Position numbers and translations under genes: made by a program. From the NCBI RefSeq assembly GCF_001422885.1, contig NZ_LMMZ01000034.1:189055-253054 (forward strand): DNA of 64,000 bases, read 5' to 3'. The stretch is from Methylobacterium sp. Leaf104. Its GTDB lineage: Bacteria > Pseudomonadota > Alphaproteobacteria > Rhizobiales > Beijerinckiaceae. The notes below the pieces were generated by a model. That model made no database searches and was not told the DNA's origin. It worked only from the letters and a program-made list of their open reading frames with translations. Below, piece by piece: positions 1 through 64,000 of the stretch (its first letter is position 1; every line of letters starts with the position of its first letter).

Positions 1-77
1 TCGACGGTGACCCGCAGGCCGCCGGCGGCGCGCCGGGCATCGGCGCTCGGCCGGTCGTGATGGGGAAGATCGGACAT
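1..77 (-). CDS. 5' end of a divergent gene, product unknown (partial)
   Basis: An ATG on the minus strand at 77 opens a frame with no stop to the window edge: 25 residues beginning MSDLPHHDRPSADARR, followed by a codon starting GA (Asp or Glu). It runs divergently from the ZnuD-like receptor, so the two genes share the 78-314 intergenic stretch and perhaps its Zur-like palindrome. No strong ribosome binding site is visible before the ATG. A CobW/ZigA-type GTPase was considered because such genes often sit beside zinc receptors, but the residue after VTV is Asp/Glu rather than the Leu of the VTVLSG start of that family. No function is assigned. Confidence 0.4.
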   Translation of the reverse strand, partial: MSDLPHHDRPSADARRAAGGLRVTV

Positions 78-281
78 GCTTGCGCAATGAGCCCGGGCGG
101 TCGCCGGTTCCGCCGGGAGCGGCGCGGTGTCGGGACGCGGCCAGGGGCGATCCCTCGTTTCGGTCCATGGGTGCGAGAGGGACATGCCGGTGGCTCGGGG
201 TGATGTGCGCCGGCCACACCACACTGCGAAGCTCATCAGTCGGCGGCTTCGCCCTTGTCACACTATAACATCTGCCACATG

Positions 282-299
282 AAACATTATAACGTGTTT
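282..299. promoter_or_regulatory. Zur-like palindromic operator
   Basis: AAACATTATAACGTGTTT has AAACA/TGTTT half-sites at its ends. Its core at 284-295, ACATTATAACGT, is a near-perfect palindrome around TTATAA. A second partial element, ACTATAACAT, lies at 262-271. Known Gram-negative Zur boxes have a TTATA/TATAA core of this sort. The site is immediately upstream of a ZnuD-type receptor and of its likely ribosome binding site (GAGGTGG, 304-310), where a zinc-responsive repressor would be expected. Zur is inferred from the shape and the neighbour. A Fur-type or other operator is possible. Confidence 0.45.
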
Positions 300-314
300 G
301 GACGAGGTGGGCGG

Positions 315-2447
315 GTGCGGCGATCGCGGATGGTATGGGCCGGGGCGGTCCTGGCGGGAACGGGCGTCGGCGCGAGCCCGGCCGGAGCCCAGCAGGCGCA
401 GGCGACCCTGGAGGAGCTCAGCGTCACCTCGCCGAGCCCGATCGTTTCGCGGGCGGGCTCCGGGCCGGCCTCCGGGCCGCCCATCGGCATCCTGCCCGTG
501 GTGACCAACACCTTCTCGCCCGTGACGGTGGTGACGGCCGAGCAGATCGCCCGCGACCAGCCGCGCACCCTCGGCGACGCCCTTTCCGACCGGCCCGGCA
601 TCTCGGCGTCGACCTACGCGCCGGGGGCGGCGAGCCGGCCGATCATCCGCGGCCTCGACAACAACCGGGTCCGCATCCAGGAGAACGGCGTCGGCATCCA
701 GGACGTCTCGGAGCTCGGCGAGGACCACGGCGTGCCGATCAACCCGCTGGTGGCCAACCGCATCGAGGTGATCCGGGGCCCGGCCTCGCTGCGCTTCGGC
801 TCGCAGGCGATCGGCGGAGTGGTCAGCGCCGAGAACAACCGGGTGCCGACTTACATCCCGGCGGGCGGCGTCTCCGGCTCGGCGACCACCGGATTTTCCT
901 CGGTCGACAACGGCCGCCTCGCGGCCGTGACGGTGGATGGCGGCTCGGGCAACGTCGCGGTCCACGCGGACGGCTTCCGGACCGCGGCCGACAGCTATGC
1001 CATTCCGGGCGGCATCCAGCGCAACTCCGCCAACGAGAGCCAGGGCGGCGCGGTCGGGATGTCGTTCATCGGCGACCGCGGCTTCGTCGGCCTGTCCTAC
1101 AGCCACTACGACGCCCTCTACCAGATTCCCGGCGGCGCGGCCGCCGAGAGCCGGACCCGCCTCGATCCTCGCCAGGACCGGCTGCTCGCCCGGGGCGAGT
1201 ACCGCCCCCTCGACGGGCCGATCGCGGCCGTGCGCTTCTGGCTCGGCGGCTCCGTCTACCGCCACGACGAGACCGGCCTCGGCGAGGACGGGGTCGACGG
1301 CATCCGCGCCACCTTCAAGAACCGCGAGGCGGAAGGGCGCATCGAACTCCAGCACGTGCCCGTCGCCCTCCCCTTCGGCACGCTCACCGGCGCCCTCGGC
1401 CTCCAGGCCGGGCGGCGCACGCTCGGCACCGCCGGCGAAGCCGGCGGCCTGCTGGCACCGACGGATTCGCGCAGCAACGCCGTCTACCTGTTCGAGGAAC
1501 TGGCCCTCGCCGGCGGCCTGCGCCTGCAGGCGGCCGGACGGATCGAGGGCGACCGCTCCACCGGCACCGCCACGGCCTTCCCGGGCGACTTCCTGCCCGT
1601 GGCGGGCGAGGAGCCCCTGGCCTTCGGCCGCCGGCGCCGGTTCGCCCCGAAGAGCGTGAGCTTCGGCGCCCTGCAGGACCTGCCCTACGGCTTCGTCGCG
1701 AGCCTGAACGGCTCGTTCGTCGAGCGGGCGCCCACCGCCTTCGAACTCTACTCGCGCGGCGCGCACGATGCCACGGAGACCTTCGAGATCGGCGATGCCC
1801 GGCTGAAGAAGGAGCGCGCCCGCACCGTCGAGGCGAGTATCCGGCGCGCGGAGGGACCGCTGCGCCTCGACGCGACGGGCTACTACACCCGCTACACGGG
1901 GTTCATCTACAAGCGCGACACCGGCATCCGCTGCGGCGACGACTTCGCGTCCTGCGGCAGCGACGACGAGTTGCAGCAGATCGTCTATTCCCAGCGCAAC
2001 GCGACCTTCTACGGGGCCGAGATCGGCGCGCAACTCGACCTGATCCCGGTGGGCAACGGCTTCGCCGGGCTCGATGCGCAGTATGATTTCGTGCGTGCCC
2101 AGTTCGACGACGGCACCTTCGTGCCCCGCATCCCGCCCCACCGCCTGGGCGGCGGCGTCTTCGTGCGCGCCGACGGCTGGTACGCCCGGGTCAACCTGCT
2201 CCACGCCTTCGCGCATACCGAGGTGGCGCCGATCGAGACGGTGACGCCGGGCTTCGACGACCTGCGCGCGGAGGTGAGCTACACCAAGCCCCTCGATCCG
2301 ACCGTCTACGGCATGAGCGAGGTCACCCTCGGCCTCCAGGGCCGCAACCTGCTCGACGACCGCATCCGCAACTCGGCCTCGTTCAAGAAGGACGAGATCC
2401 TGCTGCCCGGCCGCAACGTGCGGCTGTTCCTCACGGCGCGATTTTAG
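315..2447 (+). CDS. TonB-dependent outer-membrane receptor, ZnuD-like (zinc uptake)
   Basis: Outer-membrane beta-barrel receptor driven by TonB-ExbBD. The plug carries the pattern of the ZnuD zinc-receptor family: RPIIRGL, NRVR, a short loop with EDHGVPINP, then IEVIRGPASLRFGSQAIGG. A TonB-box-like LEELSVTS follows the signal peptide, and the chain ends in Phe, as outer-membrane barrels do. Cys540 and Cys547 bracket an acidic external loop; ZnuD proteins often carry Cys or His in metal-binding loops. The GTG at 315 is preferred because GAGGTGG lies 4 nt upstream, the protein then begins with a normal signal peptide (MRRSRMVWAGAVLAG, cleavage near AGAQQ), and the palindrome at 282-299 stays outside the gene. 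In-frame alternatives are TTG 255, ATG 279 and ATG 330. Zinc specificity is inferred from family resemblance; haem or another metal is not excluded. Confidence 0.88.
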   Translation: MRRSRMVWAGAVLAGTGVGASPAGAQQAQATLEELSVTSPSPIVSRAGSGPASGPPIGILPVVTNTFSPVTVVTAEQIARDQPRTLGDALSDRPGISASTYAPGAASRPIIRGLDNNRVRIQENGVGIQDVSELGEDHGVPINPLVANRIEVIRGPASLRFGSQAIGGVVSAENNRVPTYIPAGGVSGSATTGFSSVDNGRLAAVTVDGGSGNVAVHADGFRTAADSYAIPGGIQRNSANESQGGAVGMSFIGDRGFVGLSYSHYDALYQIPGGAAAESRTRLDPRQDRLLARGEYRPLDGPIAAVRFWLGGSVYRHDETGLGEDGVDGIRATFKNREAEGRIELQHVPVALPFGTLTGALGLQAGRRTLGTAGEAGGLLAPTDSRSNAVYLFEELALAGGLRLQAAGRIEGDRSTGTATAFPGDFLPVAGEEPLAFGRRRRFAPKSVSFGALQDLPYGFVASLNGSFVERAPTAFELYSRGAHDATETFEIGDARLKKERARTVEASIRRAEGPLRLDATGYYTRYTGFIYKRDTGIRCGDDFASCGSDDELQQIVYSQRNATFYGAEIGAQLDLIPVGNGFAGLDAQYDFVRAQFDDGTFVPRIPPHRLGGGVFVRADGWYARVNLLHAFAHTEVAPIETVTPGFDDLRAEVSYTKPLDPTVYGMSEVTLGLQGRNLLDDRIRNSASFKKDEILLPGRNVRLFLTARF

Positions 2448-2575
2448 CATGACGGGGGGTCGTCTTCGCCTGTCGAGGCCGGCCCCGAAGATAAAAGCCG
2501 ACGCGGAGCGCCGGGCATGCTAGAAGATCGCAACCCCGCACGACCCCGTGCCCTGGGCAACTCCATGAGGCCCAA

Positions 2576-2848
2576 GTGGCAAATGCGTTCAAGAGCGGTG
2601 CGTCCCAGTCGCGCTCGACCAATGACTTCAACGAGCGCGCGAAGCTGCTGTCCGAGCGCCTCGGTGCCATCGAGAAGCCGGTGCAGATGAAGCGCGCGAA
2701 CGCGCCGCGCCGCACCTTCAAGGCCGGACCGCGCCCCGAGGGCGAGACCGCCGAGCCGGCCGAGGCCCAGACCGAGGCGCACGAGACCGCCGAGACCGAG
2801 GACGGCGAGACGGAGAACCACGAGTCCGAGGGCCGCACCGAGGCCTGA
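2576..2848 (+). CDS. Small hypothetical protein with acidic tail
   Basis: Unrecognised 90-residue protein. The first half is mixed and helical, including a NDFNERAKLLSERL stretch that looks like an amphipathic helix. A basic patch (MKRANAPRRTFK) follows, and the last 35 residues are almost all Glu, Thr and Ala, probably disordered. There is no signal peptide or membrane segment. The start is GTG, with GAGG 5 nt upstream. A strong rho-independent terminator follows 35 nt after the stop, so the gene is probably a single transcription unit. The charge pattern could suit a nucleic-acid or ribosome partner, but that is only a guess. Confidence 0.7.
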   Translation: MANAFKSGASQSRSTNDFNERAKLLSERLGAIEKPVQMKRANAPRRTFKAGPRPEGETAEPAEAQTEAHETAETEDGETENHESEGRTEA

Positions 2849-2882
2849 GGGTTCGTCCCGCCGCCTGCGATCGTCCAAAGAG

Positions 2883-2913
2883 AAAGGGCCGACGCGCTGC
2901 GTCGGCCCTTTTT
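2883..2913 (+). terminator. Rho-independent terminator
   Basis: GGGCCGACGC (2886-2895) and GCGTCGGCCC (2899-2908) form a perfect 10-bp stem with a 3-nt loop, followed by five T residues. An A-run precedes the stem, so it may also act for the convergent DUF6481 gene on the minus strand, whose stop lies about 50 bases away. Confidence 0.85.
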
Positions 2914-2960
2914 CGTCTCCGGTCCCGGCGCCGCCGAAGGTCGGCGGCCCCGTGCGAAAC

Positions 2961-3335
2961 CTAGCGGCGGGCCTTGGCCTTGCGCGCCGCGTAGCGGGCG
3001 TCGCGGGCCTCCTTCTTGGCGGCGAGCTCGGCGGCCTTCGCCTCGGCCGCAGCCAGGGCCTCGGCCTCCTCGCGCGCGATCTGCGCGGCGAGCTCCGCCT
3101 CCTCGCGGGCGCGCTTCGCCTCGGCCGCGGCCTTCTCGGCGGCGATCCGGGCGGCCTCACGCTCGCGGGCGCGCTCGTCGCGGGCGCGGGCGATCTCGGC
3201 GCGGGCCTGCGCCTTGGCGACCATCTCCGGATCGTCGGCCGGAGGACGGGCCTTGAATTTTTCCAGCAGCATCTGCTTGGCGCTGAGGGAGTTCTTACGG
3301 CGGTCGTCGAAATTCCTGTAGTCGAAGGCGCCCAT
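2961..3335 (-). CDS. DUF6481 family coiled-coil protein
   Basis: A 124-residue protein whose N-terminus (FDYRNFDDRRKNSLSAKQMLLEKF, split here as FDYRNFDDRR and SAKQMLLEKF) is followed by RPPADDPEM, then about 80 residues of Ala/Glu/Arg/Lys forming one long charged helix that ends in ARDARYAARKAKARR. This matches DUF6481, a short alphaproteobacterial family of unknown function. There is no signal peptide. A GAGAAAGG ribosome binding site precedes the ATG. The gene lies downstream of a cold-shock gene on the same strand, with a hairpin between them. Co-occurrence with a cold-shock protein hints at stress adaptation or RNA binding, but no activity can be read from the sequence. Confidence 0.8.
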   Translation of the reverse strand: MGAFDYRNFDDRRKNSLSAKQMLLEKFKARPPADDPEMVAKAQARAEIARARDERAREREAARIAAEKAAAEAKRAREEAELAAQIAREEAEALAAAEAKAAELAAKKEARDARYAARKAKARR

Positions 3336-3470
3336 CTGACCTTTCTCGTGTGGTGTGTCGCCCGCATCCGGCGTGGAGCACGCGCGGCATGGGGCCGTGG
3401 GAGGAATCAGGTTTTCGGATTGTCTTGCGTCGCAACAGCCAAATGCCTGACTGCCTGCCGAGAATCAACA

Positions 3471-3496
3471 GAAGCCGCTCCTCGGCGAGCGGCTTC
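3471..3496 (-). terminator. Hairpin between the cold-shock and DUF6481 genes
   Basis: GAAGCCGCTC (3471-3480) and GAGCGGCTTC (3487-3496) pair perfectly over 10 bp around a 6-nt loop. On the minus strand the stem is followed by a weak T-rich stretch (CTGTTGATT), so it may be the terminator of the cold-shock gene or an attenuating or stabilising hairpin. There is no clean T-run. Confidence 0.5.
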
Positions 3497-3556
3497 CGAC
3501 AGGTTGTTGAAACGATGCCTCGGTCTTCCGGCACCGTCGGGATCCAGATCCCCGGA

Positions 3557-3766
3557 TCAGGCGGCCTGGAGGTTGCCGGCCGACTGCTTGCCCGTGCGCC
3601 GGTCGCTCTCGATCTCGTAGGAGACCTTCTGGCCCTCGATCAGGTTGCGCATGCCGGCGCGCTCGACGGCGGAGATGTGGACGAACACGTCCTTGCCGCC
3701 GTCATCCGGCTGGATGAAGCCGTAACCCTTGGTCTCGTTGAACCATTTCACGGTGCCCGTGCTCAT
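3557..3766 (-). CDS. Cold-shock protein, CspA family
   Basis: A single cold-shock domain of 69 residues that binds single-stranded RNA or DNA and melts RNA structure. RNP1 is KGYGFI and RNP2 is VFVHIS, after the family start GTVKWFN. The ATG at 3766 is preferred over an in-frame codon 12 residues upstream because AGGAGA lies 8 nt before it and the protein then starts exactly where the family does. The upstream leader is long and open, as is usual for csp genes, but no cold-box sequence was recognised. Which of several Csp paralogues it corresponds to cannot be told. Confidence 0.95.
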
Positions 3767-4297
3767 GGTGCTGTTCTCCTGAAGCGTTGATTTGCCTGCC
3801 ATCGGCTGCCCGGCGCCCGCGAATGGTCGCGCGGGCGCCCGAAGCGCAGGGTCGTCGAATGGGATGAGATCGAAGCGGCACCCGCGGACAGGCCTGTCGG
3901 GCAGTCCTGACGCAATGGCGGGTGTGCGACCCGGTGAAATCCGGCCATGGAGCGATGGTTACAAACGTAGGAAGCCTGCGACGCAGGGACAAGGCGCCAG
4001 GCAAAGCTGGGTTCCCTAGCCGGCCGACGAAAGCGTGCGCGCAGGACCCCGCGCCTGCGGCGAAGCGCGCAACCGGCGCTGCGCCTGGGGGTGACCGAGC
4101 CCGCAATGGTTGCTGCACCGGGGCCGGAACGGTACGCTGTCGGGCAAGGGACGGGGGTCCGAAGGACCCGGAAGCACGATGGGGATGCGGGACCGGCGGC
4201 GAGGCCGCGGCCCGAGAGGGGATGGGATGGCGGGGCCTGCGACGCAGCGACCAGGGCCGGAGGCGCAGCCGCGCCGGGCTCGCGGGAACGGCCATTC
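3767..4297. other. Intergenic region between csp and tamA
   Basis: About 530 bases with no convincing gene. It contains the divergent leaders of the cold-shock gene and of tamA. Two plus-strand frames are open, but their translations are Arg/Gly/Pro-rich with no domain, as expected by chance at this GC. tamA could start earlier, in frame at 4091 or 4106, which would add a 64-69 residue low-complexity N-terminus before the signal peptide. No clear promoter motif was identified. Confidence 0.5.
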
Positions 4298-6295
4298 GTG
4301 ACGCGAATTCGGGGGCGGATTCGGCGAGCGTCGGCCTGGAGGCGCGCGGGTGCCGCGTGGGCGCTCGCGCTCGGCCTGGCCGCGGGTGGGCCGGCGACCG
4401 ACCCGGCCTCGGCCTTCGACCTGTTCGGCCTGTTCGGTTCCGAGGAGGAGCCGCCGGCCCCGAGCGCGGGCGCCCTGCCCTACACGGTCAAGTTCTCCGG
4501 CATCGACGACGACGACGTCCTGCGCGCGCTCCAGGACACCTCGACCCTGTATCGCCTGCGCCAGGAGGCCCCGCCGGACGGCGAGGGCTTGGTCCGCCGG
4601 GCGGAGGCCGACCAGCGCCGCCTCGCCGACGTGCTCTCGGGCTACGGCTACTACCAGGGCACCGTGACGATCCGCGTCGACGGCGTCGTGCTGGCGGGGG
4701 AATCCACCGTGGTCCCGGCCGCCCGCGCGGCCGAGGGGTCGCGGTCCCGCGCCCTGGTGCCGGTCAAGGTCGTGGTCGATCCCGGCCCGCTCTACACCCT
4801 GCGCTCGGTCGCGGCCCGGGACCCGCGGGGAGACCCCTTCCCCGCGGAGGTCCTGCCCGAGCGCTTCACCCGCACCGGCGACGACGTGCCGGCCCGCTCG
4901 GCCACGGTGCTGGCCCGCGAGGCCAAGATCGTCGACCGCTTCCGGGCGCTGGGCCATCCCTTCGCCAAGGCGGTCTCCCGCGACCCCGTGGTGGACGACG
5001 CGGCCCACGTCATGGACGTGACCTTCACGATCGATCCCGGGCCGATCGCCGGCCTCGGCGCGGTCGCGGTGCGCGGCACCAGGGACATCGACCCGGCGGT
5101 GGTGCGCTCGTTCATCTACGCCGAGCCGGGCGACCCGTATTCGCCCAAGGCCGTGTCGGACATCCGCCGCTCGGTCGCCAAGGTCGAGGGGCTGGGCTCG
5201 ATCCGGGTGCGCGAGGGCGAGACGCTCGACCCCTCCGGCAACCTGCCGATCTTCGTCGACGTCACCGAGCGCGAGAAGAACCTGATCGGCGTCGCGGCCC
5301 GCTACTCCACCGTCGATGGCCCGGGCATCCGGGCCTATTACGCCAACCGCAACCTGTTCGGCGGCGGCGAGACCTTCCGGGTCGATGCCGACATCTACTA
5401 CCTGGGCAACGACCTCTACGCCAAGCAGCGCAAGGCCGCCGGCATCGATTCGAACGGCCTCGGCGGCCGGCTCTCGGCCACCTTCGTCAAGCCGGCCCTC
5501 TGGGGCACCCGCAACGACTTCATCGCCAACGTCTTCGCGGGCCGGGAGGCGCAGCAATCCTACGTCAGCGACGCGGCCGGCGGCACCGTCGCCCTGCGTC
5601 ACCGCTTCTCCGACAGCTTCTTCGCGCAGATCGGCGTCGACGGGCAGGCGGGCCGCTCGCAGGACGCCCTCGGCAAGGTCGATTACCGCCTCGTCGGCGT
5701 GCCGCTCTCGGTGAGCTACGATTCCACCGACAACCTGCTCGATCCGACCGAGGGCGTGCGCCTCACCGCCTCGGCGACGCCCTATGCGGGCTTCCTCGGT
5801 TCCGACCCGTCGATCTTCGTCGCCAAGGCGCAGGGCTCGACCTACTACGCCTTCGACGACGAGGCTCGCTACATCCTGGCCGGCCGCATCGGCTTCGGCT
5901 CGATCTCGGGCGCCAACCTCGAGGACATCCCCGCCAACATCCGGTTCTTCGCCGGCGGCGGCGGCTCGGTGCGGGGCTTCCCCTACCGCACGCTGGGGCC
6001 GCGCGGACCCTTCAACCTGCCCATCGGCGGCCGCAGCCTGCTCGAGGCCTCGGTGGAGGCGCGCATCAAGGTCACGGACACCATCGGCGTGGTGCCGTTC
6101 ATCGACGCCGGCACCGCCTTCGCCGGCAGCCTGCCGGATTTCGACGAGCGCATCCGCTACGCGGTCGGCCTCGGCCTGCGCTACTACACCGGCATCGGCC
6201 CGATCCGCGTCGACGTCGCCTTCCCGATGGACCGCATCAAGGGCAATCACGAGCGCCCGGTGGCCCTGTACATCAGCCTGGGGCAGTCCTTCTGA
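4298..6295 (+). CDS. tamA: Outer-membrane translocation/assembly protein TamA (Omp85 family)
   Basis: Omp85-family beta-barrel with N-terminal POTRA domains. With TamB it forms the TAM complex that helps insert outer-membrane proteins and moves lipids to the outer membrane. From the GTG at 4298 it has 665 residues: a signal peptide (RRAGAAWALALGLAAG, then ASAFDLFGLF), about three POTRA domains over the first 300 residues (IAGLGAVAVRGTRDIDP, YSPKAVSDIRRSV), then a barrel with the Omp85 motif region FAGGGGSVRGFPYR and a C-terminal ISLGQSF ending in Phe. GTG 4298 is chosen because the signal peptide begins there. The TGA overlaps the tamB ATG by one base, so the genes are translationally coupled. 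Confidence 0.93.
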   Translation: MTRIRGRIRRASAWRRAGAAWALALGLAAGGPATDPASAFDLFGLFGSEEEPPAPSAGALPYTVKFSGIDDDDVLRALQDTSTLYRLRQEAPPDGEGLVRRAEADQRRLADVLSGYGYYQGTVTIRVDGVVLAGESTVVPAARAAEGSRSRALVPVKVVVDPGPLYTLRSVAARDPRGDPFPAEVLPERFTRTGDDVPARSATVLAREAKIVDRFRALGHPFAKAVSRDPVVDDAAHVMDVTFTIDPGPIAGLGAVAVRGTRDIDPAVVRSFIYAEPGDPYSPKAVSDIRRSVAKVEGLGSIRVREGETLDPSGNLPIFVDVTEREKNLIGVAARYSTVDGPGIRAYYANRNLFGGGETFRVDADIYYLGNDLYAKQRKAAGIDSNGLGGRLSATFVKPALWGTRNDFIANVFAGREAQQSYVSDAAGGTVALRHRFSDSFFAQIGVDGQAGRSQDALGKVDYRLVGVPLSVSYDSTDNLLDPTEGVRLTASATPYAGFLGSDPSIFVAKAQGSTYYAFDDEARYILAGRIGFGSISGANLEDIPANIRFFAGGGGSVRGFPYRTLGPRGPFNLPIGGRSLLEASVEARIKVTDTIGVVPFIDAGTAFAGSLPDFDERIRYAVGLGLRYYTGIGPIRVDVAFPMDRIKGNHERPVALYISLGQSF

Positions 6296-9200
6296 TGGGC
6301 ATCCGGACCGCACGGACCACTCGGATCGCGGCTCTCCCGCCCGCTCCGCAGGCACCCTACCCCGCGACCGGGAGAGGGAGATTGCGCCTCGCCGCCGTCC
6401 TGTGCCTGTCCATGTTGGCCGCGACCCCGGCCACGCTCACCCGCGCCGACGACGGCGAGAAGACGGTGCTGGGCGGGCTCTTGTCGAAGGCGCTGTCGAC
6501 GCCGGGTTCGCGGGTTGCCATCGGCGCCGTCGACGGCGCCCTGTCCTCGGATGCCACGATCCGCGATGTCGCGATCAGCGATGCCAACGGCGTCTGGCTG
6601 AAGCTCGACCGGGCGCGCCTGGTCTGGCGCCGCCTCGCCCTGCTCTCGGGCCGGCTGGAGGTGGAGAGCCTGGAGGTCGGCCGCCTCGAAGTTCTGCGCC
6701 GCCCCCTCCCCGCCCCGGTCTCGGCGACGCCGGAGCCGGACGGATCGCTGCTGCCCGATCTCCCGGTGAAGGTGGAGGTGAAGGCCTTCAAACTCGCCGA
6801 ACTCGTGCTCGGCGAGGCGCTGGCCGGACAGCCGGCCCGCCTCGGCGCCGAAGGCCGGGCGAAGCTCGGTGCGCCCTCCGAAGGCCTCGACCTCGATGTC
6901 GCGGTGCGCCGCCTCGACGCCGAAGGGCGCTTCGGCGCCCGACTGCTCTTCGTGCCCAAGGGCGAGACCCTGGAACTGAAGACCACCCTGGTGGAACCCG
7001 CCGGCGGGCTTCTCTCGAAGGCCGCCAACCTGCCCGGCACGCCGCCGATCAACCTCGACCTCGACGGGCGCGGAACGCTCGACGCCTGGAATGCCCGCCT
7101 CGACTTCGATGCCGGCCCGGACCTCGGCGCCCGCGGCACCGCGCGCATCTCCCGCATCGGCGCCGAGCGGCGGCTCGCCCTCGACCTCGCCTCGCGGATC
7201 GAGGGGCTGCTGCCCGGCCCGGCCGCGGCGATCTTCTCCGGCACGACCAAGCTCGACGGCGGGCTGCGCTTCGCCGACAGCGGCGCCTTTGGCATCGACC
7301 GCCTGGAGCTGACCTCCCGCACCGCCCGCCTGGATGCCAAGGGGACGCTCACCGCCGACCGGGTGGCCGACTTCCTCGTCTCCGCCCGCGCCGTGCCCAC
7401 CGAGGGCGGTGTCACCAGGGCGGCGGATGCCGAGCTCGACACCCTGGTCTTCGACGGCAGCTTGAAGGGCGCGATCGCGCGGCCCACCGTGAACGGCGTG
7501 CTCAAGGCCGCGGGCCTGCGCGCCGGCGGTTCCGCCCTGGAGCGGGTCGACGCGACCCTGTCGATGCTGCCGGCCGGCTCCGACCCCTCCGTCGCCCGCT
7601 TCGCGCTGTCCGCCGACGCGAAGGTCGACGGCCTGCGCCTCGCCGATCCGGCCCTGCGCCGAGCGATCGGATCGCGGGCCGCGCTCACCTTCCGCGGCAC
7701 CCTGCAGCCCGACGGCATCCTCGACGTCGCCCAGCTGACCCTCGACGGACCCACCGCGAAGGCCGCCTATGCCGGGCGCATCGGCCAGAACACCCTCACG
7801 GGCACGGTCGATGCGGCACTCTCCGACCTCGCGGCCTTCTCGGACGTCGCCGGACGGCCCCTCGCCGGCACCCTGACGGCGCGCGCGGCCCTGACCGGCG
7901 ACCCGGCCCGCAAGGCGGTCAGCGCCGATGTCGACCTGCGCACCAGCGGCCTCGCCCTCTCGCTCCCGGCCCTCGACCGCACCCTCGGCGCCGCGCCGCG
8001 CTTCAGTGGCCGGCTCTCGCAGGTCTATGACGGCTACGCCTTCGAGGGCGCCCGCTTCGAGGGGGCCGAGATCGTCGGACGCCTGGACGGCCGCGCCACC
8101 GCGCGCCTCGCCGACGCCAAGCTCGTGGTCGACCTGAAGGACCTGTCCGCCCTCGACCCCAAGCTCGCCGGGCGCGCGCTCCTCGACGGGCGGCTCAGCG
8201 GCACCCTGGAGAAGCCCGACCTCACCGCCACCCTGACGGCGGGGGAGGCGCGCGCCCTCGGCCGGCCGCTGCGGGACCTGCGGGTCGAAGCGGCGCTGAA
8301 GGATCTCACCGGAGCGCTGGACGGCACCCTGCGCCTGTCCGGCGACGTCGCCGGCAAGGCGCTCCAGGGCGACGCGCACCTGGCCCGCCGCACGCCCGAC
8401 GACTGGAATCTCGACCGCCTCGCCTTCCGGCTCGGCTCCGTCGCCCTGAACGGCCGCGCCTCGGTGGACGCCCGCACCCTCCTCACGGACGGCGCCCTCA
8501 CCCTCGCGGCCGGCAATCTCGACGACCTCGCGCCCCTCGCCCTGACGCCGATGGCGGGCAACCTCGACGCCGCCGTCACCCTGTCGCGGGCCGGCGGGCG
8601 CCAGGATGCCGCCATCAAGGGGAGCGGGGCCTCGCTGCGCTTCGGCGAGATCGGCCTGTCGCGCCTCGAGGCCGACCTCACCGGGCGCGACCTGCTGGCC
8701 CGGCCGGTGGTCGACGGCCGGGTGAATGCCGACCGGATCGTCGCCGCGGGACAGAGCCTCGACACCATCCGCCTCGTGGCGGTGGGGGCGCCGAGCGCGA
8801 GCGACATCACCTTGACGGCGAAGGCACGCGGCTTCGACCTCGACGGCGCCGCCCGCCTGGTGCCCGGCGAACGCACCCGCATCGACCTGGCCCGGTTCTC
8901 CGCCGCCCGGGGCGGCGACCGCCTGGCGCTGGCCGGCCCCGCGAGCGTCACCCTCGACGGCGGCTCGGCCGTGATCGACAACCTCGTGGTGGCCGCGGGC
9001 AGCGGCCGGCTCAGCCTGTCCGGCCGGGTCGGCCAGGCCCTCGACCTCAAGCTCGGCATCCGCAGCCTGCCCCTGGCGCTGGCCCGGATCGCCTCGCCCG
9101 GTCTCGCGCTGACCGGCACCCTCGACGGCGAAGCGGACCTGCGCGGCTCCGCCAACCGCCCCGAGGGGCGCTACGCGCTCGCCGTCGCCCGCCTCGTCAC

Positions 9201-10686
9201 GCCCGAGACCCGCAAGGCCGGCCTGCCGGCCATTGACGCCCGGGCCAGCGGAACCGTGAGCGACGGGCGCGCCGGCATCGACGGGCGGGTCTCGGCCGGG
9301 CGCGGGGCCGAGATGACGGTGACCGGCTCGCTGCCCGTGGCCCCCGGCGAGGCGCTCGCCGTGAAGCTGCGCGGCACCCTCGACGCGGCGCTCGCCAACA
9401 GCCTGCTCAGCGTCGGCGGCCAGCGCGTCGCCGGGCGGATCGCCCTCGATGCCGGCGTGACCGGCACGCTGGCCGCGCCCCGCGCCGAGGGCGCCGCCAC
9501 GCTGACGGGCGGCGCATTCACCGATCCGCTCCAGGGCATCCGCCTCACCAACATCGAGGGCCGGGTGACGGGGCGCGGCGACACCCTGGTGGTGGAACGC
9601 CTCACGGCCCAGACCCGCAATGGCGGAACCCTGCGCGGCGACGGCCGGGTGGCCCTGGAGCCCGCCGCCGGCTTTCCGGGCTCGCTCCGGGTCTCGGCCG
9701 AGCGGGCGGAGCTCGTCTCCAGCCCGCTCATGACCGCGGTGGCGAGCCTCAACATCGCCCTCACCGGGCCCCTCGCCCGAACCCCGAAGATCGCCGGCCG
9801 GATAGACCTCGTCTCGGTCGACGTCTCGGTGCCGGACCGCCTGCCCGCCACCGTGCAGCCCCTCCCCGAGATCCGCCGGGTGAACACGCCGCCGGAGGTG
9901 CGCGCCCGCCTCGCCGCGCGGGCCGACCGCCGGGCCAAGGTCGCGGCCCTCGGCAAGCGCGGCAAGGTCGCCCCGCCCTTCGACGCCACCCTCGACATCG
10001 CGGTGAACGCCCCGAACCGCATCTTCGTGCGCGGGCGCGGCATCGACGCCGAGCTCGGCGGCGCGCTGCGCCTCACGGGCTCCTCGCGCGATCCCGTGGC
10101 CACCGGCGATTTCGAGATGCGCCGCGGCCGCCTCAGCGTCGTCGGCCAGCGCCTCGACTTCACCCGCGGGCGCCTCACTTTCGGCGGCGAGATCGCCACG
10201 CCCGATCTCGACTTCGTCGCCGAGACCAAGGCGGCCGAGGTGACGGCCCGGATCGCCGTGACGGGCCCGGCCAACCAGCCGAGCTTCCTCCTCACCTCCG
10301 ACCCGAGCCTGCCCCAGGACGAGGTGCTGTCGCGCCTGCTGTTCAAGAAGGCGTCGGGGGGCCTGTCGCCGTTCCAGGCCCTGCAGCTCGCCCAGGCCGT
10401 GGCGCAGTTCTCCGGCGGGGCCGGCGGCGTCGACGTGTTCGAGCAGGCGCGCAAGGGACTGGGGCTCGACAGCCTCGACGTTTCGACCGGCGCCAGCGGC
10501 GGGCCGGCCCTCGGGGCCTCGCGCTATCTCAGCGACCGCCTCAGCGTCGGCGTGAAGGCGGGCGCCAAGCCCGCCGACACCGCGGCGACGGTGGATTACG
10601 ACGTGACCCGGCGGGTCAAGATTCAGGGCGAGGCCGGCAGCGACGGCCGCACCGCGGTCGGCGTCGGCGCCGAGTGGGAATATTGA
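6295..10686 (+). CDS. tamB: Translocation/assembly module protein TamB
   Basis: A 1463-residue AsmA-like bridge protein that spans the periplasm as a hydrophobic beta-taco groove between the inner membrane and TamA. A hydrophobic segment (LRLAAVLCLSMLAAT, about residues 30-45) anchors or exports the N-terminus. The bulk is repeated beta-rich units (LDLAG, LTLDG, ADLRG type), and the last 300 residues form the DUF490/TamB domain with its conserved FEMRRGRLSVVGQRLDFTRG-like strand and the PSLPQDEVLSRLLF motif. The end GVGAEWEY matches the usual TamB C-terminus. Length fits the family. It starts on the last base of the tamA stop codon. Confidence 0.95.
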   Translation: MGIRTARTTRIAALPPAPQAPYPATGRGRLRLAAVLCLSMLAATPATLTRADDGEKTVLGGLLSKALSTPGSRVAIGAVDGALSSDATIRDVAISDANGVWLKLDRARLVWRRLALLSGRLEVESLEVGRLEVLRRPLPAPVSATPEPDGSLLPDLPVKVEVKAFKLAELVLGEALAGQPARLGAEGRAKLGAPSEGLDLDVAVRRLDAEGRFGARLLFVPKGETLELKTTLVEPAGGLLSKAANLPGTPPINLDLDGRGTLDAWNARLDFDAGPDLGARGTARISRIGAERRLALDLASRIEGLLPGPAAAIFSGTTKLDGGLRFADSGAFGIDRLELTSRTARLDAKGTLTADRVADFLVSARAVPTEGGVTRAADAELDTLVFDGSLKGAIARPTVNGVLKAAGLRAGGSALERVDATLSMLPAGSDPSVARFALSADAKVDGLRLADPALRRAIGSRAALTFRGTLQPDGILDVAQLTLDGPTAKAAYAGRIGQNTLTGTVDAALSDLAAFSDVAGRPLAGTLTARAALTGDPARKAVSADVDLRTSGLALSLPALDRTLGAAPRFSGRLSQVYDGYAFEGARFEGAEIVGRLDGRATARLADAKLVVDLKDLSALDPKLAGRALLDGRLSGTLEKPDLTATLTAGEARALGRPLRDLRVEAALKDLTGALDGTLRLSGDVAGKALQGDAHLARRTPDDWNLDRLAFRLGSVALNGRASVDARTLLTDGALTLAAGNLDDLAPLALTPMAGNLDAAVTLSRAGGRQDAAIKGSGASLRFGEIGLSRLEADLTGRDLLARPVVDGRVNADRIVAAGQSLDTIRLVAVGAPSASDITLTAKARGFDLDGAARLVPGERTRIDLARFSAARGGDRLALAGPASVTLDGGSAVIDNLVVAAGSGRLSLSGRVGQALDLKLGIRSLPLALARIASPGLALTGTLDGEADLRGSANRPEGRYALAVARLVTPETRKAGLPAIDARASGTVSDGRAGIDGRVSAGRGAEMTVTGSLPVAPGEALAVKLRGTLDAALANSLLSVGGQRVAGRIALDAGVTGTLAAPRAEGAATLTGGAFTDPLQGIRLTNIEGRVTGRGDTLVVERLTAQTRNGGTLRGDGRVALEPAAGFPGSLRVSAERAELVSSPLMTAVASLNIALTGPLARTPKIAGRIDLVSVDVSVPDRLPATVQPLPEIRRVNTPPEVRARLAARADRRAKVAALGKRGKVAPPFDATLDIAVNAPNRIFVRGRGIDAELGGALRLTGSSRDPVATGDFEMRRGRLSVVGQRLDFTRGRLTFGGEIATPDLDFVAETKAAEVTARIAVTGPANQPSFLLTSDPSLPQDEVLSRLLFKKASGGLSPFQALQLAQAVAQFSGGAGGVDVFEQARKGLGLDSLDVSTGASGGPALGASRYLSDRLSVGVKAGAKPADTAATVDYDVTRRVKIQGEAGSDGRTAVGVGAEWEY

Positions 10687-10689
10687 GCC

Positions 10690-10878
10690 TCAGCGCGTCA
10701 GCCAGAGCCACTGGCCGACGCTGCTCAGCGTCCCGTTGAAATGCGTGACGAGGACGATCGCCCAGAGCATGCCGAGGAGCGTGCTCAGCGCGACGAGGAT
10801 GACCTCGCCGGAATCGCGCAGCCGCGGGAACCGGCCCGCCGGCGCGGGGGATCGGGTCTCGCTGCGGGGTTCGGCCAT
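10690..10878 (-). CDS. Small single-pass membrane protein, unknown function
   Basis: A 62-residue protein with a charged, Pro/Arg-rich first half and one membrane segment (VILVALSTLLGMLWAIVLV, about residues 26-44), ending GQWLWLTR. GGAGACGG sits just upstream of the ATG on the minus strand. It is convergent with tamB, its stop lying 4 bases past the tamB stop, and divergent from the deformylase-like gene. Not recognised as a named family. Confidence 0.65.
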   Translation of the reverse strand: MAEPRSETRSPAPAGRFPRLRDSGEVILVALSTLLGMLWAIVLVTHFNGTLSSVGQWLWLTR

Positions 10879-10996
10879 TCCGTCTCCGGGTCGGCTGTGT
10901 CATTCGGCCCGGACGCCGCAAGCCACGGGCCAGGAGGCCGGCCCCGACGCCGCCTCGCGCAACCGTGACGCCCCTCCCGCACCGGAACCCGCCGCC

Positions 10997-11500
10997 TTGT
11001 CCGCCTCGCCCCTGCTGATCTATCCCGATCCCCGCCTGCGCCTGGTCGCCGAGCCCGTGGCGCGGTTCGACGAGGCCCTGCGCGCCTCGGCCCGCGAGCT
11101 CGAGGCGGTGATGCTGGCGGTCTCCGCCCTCGGCCTCACCCTGCCGCATATCGGCCGGGCGCAGCGCCTGGTGCTGCTGCGGATGGAGCCCGGCGAGCCG
11201 GTGACCGCCTACGTCAACCCGGAGATCGCCTGGGCCTCGCCCGAGCGCGGCCCGCAGCAGGAGGGCAGCGTGTCGATGCCGGGCGTCATGGACGTGGTCG
11301 ATCGCGCCGTTCGCGTCCGGGTGGCGTATCGTGACCTCGACGGCGCCGCGCGCGAGGAGGAGGCGGAGGGATTCCGGGCCGCCTGCCTCCAGCACGAGAT
11401 CGACCAGCTCGACGGCATCTTCTGGATCGAGCGCCTGTCCCGCCTGCGCCGCGACCGCGCGATCAAGCGCTTCGCCAAGCTGCGGCGCCCCGGTGGCTGA
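10997..11500 (+). CDS. Peptide deformylase-like protein with altered metal site
   Basis: Clear peptide-deformylase fold of 167 residues: LLIYPDPRLR at the N-terminus, EMxxxAYVNPEI in the middle and a C-terminal helix, in the usual family order. Active enzymes remove the formyl group from nascent chains using Fe/Zn held by one Cys and two His. Here motif 1 reads GLTLPHIG (residues 46-53) instead of GxGxAAPQxG, motif 2 reads EGSVSMPG with Ser91 at the Cys ligand, and motif 3 reads HEIDQ (133-137) with Gln137 at the second His ligand. The catalytic Glu134 and first His remain. Normal metal binding is therefore unlikely, and the gene is probably a pseudoenzyme or has a changed role. The TTG at 10997 gives family length; an ATG at 10736 is open but adds unrelated sequence. 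Confidence 0.85.
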   Translation: MSASPLLIYPDPRLRLVAEPVARFDEALRASARELEAVMLAVSALGLTLPHIGRAQRLVLLRMEPGEPVTAYVNPEIAWASPERGPQQEGSVSMPGVMDVVDRAVRVRVAYRDLDGAAREEEAEGFRAACLQHEIDQLDGIFWIERLSRLRRDRAIKRFAKLRRPGG

Positions 11501-11587
11501 ACACGCGATCGTCGGGGGACGCTTTCGGCGCAGGCGCGTTATGCTTGGCTTCCCGTCCGGACAGCCGCCCCGCCGAGATTCGCGCTG

Positions 11588-12028
11588 ATGCCCCCGCTCC
11601 GTCCCGTCCTGCTCGCCCTGGCGCTCGCCGCGCCCTTGGCCGCCGCGCCCCTGCCCGCCGAGGCGGCGCCCGCGGTCGCTCCGGCGATCGGATGCCCCTC
11701 GCTGGCGAATCTCAGGCTGCTGCTGCGCGAGAGCAAGGACGATGCGGCCGCCGCCGCGGGTCTGCTCGCCGACGACAAGGCCGACCACCTCGGCTGCGCG
11801 ACCATCCCGCGCGACGCGGTGGCGGGGATCGCCGAGCATCTGACGCTGAACGGCAACGCCTACGATTGCCTGACCCTGCGGACCACGAGCGTCTGCCACT
11901 GGGTCGTCGCCGGCACGGCGAAGCCCGTCGAGGCCGGGCCGCGGCCTCGCGGGGGCGACAAGGCGCGGGCCTCCGACAAGGCCGCTCCATCCGACAAAGC
12001 CCCGCAGCCGGAGAAGGCCCGCCGATGA
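11588..12028 (+). CDS. Small secreted Cys-containing protein (paralogue A)
   Basis: A 146-residue protein with a signal peptide (PVLLALALAAPLAAAPLPAEA), a core of about 90 residues with four Cys (IGCPSL, LGCATI, YDCLTL, VCHWV) and a Lys/Pro/Asp-rich disordered tail with repeated DKA units. The core resembles that of the next gene: Cys-x3-Leu-x-x-Leu-Arg-x-Leu, a GC pair, an AEH motif and C-x-W-V near the end. The four Cys could make two disulfides in the periplasm. It overlaps the next start by 4 nt (ATGA). Function unknown. Confidence 0.72.
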   Translation: MPPLRPVLLALALAAPLAAAPLPAEAAPAVAPAIGCPSLANLRLLLRESKDDAAAAAGLLADDKADHLGCATIPRDAVAGIAEHLTLNGNAYDCLTLRTTSVCHWVVAGTAKPVEAGPRPRGGDKARASDKAAPSDKAPQPEKARR

Positions 12029-12330
12029 CCCGAACCCTCCGCCTCGGCCGCGCGGCCGCCCTGCTGGCGCTCGCCGCCGGCTCCGCCGTCCGGGCGCAGG
12101 CTGTCGAGCCCACCGACGTCGTCGCCTGCCGGACCCTGGTGGAGCTGCGGGTGCTGATGGCGAGCGGCGACCGGGCCGCGGCCGAGGCGGCCCTGCCGCG
12201 GCATCCGGGCTGCCGCCGGATCGCGCGCGCGCGCATCGGCGCCGCCGAGCACCGCGCCATGGTGGGCGGGGCGCCCTTCGAATGCCTCGGCGTGGCGGAC
12301 GAAGGCGCCTGCGCCTGGGTACTGCCCTGA
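12025..12330 (+). CDS. Small secreted Cys-containing protein (paralogue B)
   Basis: A 101-residue protein with a signal peptide (RAAALLALAAGSAVRAQA) and a core paralogous to the preceding gene: VACRTLVELRVLM, HPGCRRI, GAAEHRAM, FECLGV and ACAWV line up with the same four Cys positions. It lacks the charged tail of paralogue A. The ATG overlaps the TGA of paralogue A (ATGA), so the pair is translationally coupled and probably arose by tandem duplication. Periplasmic location is inferred from the signal peptide; function unknown. Confidence 0.72.
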   Translation: MTRTLRLGRAAALLALAAGSAVRAQAVEPTDVVACRTLVELRVLMASGDRAAAEAALPRHPGCRRIARARIGAAEHRAMVGGAPFECLGVADEGACAWVLP

Positions 12331-12361
12331 CGCGGTCACGGTCGATGACGAGTGTGGATCG

Positions 12362-12619
12362 ATGGAACGAGCGATGAGATGGACCGGGCCGGCCTTCGCG
12401 GCGCTCCTGGTCGCGACGGCGTCGGCGGCGCTGGCACAGGGGGAATCGACGCCGATCCAGAGTCCGCAGGATGCCGCCTGCCGGACCGAGGCGCGGAACC
12501 GGGTGTTCTCGACACCCGATCCGAAGGGGCTCGGCCTCTACGCGATCGGCCGGCAGCTCTATTTCGCCTGCATGAAGCGCGCGCAGCCCGGTCCGCGCCG
12601 GCGGCCGCGGGCGTCCTGA
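12362..12619 (+). CDS. Small secreted hypothetical protein
   Basis: An 85-residue protein with a signal peptide (WTGPAFAALLVATASAALAQ) and a short mature part with two Cys (DAACRTEARNRVF and YFACMKRAQ) and a basic C-terminus (RRRPRAS). It is the third small exported protein in a row after the paralogue pair and may be co-transcribed with it. ATG 12374 is an alternative start with GGAACGAG upstream; both keep the signal peptide. Not recognised. Confidence 0.62.
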   Translation: MERAMRWTGPAFAALLVATASAALAQGESTPIQSPQDAACRTEARNRVFSTPDPKGLGLYAIGRQLYFACMKRAQPGPRRRPRAS

Positions 12620-12626
12620 GCAACTC

Positions 12627-12836
12627 TCAGACGCTGAGGGGGGCGCCGATCCGGGCGCGCAGGACGTGCCGGAGATTCTCGTTGTCGTTGGTGTCCGCGT
12701 CGAGGGCGGCCATCAGGCGGAGCAGCCGGCTGATCGGCGTGGTCCGGTCCTGGACCGCCGCATCGATGAGCGCCCGGAGGGGGGTCGGCTCGCTGACCGG
12801 AAGCGAAGTCGGGTACGTCTGGGCCGGCTGGGGCAT
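12627..12836 (-). CDS. Small hypothetical protein
   Basis: A 69-residue protein with a Pro/Thr-rich start (MPQPAQTYPTSLPVSEPT) and a helical second half (LRALIDAAVQD, ISRLLRLMAALD, NENLRHVLRARIG). There is no signal peptide. It is convergent with the preceding small secreted gene, with 7 bases between the stops. The ribosome binding site is weak. The helical part has ordinary codon use, which supports coding, but no family was recognised. Confidence 0.5.
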   Translation of the reverse strand: MPQPAQTYPTSLPVSEPTPLRALIDAAVQDRTTPISRLLRLMAALDADTNDNENLRHVLRARIGAPLSV

Positions 12837-13066
12837 GGTCCGCGGATCCGTGGCGTGATCGGGCGCGATCACGGGCGGCCTGCTACGCCATCGCCGGACC
12901 CCGCGCCAGGGTTTTTTGCCATCTATCCATAGCCGGCACGCAATCCTGCCCTGCGCGGCGGAACAAAGCCGGATTAAAACGGGAAATGTGTGGATCGACC
13001 CTGATTCCGCTCCGGACGTGGCCGATTCGCCACCGACCCAGTCCGAATCAAGATCGGGGCGACGGC

Positions 13067-13741
13067 TCACGTCGCCAGCGGCGAGGACACGTAGCCGTCG
13101 AGGAGATCCTGCGGGTCGCGGTAGATCGCGATGCAGCCGGCTGCGCCGAGATCGGCTTCCGGGAAGCCGCCGCAGAGGACGCCGATGGTCCGGAGACCGG
13201 CCTTCTCGGCCGCCTCGGCGTCGTAGGGGGTGTCGCCGATGACCACGGCCTGCGCCGCGGTGAGCGGCGCGAGCTTCTCCAGGGCTGCCTGGAAGATGTC
13301 GGGGAAGGGCTTCGAACGCGCGACGTCGTCGGAGGTGACCACGACGTCGGTGAGGTCCTCGACCTGCATCAGCGACTGGTAGTGCTCGACCTCCGCGGCC
13401 TTGCCGGACGAGGCCAGCGCGACGGTCAGGCCCTGGCCCTTCAGGTGCTCGAACAGGGCGGAGACGCCCGGGAAGGGCTTCACCTTCGACAGGTAGTCGC
13501 GCTTGAATAGGTCCGAGCGGTAGGCCTCGATGGTCTCGCCCTCGCGCGCGATCCGGGCCTCGTCGAGGAAGACGGGCAGGAGTTGATCGCCGCCCTTGCC
13601 GATCTGGCTCCGGGCCTGGTCGTGGCTGACGGTGACCCCGAAATGCGCGAAGGCGTCGACCCAGGCCTGGGCATGGAGGTCGACGCTGTCGAGCAGGGTG
13701 CCGTCGATATCGAAGATCACCGCCCGCACGGTCTTGGTCAT
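13067..13741 (-). CDS. HAD-superfamily phosphatase (phosphoglycolate phosphatase / beta-phosphoglucomutase-like)
   Basis: A 224-residue cytoplasmic HAD hydrolase. Motif I is DIDGT with nucleophile Asp11 and acid/base Asp13; motif II is ALASSGK (about residue 112); motif III Lys is in RSKPFPD; motif IV is VIGDTPYDAEAA. A helical type-1 cap lies between motif I and motif II (about residues 20-90), with the VKPFPGV segment typical of phosphoglycolate phosphatase and beta-phosphoglucomutase relatives. The substrate, probably a small phosphorylated metabolite, cannot be read from the sequence. Apparently monocistronic. Confidence 0.9.
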   Translation of the reverse strand: MTKTVRAVIFDIDGTLLDSVDLHAQAWVDAFAHFGVTVSHDQARSQIGKGGDQLLPVFLDEARIAREGETIEAYRSDLFKRDYLSKVKPFPGVSALFEHLKGQGLTVALASSGKAAEVEHYQSLMQVEDLTDVVVTSDDVARSKPFPDIFQAALEKLAPLTAAQAVVIGDTPYDAEAAEKAGLRTIGVLCGGFPEADLGAAGCIAIYRDPQDLLDGYVSSPLAT

Positions 13742-13848
13742 CGCGTCGTTCCGAACCCGTCGCGCGCCGGACGAAACACCGGCGCTCCGTGGGCGAACGG
13801 ATGGCGAACCGGCCTGTTCCGCGCCGGACGAGCGAAACGTTCGCGGGA

Positions 13849-14136
13849 TCAGCGCGGGAAGATGTGCAGTCCGTCATCGGGCAGCAGGTTGCGGGCCGGC
13901 CCGCCGGTCTGCTGGCCGCGGCCCTGCTGATAATAGGGCAGTTCCGGTCGGCGATCGTTGTCGCCGCCCGAATCGTACTCGTAGGAGCGGCTCCACGGGG
14001 CACGCCCGCCCACCCCGCCGGTGGTGTCGACGTCGATGAAGGCCGGGCCGTCGCGATAGCCGACCGGCGCCGCCACGGCGCCGATCGGCAGGCCGGCGAG
14101 GCTGAGGGCCAGGAGGGTGGAGAGCGTCGTCTTCAT
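13849..14136 (-). CDS. Small secreted hypothetical protein
   Basis: A 95-residue protein with a signal peptide (TTLSTLLALSLAGLPIGAVA, cleavage near VAAPVG) and a polar, Gly/Asp/Tyr-rich mature part (YEYDSGGDNDRRPELPYYQQGRGQQ) with no Cys, probably disordered. GAGG precedes the ATG by 4-5 nt. It lies just downstream of the HAD start region on the same strand. Function unknown; periplasmic or surface location is inferred from the signal peptide. Confidence 0.65.
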   Translation of the reverse strand: MKTTLSTLLALSLAGLPIGAVAAPVGYRDGPAFIDVDTTGGVGGRAPWSRSYEYDSGGDNDRRPELPYYQQGRGQQTGGPARNLLPDDGLHIFPR

Positions 14137-14283
14137 GGGGCCTCGGCTGGGAAAGCGCGCGGTCCCGGGGACCACGGGCGCGTGTCTGGGTCTGGCCTGA
14201 CAACGGTCAAGGTTTTCCTTCGTTCCTGGCCTTCCCCGGACGGGACCTGCCTCCCCGGGCGGGACCCGCCGCCGCAAACAGCA

Positions 14284-14319
14284 GAAAGCCCGCCCCGCCG
14301 GTCCGGCGAAGCGGGCTTC
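14284..14319 (-). terminator. Rho-independent terminator after the DUF2934 gene
   Basis: AAGCCCGC and GCGGGCTT pair over 8 bp around a loop that itself can fold (CGCCGG/CCGGCG). On the minus strand the stem is followed by TTTCTGCTGTTT. It lies 45 bases past the stop of the DUF2934 gene, as expected for its terminator. Confidence 0.7.
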
Positions 14320-14363
14320 GAAGATCGTGCGGGGCCGGGGCCGGAACGCTCCGGCCCGCTCCC

Positions 14364-14816
14364 TCAATGAACGGTGGCGACGCTCTCGGCGGCGCGGCTG
14401 CGGGCCGGGGCGCGCGGAGCCTTCGTCACGGCGGCCTTCGCGACGGCGGTCTTGGCAACGGGGGCCTTGGTCGCCGCGGCCTTGGCCACCGCGACTTTGG
14501 CGACGGGCGCCTTCGCGGCGCCCGCCTCGGCGGCCTTCGTGCCGGTCTCCGCCTTCACCTTGGTCTCGACCTTGGCGCTGGCGCTGCGGCTGCGGCTCGG
14601 CTTGGCCTTCAGGGTCTCGGCGAGCACCACGGCCGGGCTGGCCGAGAGGGTGACGTCCGCGGTGGCGGCCTGGAGCACCTCGACGCCCGTCCGCGACGGG
14701 GTCAGGATCTCGTTCTCCGCACGCAGCCAGTGCGCCTCGGCCTGGCCGATCACGCGGCCCTCGTCTTCCCAGATGTAATAGGCGCGCTCGCGCACCTGCT
14801 GCTCGAAGGGGTTCAT
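14364..14816 (-). CDS. DUF2934 protein with histone-H1-like Ala/Lys tail
   Basis: A 150-residue protein. Residues 1-40 form a DUF2934 unit (RERAYYIWEDEGRVIGQAEAHW), a short motif common in alphaproteobacteria and of unknown function. Residues 41-70 are a linker, and residues 70-145 are a low-complexity Ala/Lys/Val repeat (APVAKVAVAKAAATKAPVAK and similar) like the basic tails of bacterial H1-like proteins. A strong AGGAGAG lies 4 nt upstream of the ATG. The tail suggests nucleic-acid or polyphosphate binding, as inference only. Tail length is likely to vary between strains because it is built of repeats. Confidence 0.8.
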   Translation of the reverse strand: MNPFEQQVRERAYYIWEDEGRVIGQAEAHWLRAENEILTPSRTGVEVLQAATADVTLSASPAVVLAETLKAKPSRSRSASAKVETKVKAETGTKAAEAGAAKAPVAKVAVAKAAATKAPVAKTAVAKAAVTKAPRAPARSRAAESVATVH

Positions 14817-14895
14817 GGTCTCTCCTCGTCCCTGCGGTCCGTCGTCCCGGGCGAGGATGAAACCGGATGGTTAAGCGGGGGTTAACCGCCCCGGC

Positions 14896-15156
14896 TCAGC
14901 CCTTCGAGAGGCGGCGGGCATTGGCCCGGACCTTCCGGCGATAGCCGGCCACGACGCGGGCGGTGGAGCCGCCGGTGGCGATCAGCAGGGCCGCCTCGTT
15001 CGCGGCCATGATCTTCTCGGTGATCATGCGCTGGGCCTCGGCCTGCGCGGCGGCGCCGCCGGTCGACAGCTTGGCGAGTCGTAGGCCGATGACCTGCTGC
15101 GATTCCATGGCGAGCAGGGTCGCGTCCATGCCGAGCTTCCACCAGGAACCGAACAT
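14896..15156 (-). CDS. Small helical phasin-like protein
   Basis: An 86-residue protein, all helix-forming: MFGSWWKLGMDATLLAMESQ, QVIGLRLAKLSTGG, EAQRMITEKIMAANEAALL, and a basic end (YRRKVRANARRLSKG). The layout (short aromatic start, an ESQQVIGLRL-type helix, then a rMi.EK..A..EA helix) resembles small Rhizobiales proteins distantly related to phasins, which coat PHA granules. The window also holds phaC. A granule or membrane-surface role is plausible but unproven. No signal peptide. Confidence 0.65.
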   Translation of the reverse strand: MFGSWWKLGMDATLLAMESQQVIGLRLAKLSTGGAAAQAEAQRMITEKIMAANEAALLIATGGSTARVVAGYRRKVRANARRLSKG

Positions 15157-15257
15157 CAGCCATCACTCTTCGAAGCGGTTTCGCCGGACCATCGTGGCGG
15201 CCCGGCATCAGGGACGGGGTTTTGCACCCGAGGGCAGGGATGCGGGAGCGGGCCGGC

Positions 15258-15659
15258 TCAGTCGAACAGGCGGTTCTTCGCGCCGGATCCGCCGAGGCTG
15301 ATCTTCTTCGTGCCCGATCCGCCGAGGCTGATCTTCTTCGGCGGCGCGGCGGCCGGGCTCGGCGTCGCCGGGCGCGCCGGCTTCAGGCGGGACTGGCCGT
15401 AGACGACCGAGCCGATCTCGTCGGCGACGCGCACGAGGTCCTCGCGCTCGCAGGCCCGCGCCACCCGCAGGCCGAGCTGGTGCATGTGGCTCTTGCCGTA
15501 GAGGTACACGGCGAGCCGCGCCCGCGTCGTCGTCGACATGGCGTCGAGGATCTCCGGCAGGTCGTCCTCGTCCGCCCGGTAGACCTGGCCGAGGAGTTCG
15601 AGGGAGACCGGGCAGTCCGGATCGGGAACGGCGCCGCTGGTCGGATGGGACTGCGTCAT
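15258..15659 (-). CDS. Hypothetical cytoplasmic protein with C-terminal 10-residue repeat
   Basis: A 133-residue protein. Residues 15-100 look globular and helical (VSLELLGQVYRADEDDLPEIL, split here as SLELLGQVYRAD and DDLPEILDAM; RARLAVYLYGKSHMHQLGLR; ADEIGSVVYGQSR). A Pro/Ala linker follows, then two copies of KKISLGGSG(T/A) before the end KNRLFD. There is no signal peptide. It is translated after the next upstream gene with a 4-nt overlap (ATGA), so the two are coupled. Not recognised. The tandem repeat could be a binding peptide presented twice. Confidence 0.65.
   Translation of the reverse strand: MTQSHPTSGAVPDPDCPVSLELLGQVYRADEDDLPEILDAMSTTTRARLAVYLYGKSHMHQLGLRVARACEREDLVRVADEIGSVVYGQSRLKPARPATPSPAAAPPKKISLGGSGTKKISLGGSGAKNRLFD
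15287..15340 (-). repeat. Two tandem 30-nt units encoding KKISLGGSG repeats
   Basis: The 24-nt string at 15287-15310 recurs exactly at 15317-15340, a 30-nt period that keeps the reading frame. It encodes the two 10-residue units at the C-terminus of the hypothetical protein at 15258-15659. Confidence 0.85.
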
Positions 15660-16078
15660 GGAGCGTCTGCCTGTGCGAGGGGCGGAAGGGGAGCGGCCGC
15701 GGGATCGGCCGCGATGGGCGTGGGGCCGCCCGCATCGGTGCGGACGGAAGGGGCCGGCGCGGGCACCGGTGGCACCGCCGGCGGGAGGGCCGTGAGGCAG
15801 CCGGTGCAGACCGAGGCGATGGCGATGCGGGACCGCGCTTCCGCCCGCTGCCAGACCGCCTCGCTCCGGGCGCGCGCGGCCTGGGCGGCGGCCTCGTCGA
15901 ACGCGCCGCCCCCGCCGAGTCCGAGGGCCGGCTCGCCACCGGGACGGATGCGGATGAACAGCGGTTCCTGCGCCGCGGCGACGCCTGCCGCCGGGACTCC
16001 GATAGCAGGTGCGAGGGCGATGAGGCTACCGGCGATCGCGCAGGCGCGGCACAGGAATGCGGGAATGAGACGGGGCAT
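15656..16078 (-). CDS. Secreted hypothetical protein, Pro/Ala-rich C-terminus
   Basis: A 140-residue protein with a signal peptide (CAIAGSLIALAPAIGVPAAGVAAAQ, given here as a hydrophobic stretch near residues 10-36), then PLFIRIRPGGEPALGLGGGG, a helical segment with repeated Ala/Arg and SVCTGCLTA, and a Pro-rich tail. The CxxC in VCTGC could be a metal or redox site. ATG 16078 is chosen because GAGGAG lies just upstream; an upstream in-frame codon at 16147 would add a basic extension. Its stop overlaps the next gene's start (ATGA). Confidence 0.6.
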   Translation of the reverse strand: MPRLIPAFLCRACAIAGSLIALAPAIGVPAAGVAAAQEPLFIRIRPGGEPALGLGGGGAFDEAAAQAARARSEAVWQRAEARSRIAIASVCTGCLTALPPAVPPVPAPAPSVRTDAGGPTPIAADPAAAPLPPLAQADAP

Positions 16079-16224
16079 CGGCTCCTCGGTCGGGCGCCCG
16101 CGACGGGATCGGTCAGATCCCATCGTACGACCCGACAGGGTTAACATGGTCTGAAGCGAACCGGATGCCGCAGCGGCAGCGCGTCCGCTCGACCCTCGGT
16201 GGTCGGGCAGCCTAACAGGAGGCC

Positions 16225-16302
16225 ATGGAACCGAACGTCTACCTCTTGATGGCGGCAGCCCTCCTGTATTCCGGCTACATGGTCATCGCCATGCGCTCTT
16301 GA
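16225..16302 (+). CDS. Putative 25-residue single-pass membrane microprotein
   Basis: An ATG preceded by a perfect AGGAGG (4 nt spacing) opens a 25-codon frame: MEPNVYLLMAAALLYSGYMV followed by IAMRS and TGA. It is almost entirely one hydrophobic helix with a negative N-terminus and a single Arg at the C-terminus, typical of small inner-membrane regulators or transporter subunits. No homologue is recognised. It is too short to be judged by length, so the support is the ribosome binding site and the coherent membrane helix. A block of 25-nt tandem repeats starts 6 bases after its stop. Confidence 0.55.
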   Translation: MEPNVYLLMAAALLYSGYMVIAMRS

Positions 16303-16308
16303 GCGCAT

Positions 16309-16408
16309 TTCGGCCATGCGGTCGCGAGGGCGTCTCGGCCATGCAGCCGCGAGGGCGTCTCGGCCATGCGGCCGCGAGGGCGTCTCGGCCATGCGGCCGC
16401 GAGGGCGG
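16309..16408. repeat. Four tandem copies of a 25-nt palindrome-containing repeat
   Basis: Units at 16309-16333, 16334-16358, 16359-16383 and 16384-16408 share the sequence CTCGGCCATGCGGCCGCGAG plus GGCGT, with one to three differences in the outer copies. Each unit holds the inverted repeat CGGCC-ATGC-GGCCG, so every copy can form a small hairpin. The array fills the space between the microprotein stop and the convergent stop of the next gene. There are no spacers, so this is not CRISPR. REP-like or terminator-like roles are possible. Confidence 0.9.
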
Positions 16409-16409
16409 C

Positions 16410-16865
16410 CTAGCGGCGCTCGTCGCGTTCGATCACCGCGCAGGCGGTGACGGGCGCCTCGCGGGATCCCGAGAGCGAGCAGGTCACGAGGACCTTCCCG
16501 GCGTCGACGTTGCTGTGCCGCGTCGTCGCGGCGGCGGTGAGCGCCGTCCGGCCGGCCTGCGCCAGCACGTCCGCGGCGATTCCCGTGACGGCGTGGCCGG
16601 CGCGTCCCAGCAGGTCGAAGTAGCCGGCGGGCAACGGCGCCCCCCGGAACTGGGCGCCGGTGGCCGAGAGTTCGCCGCAGGCCAGCGTCATGCCGATCCC
16701 GTCGGCGCCGCGGAACTCCGCGAAATCCGCACTCCGCTTCACCAGATCGGCGCCGGTCTCCGAGGTCACCCGGTCGATGAGTTCGCCGCAGACATCCGCC
16801 GAGGCGGGTCCGGCGAGGGCGAGAAGGCCGAGGGTCGCGGTCAGGGCAGGAAGGAATGCACGCAT
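16410..16865 (-). CDS. Secreted hypothetical protein
   Basis: A 151-residue protein with a clear signal peptide (FLPALTATLGLLALAGPASA, cleavage near ASADVC). The mature part has four Cys (DVCGELI, LACGEL, VTCSLSG, TACAVIERD) that could pair as two disulfides, and alternates helix and strand without a recognised motif. ATG 16865 has GAGGGG directly upstream; an in-frame ATG 9 bases earlier is less well placed. It is convergent with the microprotein and its repeat array. Function unknown; periplasmic by inference. Confidence 0.68.
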   Translation of the reverse strand: MRAFLPALTATLGLLALAGPASADVCGELIDRVTSETGADLVKRSADFAEFRGADGIGMTLACGELSATGAQFRGAPLPAGYFDLLGRAGHAVTGIAADVLAQAGRTALTAAATTRHSNVDAGKVLVTCSLSGSREAPVTACAVIERDERR

Positions 16866-16909
16866 GCCCCTCACCTAAGGGCGTGCGGGGGGTTGTCGAG
16901 CGCCGGGCC

Positions 16910-18172
16910 TTACAGGCGCTTGCGCGGCGGCCTCGGGCGACGGAACACGCCGACCATCTCGAGATGGCCCGAATAGGCGAATTGGTCGACCGGAATCACC
17001 CGTTCCAGCGTGTAGCCGCCCGCCACGAGGGTGGCGGCGTCCCGCGAGAAGGTGCCGACGTCGCAGGCGACCCCGATCACCAGCGGCACCTTCGATTCGG
17101 CGATCCGGGCCGCCTGTGCGCCGGCGCCGGCCCGCGGCGGATCGAACACCACGGCATCGTAGGCGTCGAGCTCGAGGGGCAGCAACGGGCGGCGGAACAG
17201 GTCGCGACGCTCGGTGGTGACCCGGCGCAGGCCCGGAACCGCGCGCACCGCCCGGTCGAGGCTCTGCAGGGCGGCCGCCTCGCCCTCGACCGCATGGACG
17301 TCGCGGCTGCGCGCCATGGCGAGGCTGAACGGGCCGCTGCCGGAGAACAGGTCGACGACCCGCTTCGTCTTCTTGTCGAGGGCGGCGACCACTACCTCCG
17401 TGAGCACGGCCTCGCCGGCCTCGGTGGCCTGCAGGAAGCCGCCGGCCGGCGGCACCAGCCGCAGGCCCGAGGTCGTCACCGCCGGCGCCCGTCGCTCCAC
17501 CAGCACCTCTCCGTGCAGCGACAGGCGCGCGAGGTCGAGCTCCCCGGCCAGACGCACCAGGGCGGCGCGCACGCCTTCGGCCGCGGGGCCGTGCCCGCGG
17601 ACATCCACGTCGAGGCCCGCCTCCGTGGCGGTGACGGCGACGTCGAGGGGCTTGCGCCCGTGCCCCAGGGGGGCGCTCAGGGCGACCGCGGCCTGGGGCG
17701 CCCGGTGCAGGGCCGGCACCGTGATCGGACAATGGTCGATGGCGACGAGGTCGTGGCTGCGCGCCGCCATCAGGCCGGCCTGCGCCCTTCCCTCCACCGC
17801 GCGCACGTGCAGCGTGAGCCGCCGCCGCCCCTCCCCGCGGGCATCGACCAACGGCTCCGGCACCACGCCGAGCCCGGCATGGGAGAGGGCCTGGACGAGG
17901 TGGTCGCGCTTCCATGCGGCGTAGGGCTCGGGCGCGAGGTGCTGGACCGCGCAGCCGCCGCAGGCACCGAAATACGGGCAGAACGCCGCGATCCGGTCCG
18001 GCGAGGCCCGCTCCACCGCGACGAGCGTTCCGCGCGAGCCCGCTCGCTGAATCGTGACGCTCTCCCCCGGCAGCGCCAGGGCCACGGCGGTGCCGTCCTC
18101 GGCCAACCCGTCGCCGCGCGCACCGAGGCGGCGGATCTCCAGGGTCTCGGTCTGCGGCTGGGATTGGGTCAT
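16910..18172 (-). CDS. Class I SAM-dependent RNA m5U methyltransferase (RlmD/TrmA family)
   Basis: A 420-residue RNA (uracil-5-)-methyltransferase. An N-terminal TRAM-like domain (residues 1-60) is followed by a 4Fe-4S cluster motif (CPYFGACGGC plus the Cys of DHCPI), an RNA-binding insert, then the Rossmann domain with DLFSGSGPFSLAMA (SAM), FDPPRAG and the catalytic Cys in VACDVGTFSRDA. This layout fits 23S rRNA methylases RlmD/RumA better than TrmA, which lacks the cluster. The exact target base is not certain. Its ATG overlaps the tlyA stop by 4 nt, so the two rRNA methylase genes form a coupled operon. Confidence 0.9.
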   Translation of the reverse strand: MTQSQPQTETLEIRRLGARGDGLAEDGTAVALALPGESVTIQRAGSRGTLVAVERASPDRIAAFCPYFGACGGCAVQHLAPEPYAAWKRDHLVQALSHAGLGVVPEPLVDARGEGRRRLTLHVRAVEGRAQAGLMAARSHDLVAIDHCPITVPALHRAPQAAVALSAPLGHGRKPLDVAVTATEAGLDVDVRGHGPAAEGVRAALVRLAGELDLARLSLHGEVLVERRAPAVTTSGLRLVPPAGGFLQATEAGEAVLTEVVVAALDKKTKRVVDLFSGSGPFSLAMARSRDVHAVEGEAAALQSLDRAVRAVPGLRRVTTERRDLFRRPLLPLELDAYDAVVFDPPRAGAGAQAARIAESKVPLVIGVACDVGTFSRDAATLVAGGYTLERVIPVDQFAYSGHLEMVGVFRRPRPPRKRL

Positions 18173-18930
18173 GACGATGGGTCCAGGCGAGCTCCGATCA
18201 AGAACTCGCGGTTGCCGTCGCCGCCGGCGACGGGTGACGGGATCAGCCCGAGGATCCGAAGGCCCGCGGCCTCGCAGGCGGCGCGGATCTCGGCGCAGAC
18301 GGCGTCGTGGATCGCCGGATCGCGCACGATCCCGCCGCGCCCGACCCGGGCGCGCCCGGCCTCGAATTGCGGCTTGATCAGCGCGGCGAGGGCCGCGCCG
18401 GGCGCCAGCAGCGGCAGGATCGCCGGAAGGATCAGGCGGAGGGAGATGAAGCTGACGTCGACGGCACAGAGCTCCGGCGCCCGCGGGATCGCCATGGAAT
18501 CGAGGGTGCGGGCATCCGTGCCCTCCAGGCTGGTCACCCGGGGATCGTCCCGGAGCGAGGCGTGGAGCTGGTCGCGCCCGACATCGACGGCGTAGACATG
18601 GGCGGCGCCCCGGCCCAGCAGCGCATCGGTGAAGCCGCCGGTCGAGGCGCCGACGTCGAGGCAGACGCGGCCGCACGGATCGAAACCGAAGGCGTCGAGA
18701 GCGGCGGCGAGCTTCAGCCCGCCGCGCGAGACGAAGGGGTGCGGCGCGGTGGCCTCGAGGCGCGCATCGCGGGCGACGAGGTCGGAGGCGCGCGCCACCG
18801 GCTGGTCGTCGGCCCGGACGAGCCCCGCCGCGATGGCGGCCTGGGCGCGGGCGCGGCTCTCGAAGAGACCCCGCTCCACCAGCAGGCGGTCGGCCCTCAG
18901 CCGCTCCCGATTCATCACGACGCCCGACAT
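18169..18930 (-). CDS. tlyA: TlyA-family rRNA 2'-O-methyltransferase (hemolysin A-like)
   Basis: A 253-residue protein with an N-terminal S4 RNA-binding domain (residues 8-60, RADRLLVERGLFESRARAQ, given as RADRLLVERG and ESRARAQAAI) and an FtsJ-like methyltransferase domain (CLDVGASTGGFTDALLGRGA, then VDVSFISLRLILP and LIKPQFEAGR). Such proteins methylate 2'-OH of ribose in rRNA, known for capreomycin sensitivity in mycobacteria. First in an operon with the RlmD-like gene (4-nt overlap). ATG 18915 is a possible shorter start. Confidence 0.92.
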   Translation of the reverse strand: MSGVVMNRERLRADRLLVERGLFESRARAQAAIAAGLVRADDQPVARASDLVARDARLEATAPHPFVSRGGLKLAAALDAFGFDPCGRVCLDVGASTGGFTDALLGRGAAHVYAVDVGRDQLHASLRDDPRVTSLEGTDARTLDSMAIPRAPELCAVDVSFISLRLILPAILPLLAPGAALAALIKPQFEAGRARVGRGGIVRDPAIHDAVCAEIRAACEAAGLRILGLIPSPVAGGDGNREFLIGARLDPSS

Positions 18931-19167
18931 GTTCCCGATCGGCCGGCCCCGGGGCCGGCTCCCTCCCGCTACACCACTCGACGCGGGGGGCGAACCGAAA
19001 TCGTGACGATTTCAGTCGCGCCGCCGGGCCGCCCTGCTCCATAAACATCGGCGGCGATGCCTGATTCCTCGCGGAACGGTTGCGCCGGGCGGGGCTTGTC
19101 CCGATCGTGAAGGGGGCCGGGTGGTCCGTCGCGGATGACGGACCGGGGCCGAAACTTGGGACACATC

Positions 19168-20715
19168 ATGGTCGCGCCGCGTGAGATCGAGTTGAAGCTG
19201 GCATGCGAGGGCGGCGACCTCGCCGAGCTCGGCCGCCACCCCTTCCTGCAGGCGCAAGCCCCCGAGACGTCCCACTTCCTCAGCTCGACCTACTACGACA
19301 CCGCGGCCGGCGACCTGCGCGCGGCGGGGCTGACCCTGCGGGTCCGCCGCGACGGCGACAGCGCGCTCCAGACCGTGAAGGCCGCCGCCACCGCGCCGGG
19401 GCTCTTCGACCGGGCCGAATGGGAAGGCCCCATCGCCGGCGACGCGCCCGACCTCGCGACGCTGGCCGAGACCCCGGTGCCGGGCGTGCTGGCGGCGGCC
19501 GAGGAGCCCGACCTCGCCCCCGCCTTCGCGACCCTGGTGCAACGACGCAGCCGCCAGGTGCGCTACGGCGCCTCGCAGATCGAGGTGGCCTTCGACGAGG
19601 GCCGGATCGAGACCCGCAACGGCGACGCGCCCCTGTGGGAGCTCGAGCTCGAGCTCAAGGAGGGCCGGCCCGAGGACCTGTTCACCCTAGCCCAGGCCCT
19701 GGCCGAAACCGTGCCCCTGCGCCTCGGCGCGCTCAGCAAGTCGGCGCGCGGCTTCGGCCTCCTCGACGGCACCCTGCGCCGCCCGAGCAAGGCGCGGCCC
19801 GTGCGCCTCGCGCCGGAGGCCAGCGCCGGAGAGGCCTTCCGCGCCATCGCCTTCGCGTGCCTCGCCCACCTGCGCCTGAACGAGGACGTCTTCCTGCACA
19901 ATCGCGACGTCGAGGCGCTTCACCAGCTGCGGGTCGCCCTGCGCCGGCTGCGCTCGGCCTTCACCCTGTTCAAGCCGGTGCTGGCCCAGGACCCGGCGGC
20001 CGCGACCCTGCGCGACGAGATCAAGCGCATCACCGAGCCTTTCGGCCATGCCCGGAACCTCGACGTGTTCCTGGCCGAGACCCTGCCGGCCGAGATGGCC
20101 AGGCGCCCCGACGAGGCCGGCCTCGACGACCTGCGCCAGCGCCTCGAAGCGGAGCGGGAGCGCGCCCATGACGGCGTGCTCGCCACCCTCGAATCGCAGG
20201 AATGGCGTGCCCTGATCCTCGACATCGCCGCCTGGCTCGAGACCGGCGCCTGGCGGACCGGGCCGGCCACGCCCGACCGCGACGGGCCGGCGAGCGCCTT
20301 CGCCGCTCAGGTGCTCGACAAGGCCCTGCGCCGCATCCGCAAGCGCGGCCGCCACCTCGACCGCCTGGAGGTCGAGGCGCGCCACCGCGTCCGGATCGAG
20401 GCGAAGAAGCTGCGCTACGGCGCCGAGTTCTTCGCCAGCCTCTACGCCGAGAAGAAGCTGCGCAAGCGCCACAAGGCGTTCGTGTCGGCCCTGTCGGACC
20501 TTCAGGACCACCTCGGCGCCCTCAACGACCAGGCGACCGCCCACACGGTCCTGGCCGGCCTCGTGGCGGTGCCCGACCCGCAGGAGATGCCGGGCGAGAC
20601 CGCCTTCGCGGCCGGCCTCGCCGCCGGCGACAACGAGGCCGATGGCCGGAAGCTGCTGAAGGCGGCCGCCGAGGCCCATGCCGAGCTCGTCGACGTCAAG
20701 CCGTTCTGGCGCTGA
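19168..20715 (+). CDS. CYTH and CHAD domain protein (polyphosphate-related)
   Basis: A 515-residue cytoplasmic protein. Residues 1-200 form a CYTH (triphosphate tunnel) domain: EIELKL start, STYYDT, LRVRR, WELELELKEG. Residues 220-510 form a CHAD domain with conserved His and basic residues: LHQLRVALRRLRSAF, ARNLDVF, HRVRIEAKKLRYGAEFF. CYTH domains hydrolyse or bind inorganic triphosphates and CHAD domains bind polyphosphate, so a role at polyphosphate granules or in PPPi hydrolysis is likely. The ATG at 19168 is chosen because the family start EIELKL follows closely; an ATG at 19135 adds 11 residues. Confidence 0.92.
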   Translation: MVAPREIELKLACEGGDLAELGRHPFLQAQAPETSHFLSSTYYDTAAGDLRAAGLTLRVRRDGDSALQTVKAAATAPGLFDRAEWEGPIAGDAPDLATLAETPVPGVLAAAEEPDLAPAFATLVQRRSRQVRYGASQIEVAFDEGRIETRNGDAPLWELELELKEGRPEDLFTLAQALAETVPLRLGALSKSARGFGLLDGTLRRPSKARPVRLAPEASAGEAFRAIAFACLAHLRLNEDVFLHNRDVEALHQLRVALRRLRSAFTLFKPVLAQDPAAATLRDEIKRITEPFGHARNLDVFLAETLPAEMARRPDEAGLDDLRQRLEAERERAHDGVLATLESQEWRALILDIAAWLETGAWRTGPATPDRDGPASAFAAQVLDKALRRIRKRGRHLDRLEVEARHRVRIEAKKLRYGAEFFASLYAEKKLRKRHKAFVSALSDLQDHLGALNDQATAHTVLAGLVAVPDPQEMPGETAFAAGLAAGDNEADGRKLLKAAAEAHAELVDVKPFWR

Positions 20716-20733
20716 TGCCCGGCGGCGCCCGCC

Positions 20734-21561
20734 TCAGCCGCGGGGGCTGAGGGCGTAGAGGGTGATCGCGGCGGCGTTCGAGACGTTGATGCTGCGGATC
20801 TCGCCGCTGAACGGGATGCGGGCCAGCACGTCGCAATTCTCGCGGGTGCGCTGGCGCAGGCCCTTGCCCTCGGCGCCGAGCACGATCACCGCCGGCCGCT
20901 TCGGGCCGATGCTGTCCAGTGCGGTCTCGGCGTCGGAATCGAGGCCGATCCGGGTGAAGCCGCGCTTGCCCAGATCGACCAGGGCGTCGGACAGGTTGCG
21001 CACCACGATGAGCGGCACGTGCTCCAGGCCGCCGGAGGCGGACTTGGCGAGCACGCCGGTGGCGTTGGGCGAGTGCCGCGCCGTGGTGATGATGCCCGCC
21101 ACCCCGAAGGCGGCGGCGGTGCGCACGATCGCGCCGACATTGTGCGGGTCGGTGATCTGATCCAGGGCGAGGAGCAGCACGTCGTCGCCCAGGTCGTCGA
21201 GGTCCGGCCCCGGCAGCGGGTCGGCTTCGAGGTAGAGGCCCTGGTGCACGGCATCCGGCCCCAGCAGCGCGTTGATGGCGCTCGGCCGCACCAGTTCGGG
21301 ATCGATCCGCAGCGTCCCGATCTCCTCGGTGAGCCGGATCATGGCGTTCTCGGTGGCGAGCAGGCGGTGCAGCTTGCGGCCCTCGTTGGCGAGCGCCTGC
21401 GCCACCGGATGCCAGCCGTAGAGCACGACATGATCGCCCGAGGCCGCCGCGACGCTCGAGGCGCCGCGCTGGTTCTGCGGCGGGCCGCGCCGGAAGGGAC
21501 CGCGGGAGAAGCCGGGCTTGTTCGTCCTCGGCCCTGGCGGGCCGTCGCGTCGCGTCGTCAT
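20734..21561 (-). CDS. rlmB: 23S rRNA (guanosine-2251-2'-O)-methyltransferase RlmB
   Basis: A 275-residue SpoU-family (trefoil-knot) methyltransferase. A basic, Pro/Gly-rich N-terminal extension (about 40 residues) precedes the substrate-binding L30e-like domain (LYGWHPVAQAL), then the SPOUT domain with motif 1 LDQITDPHNVGAIVRTAA, motif 2 VIVLGAEGKGLR and motif 3 IPFSGEIRSINVSNAAAI (all typical of RlmB). It methylates the ribose of G2251 in the 23S P loop. It is convergent with the CYTH-CHAD gene, and tRNA-Glu lies upstream on the other strand. Confidence 0.95.
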   Translation of the reverse strand: MTTRRDGPPGPRTNKPGFSRGPFRRGPPQNQRGASSVAAASGDHVVLYGWHPVAQALANEGRKLHRLLATENAMIRLTEEIGTLRIDPELVRPSAINALLGPDAVHQGLYLEADPLPGPDLDDLGDDVLLLALDQITDPHNVGAIVRTAAAFGVAGIITTARHSPNATGVLAKSASGGLEHVPLIVVRNLSDALVDLGKRGFTRIGLDSDAETALDSIGPKRPAVIVLGAEGKGLRQRTRENCDVLARIPFSGEIRSINVSNAAAITLYALSPRG

Positions 21562-21717
21562 GCAGTCAGGTCCGCTCTCGGGCCGCCGATCCAGGGTGCG
21601 GGCCGCATCTCACGCCCGACAAACCGGCCGGGGGCTCGTTCGTCAAGCGGCAAACCCGCGGCGTTTCCCCCGTTGCCCCCGCGCCCGAAGCCGCATATAG
21701 AACCGCTCACCGCAGCG

Positions 21718-21793
21718 GCGCCCTTCGTCTAGCGGTCCAGGACGTCGCCCTTTCACGGCGAAAACACGGGTTCGATTCCCGTAGGGCGCGCCA
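21718..21793 (+). tRNA. tRNA-Glu (anticodon TTC)
   Basis: A 76-nt cloverleaf with acceptor stem GCGCCCT/AGGGCGC, discriminator G and encoded CCA. The anticodon arm is TCGCC-CTTTCAC-GGCGA with TTC at the centre of the loop. The T arm is ACGGG-TTCGATT-CCCGT. All stems pair. Confidence 0.97.
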
Positions 21794-21876
21794 CGGAATA
21801 CCCCCGACATCGTTGGTCCGCGCATGGTTCGCTCGCGCGTGGGCGCAGGCGTCACCGCGCCCCGGACGCGGCTCCG

Positions 21877-22116
21877 CTACACGTCGGGCAGGTGCTCGCG
21901 GTCCTGGACCGTGTTCCTCAGCGAGATCTTCGCCAACATCTCCTTCATCGAAAGGGTGCTGTAGTTGAGATCGATGAGGCTGCGGGCGATGAGGGCGAGG
22001 AGTTGTATGGTCTTTTCCCTGTCGGACAGTTCCAGGCTGTTTTCCAGCTCGGCGAGTCCATCCATCGCCTCCTGCCAGTCCTGATACTCCGAACTCACGA
22101 CATCGATCTTCGACAT
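21877..22116 (-). CDS. Small hypothetical helical protein
   Basis: A 79-residue protein, acidic and helical throughout (EYQDWQEAMDGLAELENSLE, DREKTIQLLALIARSLIDLN, LSMKEMLAKISLR). No signal peptide or Cys. ATG 22116 is preferred (GGAGCG upstream); ATG 22128 would add four residues. Its codon use is less GC-rich than its neighbours, as in most of the segment up to 23.9 kb. A possible small gene (22141-22269) lies just upstream on the same strand. Not recognised; the heptad-like Leu spacing suggests a dimeric helical bundle. Confidence 0.62.
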   Translation of the reverse strand: MSKIDVVSSEYQDWQEAMDGLAELENSLELSDREKTIQLLALIARSLIDLNYSTLSMKEMLAKISLRNTVQDREHLPDV

Positions 22117-22140
22117 CTGGCGCTCCATACAGATATAACT

Positions 22141-22269
22141 TCAGTTATTTCTATCAATTGATGTCTCAGGAGCTTCGTATTGCCGACAGATTATGCGAAG
22201 ACCGTTCCAAGATCCAGATTTCGGATCGAGCATCGCTGCTTCGACCATGCCGATTTCTTGTGCAGTCAT
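22141..22269 (-). CDS. Possible small gene upstream of the 79-residue protein
   Basis: A 42-codon frame: MTAQEIGMVEAAMLDPKSGS, then WNGLRIICRQYEAPETSIDRNN in two parts (WNGLRIICRQYE, APETSIDRNN). AGGGCG precedes the ATG. It ends 12-25 nt before the starts of the following same-strand gene, a normal operon spacing. The peptide composition is ordinary (not Arg/Pro-dominated as in shadow frames), which is the main support. The frame is open further upstream, but that part is low-complexity and unlikely to be translated. Confidence 0.35.
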   Translation of the reverse strand: MTAQEIGMVEAAMLDPKSGSWNGLRIICRQYEAPETSIDRNN

Positions 22270-22512
22270 CGCGCCCTGGCCGCGCTGCGCCCTCCGCCCG
22301 GTCGGCGCCGAGACCGGACCTCCGCCGGCCGCCGGGGAAGGATCGGTCGGAACGTCAGCCCCGATGCGTGTTTCGATCCGGCACCGTTGTCGCTGAAGGC
22401 CCGGACGAACCCTTCCGCTCTGGAATACCACCTGTCAGGGTAAGGCGTTCCACCCAGGAACACCGAGGAACACCTTTGCCCGCTGGGAGCGATCCTGGCG
22501 GGATTTTTCGTG

Positions 22513-22538
22513 GGAACGACCAGGCGGATCAGGCTGTT
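22513..22538 (+). promoter_or_regulatory. Possible EcfG-type general stress promoter
   Basis: GGAAC (22513-22517), then 17 bases, then TGTT (22535-22538). The alphaproteobacterial general stress sigma factor EcfG recognises GGAAC-N16/17-CGTT, so this differs by one base in the -10 part. The element lies about 30 bases upstream of the ATG at 22569, a suitable distance for a short leader. Confidence 0.35.
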
Positions 22539-22568
22539 GCCCCGACAGCCTTTCAACTGGGAACCGCC

Positions 22569-22841
22569 ATGATCAGAACCACCGCCCTCGCCCTCGGCGC
22601 CTCGCTCATCAGCCTCTCCGCATGGGCGCAGCCCGCGACGGCCCCCGGGGCCGCGCCCGGGCAGCCGGGCGGAGCCGTGGTCCAAGGCCAGCCGAACACC
22701 ACGGGCAACGATCCGAGCGTGTCCGTTTCGCGGGGCGCCACCGGCGCCGAGACGGCGACCACGGATTCGGCCGCCGGCGGCAATGCCAGCAAGCCGGAAC
22801 AGGCCGTGCCCAACAGCAGCGCGGGCGGCAGCAGCCGCTGA
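22569..22841 (+). CDS. Small secreted low-complexity protein
   Basis: A 90-residue protein with a signal peptide (RTTALALGASLISLSAWAQ, cleavage near AWAQP) and a mature part of Gly, Ala, Ser, Thr, Pro and Asn (PGAAPGQPGGAVVQGQPN, AGGNASKPEQAVPNSSAGG), without Cys or predicted structure. GGGAACC precedes the ATG. A strong hairpin terminator follows 25 bases after the stop and a possible EcfG promoter precedes it, so it looks like a self-contained stress-type unit. Function unknown. Confidence 0.7.
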   Translation: MIRTTALALGASLISLSAWAQPATAPGAAPGQPGGAVVQGQPNTTGNDPSVSVSRGATGAETATTDSAAGGNASKPEQAVPNSSAGGSSR

Positions 22842-22864
22842 GGCGAACGGCATCGGCCGTATGC

Positions 22865-22903
22865 GAAGACCCGTTCGGCCACGGCCGGACGGGTCTTCGT
22901 TCT
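22865..22903 (+). terminator. Terminator hairpin
   Basis: GAAGACCCGT (22865-22874) pairs with ACGGGTCTTC (22889-22898) over 10 bp; inside, CGGCC/GGCCG extends the stem. GTTCT follows. It lies directly after the small secreted gene. The T-run is short, but the stem is very stable. Confidence 0.7.
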
Positions 22904-23253
22904 CCAGTTCCGGCGGACCGTCGACCGCCACCGGCGAAACATCGAGGCGGACAGCCACACCGAGCCGGTCCCGCATGGCCTTCGCAGCTTCGAGGTCGGG
23001 TGAAGAGGAAGCGATCTGCGTATGGGCGCGGGCTCATTTCGCGGCGTCCTGCCCCGGATGGGACTTTCGCCGAAGCGCGGGTTCGATGGCGGAGAGCACG
23101 CGGAACGCCGTTCGCCGCGTCAGGCCGCGGGCACCATCGAAACGGGTCTGCCGGCCGAATCTGGCTCCTGGCGCGCCCACGCGAGAGCCGTCTGGCCATG
23201 CGCAGACTGTCCCCGCGTCGCCACCCTGAGTGGCGAGCCAAGGAAATATACTG
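22904..23253. other. Non-coding or decayed stretch
   Basis: About 350 bases with no gene that can be supported. Several frames are open on both strands, but none has a family pattern, a good ribosome binding site or convincing composition. The stretch 22925-22990 read on the minus strand (DLEAAKAMRDRLGVAVRLDV) looks protein-like and could be the remnant of a decayed gene. Confidence 0.4.
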
Positions 23254-23418
23254 CTAAGGACGTGTTTCGCTGTCCCTTTGGGTAGCTACCGGCATCGCCT
23301 CGCGGATAATAATCTTTGCCAGGATGCTTCGCATGTGGGCGCGGACCGCTGCCATGTGTCCATCGCCGCCGCGTACGGTCGATAAACTGCTGCGGTCCTG
23401 CTTGTACATCATGGCCAT
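23254..23418 (-). CDS. Possible 54-residue protein
   Basis: A minus-strand frame starting MAMMYKQDRSSLSTVRGGDG and ending SETRP, with a helical centre (MAAVRAHMRSILAKIIIREA). GGGGGTC lies 1-7 nt before the ATG at 23418, a fair ribosome binding site. Composition is unlike chance frames at high GC (Lys, Ile and Met are frequent). It lies in the locally AT-richer part of the segment between tRNA-Glu and tRNA-Lys. No family recognised. Confidence 0.38.
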   Translation of the reverse strand: MAMMYKQDRSSLSTVRGGDGHMAAVRAHMRSILAKIIIREAMPVATQRDSETRP

Positions 23419-23625
23419 GACCCCCGATTGCTCATCAGCCAGCGGACTGTTTCACGAAGGGTAGAGTTAGGACGATAGTCCAGAAAGGACTTTCTGCTTC
23501 CGAACGCTTCAAGTAAGTGCATTTTGACGCTGCAATCAAGAGGGATTTTGCGTCTTTGTGGGCTTGTAATTACTTAGTCTCCGGTGTTCGATCGGATTTC
23601 AGGGAAGATGTCATAGGAGACTACA

Positions 23626-23844
23626 TTGTCGCCGCGTTTCTTCTTCGATCTGACAGATGAAAAGACTTTACTGCATGACAACGAGGGTGTTGAAGCTGAT
23701 AGTCTTGATCAAGCTGTCGAGCAGGCGAAGGTCGTGGTCAATGAGATGCGTCGAGAGGGCAATCTGATCGGCGCGGGCGCAAGCTGGACCATGCAGGTGA
23801 GAGACGAGGACGGCGTCATCCAACAGCGCATCACGATCACCTGA
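23626..23844 (+). CDS. DUF6894 family protein
   Basis: A 72-residue protein matching the small DUF6894 family of Rhizobiales and Methylobacteriaceae: PRFFFDLTDEKTLLHDNEG at the start (aromatic triplet, then an acidic D-EG turn), a central helix (SLDQAVEQAKVVVNEM) and a terminal strand pair (WTMQVRDEDGVIQQRITI). Function unknown; these genes occur in many copies per genome. The start is TTG, with AGGAGA 6 nt upstream. Codon use is visibly less GC-rich than the surroundings (GAT, GAA and CTT are common), and the 200 bases upstream are AT-rich, consistent with acquisition or a stress-type locus. Confidence 0.8.
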   Translation: MSPRFFFDLTDEKTLLHDNEGVEADSLDQAVEQAKVVVNEMRREGNLIGAGASWTMQVRDEDGVIQQRITIT

Positions 23845-24188
23845 AGGTCATCGCCGACGCAACATTCATCCCCCGAAGATGTCGTTCGGCCTCCAAGCGC
23901 AGCCATCTTCGGATCATCTCGGCTAAGCTTCGGCGCGAGCGCGGCCACTGATCTCGGGATCCTCGAGCCCCTCCCGACCGCGTCCAGGTCGGCCAACCTG
24001 CATGGTCGCGCGATCCGGACCGCATCCGGCGCGACCCGCCAGATCGATGGCATCCGACCGAAGCCCCGACCCGCTCCGCGTCGGCCGCAAGGGAGTCTGT
24101 CCGCTACCGGACGTGTGATGCCGCGCGATGAAACGGGCCGCGCCCCGGGCGGTTGCCGTCCTGGACCTTCCGGAACCGCCGAGCGCCC
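23845..24188. other. Intergenic region with a long-loop inverted repeat
   Basis: About 340 bases without a supported gene. CCGAAGATG (23873-23881) and CATCTTCGG (23904-23912) form a perfect 9-bp stem with a 22-nt loop, shortly after the DUF6894 stop; there is no T-run. The rest holds only chance frames. Confidence 0.45.
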
Positions 24189-24455
24189 ATGACCGCGAAC
24201 CTGACTCCCGTCGCCCTCGCCGGTGCCTTCGTGGTCGGTTGCGTGGCGATCCGGGCCCTTCAGCGCTGGGCGGACCTCGTCCTGTTCGGACTCGCCTGGA
24301 TCTTCGCCGCCGTCGTCCTCCTGCTCCTCGCCGAGATCGCGGTGAACCACCGGCCCCCGTCCGCGGCCCCGGCGGCCGGCGGATCGACCCCGAGCGGCCC
24401 AGCCGCGATGCCGGTCCGCCCCGCGGAGCGAGCCGCCCTGGAATTCGGCGACTGA
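24189..24455 (+). CDS. Small membrane protein, two transmembrane segments
   Basis: An 88-residue protein with two adjacent membrane helices (LAGAFVVGCVAIRAL about residues 8-22, and LVLFGLAWIFAAVVLLLLAE about 29-48) and a Pro/Ala-rich C-terminal tail in solution, ending LEFGD. ATG 24189 is preferred over 24153, which would add an Arg/Pro-rich stretch. Not recognised. It is close to tRNA-Lys, which is on the opposite strand. Confidence 0.6.
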   Translation: MTANLTPVALAGAFVVGCVAIRALQRWADLVLFGLAWIFAAVVLLLLAEIAVNHRPPSAAPAAGGSTPSGPAAMPVRPAERAALEFGD

Positions 24456-24578
24456 GCGGCGCCGCGCGACCGCTTCCCGGCTGCGGGTGCGGACGGGCGA
24501 GGCCCGGGGTTTCCGGCGAGACCTGCGTCGTGTCGCGGAGCCGTGTGGTGCCGGATCGTCGGGACTGCCGAAGGCAAG

Positions 24579-24654
<76 letters not shown>

Positions 24655-24772
24655 GCGTGCGACGGGGCCTCACGGCTCTGAGGGCCGGCCTGCGTCGTAC
24701 GGCGTGGCTCGCAATAGGGGGTCGGCGGTATGGGGTCAACCGGCTTCCCGGTCGTCCCCGGGGGACGGCGCC

Positions 24773-25945
24773 TCAGGGCGCGGCACGCGCGGCCTCGGCC
24801 CGGACCCAGGCCGCGCGGGTCTCGTCGCAGAAATCGGCGAGGCGGCCCTGCGCGATGGCGGCGCGCAGGGCCGCCATGAGGTCCTGGTAGTAGGACAGGT
24901 TGTTCCGGGTCAGCAGCATCATGCCCAGGATCTCGTCGCTGCGCACGAGATGGTGCAGGTAGGCCCGGGAATAGTCGCGGGCCGCCGGGCAGGCGGAGGC
25001 CTCGTCGAGGGGGCGCGTGTCCTCGGCGTGGCGGGCATTGCGCAGGTTGATCCGGCCGTGCCGGGTGTAGGCGAGGCCGTGGCGGCCGGCGCGGGTCGGC
25101 ATCACGCAGTCGAACATGTCGATGCCGCGGGCCACCGAGCGCATCAGGTCGTCCGGCGTGCCGACGCCCATGAGGTAGCGCGGCTTGTCCGCCGGCAGGT
25201 GCGGCTCCACCGTCTCGATCATCGCCAGCATCACCTCCTGGGGCTCGCCCACTGCCAGGCCGCCGATGGCGTAGCCCTTGAGGTCGAGATCGACGAGGGC
25301 GCGGGCGCTCTCCACCCGCAGGGCCGGCACGTCGCCGCCCTGGACGATGCCGAACATCGCCTTGCCGGGCTGGGTGCCGAAGGCCACCCGGCAGCGCTCG
25401 GCCCAGCGCAGGGACAGGTGCATCGCCTTCTCGATGGTGGCGTGGTCGGCCGGCAGGCGGACGCACTCGTCGAGCTGCATCTGGATGTCGGAGGCGAGCA
25501 GCCCCTGGATCTCGATGGAGCGCTCCGGGCTCATGTGATGGGTCGAGCCGTCCACGTGGGAGCGGAAGGTGACGCCCTGCTCGTCGAGCTTGCGCAACGC
25601 GGAGAGCGACATGACCTGGAACCCGCCGGAATCCGTGAGGATCGGGTGCGGCCAGTTCATGAAGTGGTGCAGGCCGCCGAGGCGGGCCATGCGCTCGGGG
25701 CCGGGCCGCAGCATCAGGTGGTAGGTGTTGCCCAGGACCACGTCGGCCCCGAGTTCGCGGACCTGCCCCGGATACATCGCCTTGACGGTGGCCGCGGTGC
25801 CCACCGGCATGAAGGCCGGCGTCCGGATGGTGCCGCGGGGCATCGTGATCGCCCCGGTGCGCGCCGCCCCGTCGGTGGCGTCGACGCGAAAGCCGAATTC
25901 GGCGGGCGGCGGAGCGGGCTCGGACATGACGGTGTGCTCGGACAT
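24773..25945 (-). CDS. tgt: Queuine tRNA-ribosyltransferase (tRNA-guanine transglycosylase)
   Basis: A 390-residue TIM-barrel enzyme that exchanges G34 for preQ1 in tRNAs with GUN anticodons, in queuosine synthesis. The catalytic Asp pair lies in [11 protein letters not shown] and [19 protein letters not shown] and GIVQGG are standard. The C-terminal zinc site, normally CxCxxC plus a distant His, reads [16 protein letters not shown], so only one of the three Cys remains. Related Rhizobiales proteins seem to share this, so it may be a lineage trait rather than damage. It follows queA on the same strand, 57 bases apart, forming a queuosine operon. ATG 25927 is an alternative start. Confidence 0.96.
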
Positions 25946-26002
25946 GGGCGCCGTCTTAGGGCCTGCGGCCGTTTCGAGGCAAACCCGGAGGTGGCGTGGG
26001 CC

Positions 26003-27088
26003 TCAACCCCGCGCCGGGAACAGCAGGCTGGAATCGCCGTAGGAGTAGAAGCGGTAGCCCGCCGCGACGGCGTGCGCGTAGGCCGTCCGCATGGTCTCCA
26101 GGCCCGAGAAGGCCGAGACCAGCATGAACAGGGTCGAGCGCGGCAGGTGGAAGTTGGTCATCAGGGCGTCGACCGCGCGGATGCGGGTGCCCGGGGTGAT
26201 GAAGATCTCGGTCTGCCCGGCGAAGGGGCGGAGCCGCCCATCGGCATCGGCCGCGCTCTCCAAGAGACGCAGGGCCGTGGTGCCGACGGCGACGACGCGC
26301 CCGCCCCGCGCCCGCACGGCATTGAGGGCCTCGGCGGTCTCCGCGTCGAGGCGGCCGATCTCGGCATGCATGCGGTGGTCCGCGGTGTCGTCGGCCTTCA
26401 CCGGCAGGAAGGTGCCGGCGCCCACGTGCAGGGTCACGGTGTGGCGGGCGATGCCGGCGGCATCGAGCTCGGCCAGCATCGCCTCGGAGAAGTGCAGGCC
26501 GGCGGTGGGCGCCGCCACCGCGCCGGGCTCGCGGGCATAGACGGTCTGATAATCGGTGGCGTCCTGCGCGTCGGTGGGTCGCTTGCCGGCGATGTAGGGC
26601 GGCAGCGGCAGGTCTCCGATGGCGGCGATGGCCTCGTCGAGCGCCGGCCCGGTCAGATCGAAGCGCAGGGTGATCTCGCCCCCCTCCCCCTTCGCCGCGA
26701 TGGTGGCGTCGAGGCCGCCGAGCGCGCAGGGTTCGCTGGTGCCGTGACGGCCGAAGCGCACCCGGTCGCCGGGCGCGAGGCGCTTGCCCGGCCGGGCGAA
26801 GGCGCGCCAGGTATCGGCCGCCTCCCGCAGGTGCAGCATCGCCTCCATGCGCAGGCCCGGCGCGCCCGCGCGGTGGCGCAGGCCGGCGAGGCGGGCCGGG
26901 ATCACCCGGGTGTCGTTGAAAACCAGGGCGTCGCCCCGGCGCAGGAGCTGCGCGAGGTCGCGCACCCGCCGGTCCTCCAGGCCCTTTCCGGGCCGGACCA
27001 CGAGGAGGCGCCCGGCATCGCGGGGCACCGGGGGCCGCAGGGCGATGCTGGCCTCAGGCAGTTCGAAATCGAAGAGATCGACGCGCAT
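26003..27088 (-). CDS. queA: S-adenosylmethionine:tRNA ribosyltransferase-isomerase QueA
   Basis: A 361-residue enzyme that adds the ribosyl-derived cyclopentene epoxide from SAM to preQ1-tRNA, giving epoxyqueuosine, the step after Tgt. Family landmarks: [17 protein letters not shown] at the start, [52 protein letters not shown] and [18 protein letters not shown], ending SYGDSSLLF. The ATG at 27088 matches the family start; an in-frame codon at 27124 adds 12 unrelated residues. It is upstream of tgt and probably co-transcribed. Confidence 0.97.
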
Positions 27089-27257
27089 GCCGCGCCAACT
27101 GCATGGTTTGCCCGCGCGGATCAATGGTTCGGAACCCGCGGGCCAGCGGGCGGTTCGGACTTCCGGCCGGGCGATCGTGCGTAACCACTAGCCGCGGCGA
27201 CCTCAGGTTGCGATAGTCCGACCGGTACAGCGAGCGTTCGAGGCAGGAGAGCGAGGC

Positions 27258-27515
27258 ATGAGCGACGGGATCACCCGGCCGGTGCGGCCGGGCCGCGTCA
27301 CCCTGGACGGACAGCTGGTGTCGTACTGGGAGCGCGAGGCGCAGCGCCTCGAGGCCCTGGCCGGCGCTGCGCGCTGGAACTGGAGCGCACGGAGCCTCCG
27401 GCGCAAGGCCGAGCGCGCCCGGGCGGAGGGCGCGCGCTTCGCCGCCCGCGAGGCGGGGCGCCGATCCCCGGCGGCGGATGCCTCCGATCCGGCGGATGGG
27501 CCGGAGACGGCATAG
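27258..27515 (+). CDS. Small basic hypothetical protein
   Basis: An 85-residue soluble protein, Arg- and Ala-rich: a short strand region (PGRVTLDGQLVSYWEREAQR) followed by a long basic helix (RSLRRKAERARAEGARFAAREAG) and an acidic tail (DASDPADGPETA). AGGAGA lies 7 nt upstream of the ATG, a good ribosome binding site. It precedes the cation-efflux gene on the same strand with about 120 bases between. Not recognised. Confidence 0.6.
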   Translation: MSDGITRPVRPGRVTLDGQLVSYWEREAQRLEALAGAARWNWSARSLRRKAERARAEGARFAAREAGRRSPAADASDPADGPETA

Positions 27516-27634
27516 CCCCGGCTCAATCGTTCAGCGACGGGTTCAACCTTTGCCGTGGCCTTGGCGTGGGCACGGGCGCTATGGCCCCGCCACCGGGCGG
27601 CACCGCCCCGTCCGGGTCGAGACCGGACGTCGTG

Positions 27635-28522
27635 ATGGACCGCACTCAGAAAGCCGCCCTCCTGAGCGCCGGCCTCGGCACCCTGGTGATGGGGCTCAAG
27701 TTCGCCGCCTACTGGGTCACCGGCAGCCTCGCGCTGTACTCCGACGCCCTGGAGAGCATCATCAACGTGGTGGCGGCGGTGTTCGCCCTCGTCGCCCTGC
27801 GGGTCGCCGCCCGCCCGGCCGATGCCGACCACCCCTACGGTCACCACAAGGCCGAGTACTTCTCCGCCGTGATCGAGGGCGCGCTCATCATCGTGGCGGC
27901 GATCCTGATCCTGCGCGAATCCTTCCACGGCCTCCTCGATCCCAGGGCCCTCGACGCGCCCGTGACCGGCCTCCTCGTCAACCTCGTGGCCACGGCGGTC
28001 AACGGCGCCTGGGCCGTAATCCTGCTGCGCCGGGGCCGGGCCTGGCGCTCCCCCGCCCTGGTGGCCGATGCGCGCCACGTGATGGCCGATGTCGTCACCT
28101 CCGGCGGCGTCCTCGTCGGCGTCGCCCTGGTGGCGGTCACCGGCTACGCGATCCTCGATCCGCTCATCGCCGGGCTGGTCGCCCTCAACATCCTGTGGTC
28201 CGGCTGGGGCATGGTCCGCGATTCGGTGAGCGGCCTGATGGACAAGGCGGCGCCGAGCGAGATGGTGGCGCAGATCCGCGACCTCATCTCGACCCACAGC
28301 ACCGGCGCCCTGGAGGCCCACGACGTCCGCACCCGCCATGCGGGGCAGGCCACCTTCATCGATTTCCACCTCGTGGTGCCGGGCACGATGACGGTGCAGG
28401 ATTCGCACGCGATCTGCGATCGGCTCGAACAGGCGATCGAAACCGCGATCGAAGGTTCGGTGGTGGTCATCCATGTCGAGCCGGGCGAGCATGCCAAGGG
28501 TCGGGGCGTCCCGGTGATCTAG
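27635..28522 (+). CDS. Cation diffusion facilitator family metal exporter
   Basis: A 295-residue inner-membrane exporter with six helices and a C-terminal cytoplasmic metal-sensing domain, exporting Zn, Fe or similar ions in exchange for protons. The transport site is formed by TM2 (SDALES, aligned with DxxxD of YiiP, the second Asp being Glu) and TM5 (HVMAD, the HxxxD pair). The linker HPYGHHKAEYFSAV is the standard CDF motif. The C-terminal domain has HDVRTRHAG, DFHLVVPG and VVIHVEP. The start is uncertain: ATG 27635 fits the family N-terminus; ATG 27581 and GTG 27566 are upstream in frame. Substrate not determined. Confidence 0.92.
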   Translation: MDRTQKAALLSAGLGTLVMGLKFAAYWVTGSLALYSDALESIINVVAAVFALVALRVAARPADADHPYGHHKAEYFSAVIEGALIIVAAILILRESFHGLLDPRALDAPVTGLLVNLVATAVNGAWAVILLRRGRAWRSPALVADARHVMADVVTSGGVLVGVALVAVTGYAILDPLIAGLVALNILWSGWGMVRDSVSGLMDKAAPSEMVAQIRDLISTHSTGALEAHDVRTRHAGQATFIDFHLVVPGTMTVQDSHAICDRLEQAIETAIEGSVVVIHVEPGEHAKGRGVPVI

Positions 28523-28623
28523 CGGACGAAGCGTCGGTTCCATCGTGGCCGATCCGACGGGCGTCCGTCCGCCGGGCCGTCTCGCCTGCAGAGGCCGTCC
28601 GCGCAAAAATGTCGTCCTGCTAC

Positions 28624-28638
28624 TAGACGACCGGTCTA
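28624..28638. promoter_or_regulatory. TetR-type operator, copy 1
   Basis: TAGACGACCGGTCTA: TAGAC and GTCTA are inverted half-sites separated by 5 bases. It lies 20 bases before the ATG of the TetR-family gene, where a repressor would block its own promoter. The 14-base string AGACGACCGGTCTA is repeated exactly at 29309-29322. NemR-like TetR repressors use TAGAC/GTCTA operators of this kind. Confidence 0.75.
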
Positions 28639-28658
28639 ATGTGAGCTAGATCAGCGTC

Positions 28659-29261
28659 ATGGCACAGGCGAGCGGCAACATCGATGTCCGGCAGGGCATC
28701 CTCGATACGGCCCACCGCATCGTGGGTGCGAAGGGGTTTTCGGGCGTCGGTCTCAACGAGATCCTGGCCGCCGCACGGGTCCCGAAGGGGTCGTTCTACC
28801 ACTATTTCGGCTCCAAGGAGGCCTTCGGCGAAGCGTTGCTGGCGGATTACTTCGCGGATTATCTCGCCGATATCGACGCCACCCTGGCGGAGCCAGGCCT
28901 CAGCCATGCCGAGCGCCTGATGACCTACTGGCGCAAGTGGCAGGCGACCCAGGGCAGTATCGATCATCAGCGCAAGTGCCTGGCCGTGAAGCTGGCCGCC
29001 GAGGTCTCGGACCTGTCCGAGCCGATGCGCCTGGCCCTCAAGGCCGGGACGGCGGGAATTCTCGAGCGGGTGACCCGAGCCATTGAGGCTGGGGTGGCGG
29101 ACGGGTCTCTGCGGGTCGAGGGCCGCGCCCGGGACGTCGCCGAGACGCTCTATCACCTCTGGCTCGGCGCGAGCCTCATGGCGAAGATCGAGCGCTCCGA
29201 CGCGCCGTTCGAGGCCGCGTTGGCCACGACCCGGCGGATCCTCGATCCGCATCCGGCCTGA
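28659..29261 (+). CDS. TetR-family transcriptional regulator (NemR-like)
   Basis: A 200-residue repressor with an N-terminal helix-turn-helix (residues 12-56: ILDTAHRIVGAKGFSGVGLN, EILAAARVPKGSFYHYFGSK) and a helical ligand domain typical of the NemR/AcrR group (YWRKWQATQG, CLAVKLAAEVSDLSEPMR, YHLWLGASLMAKI). The single Cys in HQRKCLAVK is at the region where NemR carries its redox-sensing Cys, but exact equivalence is not proven. It is flanked by two identical operators, one before itself and one before the next transcription unit, which encodes a DJ-1/PfpI protein. It probably represses both until reactive electrophiles modify it. Confidence 0.9.
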   Translation: MAQASGNIDVRQGILDTAHRIVGAKGFSGVGLNEILAAARVPKGSFYHYFGSKEAFGEALLADYFADYLADIDATLAEPGLSHAERLMTYWRKWQATQGSIDHQRKCLAVKLAAEVSDLSEPMRLALKAGTAGILERVTRAIEAGVADGSLRVEGRARDVAETLYHLWLGASLMAKIERSDAPFEAALATTRRILDPHPA

Positions 29262-29308
29262 TCGCTTGGGCCGGGACGTATACGGGGATTTCGGCCCGCC
29301 GGCTTCTA

Positions 29309-29322
29309 AGACGACCGGTCTA
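29309..29322. promoter_or_regulatory. TetR-type operator, copy 2
   Basis: AGACGACCGGTCTA, identical over 14 bases to the operator before the TetR gene. It lies about 30 bases before the ATG of the small secreted protein at 29351 and so probably controls that gene and the PfpI gene behind it. Confidence 0.75.
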
Positions 29323-29350
29323 CTCAATTGCTACCAATCAAGAGAATCTA

Positions 29351-29599
29351 ATGCGTATCCAACCCACCCACGCCGTCGCGCCCTACCTTCTGCTCGCCGA
29401 ACTCGGAGCCGCCCTGTTCGGGGGGGCTGCCGCCTCGGCCGAGGAGCGCATCACCCTGGAGGTGATCGGCGCCGTCCGCATGGCCGGGCCGGACACGAGC
29501 CGCCGGTCCGCCGCCTCGTCGCAGCGATCCGAAGCCCGGCCGATGCGCGAGACGATCGCGGAGCGCACCGATGCCCCCGTGTGGTCCGTCCGGCACTGA
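29351..29599 (+). CDS. Small probably secreted protein under the TetR operator
   Basis: An 82-residue protein with a signal-peptide-like start (VAPYLLLAELGAALFGGAAASA) and a polar, Arg/Ser-rich remainder (MAGPDTSRRSAASSQRSEAR) without Cys or a known motif. AAGAGAA precedes the ATG. It is the first gene after operator copy 2 and lies 100 bases before the PfpI gene, so it is probably the leader of that transcript. Composition is ordinary enough to be real, but coding is less certain than for its neighbours. Confidence 0.45.
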   Translation: MRIQPTHAVAPYLLLAELGAALFGGAAASAEERITLEVIGAVRMAGPDTSRRSAASSQRSEARPMRETIAERTDAPVWSVRH

Positions 29600-29700
29600 C
29601 GCGCGGACGAACCGACACGCGACCGATCGGGCAGGTCCTGCGGCCGCCGATCGACACGACCCTTCACGACACCCGAACGTTTCACGGACGGAGAAGACTC

Positions 29701-30384
29701 ATGAAGATCCTGATGGTCCTGACCTCGCACGACACCCTCGGAGACACCGGCCGGAAGACCGGTTTCTGGCTCGAGGAACTCGCCGCGCCCTATTACGTGT
29801 TCAAGGATGCGGGCGCCGAACTCGTGCTGGCCTCGCCCAAGGGCGGCCGGCCGCCCCTCGACCCCAAGAGCAATGAACCCGGCTTCCAGACGGACCTGAC
29901 CCGCCGCTTCGAGGCCGACGGCCAAGCCAACGCCGTCCTGTCGGACACGGTCCGGCTCGATGGCGTGACCCATGATGGCTTCGATGCCGTGTTCTATCCC
30001 GGCGGCCATGGTCCGCTCTGGGACTTGGCCGAGGATCCGACCTCGGTGCGGCTGATCGAGAGCACGCTCCAGGCCGGCAAGCCCGTGACCCTCGTCTGCC
30101 ACGCCCCCGGCGTGCTGCGCCACGCGAAGACGCCCGACGGCGCGCCGCTCGTCGCGGGCAAGGCCGTCACCGGCTTCACCAACACCGAGGAAGAGGCGGT
30201 CGGCCTGACCGCGGTCGTTCCCTTCCTGGTCGAGGACGAGCTCAAGCGGAACGGCGGCACCTTCTCCAAGGCGGGCGACTGGGCGCCGTACGTGGTCGCG
30301 GACGGCCTGCTGATCACCGGGCAGAATCCGGCGTCCTCCGGCCCTGCGGCCGAGCGCCTGCTCGCGATGCTCGTCAGCGCCTGA
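29701..30384 (+). CDS. DJ-1/PfpI (Hsp31-type) class I glutamine amidotransferase-like protein
   Basis: A 227-residue cytoplasmic protein of the HchA/Hsp31 branch. The nucleophilic Cys is in VCHAPGVL at the elbow; the acidic partner lies in TGRKTGFWLEE, where Glu is typical; FYPGGHGPLWDL and TGFTNTEEEAVGL are family signatures. Members detoxify methylglyoxal and glyoxal without glutathione (glyoxalase III) or act as chaperones or deglycases. Placement behind a NemR-like operator supports an electrophile-detoxification role. A good purine-rich site (GGAGAAGA) precedes the ATG. Confidence 0.92.
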   Translation: MKILMVLTSHDTLGDTGRKTGFWLEELAAPYYVFKDAGAELVLASPKGGRPPLDPKSNEPGFQTDLTRRFEADGQANAVLSDTVRLDGVTHDGFDAVFYPGGHGPLWDLAEDPTSVRLIESTLQAGKPVTLVCHAPGVLRHAKTPDGAPLVAGKAVTGFTNTEEEAVGLTAVVPFLVEDELKRNGGTFSKAGDWAPYVVADGLLITGQNPASSGPAAERLLAMLVSA

Positions 30385-30439
30385 CGCACCCGGGAAAAGG
30401 GCCAGCGGCGACGAGGTCGGAGCGGCGCGGCCGGGCGGG

Positions 30440-31165
30440 TCAGTCGACCGACACCGTCGCGCCGAAGATCTCCTCGAAGGCGGAGCGCAGTTGCATGTCG
30501 ACCTCGGCCATCGAGACGAGGTGGCCGAGGTCGACGAGGCTCGTGACGCCATGGCCGGCGATGCCGCAGGGCACGATGCCGGAGAAGTGCGTCAGGTCGG
30601 GCTCCACGTTGAGGCTGATGCCGTGGAAGCTGACCCAGCGCCGGACGCGGATGCCGATGGCGGCGATCTTGTCCTCGACGCCGGCGCCCCGCTCCGGCCG
30701 CCGGACCCAGACCCCGACCCGGTCCTCCCGCCGCTCGCCGCGGACGTTGAAGGCTTCCAGGGTCGCGATGATCCAGGCTTCCAGAGCGGCCACGTAGGCG
30801 CGCAGGTCCCGGCGCCGCCGGTCGAGGTCGAGCATCACGTAGGCCACGCGCTGTCCCGGCCCGTGATAGGTGTACTGCCCGCCGCGCCCCGTCGGATGCA
30901 CGGGAAAGCGCTCCGGCTCGACGAGGTCGGCCGCCCGCGCCGAGGTTCCGGCCGTGTAGAGCGGCGGATGCTCCAGGAGCCAGACGAGTTCCGGCGCCCG
31001 GCCCGCCGCGATGGCCTCGGCCCGCGCCTCCATGGCGGCCACGGCCTCCGCGTAGGGAACGGGCGCGTCGCTGATCCGCCACGCGACCGGCGCCGAGCCG
31101 GCCCCGGCGCGAAAGTCCCCCGACGGGAGCGCCAGCCGGGCCGCGGTTATGGTTTCGTTTACCAA
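30440..31165 (-). CDS. lipB: Lipoyl(octanoyl) transferase LipB
   Basis: A 241-residue enzyme that moves octanoyl groups from acyl carrier protein to the lipoyl domains of 2-oxoacid dehydrogenases and the glycine cleavage H protein. Family landmarks: [38 protein letters not shown] (in parts [13 protein letters not shown] and VAYVMLDL), the catalytic Lys in [14 protein letters not shown], the SFHGISLNV strand and the acyl-thioester Cys in GIVPCGI. Length fits. It is divergent from fliN, sharing an 80-base intergenic region. Confidence 0.96.
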
Positions 31166-31245
31166 GACTTCACCATCGCGCGTGGAAGGTGGACGGAAGG
31201 GCGGGCGCCGCGTCGCGCGTTGCCCCGGAACGAGGGGCAGGTCGC

Positions 31246-31551
31246 GTGGCGGTTTTCGAAGACCTGAAGGTCGATCTTAAGGTGGTGCTCGGACGCAGTC
31301 ACATGCCGCTGCACATGCTGCTCCGCATGGGCCGCGGTGCCGTGATCGAACTCGAATCCACCGAGTCCGATATGGTCGAGATTCTCGCCAACGACCACCC
31401 GATCGCCCGCGGCCAGATCGTGGTGACCGGCAACCGCATCTCCGTGGAGATCACGGAGCTGATCCGTAAGGCCGAGGTGGTGCGCCTCGCGGGCGTGACC
31501 ATCGGCGAGGGCGCGGTGCCGGTCCTCGAAGGCGGCGTCGATTTCCTCTGA
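31246..31551 (+). CDS. FliN-like flagellar motor switch protein (short, stand-alone)
   Basis: A 101-residue SpoA/FliN domain with little else: [20 protein letters not shown], then [28 protein letters not shown] and ISVEITEL. FliN forms the lower ring of the flagellar C ring and binds FliH and CheY-P in the export and switch complex. GTG 31246 is chosen (GAGGGGCAGG upstream); a GTG at 31189 would add 19 residues of Arg/Gly. The gene is away from the fliK-flgD cluster at the right edge, so it is either a dispersed fliN or a FliN-domain paralogue; a type III secretion relative cannot be excluded. Confidence 0.85.
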
Positions 31552-31573
31552 TCCCGCCCTCGCGACGCTTGTC

Positions 31574-31595
31574 GGACGGAAATCCGTCTGTTATT
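31574..31595 (+). terminator. Weak terminator after fliN
   Basis: GACGG (31575-31579) and CCGTC (31584-31588) pair around a 4-nt loop, followed by TGTTATT. It lies 25 bases past the fliN stop. The short stem makes it a weak candidate. Confidence 0.4.
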
Positions 31596-31686
31596 GGCTG
31601 CGCCGCGCCCCGAGAGATCGGCCGCCGCAGCCGAGTGAGACAGCATCTCCGGGCCCGGTGACCGACGCGAACGGTGTGTTGACGAT

Positions 31687-31771
31687 GCGGCCATGGCGGA
31701 ATTGGTAGACGCGCTAGCTTGAGGTGCTAGTCCTGCAAGGGGTGGAGGTTCGAGTCCTCTTGGCCGCACCA
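31687..31771 (+). tRNA. tRNA-Leu (anticodon GAG)
   Basis: An 85-nt class II tRNA with acceptor stem GCGGCCA/TGGCCGC, discriminator A and encoded CCA. The anticodon arm is CTAGC-TTGAGGT-GCTAG with GAG in the loop. A long variable arm (CCTGCAAGGGG region) is typical of tRNA-Leu, and the T loop is TTCGAGT. Confidence 0.97.
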
Positions 31772-31793
31772 ACTCAACGGAGTTGGTGTTTCC
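31769..31793 (+). terminator. Terminator after tRNA-Leu
   Basis: CCAACTC (31769-31775, starting inside the tRNA CCA end) pairs with GAGTTGG (31780-31786) around a 4-nt loop, followed by TGTTTCCC. Confidence 0.65.
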
Positions 31794-31892
31794 CTCTGAA
31801 CTGACGAGGCCGCTACCAGGCCTCCCGAACGTCCCCGACATTTCGATCGAGACCGCTCCGCGTCGGAGCGCGCGTCGCCCTGCGGCGTTCGC

Positions 31893-33011
31893 TCAGGCCG
31901 AGACCGGCACGCGAAGCTTTGCGTAGGTGGCGCGGTAGCTGCGCGGACCGATCAGCGGCAGCAGCAGGTTTCGCGCCCAGTCCGGCATCGTCGCCGTGCG
32001 CGACAGGCGATCGGTCATGGCCTGGATATGGCCGACCCGGGGCCGGCGCAGGGCCTCGTAGGCCGGGCCGATGCCGTCCCGGTCCCCTCCCCCCGCCAGC
32101 AGGCCGGCCAGCACCAGCGCATCTTCGAGGGCCAAGGCCGCGCCCTGGGCCCAGACCGGCGCGGTGGCATGGGCGGCGTCGCCCATCAGGAGGACGCGAC
32201 CCTCGGTCCAGTGAGCGACCCGAACTTCCTCGAGCGGAGAGTGGTGGATCGCGTCGGGACGCAACAGGATCCGGTCCAGGGTGTCCTGGACGGGCTGGGG
32301 AAACCGATCGAACACCCGGCGCACCGCCGCGAGATCGCGGCCGGCGGCGCCTGCCCCACCGACCGAGGCCCAGCCGTACACCTCGTCGCGGTCCACGGGA
32401 ATGAGCAGGAAGAGACCGCCGGCGCCGGCCCAGAGCGTCCAGGCGTCGAGCCCCGGATTCCGTGCCATGAAGCGCCAGCTCGCCTGACCCAGGAGCGCTG
32501 GGCTGGGTGCCGCCTCCCCGAACACGGATCGCCTGACCGCCGAGTGCACGCCGTCGGCGCCGACGAGCCAGCCGCCCCGCTCGACCGCCCCATCGGCGAG
32601 CTCCACGCTCACGTCCCCGGCACTCTGGCGGATGGCGGCGACCGCACGCCCCCGCCGCACGGCGTCCGCGGGCAGTCCGTCCGCCAGGAGGCGCAGGAGA
32701 TCGCCGCGGCGCACGCAGCGCGGATGCGCTCGCGCGCCCCAGAACGCTCCCTCGTCGACGGCGAACAGCAGACGGCCGCGTTCCGTGCGGTACTCCCGGC
32801 GCCGGATGGGCGATCCGACCTGCCCGAGCGCGTCGGCCAGACCGAGCTGCGCCAGGGCCTGCACCGCATTGCCCGGCAGGTTGATGGCGAGGCCGGCTTC
32901 TGCGACGTCCGCCCGCCGCTCCAGGACCAGCCCAGGCATCCCGCGGCGGTGTAGCGCCCGCGCCATCGCCAGCCCGGCGATGAGAACCCGGTTCGTCGCG
33001 TCATCCGCCAT
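31893..33011 (-). CDS. FAD-dependent monooxygenase (PHBH-like) lacking the GxGxxG motif
   Basis: A 372-residue aromatic-hydroxylase-type flavoprotein. The DG motif (VGADGVHSAVRR) and GD motif (VLLMGDAAHATAPVWAQGAA, in parts LLMGDAAHA and TAPVWAQG) that hold FAD and NADPH are intact, as is LVLERR at the end of the second strand. The first strand, however, reads VLIAGLAMARALHRRG (from residue 9): the usual GxGxxG loop is missing, with about five residues lost from a VLIAGAGIAGLAMA-type sequence. The frame is preserved, so the protein is full length but probably binds FAD poorly. Other substrates or a relic are possible. ATG 33011 is favoured; 33050 is an upstream alternative. Confidence 0.85.
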   Translation of the reverse strand: MADDATNRVLIAGLAMARALHRRGMPGLVLERRADVAEAGLAINLPGNAVQALAQLGLADALGQVGSPIRRREYRTERGRLLFAVDEGAFWGARAHPRCVRRGDLLRLLADGLPADAVRRGRAVAAIRQSAGDVSVELADGAVERGGWLVGADGVHSAVRRSVFGEAAPSPALLGQASWRFMARNPGLDAWTLWAGAGGLFLLIPVDRDEVYGWASVGGAGAAGRDLAAVRRVFDRFPQPVQDTLDRILLRPDAIHHSPLEEVRVAHWTEGRVLLMGDAAHATAPVWAQGAALALEDALVLAGLLAGGGDRDGIGPAYEALRRPRVGHIQAMTDRLSRTATMPDWARNLLLPLIGPRSYRATYAKLRVPVSA

Positions 33012-33312
33012 GATGTCTCCCGAGAAATGTCGGCCGCCGTCCTGGATCACATCGACGGTGCCGGTGCCGGGACCGCGTCACGGTCGGCTCGGTCACAATG
33101 TTGCTGAGGGCGGGGAACCGGATGCGGTGGCGGACCTTCCTAGAGCGCGGCCGTCTTCGGCCCGGCGCTTGCTACGACCCGAGGCGTGCGGCGCCGGGTG
33201 CGGGGCGCTCCGCGCGCGCGTCTCGGCTTCATGGTGAACGAAAGTGGGTTCCATCCCGGGCATTTCTACGTAGGACTTACGCGGAAGCTCGTCGAGCGGT
33301 GAGGGAAGCGGG
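33012..33312. other. Intergenic region without recognised features
   Basis: About 300 bases between the divergent monooxygenase and small basic protein genes. Only chance frames rich in Arg and Ala were seen. It must carry both promoters; no clear -35/-10 pair or operator was recognised. Confidence 0.4.
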
Positions 33313-33501
33313 ATGCGGTTGATCGACGACGTGGATGCGACGGGCGCCCGGCGAATCCGGCGAAACGCCTACATCTGGTACCGCTTCACCATCCTGGCGG
33401 TGCGCGAGATCCTGACCCGGCGCGACACGGTGCACGAGCGCCCCCGACCTCAGCCGCGCCGCCTGTCCTGGTCGAGCGGTCCCAAGGCCCGAGAGTCCTG
33501 A
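33313..33501 (+). CDS. Small basic hypothetical protein
   Basis: A 62-residue protein: MRLIDDVDATGARRIRRNAY, then IWYRFTILAVREILTRRDTV and a basic Pro/Arg tail. GAGGGAAGCGGG precedes the ATG. The middle part has a helical, partly hydrophobic pattern, and the whole is strongly positive. It is convergent with ribB, whose stop lies about 100 bases beyond. Not recognised. Confidence 0.48.
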   Translation: MRLIDDVDATGARRIRRNAYIWYRFTILAVREILTRRDTVHERPRPQPRRLSWSSGPKARES

Positions 33502-33598
33502 GGATCCCGAGGCCTGAGCGGCCGGGAGGCTTCGAACCTCGCCGGCCGTCCGACGCCGCGCATCGGGCGCCGCCGTCGCCCCGGCATCGAGCGGCGCC

Positions 33599-34675
33599 TC
33601 AGCCTTCGAGCCGCTCGTCGCCGAGAAACTCGATGCCGAAGCCGGACAGGCCGACATAGGCCCGCGAGGACGTCGCGAGGTTGCGGATCGACGAGATCCC
33701 GAGGTCGCGCAGAATCTGCGCCCCGAGGCCGACCTCGCGCCACTGCGCGACGCGCTGGGCTTCCGAGCCCTCCTCGGCGATGGGATTGAGCGGCACCCCG
33801 GCCGTGCCGTCGCGCAGGTAGACCAGGACGCCGCGGCCTTCCTGCGCGAACCGCCGCATCACCGCCTCGATCTGGCGCCCCCCCTCGATCACGTCGGCCA
33901 CCACGTTGGAGCGGTGCAGGCGCACCAGCACGTTCGTGCCGTCGCCGATGCGGCCGTGGACGAAGGCGAATTGCTGCACGGTCTCGAAGGGCGTGGTGTA
34001 GGCGTAGCCCGTCATCTCGCCGAACTCGGTCTTGACCGGGAAGCTGGAGACCCGCTCGACCAGGGTCTCGCGCGCCTGCCGGTAGGCGATGAGGTCCGCC
34101 ACCGAGACGCGCTTCAGGTCGTGCTTCTCGGAGAAGGCCGTGATCTGCGGCCCCTTCATCACGGTGCCGTCGTCGTTGGCGAGCTCGCAGATCACGCCCA
34201 CCGGCGGCAGGCCCGCGAGCTTGCACAGGTCGACCGCCGCCTCGGTGTGGCCGGAGCGCATGAGCACGCCGCCGTCCTTGGCGATGAGCGGGAAGACGTG
34301 CCCGGGGCGGACGAAGTCGTCCTCGCCCATGTTGCCGTTGGCCAGAGCCCGGACCGTGTTGCAGCGCTGCTCGGCCGAGATCCCGGTGGTGAGCCCGTGC
34401 TTGACGTCCACCGTCACCGTGAAGGCGGTGCCCAAAGGCGCGTCGTTCGAGGCCACCATCGGGTCGAGGCGCAGGCGCCGGGCCTCGGCCCGGGTCAGGG
34501 GCGCGCAGACGATGCCGCAGGTGTTGCGGATGATGAAGGCCATCTTCTCCGGCGTGCAGAGAGAGGCCGCGACGACGAGGTCGCCCTCGTTCTCGCGGTC
34601 GTCGTCATCGGTGACGACGACGATCTCGCCGCGGGCATAGGCCTCGATGGCTTGCGTGACGTGGGTGTGGGGCAC
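33599..34675 (-). CDS. ribB: 3,4-dihydroxy-2-butanone-4-phosphate synthase with degenerate GTP cyclohydrolase II half
   Basis: A 358-residue protein of riboflavin synthesis. Residues 1-205 are a complete RibB domain converting ribulose 5-phosphate to the four-carbon unit: DDDDRENEGDLV, the metal His in RSGHTEAAVDL, and GVICELANDDGTVMKGP. Residues 210-358 have the RibA (GTP cyclohydrolase II) fold, but the zinc Cys cluster is missing: where RibA has HSECLTGDVF and RCDCG this one has LHRSNVVADVIEGG, and the Arg/Asp motifs are changed. The second half is therefore probably structural or regulatory, as in many alphaproteobacteria. It follows aroC on the same strand by 51 bases; there is no room for an FMN riboswitch. 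Confidence 0.95.
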   Translation of the reverse strand: MPHTHVTQAIEAYARGEIVVVTDDDDRENEGDLVVAASLCTPEKMAFIIRNTCGIVCAPLTRAEARRLRLDPMVASNDAPLGTAFTVTVDVKHGLTTGISAEQRCNTVRALANGNMGEDDFVRPGHVFPLIAKDGGVLMRSGHTEAAVDLCKLAGLPPVGVICELANDDGTVMKGPQITAFSEKHDLKRVSVADLIAYRQARETLVERVSSFPVKTEFGEMTGYAYTTPFETVQQFAFVHGRIGDGTNVLVRLHRSNVVADVIEGGRQIEAVMRRFAQEGRGVLVYLRDGTAGVPLNPIAEEGSEAQRVAQWREVGLGAQILRDLGISSIRNLATSSRAYVGLSGFGIEFLGDERLEG

Positions 34676-34726
34676 GGGCTGTCTCTTGGCGTTTCGCGGA
34701 TCGGACGATGGCGGGCGCGGGCGGGG

Positions 34727-35830
34727 TCAGGCCCGCGCGCCGACCTGTCCCCGATGGCGCAGATAGTGATCGGCGAGGACGCACGCCATCATGGCCTCGG
34801 CCACCGGCACGGCGCGGATGCCGACGCAGGGGTCGTGGCGGCCCTTGGTGACGAGGTCGACGTCGCGGTTGTCCCGGGTCACGCTCATGCGTGGCGTGAG
34901 GATCGAGGAGGTCGGCTTCACGGCGAAGCGGCAGACCACCGGCTGGCCGGTGGAGATGCCGCCGAGAACGCCGCCCGCATGATTGGCGAGGAAGGTGGGG
35001 GCGCCGGCATTGCCCGAGCGCATCTCGTCGGCGTTCTCCTCGCCCCGGAGGGCGGCGGAGGCGAAGCCGTCGCCGATCTCGACGCCCTTCACGGCGTTGA
35101 TCGACATCATCGCGGCGGCGAGGTCCGCATCGAGCTTGCCGTAGATCGGCGCGCCGAGGCCGGGAGGCACTCCTTCGGCCACGACCTCGATCACCGCGCC
35201 CACCGAGGAGCCGTCCTTGCGGATGCCGTCGAGGTAGTCCTCGTAGAAGCGCGCCGTCTCGGGGTCCGGGCAGAAGAACGGGTTGGCGTTCACCGCCTCC
35301 CAATCCCAGCGGGAGCGGTCGATGGCGTGCGGACCCATCTGGACCAGGGCGGCGCGGATGACCAGACCGGCCGGCAGGACCTTGCGTGCGACGGCGCCGG
35401 CCGCCACCCGCGCGGCGGTCTCGCGGGCCGAGGAGCGACCGCCGCCGCGGTAGTCCCGGATGCCGTACTTGGCGTCGTAGGCGTAGTCGGCGTGTCCCGG
35501 CCGGTAGCTGTCGCGGATCTCGGAATAATCCTTCGAGCGCTGGTCGGTGTTCTCGATCTCCAGGGCGATCGGGGTGCCGGTGGTCAGCTGGACGCCGCCG
35601 GTGCGGTCGTCGGCGAAGACGCCCGAGAGGATGCGGACCTGGTCGGGCTCGCGCCGCTGGGTGGTGAAGCGCGACTGGCCCGGCTTGCGCCGGTCGAGCT
35701 CCGCCTGGATGTCCTCGGCCGAGAGGGGCAGGCCGGGCGGGCAGCCGTCGACGACGCAGCCGAGGGCGACCCCGTGGCTCTCGCCGAAGGTGGTGACGCG
35801 AAACAGGTGTCCGAACGTATTGTGCGACAT
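34727..35830 (-). CDS. aroC: Chorismate synthase AroC
   Basis: A 367-residue FMNH2-dependent enzyme making chorismate from EPSP, the last common step of aromatic synthesis. Family signatures: [19 protein letters not shown] at the start, [31 protein letters not shown] (as [10 protein letters not shown] and REPD), [32 protein letters not shown], and [20 protein letters not shown] near the end. Length is typical. It is upstream of ribB, and the two could be co-transcribed. Confidence 0.98.
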
Positions 35831-35924
35831 GGCGCCCCCGCTCTAGCGCGGGTTTGGTCCGAGGGCCAGCGGGCGGCCATGCACCGGTCCGGGAGCGACC
35901 GTGCGCCAGGACACGCGCCGCGCC

Positions 35925-37064
35925 TCAGGCGTCGGGCCGCGCCAGCACGCCGCCCGTCGTCGGCTCGCGCACGCCGGTGGTCGACGGGAAGGTGATCGGC
36001 AGGCCCTTGAGCGAGCGCACCGCGAGATGCGCGAAGGCCTGGGCCTCCAGGTAGGCCGAGGACCAGCCGATGGCATCCGCCGTCGTGATCTCGGCGCGCA
36101 GGTGGTAGTTCAGCAGCCGCACGAGCTCGCCGTTGCGAGCGCCGCCGCCGGCCACGATCCAGCGCGCCGGGATCTCCGGGGCGTGGTCGAGGGCACGGGC
36201 CACCGCCCGGGCGGTGAAGGCGGTCAGCGTCGCCGCGCCGTCCTCGGTGGAGAGCTGGCCGGCGAGCTTGTGGGAGAACCAGTTCCGGTCCAGCGATTTC
36301 GGCGGGCGCCGGGCGAAGAACGGGTGGATCAGCAGCCAGGCGAGCAGCGGCTCGTCGGGGCGCCCGCGGGCGGCGGTGCGGCCGCCGTCGTCGAGGGGGC
36401 GTCCGGTGCGCTCGCGCATCCAGTCGTCGATCAGCGCGTTGCCGGGTCCCGTGTCGAAGGCGATGACGTCGCCGTTCGAGGACAGGATGGTGGCGTTGGC
36501 GACGCCGCCGATGTTGAGGATGCCGAGCGCGCCCTCGAAGCCGGAGGCGCGGGCCAGCGCCTGGTGGAACACCGGCACCAGGGGCGCCCCCTGCCCGCCC
36601 GCCACCACGTCGGCGTGGCGCAGGTCCGACACCACCGCGATCCCGAGGCGCCGGCTCAGGGCCGCGCCGTCGCCGATCTGCACGCTCATGCGCTGGTCCG
36701 GCCGGTGCACCACGGTCTGGCCGTGGAAGCCGATCACGTCGATATCGGACGGCGCGAGGCCGTTGGCGGCGAGAAAGCTCTCCACCGCCTCGGCATGGGC
36801 GGCGGTGACGAAGGCCTCGGCCTCGGCGAGGCAGCCCGGCCGGTCCTCGCGGGCGGTGACCCCTTCCGAATCCACCAGCGCCTGGCGCAGCAGGGCCCGG
36901 TCCTCCTCGGTGTAGCCGCGGTAGCCCGTCGGCCCCAGGGGTTCAAGGTAGCCGTTGTGGCTCTGGACCACGCGCACCGTCTCGCCGTCGGTCTCGATCA
37001 GGGCGACGTCGACGCCGTCGAGGGAGGTGCCGCTCATCAATCCGATCGCGCGCATCATCGTCAT
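35925..37064 (-). CDS. anmK: Anhydro-N-acetylmuramic acid kinase AnmK
   Basis: A 379-residue ASKHA-fold kinase that phosphorylates and opens 1,6-anhydro-MurNAc for cell-wall recycling. Signatures: [20 protein letters not shown] (ATP-binding and catalytic Asp), [43 protein letters not shown] and [20 protein letters not shown] 4-5 nt upstream supports the first ATG. It is divergent from tyrS, a common arrangement in Rhizobiales. Confidence 0.97.
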
Positions 37065-37199
37065 GGTGCCCTCCCCGGGCCTCGATGCCCGTGCCTTCCG
37101 TCCGCAGCCCTGCTAAGAGCCGGCCAAACATCCCGTGCGGTGCTATCACGCGGCCTTCGGCCCTGTCCCGCGCCGCGATCCAGCAGACCGGAACCTCGC

Positions 37200-38504
37200 A
37201 TGTCCCCCGACGCCACCCAGGTTGCCCCCGCCAAGCCCGTCGACGCCTTCGTGCCACGATCCGACTTCCTGAAGGTGCTGACCGAGCGCGGCTACATCCA
37301 CCAGGGCTCGGACCTCGCCGGCATCGACGCGGCCGCGCGGGAGGGCCGGCTGACGGCCTATGTCGGGTACGATTGCACGGCTGCCTCCCTGCATGTCGGC
37401 CACCTCCTGTCGATCATGATGCTGCACTGGCTGCAGGCCACCGGCGGCACGCCGATCACCCTGATGGGCGGCGGCACCACCCGCGTGGGCGACCCGTCGG
37501 GCCGCGACGAGAGCCGCAAGATCCTCACCCTCGAGCAGATCGAGGAGAACAAGGCCGGCATCCAGAAGACGTTCGCGCGCTTCCTCACGTTCGAGGGCGG
37601 CGGCAACGCCGCGACCATGGTCGACAACGCCGAGTGGCTGACGAAGCTGAACTACATCGAGATGCTGCGCGACATCGGGCGCCACTTCTCGGTCAACCGC
37701 ATGATGTCGATGGACAGCGTGCGCATGCGCCTGGAGCGCGACCAGGAGCTTTCGTTCCTGGAATTCAACTACATGATCCTCCAGTCCTACGACTTCGTGG
37801 AGCTGAACCGGCGCTATGCTTGCGTGCTGCAGATGGGCGGCTCGGACCAGTGGGGCAACATCGTCAACGGCATCGATCTCGGCCGCCGCATGGGCACGCC
37901 GCAGCTCTACGGCCTGACCTGCCCGCTCCTCACCACCGCCTCGGGCGCCAAGATGGGCAAGACCGCCGCCGGTGCGGTCTGGCTCGATGCCGGCATGCTG
38001 AGCCCGTACGATTACTGGCAGTTCTGGCGCAACACCGAGGACGCCGATGTCGGCCGCTTCCTCAAGCTGTTCACCCTGCTGCCGATGGACGAGATCGCGC
38101 GTCTCGAAAGCCTGCCGGGCGCCGGCATCAACGAGGCCAAGAAGGTGCTGGCGACCGAAGCCACCGCCCTGATGCATGGCCGCGAGGTGGCGGATGCCGC
38201 CGCCGAGACCGCCCGGAAGACCTTCGTCGAGGGAACGGTGGCCCAGGACCTGCCGAGCATCAACGTCTCGCCCGACCTGCTGGAGGCCGGCCTCGGCGTG
38301 CTCTCGGCCTTCGGACCGGACTTCGCCAAGCTGCTGCCCTCCACCAGCGAGGGACGCCGCCAGATCAAGAGCGGCGGCCTGCGCGTCAACGACGTGCCGG
38401 TGACGGACGAGCGCGCGGTGCTGCGGACCGGGGACCTCACCGCGGATGGCGTGATCAAGCTCTCGTTCGGCCGCAAGAAGCACGTGCTCGTCCGGGTCGG
38501 CTGA
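37200..38504 (+). CDS. tyrS: Tyrosyl-tRNA synthetase
   Basis: A 434-residue class Ic synthetase. The HIGH motif is HVGH in [14 protein letters not shown] and the KMSKS loop is KMGKT in [11 protein letters not shown]. The tyrosine pocket has YVGYDCTA and [11 protein letters not shown]. The C-terminal S4 RNA-binding domain runs from about residue 360 ([17 protein letters not shown]). The ATG at 37200 gives the family start ([13 protein letters not shown]). An open frame to 35901 upstream is an artefact of GC content. Confidence 0.98.
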
Positions 38505-38528
38505 GCCGGGCGCGAGGCGCCGGCGGCC

Positions 38529-39434
38529 TCAAGCCGCGCGCCGCTGCCGGCCGACGAAATCGACGAAGGCCCGGAGCGGCGCCGGAAGGTAGCGCCGCCC
38601 GGGATAGTACAGGAACGGCCCGGAGAAGCGGGGCCACCAGGGTTCGAGCACGGCCTCCAGCGCGCCGCTGTCGAGATGCGGCCGGAGCCAGTCCTCGAAC
38701 AGGGTGAGGATGCCGATTCCGGCGACGGCCGCCTCGACCGCGAGGTCGGTGGCGGCGCCAACGCGCACGATCAGGGGCCCCGACGGGTCGACCCGGACGG
38801 TCTCGCCGTCGCGCTCGAATTCCCAGGCCGTCATCGCGCCGCTGGCGAAGCGGCCACCGATGCAGGCGTGGTCGAGAAGATCACGCGGATGCTCCGGGCG
38901 TCCCCGCCGGTCGAGATAGGCGGGCGCGGCGACCGTGGCGAAGCGCTGCTCGCGCGGGCCGATCGGCACCGCGACCATGTCCTGCTCCAGCCGCTCGTCG
39001 TAGCGGATGCCGGCATCGCAGCCCGCCGCCAGCACGTCGACGAAGCTGTCATCGGCGACCACCTCCAGGCGGATATCCGGATAGGCCGCCAGGAAGGGCG
39101 GCACGATCCGGGGCAGGACGAGCCGGGCCGCGCTCACCGGCACGTTGAGCCTGAGGGTTCCGGCCGGACGATCGCGGAACCCGTTGACGACGTCGACGGC
39201 CGCCGCGACCTCGCCGAGGGCCGGCTTCAGGCGCTCCAGCAGGCGCAGCCCGGCCTCCGTCGGGACGGTGCTGCGCGTCGTGCGGTTGAGGAGCCGGACG
39301 CCGAGGCGGCTCTCCAGCCGGCGCACCGCCTCGCTCAGTCCGGAGGCGCTCGAACCGCTGGCACGGGCACCGTCGCGAAAACCGCCGGCCTCCGCCACGG
39401 CGACGAAGGCCACGAGGTCGCTGAGATCCGTCAT
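38529..39434 (-). CDS. LysR-family transcriptional regulator
   Basis: A 301-residue regulator with an N-terminal winged helix (residues 1-60: LVAFVAVAEAGGFRDGARAS, SSASGLSEAVRRLESRLGVR, LLNRTTRSTVPTEAG) and a two-lobe effector domain (RPAGTLRLNVP, DIRLEVVADDSFVDVLAAGC). The sequence belongs to the large DmlR/PgrR-like group. It is divergent from the PdxI-like reductase gene, and the intergenic region has a 15-base inverted repeat (39450-39464), the classic LysR control layout. The effector is unknown; a vitamin B6 compound or another aldehyde would fit the neighbour. Confidence 0.93.
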   Translation of the reverse strand: MTDLSDLVAFVAVAEAGGFRDGARASGSSASGLSEAVRRLESRLGVRLLNRTTRSTVPTEAGLRLLERLKPALGEVAAAVDVVNGFRDRPAGTLRLNVPVSAARLVLPRIVPPFLAAYPDIRLEVVADDSFVDVLAAGCDAGIRYDERLEQDMVAVPIGPREQRFATVAAPAYLDRRGRPEHPRDLLDHACIGGRFASGAMTAWEFERDGETVRVDPSGPLIVRVGAATDLAVEAAVAGIGILTLFEDWLRPHLDSGALEAVLEPWWPRFSGPFLYYPGRRYLPAPLRAFVDFVGRQRRAA

Positions 39435-39449
39435 CGCTGTTCGCCCGTT

Positions 39450-39464
39450 CGCACGACCCGTGCG
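39450..39464. promoter_or_regulatory. Putative LysR-type operator
   Basis: CGCACGACCCGTGCG has CGCAC and GTGCG as inverted 5-base half-sites around 5 bases. It lies in the 97-base gap between the divergent LysR and PdxI-like genes, 16 bases upstream of the regulator ATG and 67 bases upstream of the reductase. The half-site sequence is GC-rich, so chance is not excluded. Confidence 0.45.
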
Positions 39465-39531
39465 GACTGTACCGGATTATCGCGGCCCGTCGCTGGGCCT
39501 AGCTGTGCGTGACCCATTCCGGAGAACCCCG

Positions 39532-40404
39532 ATGAAGAACCTCGACCAAGCCGGCACATACAAGCTGGGCGACCGCACGGTGAACCGGCTCGGCTACGGC
39601 GCCATGCAACTCGCCGGGCCGCACGTCTTCGGACCGCCCGAGGATCGCGCCCGGGCGGTCGCAATCCTGCGCGCGGCGGTCGCCGGCGGCGTCAACCACA
39701 TCGACACCAGCGACTTCTACGGCCCGCACGTCACGAACCAGATCATCCGCGAGGCGCTGCACCCCTATCCGGACGACCTCGTCATCGTCACCAAGATCGG
39801 CGCGCGCCGCGGCCCGGACGCCTCCTGGAACCCGGCCTTCTCGGCCGCGGCGCTGACGGAGGCGGTCCACGACAACCTGCGGAACCTCGGTGTGGAGGCC
39901 CTCGAAATCGTCAACCTGCGCATCATGCTCGACGTGCACGGCCCCGCCGAGGGCTCCATCGCGGAGCCCCTGAAGGTCCTGGCCGACCTCCGGCGCCAAG
40001 GGCTCGTCCGCCAGATCGGACTCAGCAACGTGACCCCGCGGCAGGTCGCCGAGGGACGCGCGATCGTGCCGATCGCCTGCGTGCAGAACGCCTACAACCT
40101 CGCCCACCGGGCCGACGACGCCCTGGTCGACGACCTCGCCGCGGCCGGCATCGCCTACGTGCCGTTCTTTCCGCTCGGCGGTTTCAGCCCGCTGCAATCG
40201 ACGACGCTGTCGGAGGTGGCCGCGCGCCTCGGCGCGACGCCGATGCAGGTCGCGCTCGCCTGGCTCCTCGCCCGGTCGCCCAACATCCTTCTGATCCCCG
40301 GCACGTCCTCGCCCGAGCACCTGCGCGAGAACTTGGCCGCCGCCGGCCTGACGCTGCCCGAGGACGCCCGCGCCGACCTCGACGGGATCGCGGGCGCGGG
40401 CTGA
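39532..40404 (+). CDS. pdxI: Aldo/keto reductase, PdxI-like (pyridoxal reductase)
   Basis: A 290-residue TIM-barrel NADPH-dependent reductase very like E. coli PdxI (YdbC), which reduces pyridoxal to pyridoxine: NRLGYGAMQLAGPHVFGPP, NHIDTSDFYGPHVTNQIIRE, VIVTKIGARRG, DASWNPAFS, VNLRIML and VPFFPLGGFSPLQS all match. The catalytic Asp, Tyr and Lys lie in DTSDFYG and VTKIG; the usual His position is changed to the VNLRIM pattern seen in PdxI. GGAGAACC is the ribosome binding site. Controlled, by position, by the divergent LysR protein. Confidence 0.92.
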   Translation: MKNLDQAGTYKLGDRTVNRLGYGAMQLAGPHVFGPPEDRARAVAILRAAVAGGVNHIDTSDFYGPHVTNQIIREALHPYPDDLVIVTKIGARRGPDASWNPAFSAAALTEAVHDNLRNLGVEALEIVNLRIMLDVHGPAEGSIAEPLKVLADLRRQGLVRQIGLSNVTPRQVAEGRAIVPIACVQNAYNLAHRADDALVDDLAAAGIAYVPFFPLGGFSPLQSTTLSEVAARLGATPMQVALAWLLARSPNILLIPGTSSPEHLRENLAAAGLTLPEDARADLDGIAGAG

Positions 40405-40411
40405 GACGCGT

Positions 40412-41617
40412 TCAGGCGCACCGGATCCGCGGGCCGTCGGAACTGGCCGGCTCCCCGCCGAACGTCTCACCCGCGACGCGGTTGCGCCCGGCGTGCTTGG
40501 CCCGGTAGAGCGCGGCATCGGCCGCCTGGAGCAGGGCGTCCAGCGTCCGTGCACGGATCGGCCCGGCGGCAAAGCCGATGCTCACCGTCATGGCCGGTCG
40601 CTCCGGCGTGGAGGGATCGGTCTCGACCGTCCGCCGCATCGTTTCGCCGAGACGGGTGCCGTCCGCCTCGTTGCCGCCCGGGATCAGGCAGACGAACTCC
40701 TCGCCTCCGAAACGGGCGAGCACCGGACCGCGCCCGTCGCCGGTGGGCTCGCCGGCCGTCGCCCGCCGCAACAGGGTGGCGAAGCGGACCAGGGCCGCAT
40801 CGCCGGCGGCATGGCCCTCCAGGTCGTTGATCCGCTTGAAATGGTCAATGTCGAGCATCAGCACGGCCATCTCACGATGCGGTGCGGTCAGGCGTCCCGC
40901 CAGATCGAAGAACGCGCGCCGGTTGAGGAGGCCGGTCAGTCCGTCGAGAGTCGCCACCCGGCGCTGGCGCTCCGCCTCGTTGCCGAGTTCCAGGGTGACC
41001 ACCGCGAGGATCAGGACGGTGTAGATGACCAGGTAGAGCATCAGCCAGAGCGCGGCCCGGGTCTGCGCCTGGTTCAACGGGACGACGATGTCGCGCTGCA
41101 GGGCCGAGTCGACGGCGAGAGTCAGGGAGGCGCCCGAGAGCAGCCAGAGCAGGGCGGCGGCCAGCACCCGATTCATCGCCGGCCGCGCCTGCTCGGGCCG
41201 CAGCATCTCCACCGACATGGCGAGGCAGTAGGTCGTGAAGCCGAGGGTGGCGACGACGTTGCGCAGTTGCTCCGCCGCGAAGAGGGGCGGCACGAGGCAG
41301 GCCGCCGACCAGACCGCCGACGCGGCCCAGACCACGCTCAGCCGATGCGACCGGTGATGCACTAGGCGGATCGCCGCCCACAGGAAGGCGAAGGTCTGGA
41401 TGAAGCAGACCTGGGCGAGCCAGATCGCCACCCAGTCGGGCGCCGCCTGGCGCAGCATGTAGAGCAGGCACCCGATCGTCGCGCTGGTGGCCGAGGCGGC
41501 GACCCAGAGATGGATCCGGACGGAGCGGCAGCTGAGCCAGAGCGCCCAGGCATAGAGGGCGATGCCGACGTCGAGCGCCATCGCGGCGAGGAGCAGGGTG
41601 GCGATGTCGAGGGTCAA
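40412..41617 (-). CDS. Membrane-anchored diguanylate cyclase (GGDEF)
   Basis: About 400 residues. The first 230 carry six or so membrane helices (LLLAAMALDVGIALYAWALW, VCFIQTFAFLWAAIR, SAVWSAACLVPPLF, LAAALLWLLSG, ALWLMLYLVIYTVLILAVV), with no named sensor domain recognised. The GGDEF domain follows (DGLTGLLNRRAFF, LDIDHFKRINDLEGH, ARFGGEEFVCLIP), with an active-site GGEEF and the metal Asp in LDIDHFK. No RxxD inhibitory site lies five residues before GGEEF. It should make cyclic di-GMP, which controls motility and biofilm. TTG 41617 has ACGGAA upstream; an in-frame TTG at 41668 would add 17 residues. Confidence 0.9.
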   Translation of the reverse strand: MTLDIATLLLAAMALDVGIALYAWALWLSCRSVRIHLWVAASATSATIGCLLYMLRQAAPDWVAIWLAQVCFIQTFAFLWAAIRLVHHRSHRLSVVWAASAVWSAACLVPPLFAAEQLRNVVATLGFTTYCLAMSVEMLRPEQARPAMNRVLAAALLWLLSGASLTLAVDSALQRDIVVPLNQAQTRAALWLMLYLVIYTVLILAVVTLELGNEAERQRRVATLDGLTGLLNRRAFFDLAGRLTAPHREMAVLMLDIDHFKRINDLEGHAAGDAALVRFATLLRRATAGEPTGDGRGPVLARFGGEEFVCLIPGGNEADGTRLGETMRRTVETDPSTPERPAMTVSIGFAAGPIRARTLDALLQAADAALYRAKHAGRNRVAGETFGGEPASSDGPRIRCA

Positions 41618-41702
41618 CGCGGCATTCCGTCGTTCGTCTGACGGACGATTAACCCGGTCCGGTTCCAAACCCGCTAACCGGGTCGGACGGGGCCGAACGC
41701 CC

Positions 41703-44700
41703 TCAGCGCTCGATCTCGTTCATCGGCGTGCCGGCCGCGAGCCCGTCATTGCCGCCGCCCGCGCTGAACAGCTTGCGCAGGATGCCGGGCGCGAGGGCCG
41801 AGAGCGGGTTCACGCTGACGTCGGGTTTGGCGAGGCGGCCCGAGACGCGGAAGTTCAGGGCGAACAGCCCCTCGTTGCGGCCGCCGCCGAGGAGCTGGCC
41901 GAGGATCGGCAGCTGCGAGACGACGTTGTTCAGGCCGTAGAGGGGCACGAAAGTCCCGTTGATGTCGGTGCGTTCCTTGGCGGTGTCGAGGAAGCCCGTC
42001 ATCGTGAAGCCCATGGCGGGGTTCGAGATCGCGGCGTCGCTGATGTCGATGCGGCTGCCGGTGCGGGTGAAGATCGCCCGCAGGCGATCGAATTCCACGT
42101 CGTTGCCGGCATTCTGGACCACGTATTTCCGGCCGCGCGCGTCCGTGACCTCGCTGGTGGCCGGCCCCTGGGCCATGATGCTCGACAGGGCGGGCTCGTT
42201 GCGCAGGACGAAGTTGCGGATCTGGACCGAGCCCGGCTGCGGTCCGTCGTTCAGGGCGCTCGTCATGATCAGCTTGCCCCCGTACATGCGCTTGTAGATG
42301 TCCGCGAAGCGCAGGGTCGAGCCGGCATCGAGGGTCTCGATGGCGATGCCCGAGACGCCCCGATCGCTGTGGGTGATCTGCGCGGAGAACGGCGCGCTGG
42401 TGAACTTGCCCTGGATGCGTCCGCTGCGGATGTCGCGCCCGCGCAGGGCGACCTTGACGGTCGCGTTGGTGAGGGATTCGCCGTTGAAGCCCGTGAGGAT
42501 GCCGACACTGAGATCGGCGTCGATGTCCTTCGGGGCGGCATCGCGGCCGCCCTTGGCGTCGGAGCCGGCGAGGTTGCGCAGGAAGGGGCGCGCATCGGCC
42601 ACGGCGCCCTTCACGCCGATTCGGTAGCCGTTGCCGTTGCGCTCGGCCTGCAGGCGCATGTCGTCGCCGGGCGAGAGCTTGAAGCTCGACAGGTCGGCCC
42701 GCTCGAAACCGCCCTCGCCGTTCAGCGTGGCGCTGCCCCGCGCCAGCAGGGGCGCGGCTTCGACGGCGAGGTCGCGCAGCTCCAGGCCGCCGCCGGCGGT
42801 CTCCTGCATCGTGAAGCTGGCCCGGCCGGGCTTGCCGACCGCCTTGGTGAAGCCCGGCAGCAATCCGTCGCTGCCGGCCCGGGCGAGGTCGGCCTCGATC
42901 CGGATCGGCGGCTTGCCGGCTGTGGGCCGCCCGATCGGCACGTTGATCCGCACCGGGATCGTGCCGGACAGGAGCGGCGCCACCGGCAGGCCCTTGCGGG
43001 CGCGCAACGCTTCGTCGAGGGCGAGGGCGACGTTGACCTCGCCGGGCGCGCCGGCCTTCGGCTGGCGCAGGTCGACGGTGAGCGCCGACCCCAGCACCCG
43101 TCCGTCGCCCTTCAGCGCGAAGGCACCCCGGTCGTAGGAGACCGAGAAGCGGCCGGCATCCAGGCGCTCCTTGCCGAAGGCCTTGTCGACGGCGATGTCG
43201 GCCAGCGTCCCCGTCATCGTGACCGGAAGCTCCGGCAGGTCGGGGATGTGCTTGAGGTTGAGCGGGAAATCGATCCGCAGGTCGGCGCTGCCCTTGACGG
43301 TGGCCGGGTCGACGTCGACCCCGGTCAGGCTCTTGAACATCTTCGTCTGCAGCAGGGAGACCAGCGCGTCCGCGCCGCCGCCGAGGCGCAGGCCGATCTG
43401 CGCCACCATCGTGTCGGGCGTGATCCTGGGGATGACGAAGGAGCCGTCGGAGATCGACAGGGTGCGACTGTCCTGCATGCGCAGGTCGGCGGTGACGTTG
43501 CGGATCGTCGTCGTCAGGCCCGTGATGGTGCCGGTGACACGCCCGCGCGTCAGCGGCGGGGCGTCGGCGGAGACCATCAGGCTCGCGTCGGAGACCGCGA
43601 AGTCGATATGGACGGCGTTGTCGGGCATCGGCTCGCCGCGGGTGGCGGCGGCGAGTTCGGAGCCGCTCATGTCCACGGTGATGTCCACGGCGTTCACCCG
43701 GCCGCCGCGCAGATTGTCGACGAGGTAGTTGCGCGCGGGCGGAACCACGTGTTCCGGCCAGAGGCGAAGGGCCATGCGCGCGTCGGTGTCGGCGGCCACG
43801 ATGTGCAGGGTCAGACCGTCGTCGTCGGCGGCCGTCCCGATGGTTCCGGTGATCCGGCCGCTCGCCACCCCGGCCCGGACCGAGAAGTCGTCGATGACGA
43901 CCCCCCCGGCCTTGCCGGTGAGGTGGCTCGAGATCGTGTCCAGGGTCACCGGCTTGTCGCCGGCATTGGCCCCGCGCAGGACCGCATCCTTGCCCGACAG
44001 CTCGAGGGTCCAGGCGGATTCCGCGCCCTGCGGCGCGGCGGTCCAGACGCCGGAGAGATGCACCGCGTTGCCGGCCCCGCGATAGTCGAGGGCCTCGAGC
44101 TTCATCGCCCGGCCGGCCTCGTCCCAGCTCACCGCGGCCGCGAGGCTGTCGATGGTGACCGGGTTGAAGTCCTTCGCCTCGATGAGAACGCTGCCGCCGC
44201 CGGTGCGGATCTCGGCCGTCATCGTCTCGATGCGCCCGGCATCGATGGCCACGTCGGCCTTGGCCGAGAGCTTGAGGTCGGTCTCCACCGGCAGCTTCGA
44301 CTGGCCGGACAGGAGGAGGAGGTCGTTGATCGGCAGGTCGTCGAGGGTGATGATGCCGGTGCGCTTGGTGCCGCCGGCCTCGTGCAGGTCGCCGCCGAAG
44401 CGCCATTCCCCGTGCGGTCCGTCGATGCGCAGCTCGAAGACCCGGGCGTCGCGCACGGCATCCCGTCGGAACAGGCCGTTGACGTGCTCGAAGACGGCGC
44501 GTTGGCGGGCATCGTCGTCGATCAGCGTCAGGCGCCCGTTCGTGATCCGCGCCCGGTCGAGGGCGCCGATGACGCCGGCGGAATCCAGCACCACGCCGAA
44601 GATCGAGGCGACGCCGGCGGAGATCGGCGAGACGTGCCCGGCGGCGGCATCGACGCTCGGCAGGGTGTGGGGCACCACCGTCCCCGCCTGGCTGCTGTCG

Positions 44701-45152
44701 GAGGCCGCGAAGGCGATGCTGCCGTTGCGATGGACCAGGGCGGTCATCTGCAGGTCGCGGAACTCGATGGCGCGGGGCTGAACCGCGAGGCGCAGCAGGC
44801 TCCAGGTGTCGAGGCTGACCACCGCCAGGGGCGCCCGGACCACGAGGGCGCCCTCCGGGTTGCGGATGTCGAGACCGGCCACCCGCAGGGCGAGGGAATT
44901 CTCGGGGTCGATCTCCAGGGCGCTGTCGCTGAGGTTGACGCGCCAGCCGGGACCGATGCTGCCGGCGATGGCCGAGGCCACCCGCTCCGACATGCCGTCG
45001 ATCCGCAGCGGCCCCATGGCGAGGCGCCCGATCAGCCCGCCGACGGCGATCACCAGGCCGATCACCAGGGCGGCCACGATCCAGAGCAGCGGCCGCCGCC
45101 GGGCGGCGGGCCGCGCGGGTCGCAAACCTTTGGCCGTTTCCTGGTCCATCAA
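41703..45152 (-). CDS. AsmA-superfamily protein, YhdP/DUF3971-like
   Basis: A 1149-residue envelope protein with one N-terminal membrane anchor (LLWIVAALVIGLVIAVGGLI, about residues 22-41) and a long beta-rich periplasmic part: DUF3971-type repeats in the first two thirds (LSLDTWSLLRLAV, FELRIDGPHGEWRFGGDLHE) and an AsmA-like C-terminal domain (GTLDIGQ-type strands; here SGIAIETLDAGSTLRFADIY, DISDAAISNPAMGFTMTGFL, FVPLYGLNNVVSQLPILGQL). Such proteins bridge inner and outer membranes and help move phospholipid outward, like TamB and YhdP. The window thus holds two members of this superfamily. It is divergent from bcp. Confidence 0.9.
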   Translation of the reverse strand: MMDQETAKGLRPARPAARRRPLLWIVAALVIGLVIAVGGLIGRLAMGPLRIDGMSERVASAIAGSIGPGWRVNLSDSALEIDPENSLALRVAGLDIRNPEGALVVRAPLAVVSLDTWSLLRLAVQPRAIEFRDLQMTALVHRNGSIAFAASDSSQAGTVVPHTLPSVDAAAGHVSPISAGVASIFGVVLDSAGVIGALDRARITNGRLTLIDDDARQRAVFEHVNGLFRRDAVRDARVFELRIDGPHGEWRFGGDLHEAGGTKRTGIITLDDLPINDLLLLSGQSKLPVETDLKLSAKADVAIDAGRIETMTAEIRTGGGSVLIEAKDFNPVTIDSLAAAVSWDEAGRAMKLEALDYRGAGNAVHLSGVWTAAPQGAESAWTLELSGKDAVLRGANAGDKPVTLDTISSHLTGKAGGVVIDDFSVRAGVASGRITGTIGTAADDDGLTLHIVAADTDARMALRLWPEHVVPPARNYLVDNLRGGRVNAVDITVDMSGSELAAATRGEPMPDNAVHIDFAVSDASLMVSADAPPLTRGRVTGTITGLTTTIRNVTADLRMQDSRTLSISDGSFVIPRITPDTMVAQIGLRLGGGADALVSLLQTKMFKSLTGVDVDPATVKGSADLRIDFPLNLKHIPDLPELPVTMTGTLADIAVDKAFGKERLDAGRFSVSYDRGAFALKGDGRVLGSALTVDLRQPKAGAPGEVNVALALDEALRARKGLPVAPLLSGTIPVRINVPIGRPTAGKPPIRIEADLARAGSDGLLPGFTKAVGKPGRASFTMQETAGGGLELRDLAVEAAPLLARGSATLNGEGGFERADLSSFKLSPGDDMRLQAERNGNGYRIGVKGAVADARPFLRNLAGSDAKGGRDAAPKDIDADLSVGILTGFNGESLTNATVKVALRGRDIRSGRIQGKFTSAPFSAQITHSDRGVSGIAIETLDAGSTLRFADIYKRMYGGKLIMTSALNDGPQPGSVQIRNFVLRNEPALSSIMAQGPATSEVTDARGRKYVVQNAGNDVEFDRLRAIFTRTGSRIDISDAAISNPAMGFTMTGFLDTAKERTDINGTFVPLYGLNNVVSQLPILGQLLGGGRNEGLFALNFRVSGRLAKPDVSVNPLSALAPGILRKLFSAGGGNDGLAAGTPMNEIER

Positions 45153-45321
45153 TCCTTGTGCCGCTGGATCGGAACGTCCCCTCGGGCTATCGAGCGGCTG
45201 TCCTACGGGTTTCAGCTTTCGCGGGTCTTTCGCCTTGATCGGTCCCGGTGGGCCGGGGCGTCACGCCCCGTCGCGATGCAACTCCAGAGGCACACCATCA
45301 ATCGGCCGAAAGGAAGGCATG

Positions 45322-45789
45322 ATGCCCCTCGCTACCGGAGATCAGGCGCCCGATTTCACCCTGGCGGGCGCCGGCGACGAGACGATCAGCCTCGGAGCAC
45401 TGAAGGGCCGCAAGGCGGTCCTGTACTTCTACCCCAAGGACGACACGAGCGGTTGTACCCTGGAGGCGCAGGGCTTCAACGCCCTCGGCCCCGACTTCGC
45501 CGCGGCTGACACCATCGTGATCGGGGTGTCGCCGGACTCGGTCAAGAGCCACGACAAGTTCCGCGCCAAATACGCCCTCACCTTCCCGCTCGCCTCCGAC
45601 GAGAGCAAGGCGATGCTCGAGGCCTACGGCGTCTGGGTCGAGAAGAGCATGTACGGCCGCAAGTACATGGGCGTCGAGCGGACCACGATGCTCCTCGACC
45701 GGACCGGCCGCATCGCGCGGATCTGGCCGAAGGTGAAGGTGCCCGGTCACGCCGAGGAGGTCCTGGCCGCCGCCCGCGACTTGGCATGA
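45322..45789 (+). CDS. bcp: Thioredoxin-dependent thiol peroxidase, Bcp/PrxQ type
   Basis: A 155-residue peroxiredoxin that reduces H2O2 and organic hydroperoxides. The peroxidatic Cys45 is in YFYPKDDTSGCTLEAQGF. In two-Cys PrxQ enzymes a resolving Cys lies five residues later; here that position is Gln50, so this is a one-Cys form that needs another thiol partner. AGGAAGG precedes two adjacent ATGs (45319 and 45322); the second is better spaced. It is divergent from the YhdP-like gene. Confidence 0.95.
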   Translation: MPLATGDQAPDFTLAGAGDETISLGALKGRKAVLYFYPKDDTSGCTLEAQGFNALGPDFAAADTIVIGVSPDSVKSHDKFRAKYALTFPLASDESKAMLEAYGVWVEKSMYGRKYMGVERTTMLLDRTGRIARIWPKVKVPGHAEEVLAAARDLA

Positions 45790-45900
45790 AGAGCGACTCG
45801 GCATGACGGCGCGATCCGGCAGGGCGACATGACCCGCATGGTGAATCGTCGGACCGGCGCCTTGGCGGTTCGTTAACCCTGATCCGGGCAGAGTGACGCG

Positions 45901-47115
45901 GTGGATCAGGTCACGCGTCCCATGCCATCGTCCTCTCGGAAAACCTCCTCGAAGACGACCCACGTCGTCTCCGCCGCGCCCGGCGCGACGCTTCGGTCAC
46001 GCCTCCTCGCCGGAGCGCTGGCCCTCGCGGTCGCCTGGGCCGGCGGAGCGACGTACTACCTCGTCTTCCATGACGAGGTGCTCGCCCGCTTCGTCTCGCA
46101 GCAGAGCGCGATCCAGTACGGCTACGAGGAACGGATCGGTGCGCTCCGCCTCCAGCTCGACCGGGTGACGATGGAGCAGGCGGCGGCGCGCGACGGGATC
46201 GCCCAGCGCATGGCCGAGCTCGCCCGACGGCAGGCCGCCATGGAGGCGCGCCAGGCCGTGCTGGCGAACCTGGCCGGCGAGACCGGCGCCGCGGCGCTCC
46301 CGCCCCCGGCGGTCGAGATCCCCGAGCCGGCGCCGCGACCGCTTCCGGGCGGCAAGCCCTTCCCGACCCCCGACGGCCTGCGGCTGCGGACCGACGCGGA
46401 AACCATGCCCGGCCGGCAATCCGCGCGCGCGGCCGAGAGCCGGATCGCGGCCCTGGAGCAGCGCCTCGACGGCCTCGCCGAGGCCCAGTCGCGCGTGCTC
46501 GCCAATCTCGGCCTGCGCGCCGGCAAGGGCGCCCAGCGCCTGCGCCAACTCGTGGTCCGCCTCGGCCTCGACCCGGCCCGCTTCGAGCATGAGCGCCCGG
46601 CCGGCATCGGCGGCCCCCTGGTGCCCCTGAGCGACGCGTTCGGCGCCTCGCTGGCGGACGTGCAGCGCTCCATCGCCGAGGAGGCGCATCTGCGCCGGAT
46701 CACCGCCGGCCTGCCGGTGCGCCGTCCCCTCTCCGGCGAGCTCAGCCTGTCGAGCAATTTCGGCGCGCGCCTCGATCCCTTCACCCGCGGTTACGCCATG
46801 CATACCGGCATGGACATGCGGGCGGAGACCGGCGAGCCGGCCCGCGCCACGGCGGCCGGACGGGTCACGGTGGCGGATTACAACGGCGGCTACGGCAACA
46901 TGGTCGAGGTCGACCACGGCCACGGCCTGGTCACCCGCTACGCCCACCTCTCGGCCTTCGACGTGACGCCCGGCCAATGGGTCGAGCCCGGCACGATCGT
47001 CGGCCGCGTCGGCTCCACCGGGCGCTCCACCGGCAGCCACCTGCATTACGAGACCCGCATCGACGGCGAGCCCGTCGACCCGGTTCGCTTCCTCAGGGCC
47101 GCCGAGGCGCTCTGA
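45901..47115 (+). CDS. M23-family peptidoglycan endopeptidase-like protein with membrane anchor and coiled coil
   Basis: A 404-residue protein: a cytoplasmic Ser/Lys-rich start, one membrane helix (LLAGALALAVAWAGGATYYL, about residues 35-54), a coiled coil (residues 75-125, IGALRLQLDRVTMEQAAARD), a Pro-rich linker, a second helical section and a LytM/M23 domain (residues 280-400). The zinc ligands are present: His and Asp in MHTGMDM, and His in GSHLHYE, with HGHGLVTRYAHLS before it. It should cut peptide cross-links in the cell wall or activate amidases during division or elongation. GTG 45901 is used; ATG 45922 is possible. Confidence 0.92.
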   Translation: MDQVTRPMPSSSRKTSSKTTHVVSAAPGATLRSRLLAGALALAVAWAGGATYYLVFHDEVLARFVSQQSAIQYGYEERIGALRLQLDRVTMEQAAARDGIAQRMAELARRQAAMEARQAVLANLAGETGAAALPPPAVEIPEPAPRPLPGGKPFPTPDGLRLRTDAETMPGRQSARAAESRIAALEQRLDGLAEAQSRVLANLGLRAGKGAQRLRQLVVRLGLDPARFEHERPAGIGGPLVPLSDAFGASLADVQRSIAEEAHLRRITAGLPVRRPLSGELSLSSNFGARLDPFTRGYAMHTGMDMRAETGEPARATAAGRVTVADYNGGYGNMVEVDHGHGLVTRYAHLSAFDVTPGQWVEPGTIVGRVGSTGRSTGSHLHYETRIDGEPVDPVRFLRAAEAL

Positions 47116-47243
47116 GCGGCGATCGGGCGGGCCGCGGCAGGCCCATCCGATCCCTATCGCCTGCAGCGCCCGACGCGCGCCGAGGCCCGGGGAACCCGCA
47201 CGGGAACCGCGTGCGACATTCCCCAGGATTCGGGCGCGGGTCC

Positions 47244-48372
47244 CTATTCGATGTCCTCGACCACGTCGGCGCCGCCATAGACGCGCTGGGCCAGGGACGA
47301 TTCCATGAACGGGTCGAGGGAGCCGTCGAGCACCGCGTCCGGATCGGTGGACTGGGTGCCTGTGCGCAGGTCCTTCACGAGCTGATAGGGCTGCAGCACG
47401 TAGCTTCGGATCTGATGGCCCCAGCCGATATCGGTCTTGGCGGCGGCCTCGGCGCTGGCCTTCTCCTCCCGCTTCTTCAGCTCGGCCTCGTACATGCGGG
47501 CGCGCAGCATGTTCCAGGCGGTGGCCCGGTTCTTGTGCTGCGAGCGCTCCTGCTGGCAGGCCACCACGATGCCCGTCGGGATGTGGGTGATGCGCACCGC
47601 CGAATCGGTGGTGTTCACGTGCTGGCCGCCGGCGCCCGACGACCGGTAGGTGTCGATCCGGCAATCGGATTCCTTGATCTCGATCTCGATCCGGTCGTCG
47701 ATCACCGGATAGACCCAGACGCTGGCGAAGCTGGTGTGGCGACGCGCGCTCGAATCGTAGGGCGAGATGCGGACCAGCCGGTGCACGCCGGACTCGGTCT
47801 TGAGCCAGCCATAGGCGTTGTGGCCCTTGATCAGGAGCGTGGCGCCCTTGATCCCGGCCTCGTCGCCGTCCGACCACTCGACGATCTCGACCTTGTACTT
47901 CCGGCGCTCGGCCCAGCGGGCATACATGCGCTGGAGCATGTTGGCCCAGTCCTGGCTCTCGGTGCCGCCGGCGCCCGAATGGACCTCGAGATAGGTGTCG
48001 AAGCCGTCGGCCTCGCCGGAGAGCAGCGTCTCGATCTGGCGGCGCGCGGCCTCCTTCTCGACGGCGCGCACGCCGGCCTCGCCCTCCAGGATGGTGGCCT
48101 CGTCGCCCTCCATCTCGCCGAGTTCGATCAGCGTGTGGGCATCCTCGAGGTCCTGGCTCAGCTTCTTGATCGCGGTGACGGCGTCATCGAGCTGGGTGCG
48201 CTCGCGCATGACCTTCTGGGCCGCCTCGGCGTCGTTCCAGAGTTCGGGGTTCTCGGAAGCCGCGTTCAGCTCCGCGAGGCGTTTCTCGACGGTATCCCAG
48301 TCAAAGATGCCTCCTCAGCAGTCCGATCGACTGCTTGGCGGCATCCGAGAGTTGTTCGATCTCGGCGCGCAT
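47244..48372 (-). CDS. prfB: Peptide chain release factor 2, with programmed +1 frameshift
   Basis: Release factor 2 for UGA and UAA. It is read as two joined parts: codons 1-23 from the ATG at 48372 to CTT (48304-48306), then a +1 shift over the in-frame TGA (48301-48303) so that reading resumes with GAC at 48302, giving 375 residues. The GGQ loop is [10 protein letters not shown]. The stop-recognition tripeptide, SPF in E. coli, is SPY in [15 protein letters not shown], as in other alphaproteobacteria. The shift is self-regulated: low RF2 slows termination at the TGA and favours the shift. This is not a pseudogene, since the slip signal is textbook. The start has only a weak ribosome binding site. 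Confidence 0.97.
48300..48315 (-). promoter_or_regulatory. prfB programmed frameshift signal
   Basis: On the minus strand: AGGAGG, CAT, CTT, TGA, C. The internal Shine-Dalgarno AGGAGG lies three bases before the slippery CTT codon, with TGA next and C after it, matching the E. coli prfB arrangement (AGGGGG TAT CTT TGA C) in order and spacing. The anti-Shine-Dalgarno contact pushes the ribosome one base forward. Confidence 0.96.
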
Positions 48373-48478
48373 CTGGTGTTTCGGGCTCGTGGTTCGGGGG
48401 TGTGGGACGGGGTGATACCGGGCCGGCCGGATGGTGTAAACGGCGCGCACCCGCGCGCCGCCCCAGGATCGTCGAACG

Positions 48479-48853
48479 ATGCAAGCCCAGAACACCCGGC
48501 GGCTCCGGCTTCTCGCGCTGACCGTCCTGGTCATCGCGGCCGGCCTCTTCCTGCGCCTCGTGCCCCTCGGCCTGCCGGCCGCGGTGACGAAGTGGGGCGG
48601 CTCGGTGCTCTGGGGCGCGATGGTCTACGGGCTCGTCGGCCTCGTGCTGCCGTGGCCGCGCGGACGTATTCTGGCCCTGGCGGCCGCCATCGCCGTCGCG
48701 GTCGAGCTCTTCCGGCTGGTTCACACGCCCGAGCTCGACGCCTTCCGGCTGACGCTGGCCGGCAAGCTGCTGGTCGGGCGGGTGTTCTCGCCCTGGAACC
48801 TCGTCGCCTACGCGGCCGGGATCCTGGCCGCGCGCCTGGCCGACCGGCGCTAG
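48479..48853 (+). CDS. DUF2809 family membrane protein
   Basis: A 124-residue inner-membrane protein with four helices (LLALTVLVIAAGLFLRL, LWGAMVYGLVGLVLPW, ILALAAAIAVAVELFRLV, LVAYAAGILAARLA). Conserved DUF2809 residues are present: LRLVPLGLPAAVTKWGGSVLW, ELFRLVHTPELDAFR and LLVGRVFSPWNL. Function unknown. Its TAG overlaps the stop of the convergent gene by four bases. Confidence 0.85.
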   Translation: MQAQNTRRLRLLALTVLVIAAGLFLRLVPLGLPAAVTKWGGSVLWGAMVYGLVGLVLPWPRGRILALAAAIAVAVELFRLVHTPELDAFRLTLAGKLLVGRVFSPWNLVAYAAGILAARLADRR

Positions 48854-49167
48854 CGCAGGGCCGGGCGAACGTAGTCGGGCGGGCCGATGCGGGCCGGGGC
48901 CAGGACGTATTCGCGCGGGCGATGGCGCTGGTTCAGCGGGCCTTCGCTGAGGCCGTCGGCGAAGTAATCCGTGCCGGTCAGGCCGAAGCCGCCGCCGTTC
49001 ATCACGCTCGGCACCGGCACGGCGTTCGGCACGTCCGGGATCGGCCGACCGCTGCTGGGGCTGGTGGGCAGGACGATCGGACCCTGGGATCCGAGAAAGA
49101 GGGTCTGCGCGGGGGCGGGAACGCTGAACCCGAGACCGATCAGGCCAGCGGCAATAAGGGCTCGCAT
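48850..49167 (-). CDS. Secreted hypothetical protein
   Basis: A 105-residue protein with a signal peptide (RALIAAGLIGLGFSVPAPAQ) and a mature part rich in Pro, Gly and Val (GPIVLPTSPSSGRPIPDVPN, GGGFGLTGTDYFADGLSEGP) ending in PPDYVRPALR; no Cys, probably extended. ATG 49167 is chosen because the signal peptide begins there; a start at 49242 would add a basic stretch. The stop codon overlaps that of the DUF2809 gene. Function unknown. Confidence 0.62.
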   Translation of the reverse strand: MRALIAAGLIGLGFSVPAPAQTLFLGSQGPIVLPTSPSSGRPIPDVPNAVPVPSVMNGGGFGLTGTDYFADGLSEGPLNQRHRPREYVLAPARIGPPDYVRPALR

Positions 49168-49340
49168 CTTCAGCACCACGAGATCACTCCTGCGGGCAGC
49201 CTGAGACCGGGAAGCGAGGCGCCCGCGCGCATCATGCTCCATTCCCGCGACGCTGTCCGTGTCCGTTCGGTCGCGCCGCCACGACTTTCAGCAAAGCCCT
49301 GTGGGCAAAAGCCCCGTCGAGAGGTGCCCGGAACGACGAA

Positions 49341-49361
49341 GGCCGGGCGATCGGCCCGGCC
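49341..49361 (-). terminator. Terminator after the small lipoprotein gene
   Basis: GGCCGGGC (49341-49348) and the GCCCGGCC part of 49354-49361 form a very GC-rich stem around a 5-nt loop. On the minus strand it is followed by TTCGTCGTT. It lies 50 bases past the stop of the lipoprotein gene at 49413. Confidence 0.6.
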
Positions 49362-49412
49362 CTGAGCCGCGAAGGGGTCCGACGATGGTCTCAGCCCTCG
49401 GTCAGCCCTTGT

Positions 49413-49625
49413 TCAGCCCTTGGCGCGGAGCACCACGGAGCGTTCCTGGAGCACCGGCTCGCAGGTCGAGTAGAAGCCGTTCAGGACGGTCGGGCGCGAA
49501 TTGCACTCGTATCCGAGGGTCGGCTCGGGCGCCGGCACCGGATCGCGGGCGACGATCGGCTTCGGGGCGCAGGCCCCCGCGGAGGCGCTCAGCACCAGGG
49601 CGACGGCAAGGGTCAGGCGACGCAT
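49413..49625 (-). CDS. Small putative lipoprotein
   Basis: A 70-residue protein with a lipoprotein-type signal (MRRLTLAVALVLSASAGAC), the Cys at position 19 being the likely lipidated residue; the lipobox AGAC lacks the usual Leu at -3, so lipidation is probable but not certain. The mature part, APKPIVARDPVPAPEP then YECNSRPTVLNGFYSTCEPV, has two Cys that may pair. GAGGATCG precedes the ATG. Function unknown. Confidence 0.65.
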   Translation of the reverse strand: MRRLTLAVALVLSASAGACAPKPIVARDPVPAPEPTLGYECNSRPTVLNGFYSTCEPVLQERSVVLRAKG

Positions 49626-49788
49626 ACGATCCTCGGGCCTCGGCGAACGGGCCGCGCGAAACCATCGGGCGCGGCGCGGCGTCGTTCGACCCTGCTGACC
49701 TCGCACCGCCGTGACAAGCGCATCGGTGCGTTTCGGCGAGCTTTGCGGGCGCCTGTCTCCCGGCCGCAACAACCGGCCGGGGACCTGC

Positions 49789-51021
49789 TCAGCCGGCCTT
49801 CGACAGCGGGGCCTCGGGCAGCGGCACCACGTTGTGCAGCGTCTTGTCCGAGGTCTCGAAGAAGCGCCGGACGTTGCGCGCCGCCTGCCGGATGCGCTGC
49901 TCGTTCTCGACCAGGGCGATGCGGACGTAGTTGTCGCCGTGCTCGCCGAAGCCGATGCCGGGGGCCACGGCCACGTCCGACTTCTCGAGAAGGAGCTTCG
50001 AGAATTCGAGGCTGCCCAGCGCCTGATACTTCTCCGGGATCGGCACCCAGGCGAACATCGAGGCGGACGGGGTCGGGATCTTCCAGCCCGTCTTGCCGAA
50101 GGACTCGATCAGCGCGTCGCGGCGCTTCCTGTAGATCGAGCGCATCTCGACGATGCAATCCTCCGGCCCGTTGAGGGCGGCGGTCGCCGCGACCTGGATC
50201 GGCGTGAAGGCGCCGTAATCGAGGTAGGACTTCACGCGGGTGAGCGCGGCGAGCAGGCGCTCGTTACCGACCGCGAAGCCCATGCGCCAGCCGGCCATGG
50301 AGAAGGTCTTGGACAGGGACGAGAACTCCACCGTGCAGTCGATGGCGCCGGGAATCTCCAGGACGGAGGGCGGCGGATCGCCGTCGAAATAGACCTCCGC
50401 ATAGGCGAGGTCCGACAGGATGATGATCTCGTGGCGCTTCGCGAAGGCGACGAGATCCCGGTAGAAGTCGAGGCTCGCCACGTAGGCGGTGGGGTTCGAG
50501 GGGTAGCAGACCACGATCGCCACCGGCTTCGGGATCGAGTGCTGCATCGCCTTCTCGACCGCCGGGAAGAAGGCGGGTGTCGGTTCGGCCGGAACGGAGC
50601 GGATGACGCCGCCCGCCATGAGGAAGCCGAAGGCGTGGATGGGATAGCTCGGGTTCGGCACCAGCACCACGTCGCCCGGCGCGGTGATCGCCTGCGCCAT
50701 GTTGGCGAAGCCCTCCTTCGAGCCCAGCGTCGCCACCACCTGGGTGTCGGGGTTGAGGCTCACGCCGAAGCGGCGCTTGTAGTAGCTCGCCTGGGCGCGG
50801 CGCAGGCCGGCGATGCCCTTGGAGGCCGAGTACCGGTCCGTGCGCGGCCGGCCGGCGGTCTCCACCAGCTTGGCGATGACGTGCTTCGGGGCGTCGAGGT
50901 CCGGGTTGCCCATGCCGAGATCGATGATGTCGGCGCCGTTGGCGCGGGCCTGGGCCTTGATCCGGTTCACCTGCTCGAAGACGTAGGGCGGCAGGCGCTT
51001 GATGCGGTGGAAGTCGGTCAT
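49789..51021 (-). CDS. Class I/II aminotransferase (AlaC-type, alanine/glutamate or LL-DAP-like)
   Basis: A 410-residue PLP enzyme of fold type I. RIKRLPPYVFEQVNRIK at the start, DLGMGNPDLDAPKHV and RYSASKGIAGLRRA are typical of AlaC/YfdZ and its alphaproteobacterial relatives. The PLP Lys is in SLSKTFSMAGWRMGF; Asn and Asp contacts are in YPSNPTAYVAS and SDLAYAEVYFDG; the carboxylate-binding Arg is in YVRIALVEN. It makes alanine from pyruvate or acts on a related keto acid. GTG 51072 is an upstream alternative start; ATG 51021 matches the family N-terminus. Confidence 0.92.
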   Translation of the reverse strand: MTDFHRIKRLPPYVFEQVNRIKAQARANGADIIDLGMGNPDLDAPKHVIAKLVETAGRPRTDRYSASKGIAGLRRAQASYYKRRFGVSLNPDTQVVATLGSKEGFANMAQAITAPGDVVLVPNPSYPIHAFGFLMAGGVIRSVPAEPTPAFFPAVEKAMQHSIPKPVAIVVCYPSNPTAYVASLDFYRDLVAFAKRHEIIILSDLAYAEVYFDGDPPPSVLEIPGAIDCTVEFSSLSKTFSMAGWRMGFAVGNERLLAALTRVKSYLDYGAFTPIQVAATAALNGPEDCIVEMRSIYRKRRDALIESFGKTGWKIPTPSASMFAWVPIPEKYQALGSLEFSKLLLEKSDVAVAPGIGFGEHGDNYVRIALVENEQRIRQAARNVRRFFETSDKTLHNVVPLPEAPLSKAG

Positions 51022-51271
51022 GGCCTTCACGAAGTCCGAAATGGAATTGAGGCGCGGGGTGACGGGCGTCACCGCCGCGCGAAGCTGTCGTCATCCCGAG
51101 ACGGGAGCGTGGTCTCGTCCGAAGGTCCCTCGAGCGGCATTCGGACGTCCTTTGACGGATCTGCCTTGCGCAGGGCCGTCGCGGAATCCGCACGCCCGGC
51201 GAATCTCTAGCAGTTCTGCGGCCCGACGCCGAACGATATCTGGCGGACCCGACGGCCCGATCTGGCGGATC

Positions 51272-51598
51272 TTAAGGCTTGGCGCCCTGCGCGGCGCTCT
51301 CGGCGGAGCGGCCGCGCGCCTCGTTCCGGCCGCGGGCGGCGACGAGCTCGTCCTCCAGGGCCCGCGTGCCCTCCGGCGTCTTGGCGCGGATGGGCCGGGC
51401 CGGAGCGGAGACCCCGACGGGCATGAACGCGTCGTCGCCGCGGCGCGACTGCGCGACGAAATCGGGCGCCTTGGCCGGCGGACCCGCCTCGCCGGTGCCG
51501 TAGGCGATCCGCATCGGATTCAGGTCGCCGGAACAGCCGGCGAGCAGGATCGCGAACACCAGGCTCGCGACAAACTGAGGGTTGTGAAGCCGGGACAT
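51272..51598 (-). CDS. Putative lipoprotein
   Basis: A 108-residue protein with a lipoprotein signal: RLHNPQFVASLVFAILLAGC, where LLAGC is a good lipobox. The mature part is polar (GDLNPMRIAYGTGEAGPPAK), with ALEDELVAARGRNEARGRSA forming a charged helix near the end. No family recognised. It is divergent from phaC. ATG 51625 is a possible earlier start. Confidence 0.65.
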   Translation of the reverse strand: MSRLHNPQFVASLVFAILLAGCSGDLNPMRIAYGTGEAGPPAKAPDFVAQSRRGDDAFMPVGVSAPARPIRAKTPEGTRALEDELVAARGRNEARGRSAESAAQGAKP

Positions 51599-51741
51599 GG
51601 GGGAAGTCGGCCGTTTCGGAGTCATGCGCACTGGCGGAACTCCGCGATGGCGCGTTAATTTGTCGGAAACGAGGCCCCCTCGGCCGCGCGGCAGGCGTCG
51701 CGCGGTGAAAGGCCGGGCCACACTCGGGGAGAGACGCACGC

Positions 51742-53547
51742 GTGACGACCGAACGGACGACACCGCTGCCCGACATCGAGGCCCTGTCCCGCAACGCGAG
51801 CCTGCTGGTCGAGGAATTCGGCCGGGCCGCATCGCGCTACATGAAGCCCGTCGGCGCGTCGGACGCCCTCCCGGTCGAGGCCGTCGAACCCCCCGAGGAG
51901 GTCAAGGACGTGGTGCGCACCCTCGGCAGCGTCGCCGAGACCTGGCTCGCGGATCCCAAGCGGACCGTCGAGGCGCAGACCAAGCTGAGCGAGGCGTTCA
52001 TCACCCTCTGGGGCTCGACCTGGCAGCGCCTGCAGGGCGAGAGCGCCCCGCCCGTGGCGCAGCCCGAGCCCAAGGACAACCGCTTCGCCCACGCCGAGTG
52101 GTCCACCAACCCGATCTTCGACTTCATCAAGCAGAGCTACCTCATCACCTCCCGCTGGGCGGAGGAGCTCGTCGAGGAGGCCGAGGGCATCGACGAGCAC
52201 ACCCGGCACAAGGCGCATTTCTACCTGCGCCAGATCACCGGGGCGCTGTCGCCCTCGAACTTCGTGATGACCAATCCGGAACTGATCCGGCACACCCTGA
52301 AGGAGAACGGCGCCAACCTCGTGCGCGGCATGAAGATGCTCGCCGAGGACATCGAGGCCGGCAAGGGCCAGCTCCGGGTGCGCCAGACCGATCCGGGCGC
52401 CGGCTTCGAGGTCGGCCTCAACGTGGCGGTGACGCCCGGCGAGGTGGTCTTCCGCAACGACCTGATGGAGCTGATCCAGTACGCGCCGACGACCGACACG
52501 GTGCTGAAGCGGCCGTTCCTGATCGTGCCGCCCTGGATCAACAAGTTCTACATCCTCGACCTCAACCCGTCGAAGAGCCTGATCGCCTGGATGGTCGGTC
52601 AGGGCCTGACGGTGTTCTGCATCTCCTGGGTCAATCCCGATGCGCGGCACGCCGACAAGGATTTCGAGAGTTACATGCGGGAGGGCATCGAGACCGCGAT
52701 CGATGCCATCGGGGTCGCCACCGGCGAGAGCGAGGTCTCGGCGGCGGGCTACTGCGTCGGCGGCACCCTGCTGGCCGTGACCCTGGCGATGCAGGCCGCC
52801 ACCGGCAACAAGCGCATCAAGAGCGCCACCTTCCTGACCACGCAGGTCGATTTCACCCATGCGGGCGACCTCAAGGTGTTCGCCGACGAGGAGCAGATCC
52901 GCCTGATCGAGTCGCGGATGCAGAAGCGCGGCTATCTCGAGGGCACCGGCATGGCCACCGCCTTCAACATGCTGCGCCCCAACGACCTGATCTGGTCCTA
53001 CGTGGTCAACAACTACGTCAAGGGCCAGGCGCCGATGCCCTTCGACCTGCTGTACTGGAACGCCGATTCGACCCGGATGCCGGCAGCCAATCACTCGTTC
53101 TACCTGCGCAACTGCTACCTCAACAACACACTCGCGCAGGGCAAGATGATCCTCGGCAACGTACGCCTCGACCTGAAGAAGGTGAAGATCCCGATCTTCA
53201 ACCTAGCCACCAAGGAGGATCACATCGCGCCCGCCCTGTCGGTGTTCGAGGGCTCCTCGAAGTTCGGCGGCCCGGTCGATTACGTGCTGGCCGGGTCGGG
53301 CCACATCGCGGGGGTGGTCAATCCGCCGGCCAAGCCGAAATACGGCTTCTGGACCGGCGGCCCGGCCGTGGGGCGGTTCGAGGACTGGGTGACGGCCGCC
53401 ACGGAGACCAAGGGGTCCTGGTGGCCCTACTGGTTCCAGTGGCTGGAGCACCAGGCCCCGGCCCGCGTACCGGCGCGGGTTCCCGGCGAGGGCGGCCTCG
53501 CCTCCCTCGGGCCGGCGCCCGGGACCTATGTCCGCATGAAGGCGTGA
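51742..53547 (+). CDS. phaC: Class I poly(3-hydroxyalkanoate) synthase PhaC
   Basis: A 601-residue polymerase that joins (R)-3-hydroxyacyl-CoA into PHA at the granule surface. The alpha/beta-hydrolase core has the lipase-like box GYCVGG with catalytic Cys338. The Asp and His partners are in [10 protein letters not shown] and [12 protein letters not shown]. The N-terminal 200 residues form the helical domain ([20 protein letters not shown] and [13 protein letters not shown]). Size fits class I synthases of Methylobacterium and Rhizobiales. The start is GTG, with GGGAGAG upstream. The stop overlaps a GNAT gene. Confidence 0.97.
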
Positions 53548-54014
53548 GCGCCGGCAGGGACGCGCCGGGCTGGACCGTCCGCCTGGAGGCGGAGCCGGAC
53601 CCGATCATGCGCGCCGAGATCCTGGCGCCCCTCGTCGCCCACAACGAAGCCCAGGTGCCGAACGGCAACTGGGGGTTGCTGGCCCTCACCGTGCGGGACG
53701 CGGCCGGCGCCATCGTCGGCGGCCTCTGGGGCCGGACCGGCTACGGCATGCTGTTCGTGGAGTTGCTGGCGCTGGGTCCGGCCCGGGACCGCGGGCTCGG
53801 CCGGCGCCTGATGCAGGACGCGGAGGCCGAGGCACGCCGGCGCGGCCTCTCCGGAATCTGGCTCGACACCTGGACCTTCCAGGCGCCCGGCTTCTACGAG
53901 CGCCTCGGCTTTTCCGAGTGCGGGCGGATCACCGACTATCCGCCCGGCCATGACCGGATCTTCTACGTGAAGCGCTTCGAGTACGGCGGAGCCGCACCGG
54001 CTCCGCCGTCCTGA
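53544..54014 (+). CDS. GNAT-family N-acetyltransferase
   Basis: A 156-residue acetyltransferase. The acetyl-CoA binding motif A is [20 protein letters not shown] (Q/RxxGxG/A as RDRGLG). Motif B is in [13 protein letters not shown], typical of the last strands. [12 protein letters not shown] resembles GNATs acting on small amines. The start is GTG overlapping the phaC stop (GTGA), so translation is coupled to phaC. That is unusual, and the product may act on the PHA machinery or be simply co-expressed. The substrate cannot be told. Confidence 0.88.
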
Positions 54015-54027
54015 GCGTTCCGCGGCC

Positions 54028-55365
54028 TCAGAACTTGCGCACCAGCGGGGCCGGGGCGGCGACGACCGGATCGCCGAAGACGTAGCGGAAGCCCACCGAG
54101 ACGATGTCGGCGCTGCTGTCGGCCACGCCGGCGAAGACGACGTTCTGGACGTTGTAGTCGCGTCCGGGACCGGCGAGGATGCGGCCCTTGTCGACGAAGA
54201 AGTGCGAGTAGGCGACGTTGAGGGTCAGCTTCTCGCTCCAGCGGTAGCTTCCGCCGACCGAGACGTTCACCCGGTCGCCGTCGGGCAGGCGCACGGAGCG
54301 GTTCGAGAAGTCGATCGGCGAGGATTCGTAGGCGACGCCCGCGCGGACCGTCAGGGCCGGCGACCAGTCGTACTCACCGCCGATCGAGTAGGTGTAGCCG
54401 TCCTTGTAGTTGAGGGTCAGCGGCGGCGCCGCGGCCCGCGCCCCGGCCGAGACGATGTTGATCAGCCCGACGCGGCTCCAGTTGTCCCATTCGAAGCCGA
54501 GATTGAGGCGCGCCACCGGGGTGATCGCCTGCGTGAGTCCGACGCTCAGCTTCTCGGGGGTGTTGAGCTTGGCCTTGATGTCGCCGCCGAGCGCCGAGAA
54601 GGCGCCCGGGAGGATGAGCTGGCCGCCGATGTCGTGGTGCACCGAGGAGCGGTAGCCGACGCCGATGGCGGTGCCGTCGAAGGGCGTGATCAGCGCGCCG
54701 GCGGTGAAGCCGACCCCCCAGGAATCGCCCTTGAGGCCCGAGCTCGGCAGGGCGGCCGGGTTGAAGACGGCGGCCGGGATGAAGGCCTGGCGCAGGACGA
54801 GCTTGAAGTACTCGATGTTCGGGCCGGCGGCGATCGAGAGCCACTCGTTGACCTTGAAACCGATGACCGGGTTGAAGGCCAGCGAGAAGATGCGGCTGGA
54901 GCGGCCATAGAGCTCGCCCGACCAGGTCTGACGCGGCTTGGTCACGAGGCCGAAGGGCGCGCCCGTGGTGATGCCGACCCAGAGGCGGTCGTTGAGCTGG
55001 TAAGAGGTGGCGCCCGCTGGGACGATGGCGCCCTGGCCGAGCTCGCCGCTGTCGCCGAGACGGGCGAAGGCCGGGTTCGTGCCCACGTCGGGCGTGATCT
55101 TCGCCGACAGGTTGATGAAGCTCAAGTTCTGCTCGGTGACCCAGCCCGGACGCATGGTCACGGTGGCGGGGTTCCAGAACATCGAGGAGACGCCGCCGGA
55201 GCCGGACGCGGCGCCGGCCCAGGCGAGACCCTGCGCCTGGGCGCTCTGCTCGCGGATGCCGAAGGCGCCGGCCGAGGCGCCGGCCACGCTGGCGCAGAGG
55301 ATGGCCGCGGAAACTCCCGATCGCGCGATGTTGCGGAGGGAACGGCCCCGAATCGTGCCCATCAT
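54028..55365 (-). CDS. OmpP1/FadL/TodX-family outer-membrane transporter
   Basis: A 445-residue 14-strand barrel for uptake of long-chain fatty acids or other hydrophobic compounds. A signal peptide (SGVSAAILCASVAGASAGAF) is followed by the FadL-type N-terminal hatch start GAFGIREQSAQAQGLAWAGA, then SSMFWNPATVTM (the NPA motif). The barrel ends in VSVGFRYVFG; the extra tail PVVAAPAPLVRKF still ends in Phe. Two adjacent ATGs (55365, 55362) are possible. The leader is long, about 400 bases to the divergent gene, so regulation is likely. Confidence 0.92.
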   Translation of the reverse strand: MMGTIRGRSLRNIARSGVSAAILCASVAGASAGAFGIREQSAQAQGLAWAGAASGSGGVSSMFWNPATVTMRPGWVTEQNLSFINLSAKITPDVGTNPAFARLGDSGELGQGAIVPAGATSYQLNDRLWVGITTGAPFGLVTKPRQTWSGELYGRSSRIFSLAFNPVIGFKVNEWLSIAAGPNIEYFKLVLRQAFIPAAVFNPAALPSSGLKGDSWGVGFTAGALITPFDGTAIGVGYRSSVHHDIGGQLILPGAFSALGGDIKAKLNTPEKLSVGLTQAITPVARLNLGFEWDNWSRVGLINIVSAGARAAAPPLTLNYKDGYTYSIGGEYDWSPALTVRAGVAYESSPIDFSNRSVRLPDGDRVNVSVGGSYRWSEKLTLNVAYSHFFVDKGRILAGPGRDYNVQNVVFAGVADSSADIVSVGFRYVFGDPVVAAPAPLVRKF

Positions 55366-55761
55366 GACGTAAGACCCACCCTTGTTGTTGGCGCTCGCTT
55401 GTCCCGTCCCGACTGGGTCGGTCTCGCACCTTGGATGAGACAATGACGCGACCGGCGCGACTTCGCAATCCGGACATCCTCCAATAGAAGCAAAGTATCA
55501 ACGCAAGAATAACCTGTTTTTTGCGCAATATTGCAGCCTTGGGATCGCCGAGGCCAGGAAGCCGGCAGAATGGTTCACATCTAAACTCTCGTTGCCGTGA
55601 GTAAGCGCCGGGCCGGAAAAAACGCTGCCGTCGCATCTCCCAGCGGCGGTGTGACCTTTCGGTGACAAAATCGGCCCGGATCCGCCCCTGACCCGGCGCC
55701 GGAGGGGAAGATCGCGCGCCATCCGTCGCGGATTGCCCCTTGCCGGGTATCCCGATGCGAT
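55366..55761. other. Intergenic region between fadL-like and FAH genes
   Basis: About 400 bases with no gene. It is AT-richer than average around 55490-55600 and holds the perfect palindrome GCAATATTGC (55525-55534), a possible operator or promoter element for the FadL-like gene. Two GTGAC repeats (11-base period) lie near 55650. No consensus promoter was recognised. Confidence 0.45.
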
Positions 55762-55776
55762 CGATGTCAGACATCG
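55762..55776. promoter_or_regulatory. Perfect palindromic operator candidate upstream of the FAH-family gene
   Basis: CGATGT-CAG-ACATCG is a perfect 6-bp inverted repeat around 3 bases, ending 24 bases before the ATG at 55801. The TGTCnGACA core looks like the binding site of a GntR- or other dimeric-family repressor. No regulator gene lies next to it, so the cognate protein is unknown. Confidence 0.5.
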
Positions 55777-55800
55777 CAACGTCATGCGGAGGCACGAGCG

Positions 55801-56685
55801 ATGAAACTGGTACGGCACGGCGCGAGCGGAGACGAGAAGCCGGGGCTCATCGACTCGCAGGGTGTCCTGCGCGACCTCTCGGCCCATGTGCGCGACATCG
55901 CGGGTCCTGCGCTGTCGCGCGAGACGCTGGAGCGCCTGCGCCGGATCGACAGCGCGAGCCTGCCCGCCCTTCCGGCCGACACCCGGCTCGGCCCCTGCGT
56001 CGGCGGCACCCGCAACTTCGTCGCCATCGGGCTGAACTTCACCGATCACGCCGCCGAGATCGGCGCCGACATCCCGCCCGAGCCGATCATCTTCAACAAG
56101 GCGCCCTCGTGCCTCGCGGGCGCCCACGACCGGGTGATCCTGCCTAAGGGCTCGGCCAAGACCGACTGGGAGGTGGAGCTCGCCCTGGTGATCGGCGCGC
56201 GCGCCTCCTACGTGCACGCCAACGAGGCCCTGTCCTACGTGGCCGGTGCCTGCATCTGCAACGACGTCTCCGAGCGCGAGTACCAGATGGAGCGCGGCGG
56301 AACCTGGACGAAGGGCAAGGGCTGCCCGACCTTCGGACCGCTCGGTCCCTGGCTCGTCACCCTGGACGAGATCCCCGACCTGAAGAACCTCGCCATGTGG
56401 CTCGACGTGAACGGCAGCCGGATGCAGACCGGCTCCACGGCGACGATGATCTTCGATGCCGCGCAACTCGTCGCCTACGTCTCGCACTTCATGATGCTGG
56501 AGCCCGGCGACGTCATCACGACCGGCACGCCCCCCGGCGTCGGCATGGCCCGCAAGCCGCCGCGCTTCCTGCGCAGCGGCGACGTGATGACCCTCGGCAT
56601 CGCCGGCCTGGGCGAGCAGCGCCAGGAGATCGTCGCCTTCGACGATTGGACCGCCAAGGTGGCGGCGGGCGAGCCGACGCATTGA
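55801..56685 (+). CDS. Fumarylacetoacetate hydrolase family protein
   Basis: A 294-residue FAH-fold protein acting on carbon-carbon bonds of 2-oxo or 4-oxo acids. The fold's metal ligands are in [11 protein letters not shown] (Glu pair) and [15 protein letters not shown] (Asp). [13 protein letters not shown] and [12 protein letters not shown] are typical, as is [17 protein letters not shown]. Such proteins include FAH, ureidoglycolate lyase and 5-carboxymethyl-2-hydroxymuconate isomerase relatives; ureidoglycolate lyase-type fits the signature best, but the substrate is not determined. GGAGG is the ribosome binding site. Confidence 0.92.
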
Positions 56686-56735
56686 GGACACCCGGCCGGC
56701 TTGATTTTCCGGCCGAGATTCGCCTCATGGGGACC

Positions 56736-57755
56736 ATGACCGATACCCTGGCCCCCCTCGCTTCCCGCCCGGCCCCCGCGGCAGCCGCGATCCGTCACGA
56801 CTGGAGCGTGGCCGAGATCCAGGCGATCCACGACCTGCCGCTCCTCGACCTCGTGTTCCGGGCGGCCGAAATCCATCGTGCGCACAACGATCCGGCCGAC
56901 ATCCAGCGCGCGAGCCTGCTGTCGATCAAGACTGGCGGTTGCCCCGAGGATTGCGCCTATTGCCCGCAATCGGCCCACCACAAGGGCACCGGCATGGCGC
57001 GCGAGCGCCTGATGCCGGTGGATGTTGTGCTGCGCGAGGCGGCCGAGGCGAAGGCGGCCGGCGCCCACCGCTTCTGCATGGGCGCGGCCTGGCGCCAGCC
57101 CAAGGACGGACCGGAATTCGACGCCGTGCTGGCGATGGTGCGCGGCGTGCGCGGTCTCGGCATGGAAGCCTGCGTGACCCTCGGGATGCTGTCGCCCTCG
57201 CAGGCCGAGCGCCTCGCGGAGGCCGGGCTCACCTCCTACAATCACAACCTCGACACCGGCCCGGACTTCTACGGCGACATCATTTCCACGCGGACCTACG
57301 CGGATCGCCTGACCACCCTGCAGAACGTGCGCGACGCCGGCATCGGCGTGTGCTGCGGCGGCATCGTCGGCATGGGCGAGGGCGTGAAGGACCGGGCGAG
57401 CATGCTCCAGGTGCTGGCGAACCACGCGCCGCACCCGGAGAGCGTGCCGATCAACGCCCTGGTGGCGGTGGAAGGGACGCCGCTCGCGGATCGCCCGGCG
57501 GTCGATCCCCTCGATCTGGTGCGGATGTGCGCCACGGCCCGCATCGTCATGCCACGCGCCCGGGTGCGCCTCAGCGCCGGCCGCAAGGGCCTGACCCGCG
57601 AAGCGCAGATCCTGTGCTTCCTCGCCGGCGCCAACTCGATCTTCTACGGCGAGCGCCTGCTGACCACGGCCAACAACGAGACCGATTCCGACGCCGAGCT
57701 CCTGCGCGACATCGGCATCACCGTGCCGGGCCTGACCCTGGCGGCGGCGGAGTAG
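56736..57755 (+). CDS. bioB: Biotin synthase BioB
   Basis: A 339-residue radical-SAM enzyme that inserts sulfur into dethiobiotin. The 4Fe-4S Cys are in CPEDCAYC (CxxxCxxC). The 2Fe-2S ligands are conserved in [20 protein letters not shown] and the Arg region of [15 protein letters not shown] and [14 protein letters not shown] are standard. ATG 56736 has GGGGA just upstream; ATG 56727 is nine bases earlier in frame. It follows the FAH-family gene on the same strand, 50 bases apart, and may be co-transcribed. No other bio genes are present here. Confidence 0.97.
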
Positions 57756-57779
57756 CGCCCGTCCGCGACCACCACCGGC

Positions 57780-59270
57780 TCAGGCGCTGGCGGCGTCCGG
57801 GATGGTGATGCGGAAGCAGGTGCCGATGACGGTGTCGTCGAGGCTGAGGCGACCGCCGTTGAGCTCGATCAGCTCCGAGGCGATGGCGAGGCCGAGGCCC
57901 GTGCCGCCGGCCCGCGACGAGCCCTTGAACGGCGAGAACAGGTGCTCGCGGGCGCGGGGCGGCAGCCCCGGGCCGTTATCGGCGACGAGGATCTGCGTCT
58001 CTCCGGACCCGGGCTGGCCCTGCCGGCGCGCCCTGATGGTGATCTCGGGATTCTGCTGGTCCAGCGGCTCATAGCCGGCGCCCTGGGGACTCAGCGCCTG
58101 CACCGCGTTCCGGACGATGTTGGCGAGCGCCCGCGAGAACTGGTCGGGATCGACGAAGATCCGCAATTCGCTCGGGCAGACCTCGTGGATGACGATCTTC
58201 GAATCGCGCCCGCGCCCGGCCAGATCCGCCTGTTCGGCGACGATCGGGGCGATCGGCACGAGGCGCCGGTTCGGATTGCGCTCCGTCGCCCGGCCATAGG
58301 CCAGGGTCTCCTCGCAGAACCGGATCGCGCGATCCAGGGTGGCGACGAGGCGCGGAGCCACCCGCTGGGCCACGGGGTCGGCGACGCCGTCGAGGCGGTC
58401 GCTGAGCAGCTGCGCCGTGGTCAGCAGGTTGCGCAGTTCGTGGTTGATCTTGCTTACCGACAGGCCGAGGCCGGCCAACCGGCGCTTCTCGCGCAGCTCC
58501 CGCGCCAGCGCGGTCTCCATGCGGGCCAGGGCGATCTCGGCATGGCCGATCTCGTCGGTGCGGCGGGAGGGCACGATCACCCCGTCGATCGCTTCCGGGT
58601 CGTCGGCGAATTCCGTGATGTTCTCGACGAGGCGTCGGACCGGCCTCACGATCGCCCGCTGCAGGACGAAGAAGATCAGGCCGGCCACCGCGGCCGCGAG
58701 GGCCATGGACGACAGGGCCAGCCGGATCGAGAAGTCCGCCACCGCCTCCCGGAAGGGACCCGGGTCCATCAGGATCTCGACGAGGTCGATGCCGTCGCGC
58801 CCGTGTCCGATCACGCGGATCGGGTCGGGCGATTCCGTGAAGAGGGTGCGGGCCACGCCGCGGATCGAGCGGATCCAGTGCTCCGAGCGCAGGTCGATGA
58901 TGTCCGAGACCCTGTCGGGCACCGTCTCGTTGGCCAGAAGCCGGCGGGTGCCGTTGCCGCGCACCGCGATGGCGCGGGCGCCGGCGCCGGCGAGCAGGCG
59001 TTGGGACAGGCCTTCCGAGACCTGCTGGTCGGGAGCCGCGTCGAGGACGAGCGCGGCGACCTGGGCCGCCGCGATCCGGTCCGAGAGCCACATCCGGCGG
59101 TAATTGGCCACCGTCGGCACGTAGATCAGCACCTCGATGAGGGCGACGAAGGCCACGGTGAGCAGGAACAGCCGGCCCGACAGGCCGAGATGCCGGCCGA
59201 GCCCGCGCTCGGCCACGGGGGACGTCGCGGCCACCTCCTGCTCGAATTCGACGTGCGACGTCACACCCAT
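57780..59270 (-). CDS. Orphan sensor histidine kinase
   Basis: A 496-residue inner-membrane kinase: two membrane helices (LFLLTVAFVALIEVLIYV about residues 34-51, and LALSSMALAAAVAGLIFFVL about 195-214) enclosing a 130-residue periplasmic sensor, a HAMP segment (VRPVRRLVENITEFA), the HisKA box with His in NHELRNLLTTAQLLSDRL, then HATPase motifs N (ANIVRNAVQAL), G1 (DNGPGLP), F (LFSPFKGSSR) and G2 (GGTGLGLAI). No response regulator is adjacent. The signal is unknown. It is convergent with bioB. The ribosome binding site is weak. Confidence 0.93.
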   Translation of the reverse strand: MGVTSHVEFEQEVAATSPVAERGLGRHLGLSGRLFLLTVAFVALIEVLIYVPTVANYRRMWLSDRIAAAQVAALVLDAAPDQQVSEGLSQRLLAGAGARAIAVRGNGTRRLLANETVPDRVSDIIDLRSEHWIRSIRGVARTLFTESPDPIRVIGHGRDGIDLVEILMDPGPFREAVADFSIRLALSSMALAAAVAGLIFFVLQRAIVRPVRRLVENITEFADDPEAIDGVIVPSRRTDEIGHAEIALARMETALARELREKRRLAGLGLSVSKINHELRNLLTTAQLLSDRLDGVADPVAQRVAPRLVATLDRAIRFCEETLAYGRATERNPNRRLVPIAPIVAEQADLAGRGRDSKIVIHEVCPSELRIFVDPDQFSRALANIVRNAVQALSPQGAGYEPLDQQNPEITIRARRQGQPGSGETQILVADNGPGLPPRAREHLFSPFKGSSRAGGTGLGLAIASELIELNGGRLSLDDTVIGTCFRITIPDAASA

Positions 59271-59455
59271 CTCGGTACTAGCGTTTCCGGTGTTCCAAGG
59301 GCGCGGCGGGTGACGGCGTGAACCTGATCTGGAGAGCGGTTCAGTGGCGTTTTCAGGGCGACGGCTCGAAGCGCGATTGCCCAACAACGCTCCGAACGGC
59401 ATTAGGCTGCGTCCAGAGATACAACTTTTTAGATCAGATGTATGGCTAAATTCGA

Positions 59456-60259
59456 TCAGGATTCTAGACGGCGCCGGCCCTGTGCGCGACGTCGGACGAA
59501 TACCGAGATCAGGGCCAATGCGGCCAGCGCGCCGAGGCCGAGCACCATCTTGGGCGTGACGAGGGCGCGCAGCGTCAGGGCGTTCGCGCAATCGAGGCCG
59601 TCCGCGGCGAGGCAGGCCGCCTTGGCGCTCTCGTGCGCCAGGACCACGTCCTCGATCGCCGCACCCGTCGAGGCGTAGATGAAGGCGCCCGGCAGGAGGC
59701 CGACCAGGGTCGCCAGCACGAAGGTGCCGCGCTTCACCCCGAAGGCGGCCGGCGCCAGGTTCGTCATCCAGAAGGGGAAGATCGGCAAGAGGCGCAGGAA
59801 CGCGATGTAGCCGAAGGCGTCCTCGCGGAACCCCGCCGCGAGGCCGGCGAGGCGCGGGCCGGCCCGCCGCAGGAGGAGGTCGGAGGCGGGCCCGCGGCCG
59901 ATGGTGAAGACGATGGCGGCGCCCGTGGTGGCGGAGGCCACGGCCACGAGGGCGCCGGGCACGATCCCGAACAGGAACCCGCACAGCATCGTCAGGAAGA
60001 GGGAAGCCGGGACGGACACCACCACGGCCCCGACATAGACGAGGTAGGCCACCACCATCGCGCGGAAGCGGTCCTCGGCGACCCAGGCGTTGAGCCAGGC
60101 CCGCGAGGCGAGCAGCCGGTCGAGGCTGAGGAGATGCGAGGCCCCGGAGGCGAGCACCGCCAGCGAGGCGCAGACGAGGAGCAGGAGCGGCCCCCAGCGC
60201 AGGAGGCGCTTCAGCCGCGTCGGCGTCCCGGGGCTCGCCGGCGGCGTCGGCGCGCTCAC
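59456..60259 (-). CDS. TVP38/TMEM64-family membrane protein
   Basis: A 267-residue inner-membrane protein of the DedA-like group, with about five helices (LLLLVCASLAVLASGA, MVVAYLVYVGAVVVSVPASL, FLFGIVPGALVAVASATTGA, VLATLVGLLPGAFIYASTGA, MVLGLGALAALALISVF). SNARE-associated family motifs are the FGIVPG and GRGP-type loops and the Arg in LRLLPIFPFWMTNL. The family includes lipid scramblases. The start is GTG overlapping the pmtA stop (GTGA), so it is coupled to a phospholipid methylase gene, which fits a role in lipid handling. Confidence 0.88.
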   Translation of the reverse strand: MSAPTPPASPGTPTRLKRLLRWGPLLLLVCASLAVLASGASHLLSLDRLLASRAWLNAWVAEDRFRAMVVAYLVYVGAVVVSVPASLFLTMLCGFLFGIVPGALVAVASATTGAAIVFTIGRGPASDLLLRRAGPRLAGLAAGFREDAFGYIAFLRLLPIFPFWMTNLAPAAFGVKRGTFVLATLVGLLPGAFIYASTGAAIEDVVLAHESAKAACLAADGLDCANALTLRALVTPKMVLGLGALAALALISVFVRRRAQGRRRLES

Positions 60260-60909
60260 CCGCGCTTGCGCATCCGCAGGATCTTGAAGAACCCGCCCGG
60301 GAAGGTCGGCGACACGCCGATGAATTCGACGCCGTTGGCGCGAGCCCAGGCCTCGATCCGGGTCGACTTGAAGGCCGAGGACCAGCCGATCTTGGTGCAG
60401 AGCGGCGCCACGATCTCCTCGACCTTGGCCACCGGGCCGGCGGTCTGGCCGAAATGGTTGGCGAGCACGATCTCGCCGCCCGGGCGGACCACCCGCAGGA
60501 ACTCCGAGAGGGCGGCCTCCGGATCCGGCACCAGGGTGATCAGGAACTGCGCCACCACGGCGTCGAAGCTGGCATCGGCGTAGCCGAGGCGGCAGACGTC
60601 CATGACCTGGAGGCCGCGGACGTGACGGAGGCCGCGCCGCAGCACCTTGGCCCGCGCCCGCTTCAGCATGTCCTCGGAGAGGTCGACGCCGCAGACGAAG
60701 CTCGCGGGCGGGTAGTAGCCCAGCGACAGGCCGGTGCCGACGCCCGCCTCGAGGATGCGCGGCCCACAGGCCACGGCGGCCTCGACGGCGTCCCGCGCGG
60801 CCGGCTCCGTGAGCTTGTCGTAGACGACGTCGTAGACCGGCGCCCAGCGCGCATAGGCCTTGCGCATCAGGGCGGTGCTCGGACCGGCCTCCCGCGGCTC
60901 GCTCAGCAT
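60256..60909 (-). CDS. pmtA: Phosphatidylethanolamine N-methyltransferase (PmtA, Rhodobacter type)
   Basis: A 217-residue SAM-dependent methyltransferase. Motif I is RILEAGVGTGLSLGYY; VCGVDLSEDMLKRARAKV and FDAVVAQFLITLVPDPEAAL are typical of the Rhodobacter-type PmtA, as is the start YARWAPVYDVVYDKL. It methylates phosphatidylethanolamine three times to phosphatidylcholine at the inner membrane, a common membrane lipid in Rhizobiales. The gene is followed by a TVP38 gene with a 4-nt overlap. Confidence 0.92.
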   Translation of the reverse strand: MLSEPREAGPSTALMRKAYARWAPVYDVVYDKLTEPAARDAVEAAVACGPRILEAGVGTGLSLGYYPPASFVCGVDLSEDMLKRARAKVLRRGLRHVRGLQVMDVCRLGYADASFDAVVAQFLITLVPDPEAALSEFLRVVRPGGEIVLANHFGQTAGPVAKVEEIVAPLCTKIGWSSAFKSTRIEAWARANGVEFIGVSPTFPGGFFKILRMRKRG

Positions 60910-60960
60910 GTCGATCTCGTCGTCCTGTGGAGGGATGGGTTTCGTGGGGCGGTTCGTCGG

Positions 60961-62112
60961 TCAGGCCGCTTCGGCCGCGCCGGTCGCCAACGCGTCGACG
61001 CGCCGAATGGTGCCGCCGCCCAGAACGCGGGCGCGCGGACCGTCGTCGGCGTAGATGACGCAAGCCTGTCCGGGCGAGACGCCGTCCTCCGGCGTGGCGA
61101 GAACGATCTCGGCCGCGTCGCCCGAGGCGTCTCGGGTCAGGAGGGCCGGCCGGGGCTCCCGGGTCGAGCGCACGCGCACCGCCACGGGCAGGTCCTCGCA
61201 GGTCCCGGCGCCGCCGAGCCAGTTCAGGTCGGTGATCCGGATGCGGCTGGTGGCGAGCGCCGCGCGCGGTCCGACCACGACGCGGGCCGTGTCGGGCTCG
61301 AGGCGGATGACGTAGAGCGGCTCGCCCACCGCGAGGCGCAGGCCCCGGCGCTGGCCGACGGTGTAGTGGATGATGCCCTCGTGCCGGCCGAGCACCTGCC
61401 CGCCGAGATCGACGATCTCGCCGGCCCGCGCCGCGTCGGGCCGCAGCCGCGCGATCACGTCGGCGTAGCGCCCCTGGGGCACGAAGCAGATGTCCTGGCT
61501 GTCGGCCTTCTCGGCCACGGCGAGGCCGAGGTCGCGCGCGAGGCGGCGGGTCTCGTCCTTGGGCAGTTCGCCCAGGGGAAAGCGCAGGAAGTCGAGCTGC
61601 TCGGCCGTGGTCGCGTAGAGGAAGTAGCTCTGGTCGCGGGCCGGATCGAGGGCGCGGTAGAGCCCGCGTCCGCCGGACGCTTCGGGCCGGCTCGCCACGT
61701 AGTGCCCGGTGGCGAGGCAATCGGCCTCCAGGTCGCGGGCCGTGCGCAGGAGGTCGCGGAACTTGATCGAGCGGTTGCACTCGACGCAGGGGATCGGCGT
61801 CTCGCCGGCCAGGTAGCTCTCGGCGAAGCGGTCGATCACGGATTCGCGGAAGCGGTCCTCGTAGTCGAGGACGTAGTGCGGGATGGCGAGGGCCTCGGCG
61901 ACGCGCCGGGCGTCGTGGATGTCCTGGCCGGCGCAGCAGGCACCCTTCCGATGGGTGGCGGCGCCGTGATCGTAGAGTTGGAGGGTGATGCCGACGACGT
62001 CGTAGCCCTGGCGCTTCAGGAGCCCGGCCACGACGGAGGAATCGACGCCGCCCGACATGGCGACGACGACGCGCGTCTCGTGCGGAGCCTTGGGAAGATC
62101 GAGGGAATTCAT
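60961..62112 (-). CDS. mnmA: tRNA-specific 2-thiouridylase MnmA
   Basis: A 383-residue enzyme that makes 2-thiouridine at the wobble U34 of tRNA-Lys, -Glu and -Gln. The PP-loop is [15 protein letters not shown]; the two catalytic Cys are in [14 protein letters not shown] and [10 protein letters not shown]. The C-terminal beta-barrel contains [10 protein letters not shown] and PGQACVIY. Substrate tRNAs Glu (TTC) and Lys (TTT) are both encoded in this window. It is upstream of pmtA on the same strand, 51 bases apart. Confidence 0.97.
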
Positions 62113-62387
62113 CGCGCCAGGGTTTGCCGGAAGGGACCGGTCCGGCCCCGCGCGTGAGTCTATAGCGATCCTGGCCCGGGAGTTCCAGGGAGGCCGCGAT
62201 GGCGGGTGCGCGCCCGCGCACGGCGTCCGGCTCCGGGCGGAAGCTGCCGGCCCCCCGGCAGGATTTGCCCGGCCGTGCCGGAGCAGGACATCACCTCTTG
62301 GAAAAAATCGCGTCCCGTCAAGAGCTTGCGCTCGAAGCCGGCTGGCCTGCGCCTTGCTCGGTCCAGATCCGTAGAGGATTGTCGCCC

Positions 62388-63761
62388 ATGGCTGTGTCGT
62401 CGATCGATTGGAACTCCCCGGCCCGGCGCCCGGTCACGCCCGGCGTGGTTCCCTCGCGCGGGTCGGCGACCTTCAGTCTCGACGTGCCCGCGCCCGAACC
62501 TCGTCCGCTTGCGTCCGAGGCCCGTGCCCGGGACGACCGCGCGGCGGCCGCGGATCGGAACGAGCGGATCGCATCCGACCGTGCCGCCGACGCGGCGGCC
62601 AATCGCGAGGCCGCACAGGCCCGCGACACCGCGAAGGCCGCCGCGGCGGCGCGTTCCACCAAGGCGGAGGAGACCCGCGCCCCGGTGCCGCCCCGCCCCC
62701 GCCCCACCGGCGCGCAGGCCAGAAGCGACACGGATTCGCCGCGTCCGGCGGCATCGAACGAAGCACCGGCGGCGCGTCCCGACACGAAGGTCCCGCCCGG
62801 GGCGCCCGCGAGCCGGGACCCGGCCGCGCCCGCCCCGGACGACGCATCGCCCCCGAAGGCGGCGACCGGCGAGACGGCTGCGGCCGACACTTCCGAGGAC
62901 ACGGAACTGGCCACGCAGGCCGGTCCCGCGGCGCCGATCGTCCCCTTGCCGATCGCCCCTCCGCCGAGTGCCGCGGCTCAGGCCGCGCAATCGGCCGCGT
63001 CGGCCGGATCGGGCGAGGCGGTCCCGGCGCAGGATCCAGCCGGTCCCGCCGCCCCGGTGGTGGCCGCGGGTGCGGAGGTGGCCGGCACGGCGGCTCCGGT
63101 CCCGCAGGGGTTGAAGGTCCACGCGCCGGCCGGCCGTGGCGAGGGCTCCGAGGGCGGCGAACCGGGCAACGGCAAGCCGCAGGGTGAGTTCGCCGCCAGC
63201 CTCGCGCCGGCCGTGGAGGGCGCCGCCCGCACCGATCTGGCGCCCGCCGCCACGGCGGCGCCGGCGCCGGCGCACGCCAAGGCCACCGAGGCGTCCGCGC
63301 CCGGCGTGCCGGCCGCCCCGGCCCAGCCGCCGGTGCCCCTCGGCGCCGTGCCGATGACCATCGGCCTGCGCTCCCTCGCGGGCAGCAACCAGTTCGAGAT
63401 CCGCCTCGATCCGAAGGATCTCGGGCGCATCGACGTCAATCTCGACATCGACAAGGAGACCGGTGCCGTCCAGGCCCGGCTCGTGGTCGACCGGCCCGAG
63501 ACCCTGGCCCTGCTCCAGCGCGATGCCAGTAATCTCCAGCAGGCCCTGGCGCAGGCCGGCCTGAATCCCGGAGAGGGCAGCATCAACCTGTCCCTTCGCG
63601 GAGACGGCCAGCAAGACGGCCGCTCCAACGGTTCCGGGGGCGACGGGCAGCAATCCGACACGGGCCGGAGCGCGCGCGCCGACAACCCCGACCCGACCCC
63701 CATCGCCGCCGTTCCGATGCGCCGCTACGGCGCCCTCTCCGGCATCGACATCCGCATCTGA
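62388..63761 (+). CDS. fliK: Flagellar hook-length control protein FliK
   Basis: A 457-residue FliK: a long low-complexity N-terminus of Ala, Pro, Asp and Arg (about 340 residues), then the Flg_hook domain ([20 protein letters not shown] then [20 protein letters not shown]) and a C-terminus with LNLSLR-like [10 protein letters not shown]. FliK measures hook length and switches the export gate to late substrates. GAGG lies 10 bases upstream of the ATG. It is followed at 11 bases by flgD on the same strand, so this begins a flagellar hook cluster continuing past the right edge. Low-complexity composition is normal for FliK. Confidence 0.9.
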
Positions 63762-63772
63762 GGAATCCGAAC

Positions 63773-64000
63773 ATGGCTTCAGGCATCACCGGCGCCGCGA
63801 GTTCGACCGGGTCGAGCGGCACGACCAAGACCTCCCAGCAGGAACTCGCCGGGAACTTCACCCAGTTCCTGACGCTGCTGACGACGCAGCTCAAGAATCA
63901 GAACCCCCTCGATCCCATGGACACCAACCAGTTCACCCAGCAGCTGGTGCAGTATGCCGGCGTGGAGCAGCAGCTGAAGTCGAACGACCGGCTCGATTCG
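63773..64000 (+). CDS. flgD: Flagellar hook assembly protein FlgD (partial, 5' part)
   Basis: The first 76 residues of FlgD, running off the window. The conserved FlgD N-terminus is clear: FTQFLTLLTTQLKNQNPLDP then MDTNQFTQQLVQYAGVEQQL. FlgD is the scaffold cap for hook polymerisation. It starts 11 bases after the fliK stop, and the AGGAA overlapping the stop region acts as ribosome binding site. Confidence 0.95.
   Translation, partial: MASGITGAASSTGSSGTTKTSQQELAGNFTQFLTLLTTQLKNQNPLDPMDTNQFTQQLVQYAGVEQQLKSNDRLDS

Follow-up and report, generated by a model that had tools for sequence, protein, structure and literature searches.

A compact regulon predicted in Methylobacterium: a CurR/NemR-type TetR repressor, two operators and a DJ-1/PfpI unit with a small protein

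The locus and its operator pair

The locus lies in a 64-kb stretch of Methylobacterium DNA (the window) and carries, on one strand, the genes for a TetR-family repressor, a small protein and a DJ-1/PfpI protein, with one operator before the first gene and another before the second (Table 1). The sequence AGACGACCGGTCTA was present in two exact copies in the window, at 28625-28638(+) and 29309-29322(+), and the whole genome (4,968,001 bases) contained exactly these two. The first-pass annotation had placed this 14-base sequence twice, once in front of the TetR gene and once in front of the gene pair for the small protein and DJ-1, and had proposed a genome search for further copies; the count stands in the window and in the 4.97-Mb genome, where the search returned the two exact sites and no third. 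Exact fits to AGACGAYYRGTCT were likewise confined, genome-wide, to these two sites. Seventeen one-mismatch sites exist in the genome.

Table 1. Features of the TetR/DJ-1 locus and its surroundings, in window coordinates
Feature	Position	Strand	Remarks
Tandem repeat	16310-16407		25-bp unit TCGGCCATGCGGCCGCGAGGGCGTC, 3.9 copies, 95% matches
Cation diffusion facilitator	27566-28522	+	directly upstream of the TetR gene, same strand; outside operator control; close to the MntE model (431 bits; cut-off 500)
Operator 1, TAGACGACCGGTCTA	28624-28638		exact site; 20 bp before the TetR ATG
TetR-family repressor, CurR/NemR group, 200 aa	28659-29261	+	Pfam TetR_N and TetR_C_13
Operator 2, AAGACGACCGGTCTA	29308-29322		28 bp before the small-protein ATG
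Small protein, 82 aa	29351-29599	+	signal-peptide-like start ending AxA; ERITLExIGAVRM; Arg-rich tail
DJ-1/PfpI protein, Hsp31 (YDR533c) type, 227 aa	29701-30384	+	Pfam PF01965, 3e-12

AGACGACCGGTCTA forms the core of an imperfect palindrome, TAGAC-N5-GTCTA. Both outer bases are present in site 1, site 2 begins with A, and operator 2 is an exact 14-bp copy of operator 1 counted from the second base of the latter. Across the window, no match to AGACGACCGGTCTA with one or two mismatches was found; three matches with three mismatches were present, the chance expectation for up to three mismatches being 4.96. Repetition within the window was considered as stand-alone evidence and rejected, as 28 different 13-mers of this geometry (4-bp arms that pair perfectly around a spacer of 5 bp) repeat there, that of AGACGACCGGTCTA included; it is conservation in relatives that places the pair beyond chance. 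No sigma-70-type promoter-like site was found between 28500 and 30500.

The three proteins

The best NCBIfam model for the regulator was that of CurR (NF058643), with 250 bits against a curated cut-off of 300. Since the score falls below this cut-off, which none of the 398 sampled phylum genomes reached, the protein is called CurR-type here and not CurR itself. The closest solved structures were 3rd3 and 4l62 (E about 1e-62), listed in the structure table only as transcriptional regulators and presumably PA2196, followed by NemR (4yze, E=1e-40), and the regulator was 41% identical to Escherichia coli NemR. A TetR_N domain, a related C-terminal domain, these nearest named relatives and a TAGAC(N5-6)GTCTA operator upstream of the gene together identify a TetR protein of the CurR/NemR type, in agreement with the earlier description of it as NemR-like. 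The TAGAC/GTCTA operators then attributed to such regulators were confirmed as to their arms and could be sharpened to a 15-mer common to CurR-type regulators of other genera.

The only cysteine of the regulator, Cys107, aligned with NemR Cys106, and Lys176 with NemR Lys175; counterparts of NemR Cys21 and Cys116 were absent. Cys107 was present in 30/30 genus loci and in 43/43 further sequences (10 from the genus, 33 from outside), and Lys176 in 30/30 and 42/43, respectively. In 29 of the 30 genus regulators the Cys107 equivalent was the sole cysteine. CurR itself, according to the title of its study, reportedly senses hypochlorite and N-ethylmaleimide. For NemR, a review ties the sensing of bleach to the Cys106-Lys175 pair and that of electrophiles to Cys21/Cys116 (PMC7464077), and two other papers likewise give Cys21/Cys116 the electrophile or glyoxal role (PMC5297802, PMC12735817). 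Because the electrophile cysteines of NemR are missing and only the bleach-linked Cys106 equivalent is kept, the specific methylglyoxal or quinone response that the first-pass annotation had predicted is not favoured, and hypochlorite or N-ethylmaleimide-like compounds would be the preferred inducers. Note, however, that membership of the family does not reveal the inducer, since the related AltR did not respond to N-ethylmaleimide or diamide and the window regulator has one cysteine where NemR has six.

The solved relatives of the DJ-1 protein included 1u9c, 4p5p, YDR533c/Hsp31 and the glutathione-independent glyoxalase III 4lru (2e-26), which accords with the Hsp31-type partner proposed earlier. 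In printed alignments Glu26, Cys133 and His134 occupied the active-site positions, with roles that we in part presume, and on these grounds the protein belongs, by sequence, to the Hsp31/glyoxalase III type. A DJ-1 gene was found within the flank examined in 29/30 genus loci, the remaining one (L032) having an amidase-like frame, identified by eye, instead. Values of dN/dS for DJ-1 were 0.07-0.27 in eight closely related pairs. Elsewhere in the window genome, the only other match of the same type was a distant one (31%, E 6e-6). As a side observation, an amidase replaces or comes after DJ-1 downstream of the operator in L032, L091 and L121 (Pfam was run on L121 only).

The small protein was present in 27/30 genus loci, being absent from L018, L022 and L030. 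It is a real coding gene under weaker constraint than DJ-1: dN/dS was 0.16-0.70, and thus below 1 in 9/9 closely related pairs. Alignment of 12 sequences from the unit showed a hydrophobic N terminus ending in AxA and then ERITLExIGAVRM; three aligned paralogues had LETIGAVRM in common with them, and the core residues were invariant across the 12 unit and three paralogue sequences. The earlier claim of a small secreted protein under the second site is borne out as to the site and the signal-peptide-like start, which was read by eye; export itself is a prediction from that start. In 26 sequences the mature part contained 12-20% arginine and 0-2% lysine, uncorrected for genome composition. No Pfam or NCBIfam family was matched at 1e-3, and for the window protein no Pfam family at E 10. 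The AlphaFold model, with a mean pLDDT of 54, showed no confident fold, and in Methylobacterium sp. NMS14P the protein is annotated 'hypothetical protein'. Four variants of the small protein gave no Pfam match at E 10 to the DUF1471 family, to which we take RclB to belong, in searches where HMMER filters drop most weak matches. The leader that separates site 2 from the start codon of the small protein was 67-72 nt long in L024-L038 except L030, and mostly about 30 nt in the clade of the window. These longer leaders have GC-rich arms that fold into hairpins varying by species; a conserved leader hairpin was considered in one clade and rejected, RNAalifold giving only 2 pairs at -0.29 kcal/mol.

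Distribution of operators, partners and small protein

A close TetR orthologue, defined by a best match below 1e-60, was found in 39/99 sampled genus genomes, and the loci of 30 of the 39 were read. Operators and regulator were coupled. Site 1 was the identical 15-mer in 30/30 of these loci, and site 2 had exact arms in 29/30, with one arm mismatch in L022. Of the 39 genomes with a close orthologue, 38 contained AGACGACYRGTCTA, 31 of them in exactly two copies; among the 60 genomes without one, it was present in 5 (G041, G053, G096, G055 and G047). In three of these five (G041, G053 and G096; loci L073, L081 and L074), two AGACGACYRGTCTA sites 34 bp apart lay between another TetR gene and, divergent from it, a putative transporter gene, which we take to be of the EamA/DMT type. 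This second TetR type had a Pfam TetR_C_13 domain in L074 and was 31% identical to the window regulator in L081; cross-talk or a common operator code is possible. Since another TetR adjoins the same sites in three genomes without the orthologue, the site alone does not name its regulator. In G055 (L052) the operator, an interrupted small-protein gene and DJ-1 were kept and no TetR gene stood beside them, and in G047 the AGACGACYRGTCTA copy lay inside a gene, presumably one for plasmid replication.

The sole orthologue-bearing genome without AGACGACYRGTCTA (G067) had a 60%-identical TetR adjoining an old yellow enzyme and an OsmC protein. Besides the triad, G021 (L080) carried another CurR-type TetR gene with two operators of its own; the genes after it encode an iron-containing alcohol dehydrogenase and a CurA-like reductase. 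Both the small protein and DJ-1 were missing from G039, where an amidase lay downstream of the second site. In G042 (L079) the operator preceded a shortened remnant TetR that reads through into a DJ-1 tail, and in G043 (L087) a partial small-protein gene stood before DJ-1, together with a shortened amidase and no TetR; L052, L087 and L079 are decaying versions of the unit. Two extra exact operator copies, G038:C30:327477 (L077) and G085:C224:201132 (L078), had no partner among the reference proteins.

Outside the genus, 33 related loci were read; an order sample supplied 6 of them and a phylum sample the other 27. In the former, 9/297 genomes matched, three of them from the genus; in the latter, a search with the CurR model matched 45/398 genomes at 51 places, of which 30, mostly the best-scoring, were read, three of these being from the genus. 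A site with exact arms was found 28-105 bp upstream of the regulator gene in 28/33 outside loci, and in 26 of these it was TAGACGACYRGTCTA, the other two (L139 and L167) having exact arms and a differing core. Such an upstream site was missing from five loci: in L149 all sites lay further downstream, in front of an old yellow enzyme, in L150 and L151 there was one mismatch, and in L153 and L158 there was no site. Anywhere in the locus, AGACGAYYRGTCT was found in 30/33, the exceptions being L150, L153 and L158.

The examined flanks of the 33 outside loci contained a CurA-type reductase in 13, DJ-1 in 10, an old yellow enzyme in 4, an iron alcohol dehydrogenase in 3 and another zinc dehydrogenase in 3; some loci had more than one type and five had none of those listed. 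The arrangement was also seen on plasmids, as TetR, iron alcohol dehydrogenase, NADP oxidoreductase and DJ-1 with two sites in Azospirillum thermophilum, as TetR and DJ-1 with two sites in Rahnella sikkimica, and as TetR, NADP oxidoreductase and DJ-1 with no exact-arm site in Citrobacter freundii. Because operator and DJ-1 recur beside related regulators of other genera, TetR, operator and DJ-1 together form a widespread module, and the window regulator is, by these sequence comparisons, a CurR/NemR-type repressor with the usual operator and a common target rather than a new system. At a threshold of E 1e-6, which is strict for a query of this length, the small protein gave no match in the 33 outside loci.

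Within the genus, 39 regulator rows were compared, comprising the 30 loci and nine more, of which one was a second copy (G021) and another was truncated at the end of a contig; G067 was excluded. The small protein was present in 29 rows and DJ-1 in 34. On the regulator tree, in which 10/40 inner branches were well supported, the small-protein label changed six times, at least three of these changes being forced by well-supported branches. This patchiness would fit one gain and several losses.

A search for the small protein itself matched 42/99 genus genomes at E 0.01 or better. In L062, L065, L066 and L086 a paralogue precedes a short-chain dehydrogenase gene and a small gene, and diverges from a DJ-1/AraC regulator; the neighbours were identified by Pfam in L066 and by sequence match or eye in the other three, and the small gene, which has no Pfam match, we take to encode a tautomerase. 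In L088 a weaker paralogue (E 2.5e-4) had an old yellow enzyme on one side and a DsbA-like gene on the other. All five paralogous loci read thus adjoin redox or carbonyl enzymes. Among 397 order genomes, a non-exhaustive search whose first look scored up to 14 candidates per genome gave five matches outside the genus, of 18-20 bits and within long frames, which were taken as chance. A scan of an 84,980-species collection for LExIGAVRM found 29 Methylobacterium/Methylorubrum loci and one in Methylocella tundrae (L130); as it used this single peptide, more divergent relatives would be missed. The Methylocella locus, the only named one outside Methylobacterium/Methylorubrum, lies near aldolase-like and cytochrome-c-like genes (by eye) and in no detoxification operon. 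Within the reach of these searches the small protein seems to be an addition by Methylobacterium and relatives.

A predicted thiol-switch regulon

We consider it highly probable that the locus is a compact CurR/NemR-type regulon governed by a thiol switch, in which one repressor works through two operators on a small-protein/DJ-1 unit. The kinship of the regulator with CurR and NemR, the conservation of the sites together with it, the exact-arm sites before most related regulators of other genera, with DJ-1 or CurA often nearby, and the retention of Cys107 and Lys176 argue for such a regulon; the CurR score under the cut-off, the lack of a promoter-like site, the patchiness of the small protein, the loss of DJ-1 in one genus locus, the other TetR at the same sites, the uncertain inducer, and the five outside loci and the Citrobacter plasmid without the exact-arm site weaken the case. 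A TetR dimer would bind each operator and repress both its own gene and the small-protein/DJ-1 unit, whose two genes would be co-transcribed. Cys107, probably together with Lys176 as in the Cys106-Lys175 proposal for NemR, would react with hypochlorite or another thiol-reactive compound and the repressor would be released, giving more repressor, a cytosolic DJ-1 enzyme of predicted glyoxalase/deglycase type and a small, probably exported protein.

Three known repressor systems resemble this arrangement. CurR-curA (PA2196-PA2197) of Pseudomonas aeruginosa has a repressor of the same TetR group coupled to a carbonyl/electrophile enzyme; the likeness was drawn from the protein model and the solved structures, and the target there is curA where the window has DJ-1 and the small protein. 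NemR-nemA-gloA of E. coli has in common with the window a related repressor with the Cys106/Lys175 pair, TAGAC/GTCTA arms and detoxification targets. Upstream of E. coli nemR lies the 16-mer TAGACCGACTGGTCTA, one base longer than the window 15-mer, which we take for the NemR operator. In E. coli, however, nemR, nemA and gloA stand in one row with an old yellow enzyme and glyoxalase I as the enzymes, whereas the window has DJ-1. AltR, from the Pantoea alt thiosulfinate-tolerance cluster, is also a NemR-related TetR protein with operator copies before several units; the available text of its study describes self-repression, one essential conserved cysteine and a response to thiosulfinates, with an operator, CAATCTAC-N6-GTAGATTG, and targets that differ from those in the window (PMC13178969).

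The same regulon could instead answer to a dicarbonyl or aldehyde (methylglyoxal, glyoxal, formaldehyde) or to a quinone, a signal that would match a DJ-1 glyoxalase; we hold this to be possible, if doubtful. It would suit an Hsp31-type DJ-1 related to a glyoxalase III, and three papers report that glyoxal causes strong induction of PA4336, a DJ-1 gene of P. aeruginosa (PMC12274486), that manuka honey induces two genes with DJ-1/PfpI homology (PMC7329319) and that glyoxals and quinones are among the signals to which NemR responds (PMC5297802). That NemR response, however, was assigned to the two cysteines that the single-cysteine regulator lacks. It is quite improbable that the signal is a small organic molecule bound in the pocket of the TetR protein, with no thiol switch and a cysteine of structural role. 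Many TetR proteins work through a ligand in the pocket, and the model for AcuR, the regulator of acrylate use, also matched the window regulator (114 bits, below its cut-off of 247), but Cys107 was kept in 73/73 aligned sequences. The characterised relatives NemR and AltR also rely on cysteines (PMC7464077, PMC13178969).

Alternatively, the small protein might be a passenger between operator and DJ-1 with no part in the response. Its patchy occurrence on the regulator tree, the loci in which DJ-1 stands alone downstream of the site, its weaker constraint and its lack of a confident fold would all agree with this; the dN/dS values below 1, the invariant core and the redox or carbonyl enzymes beside all five paralogues read speak against it, and we think such a passenger rather unlikely. 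We would guess, by analogy, that the small protein assists in the same stress response from the envelope side. The E. coli RclR-rclABC system provides the analogy, although RclR is an activator of the AraC family, unlike the window repressor, and no Pfam match ties the small protein to RclB. The available text on that system places an uncharacterised periplasmic protein alongside a reductase among stress genes (PMC7464077).

Extending the thiol-switch reading, the small protein might belong to a lineage-specific family of exported, Lys-poor and Arg-rich peptides, marked by ERITLExIGAVRM or a close variant, that serves as the envelope arm of several carbonyl/thiol-stress operons, each under its own control (CurR-type regulator with DJ-1; DJ-1/AraC with short-chain dehydrogenase; old yellow enzyme with DsbA-like protein). 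This proposal is speculative and on balance unlikely; were it true, the arginines of these peptides could, for example, be sacrificed to dicarbonyls or chlorine, or the peptides could act together with a periplasmic enzyme.

Operator and DJ-1 target are ordinary and only the small protein, which the first-pass annotation had put forward as a new member of such a regulon, is new. A literature search, run without the protein sequence and with most subscription journals outside its reach, found no paper on the locus or the small protein. The locus would be a clean, minimal thiol-switch regulon, with one regulator, one cysteine and two operators that are the only exact sites in the genome. Its genus is methylotrophic and has to deal with formaldehyde. 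As the 15-bp operator is exact in 26/33 outside loci of CurR-type regulators, regulons of this type can be predicted from sequence, and the small protein, which recurs next to enzymes of carbonyl and thiol-redox chemistry, is the component that merits experiment.
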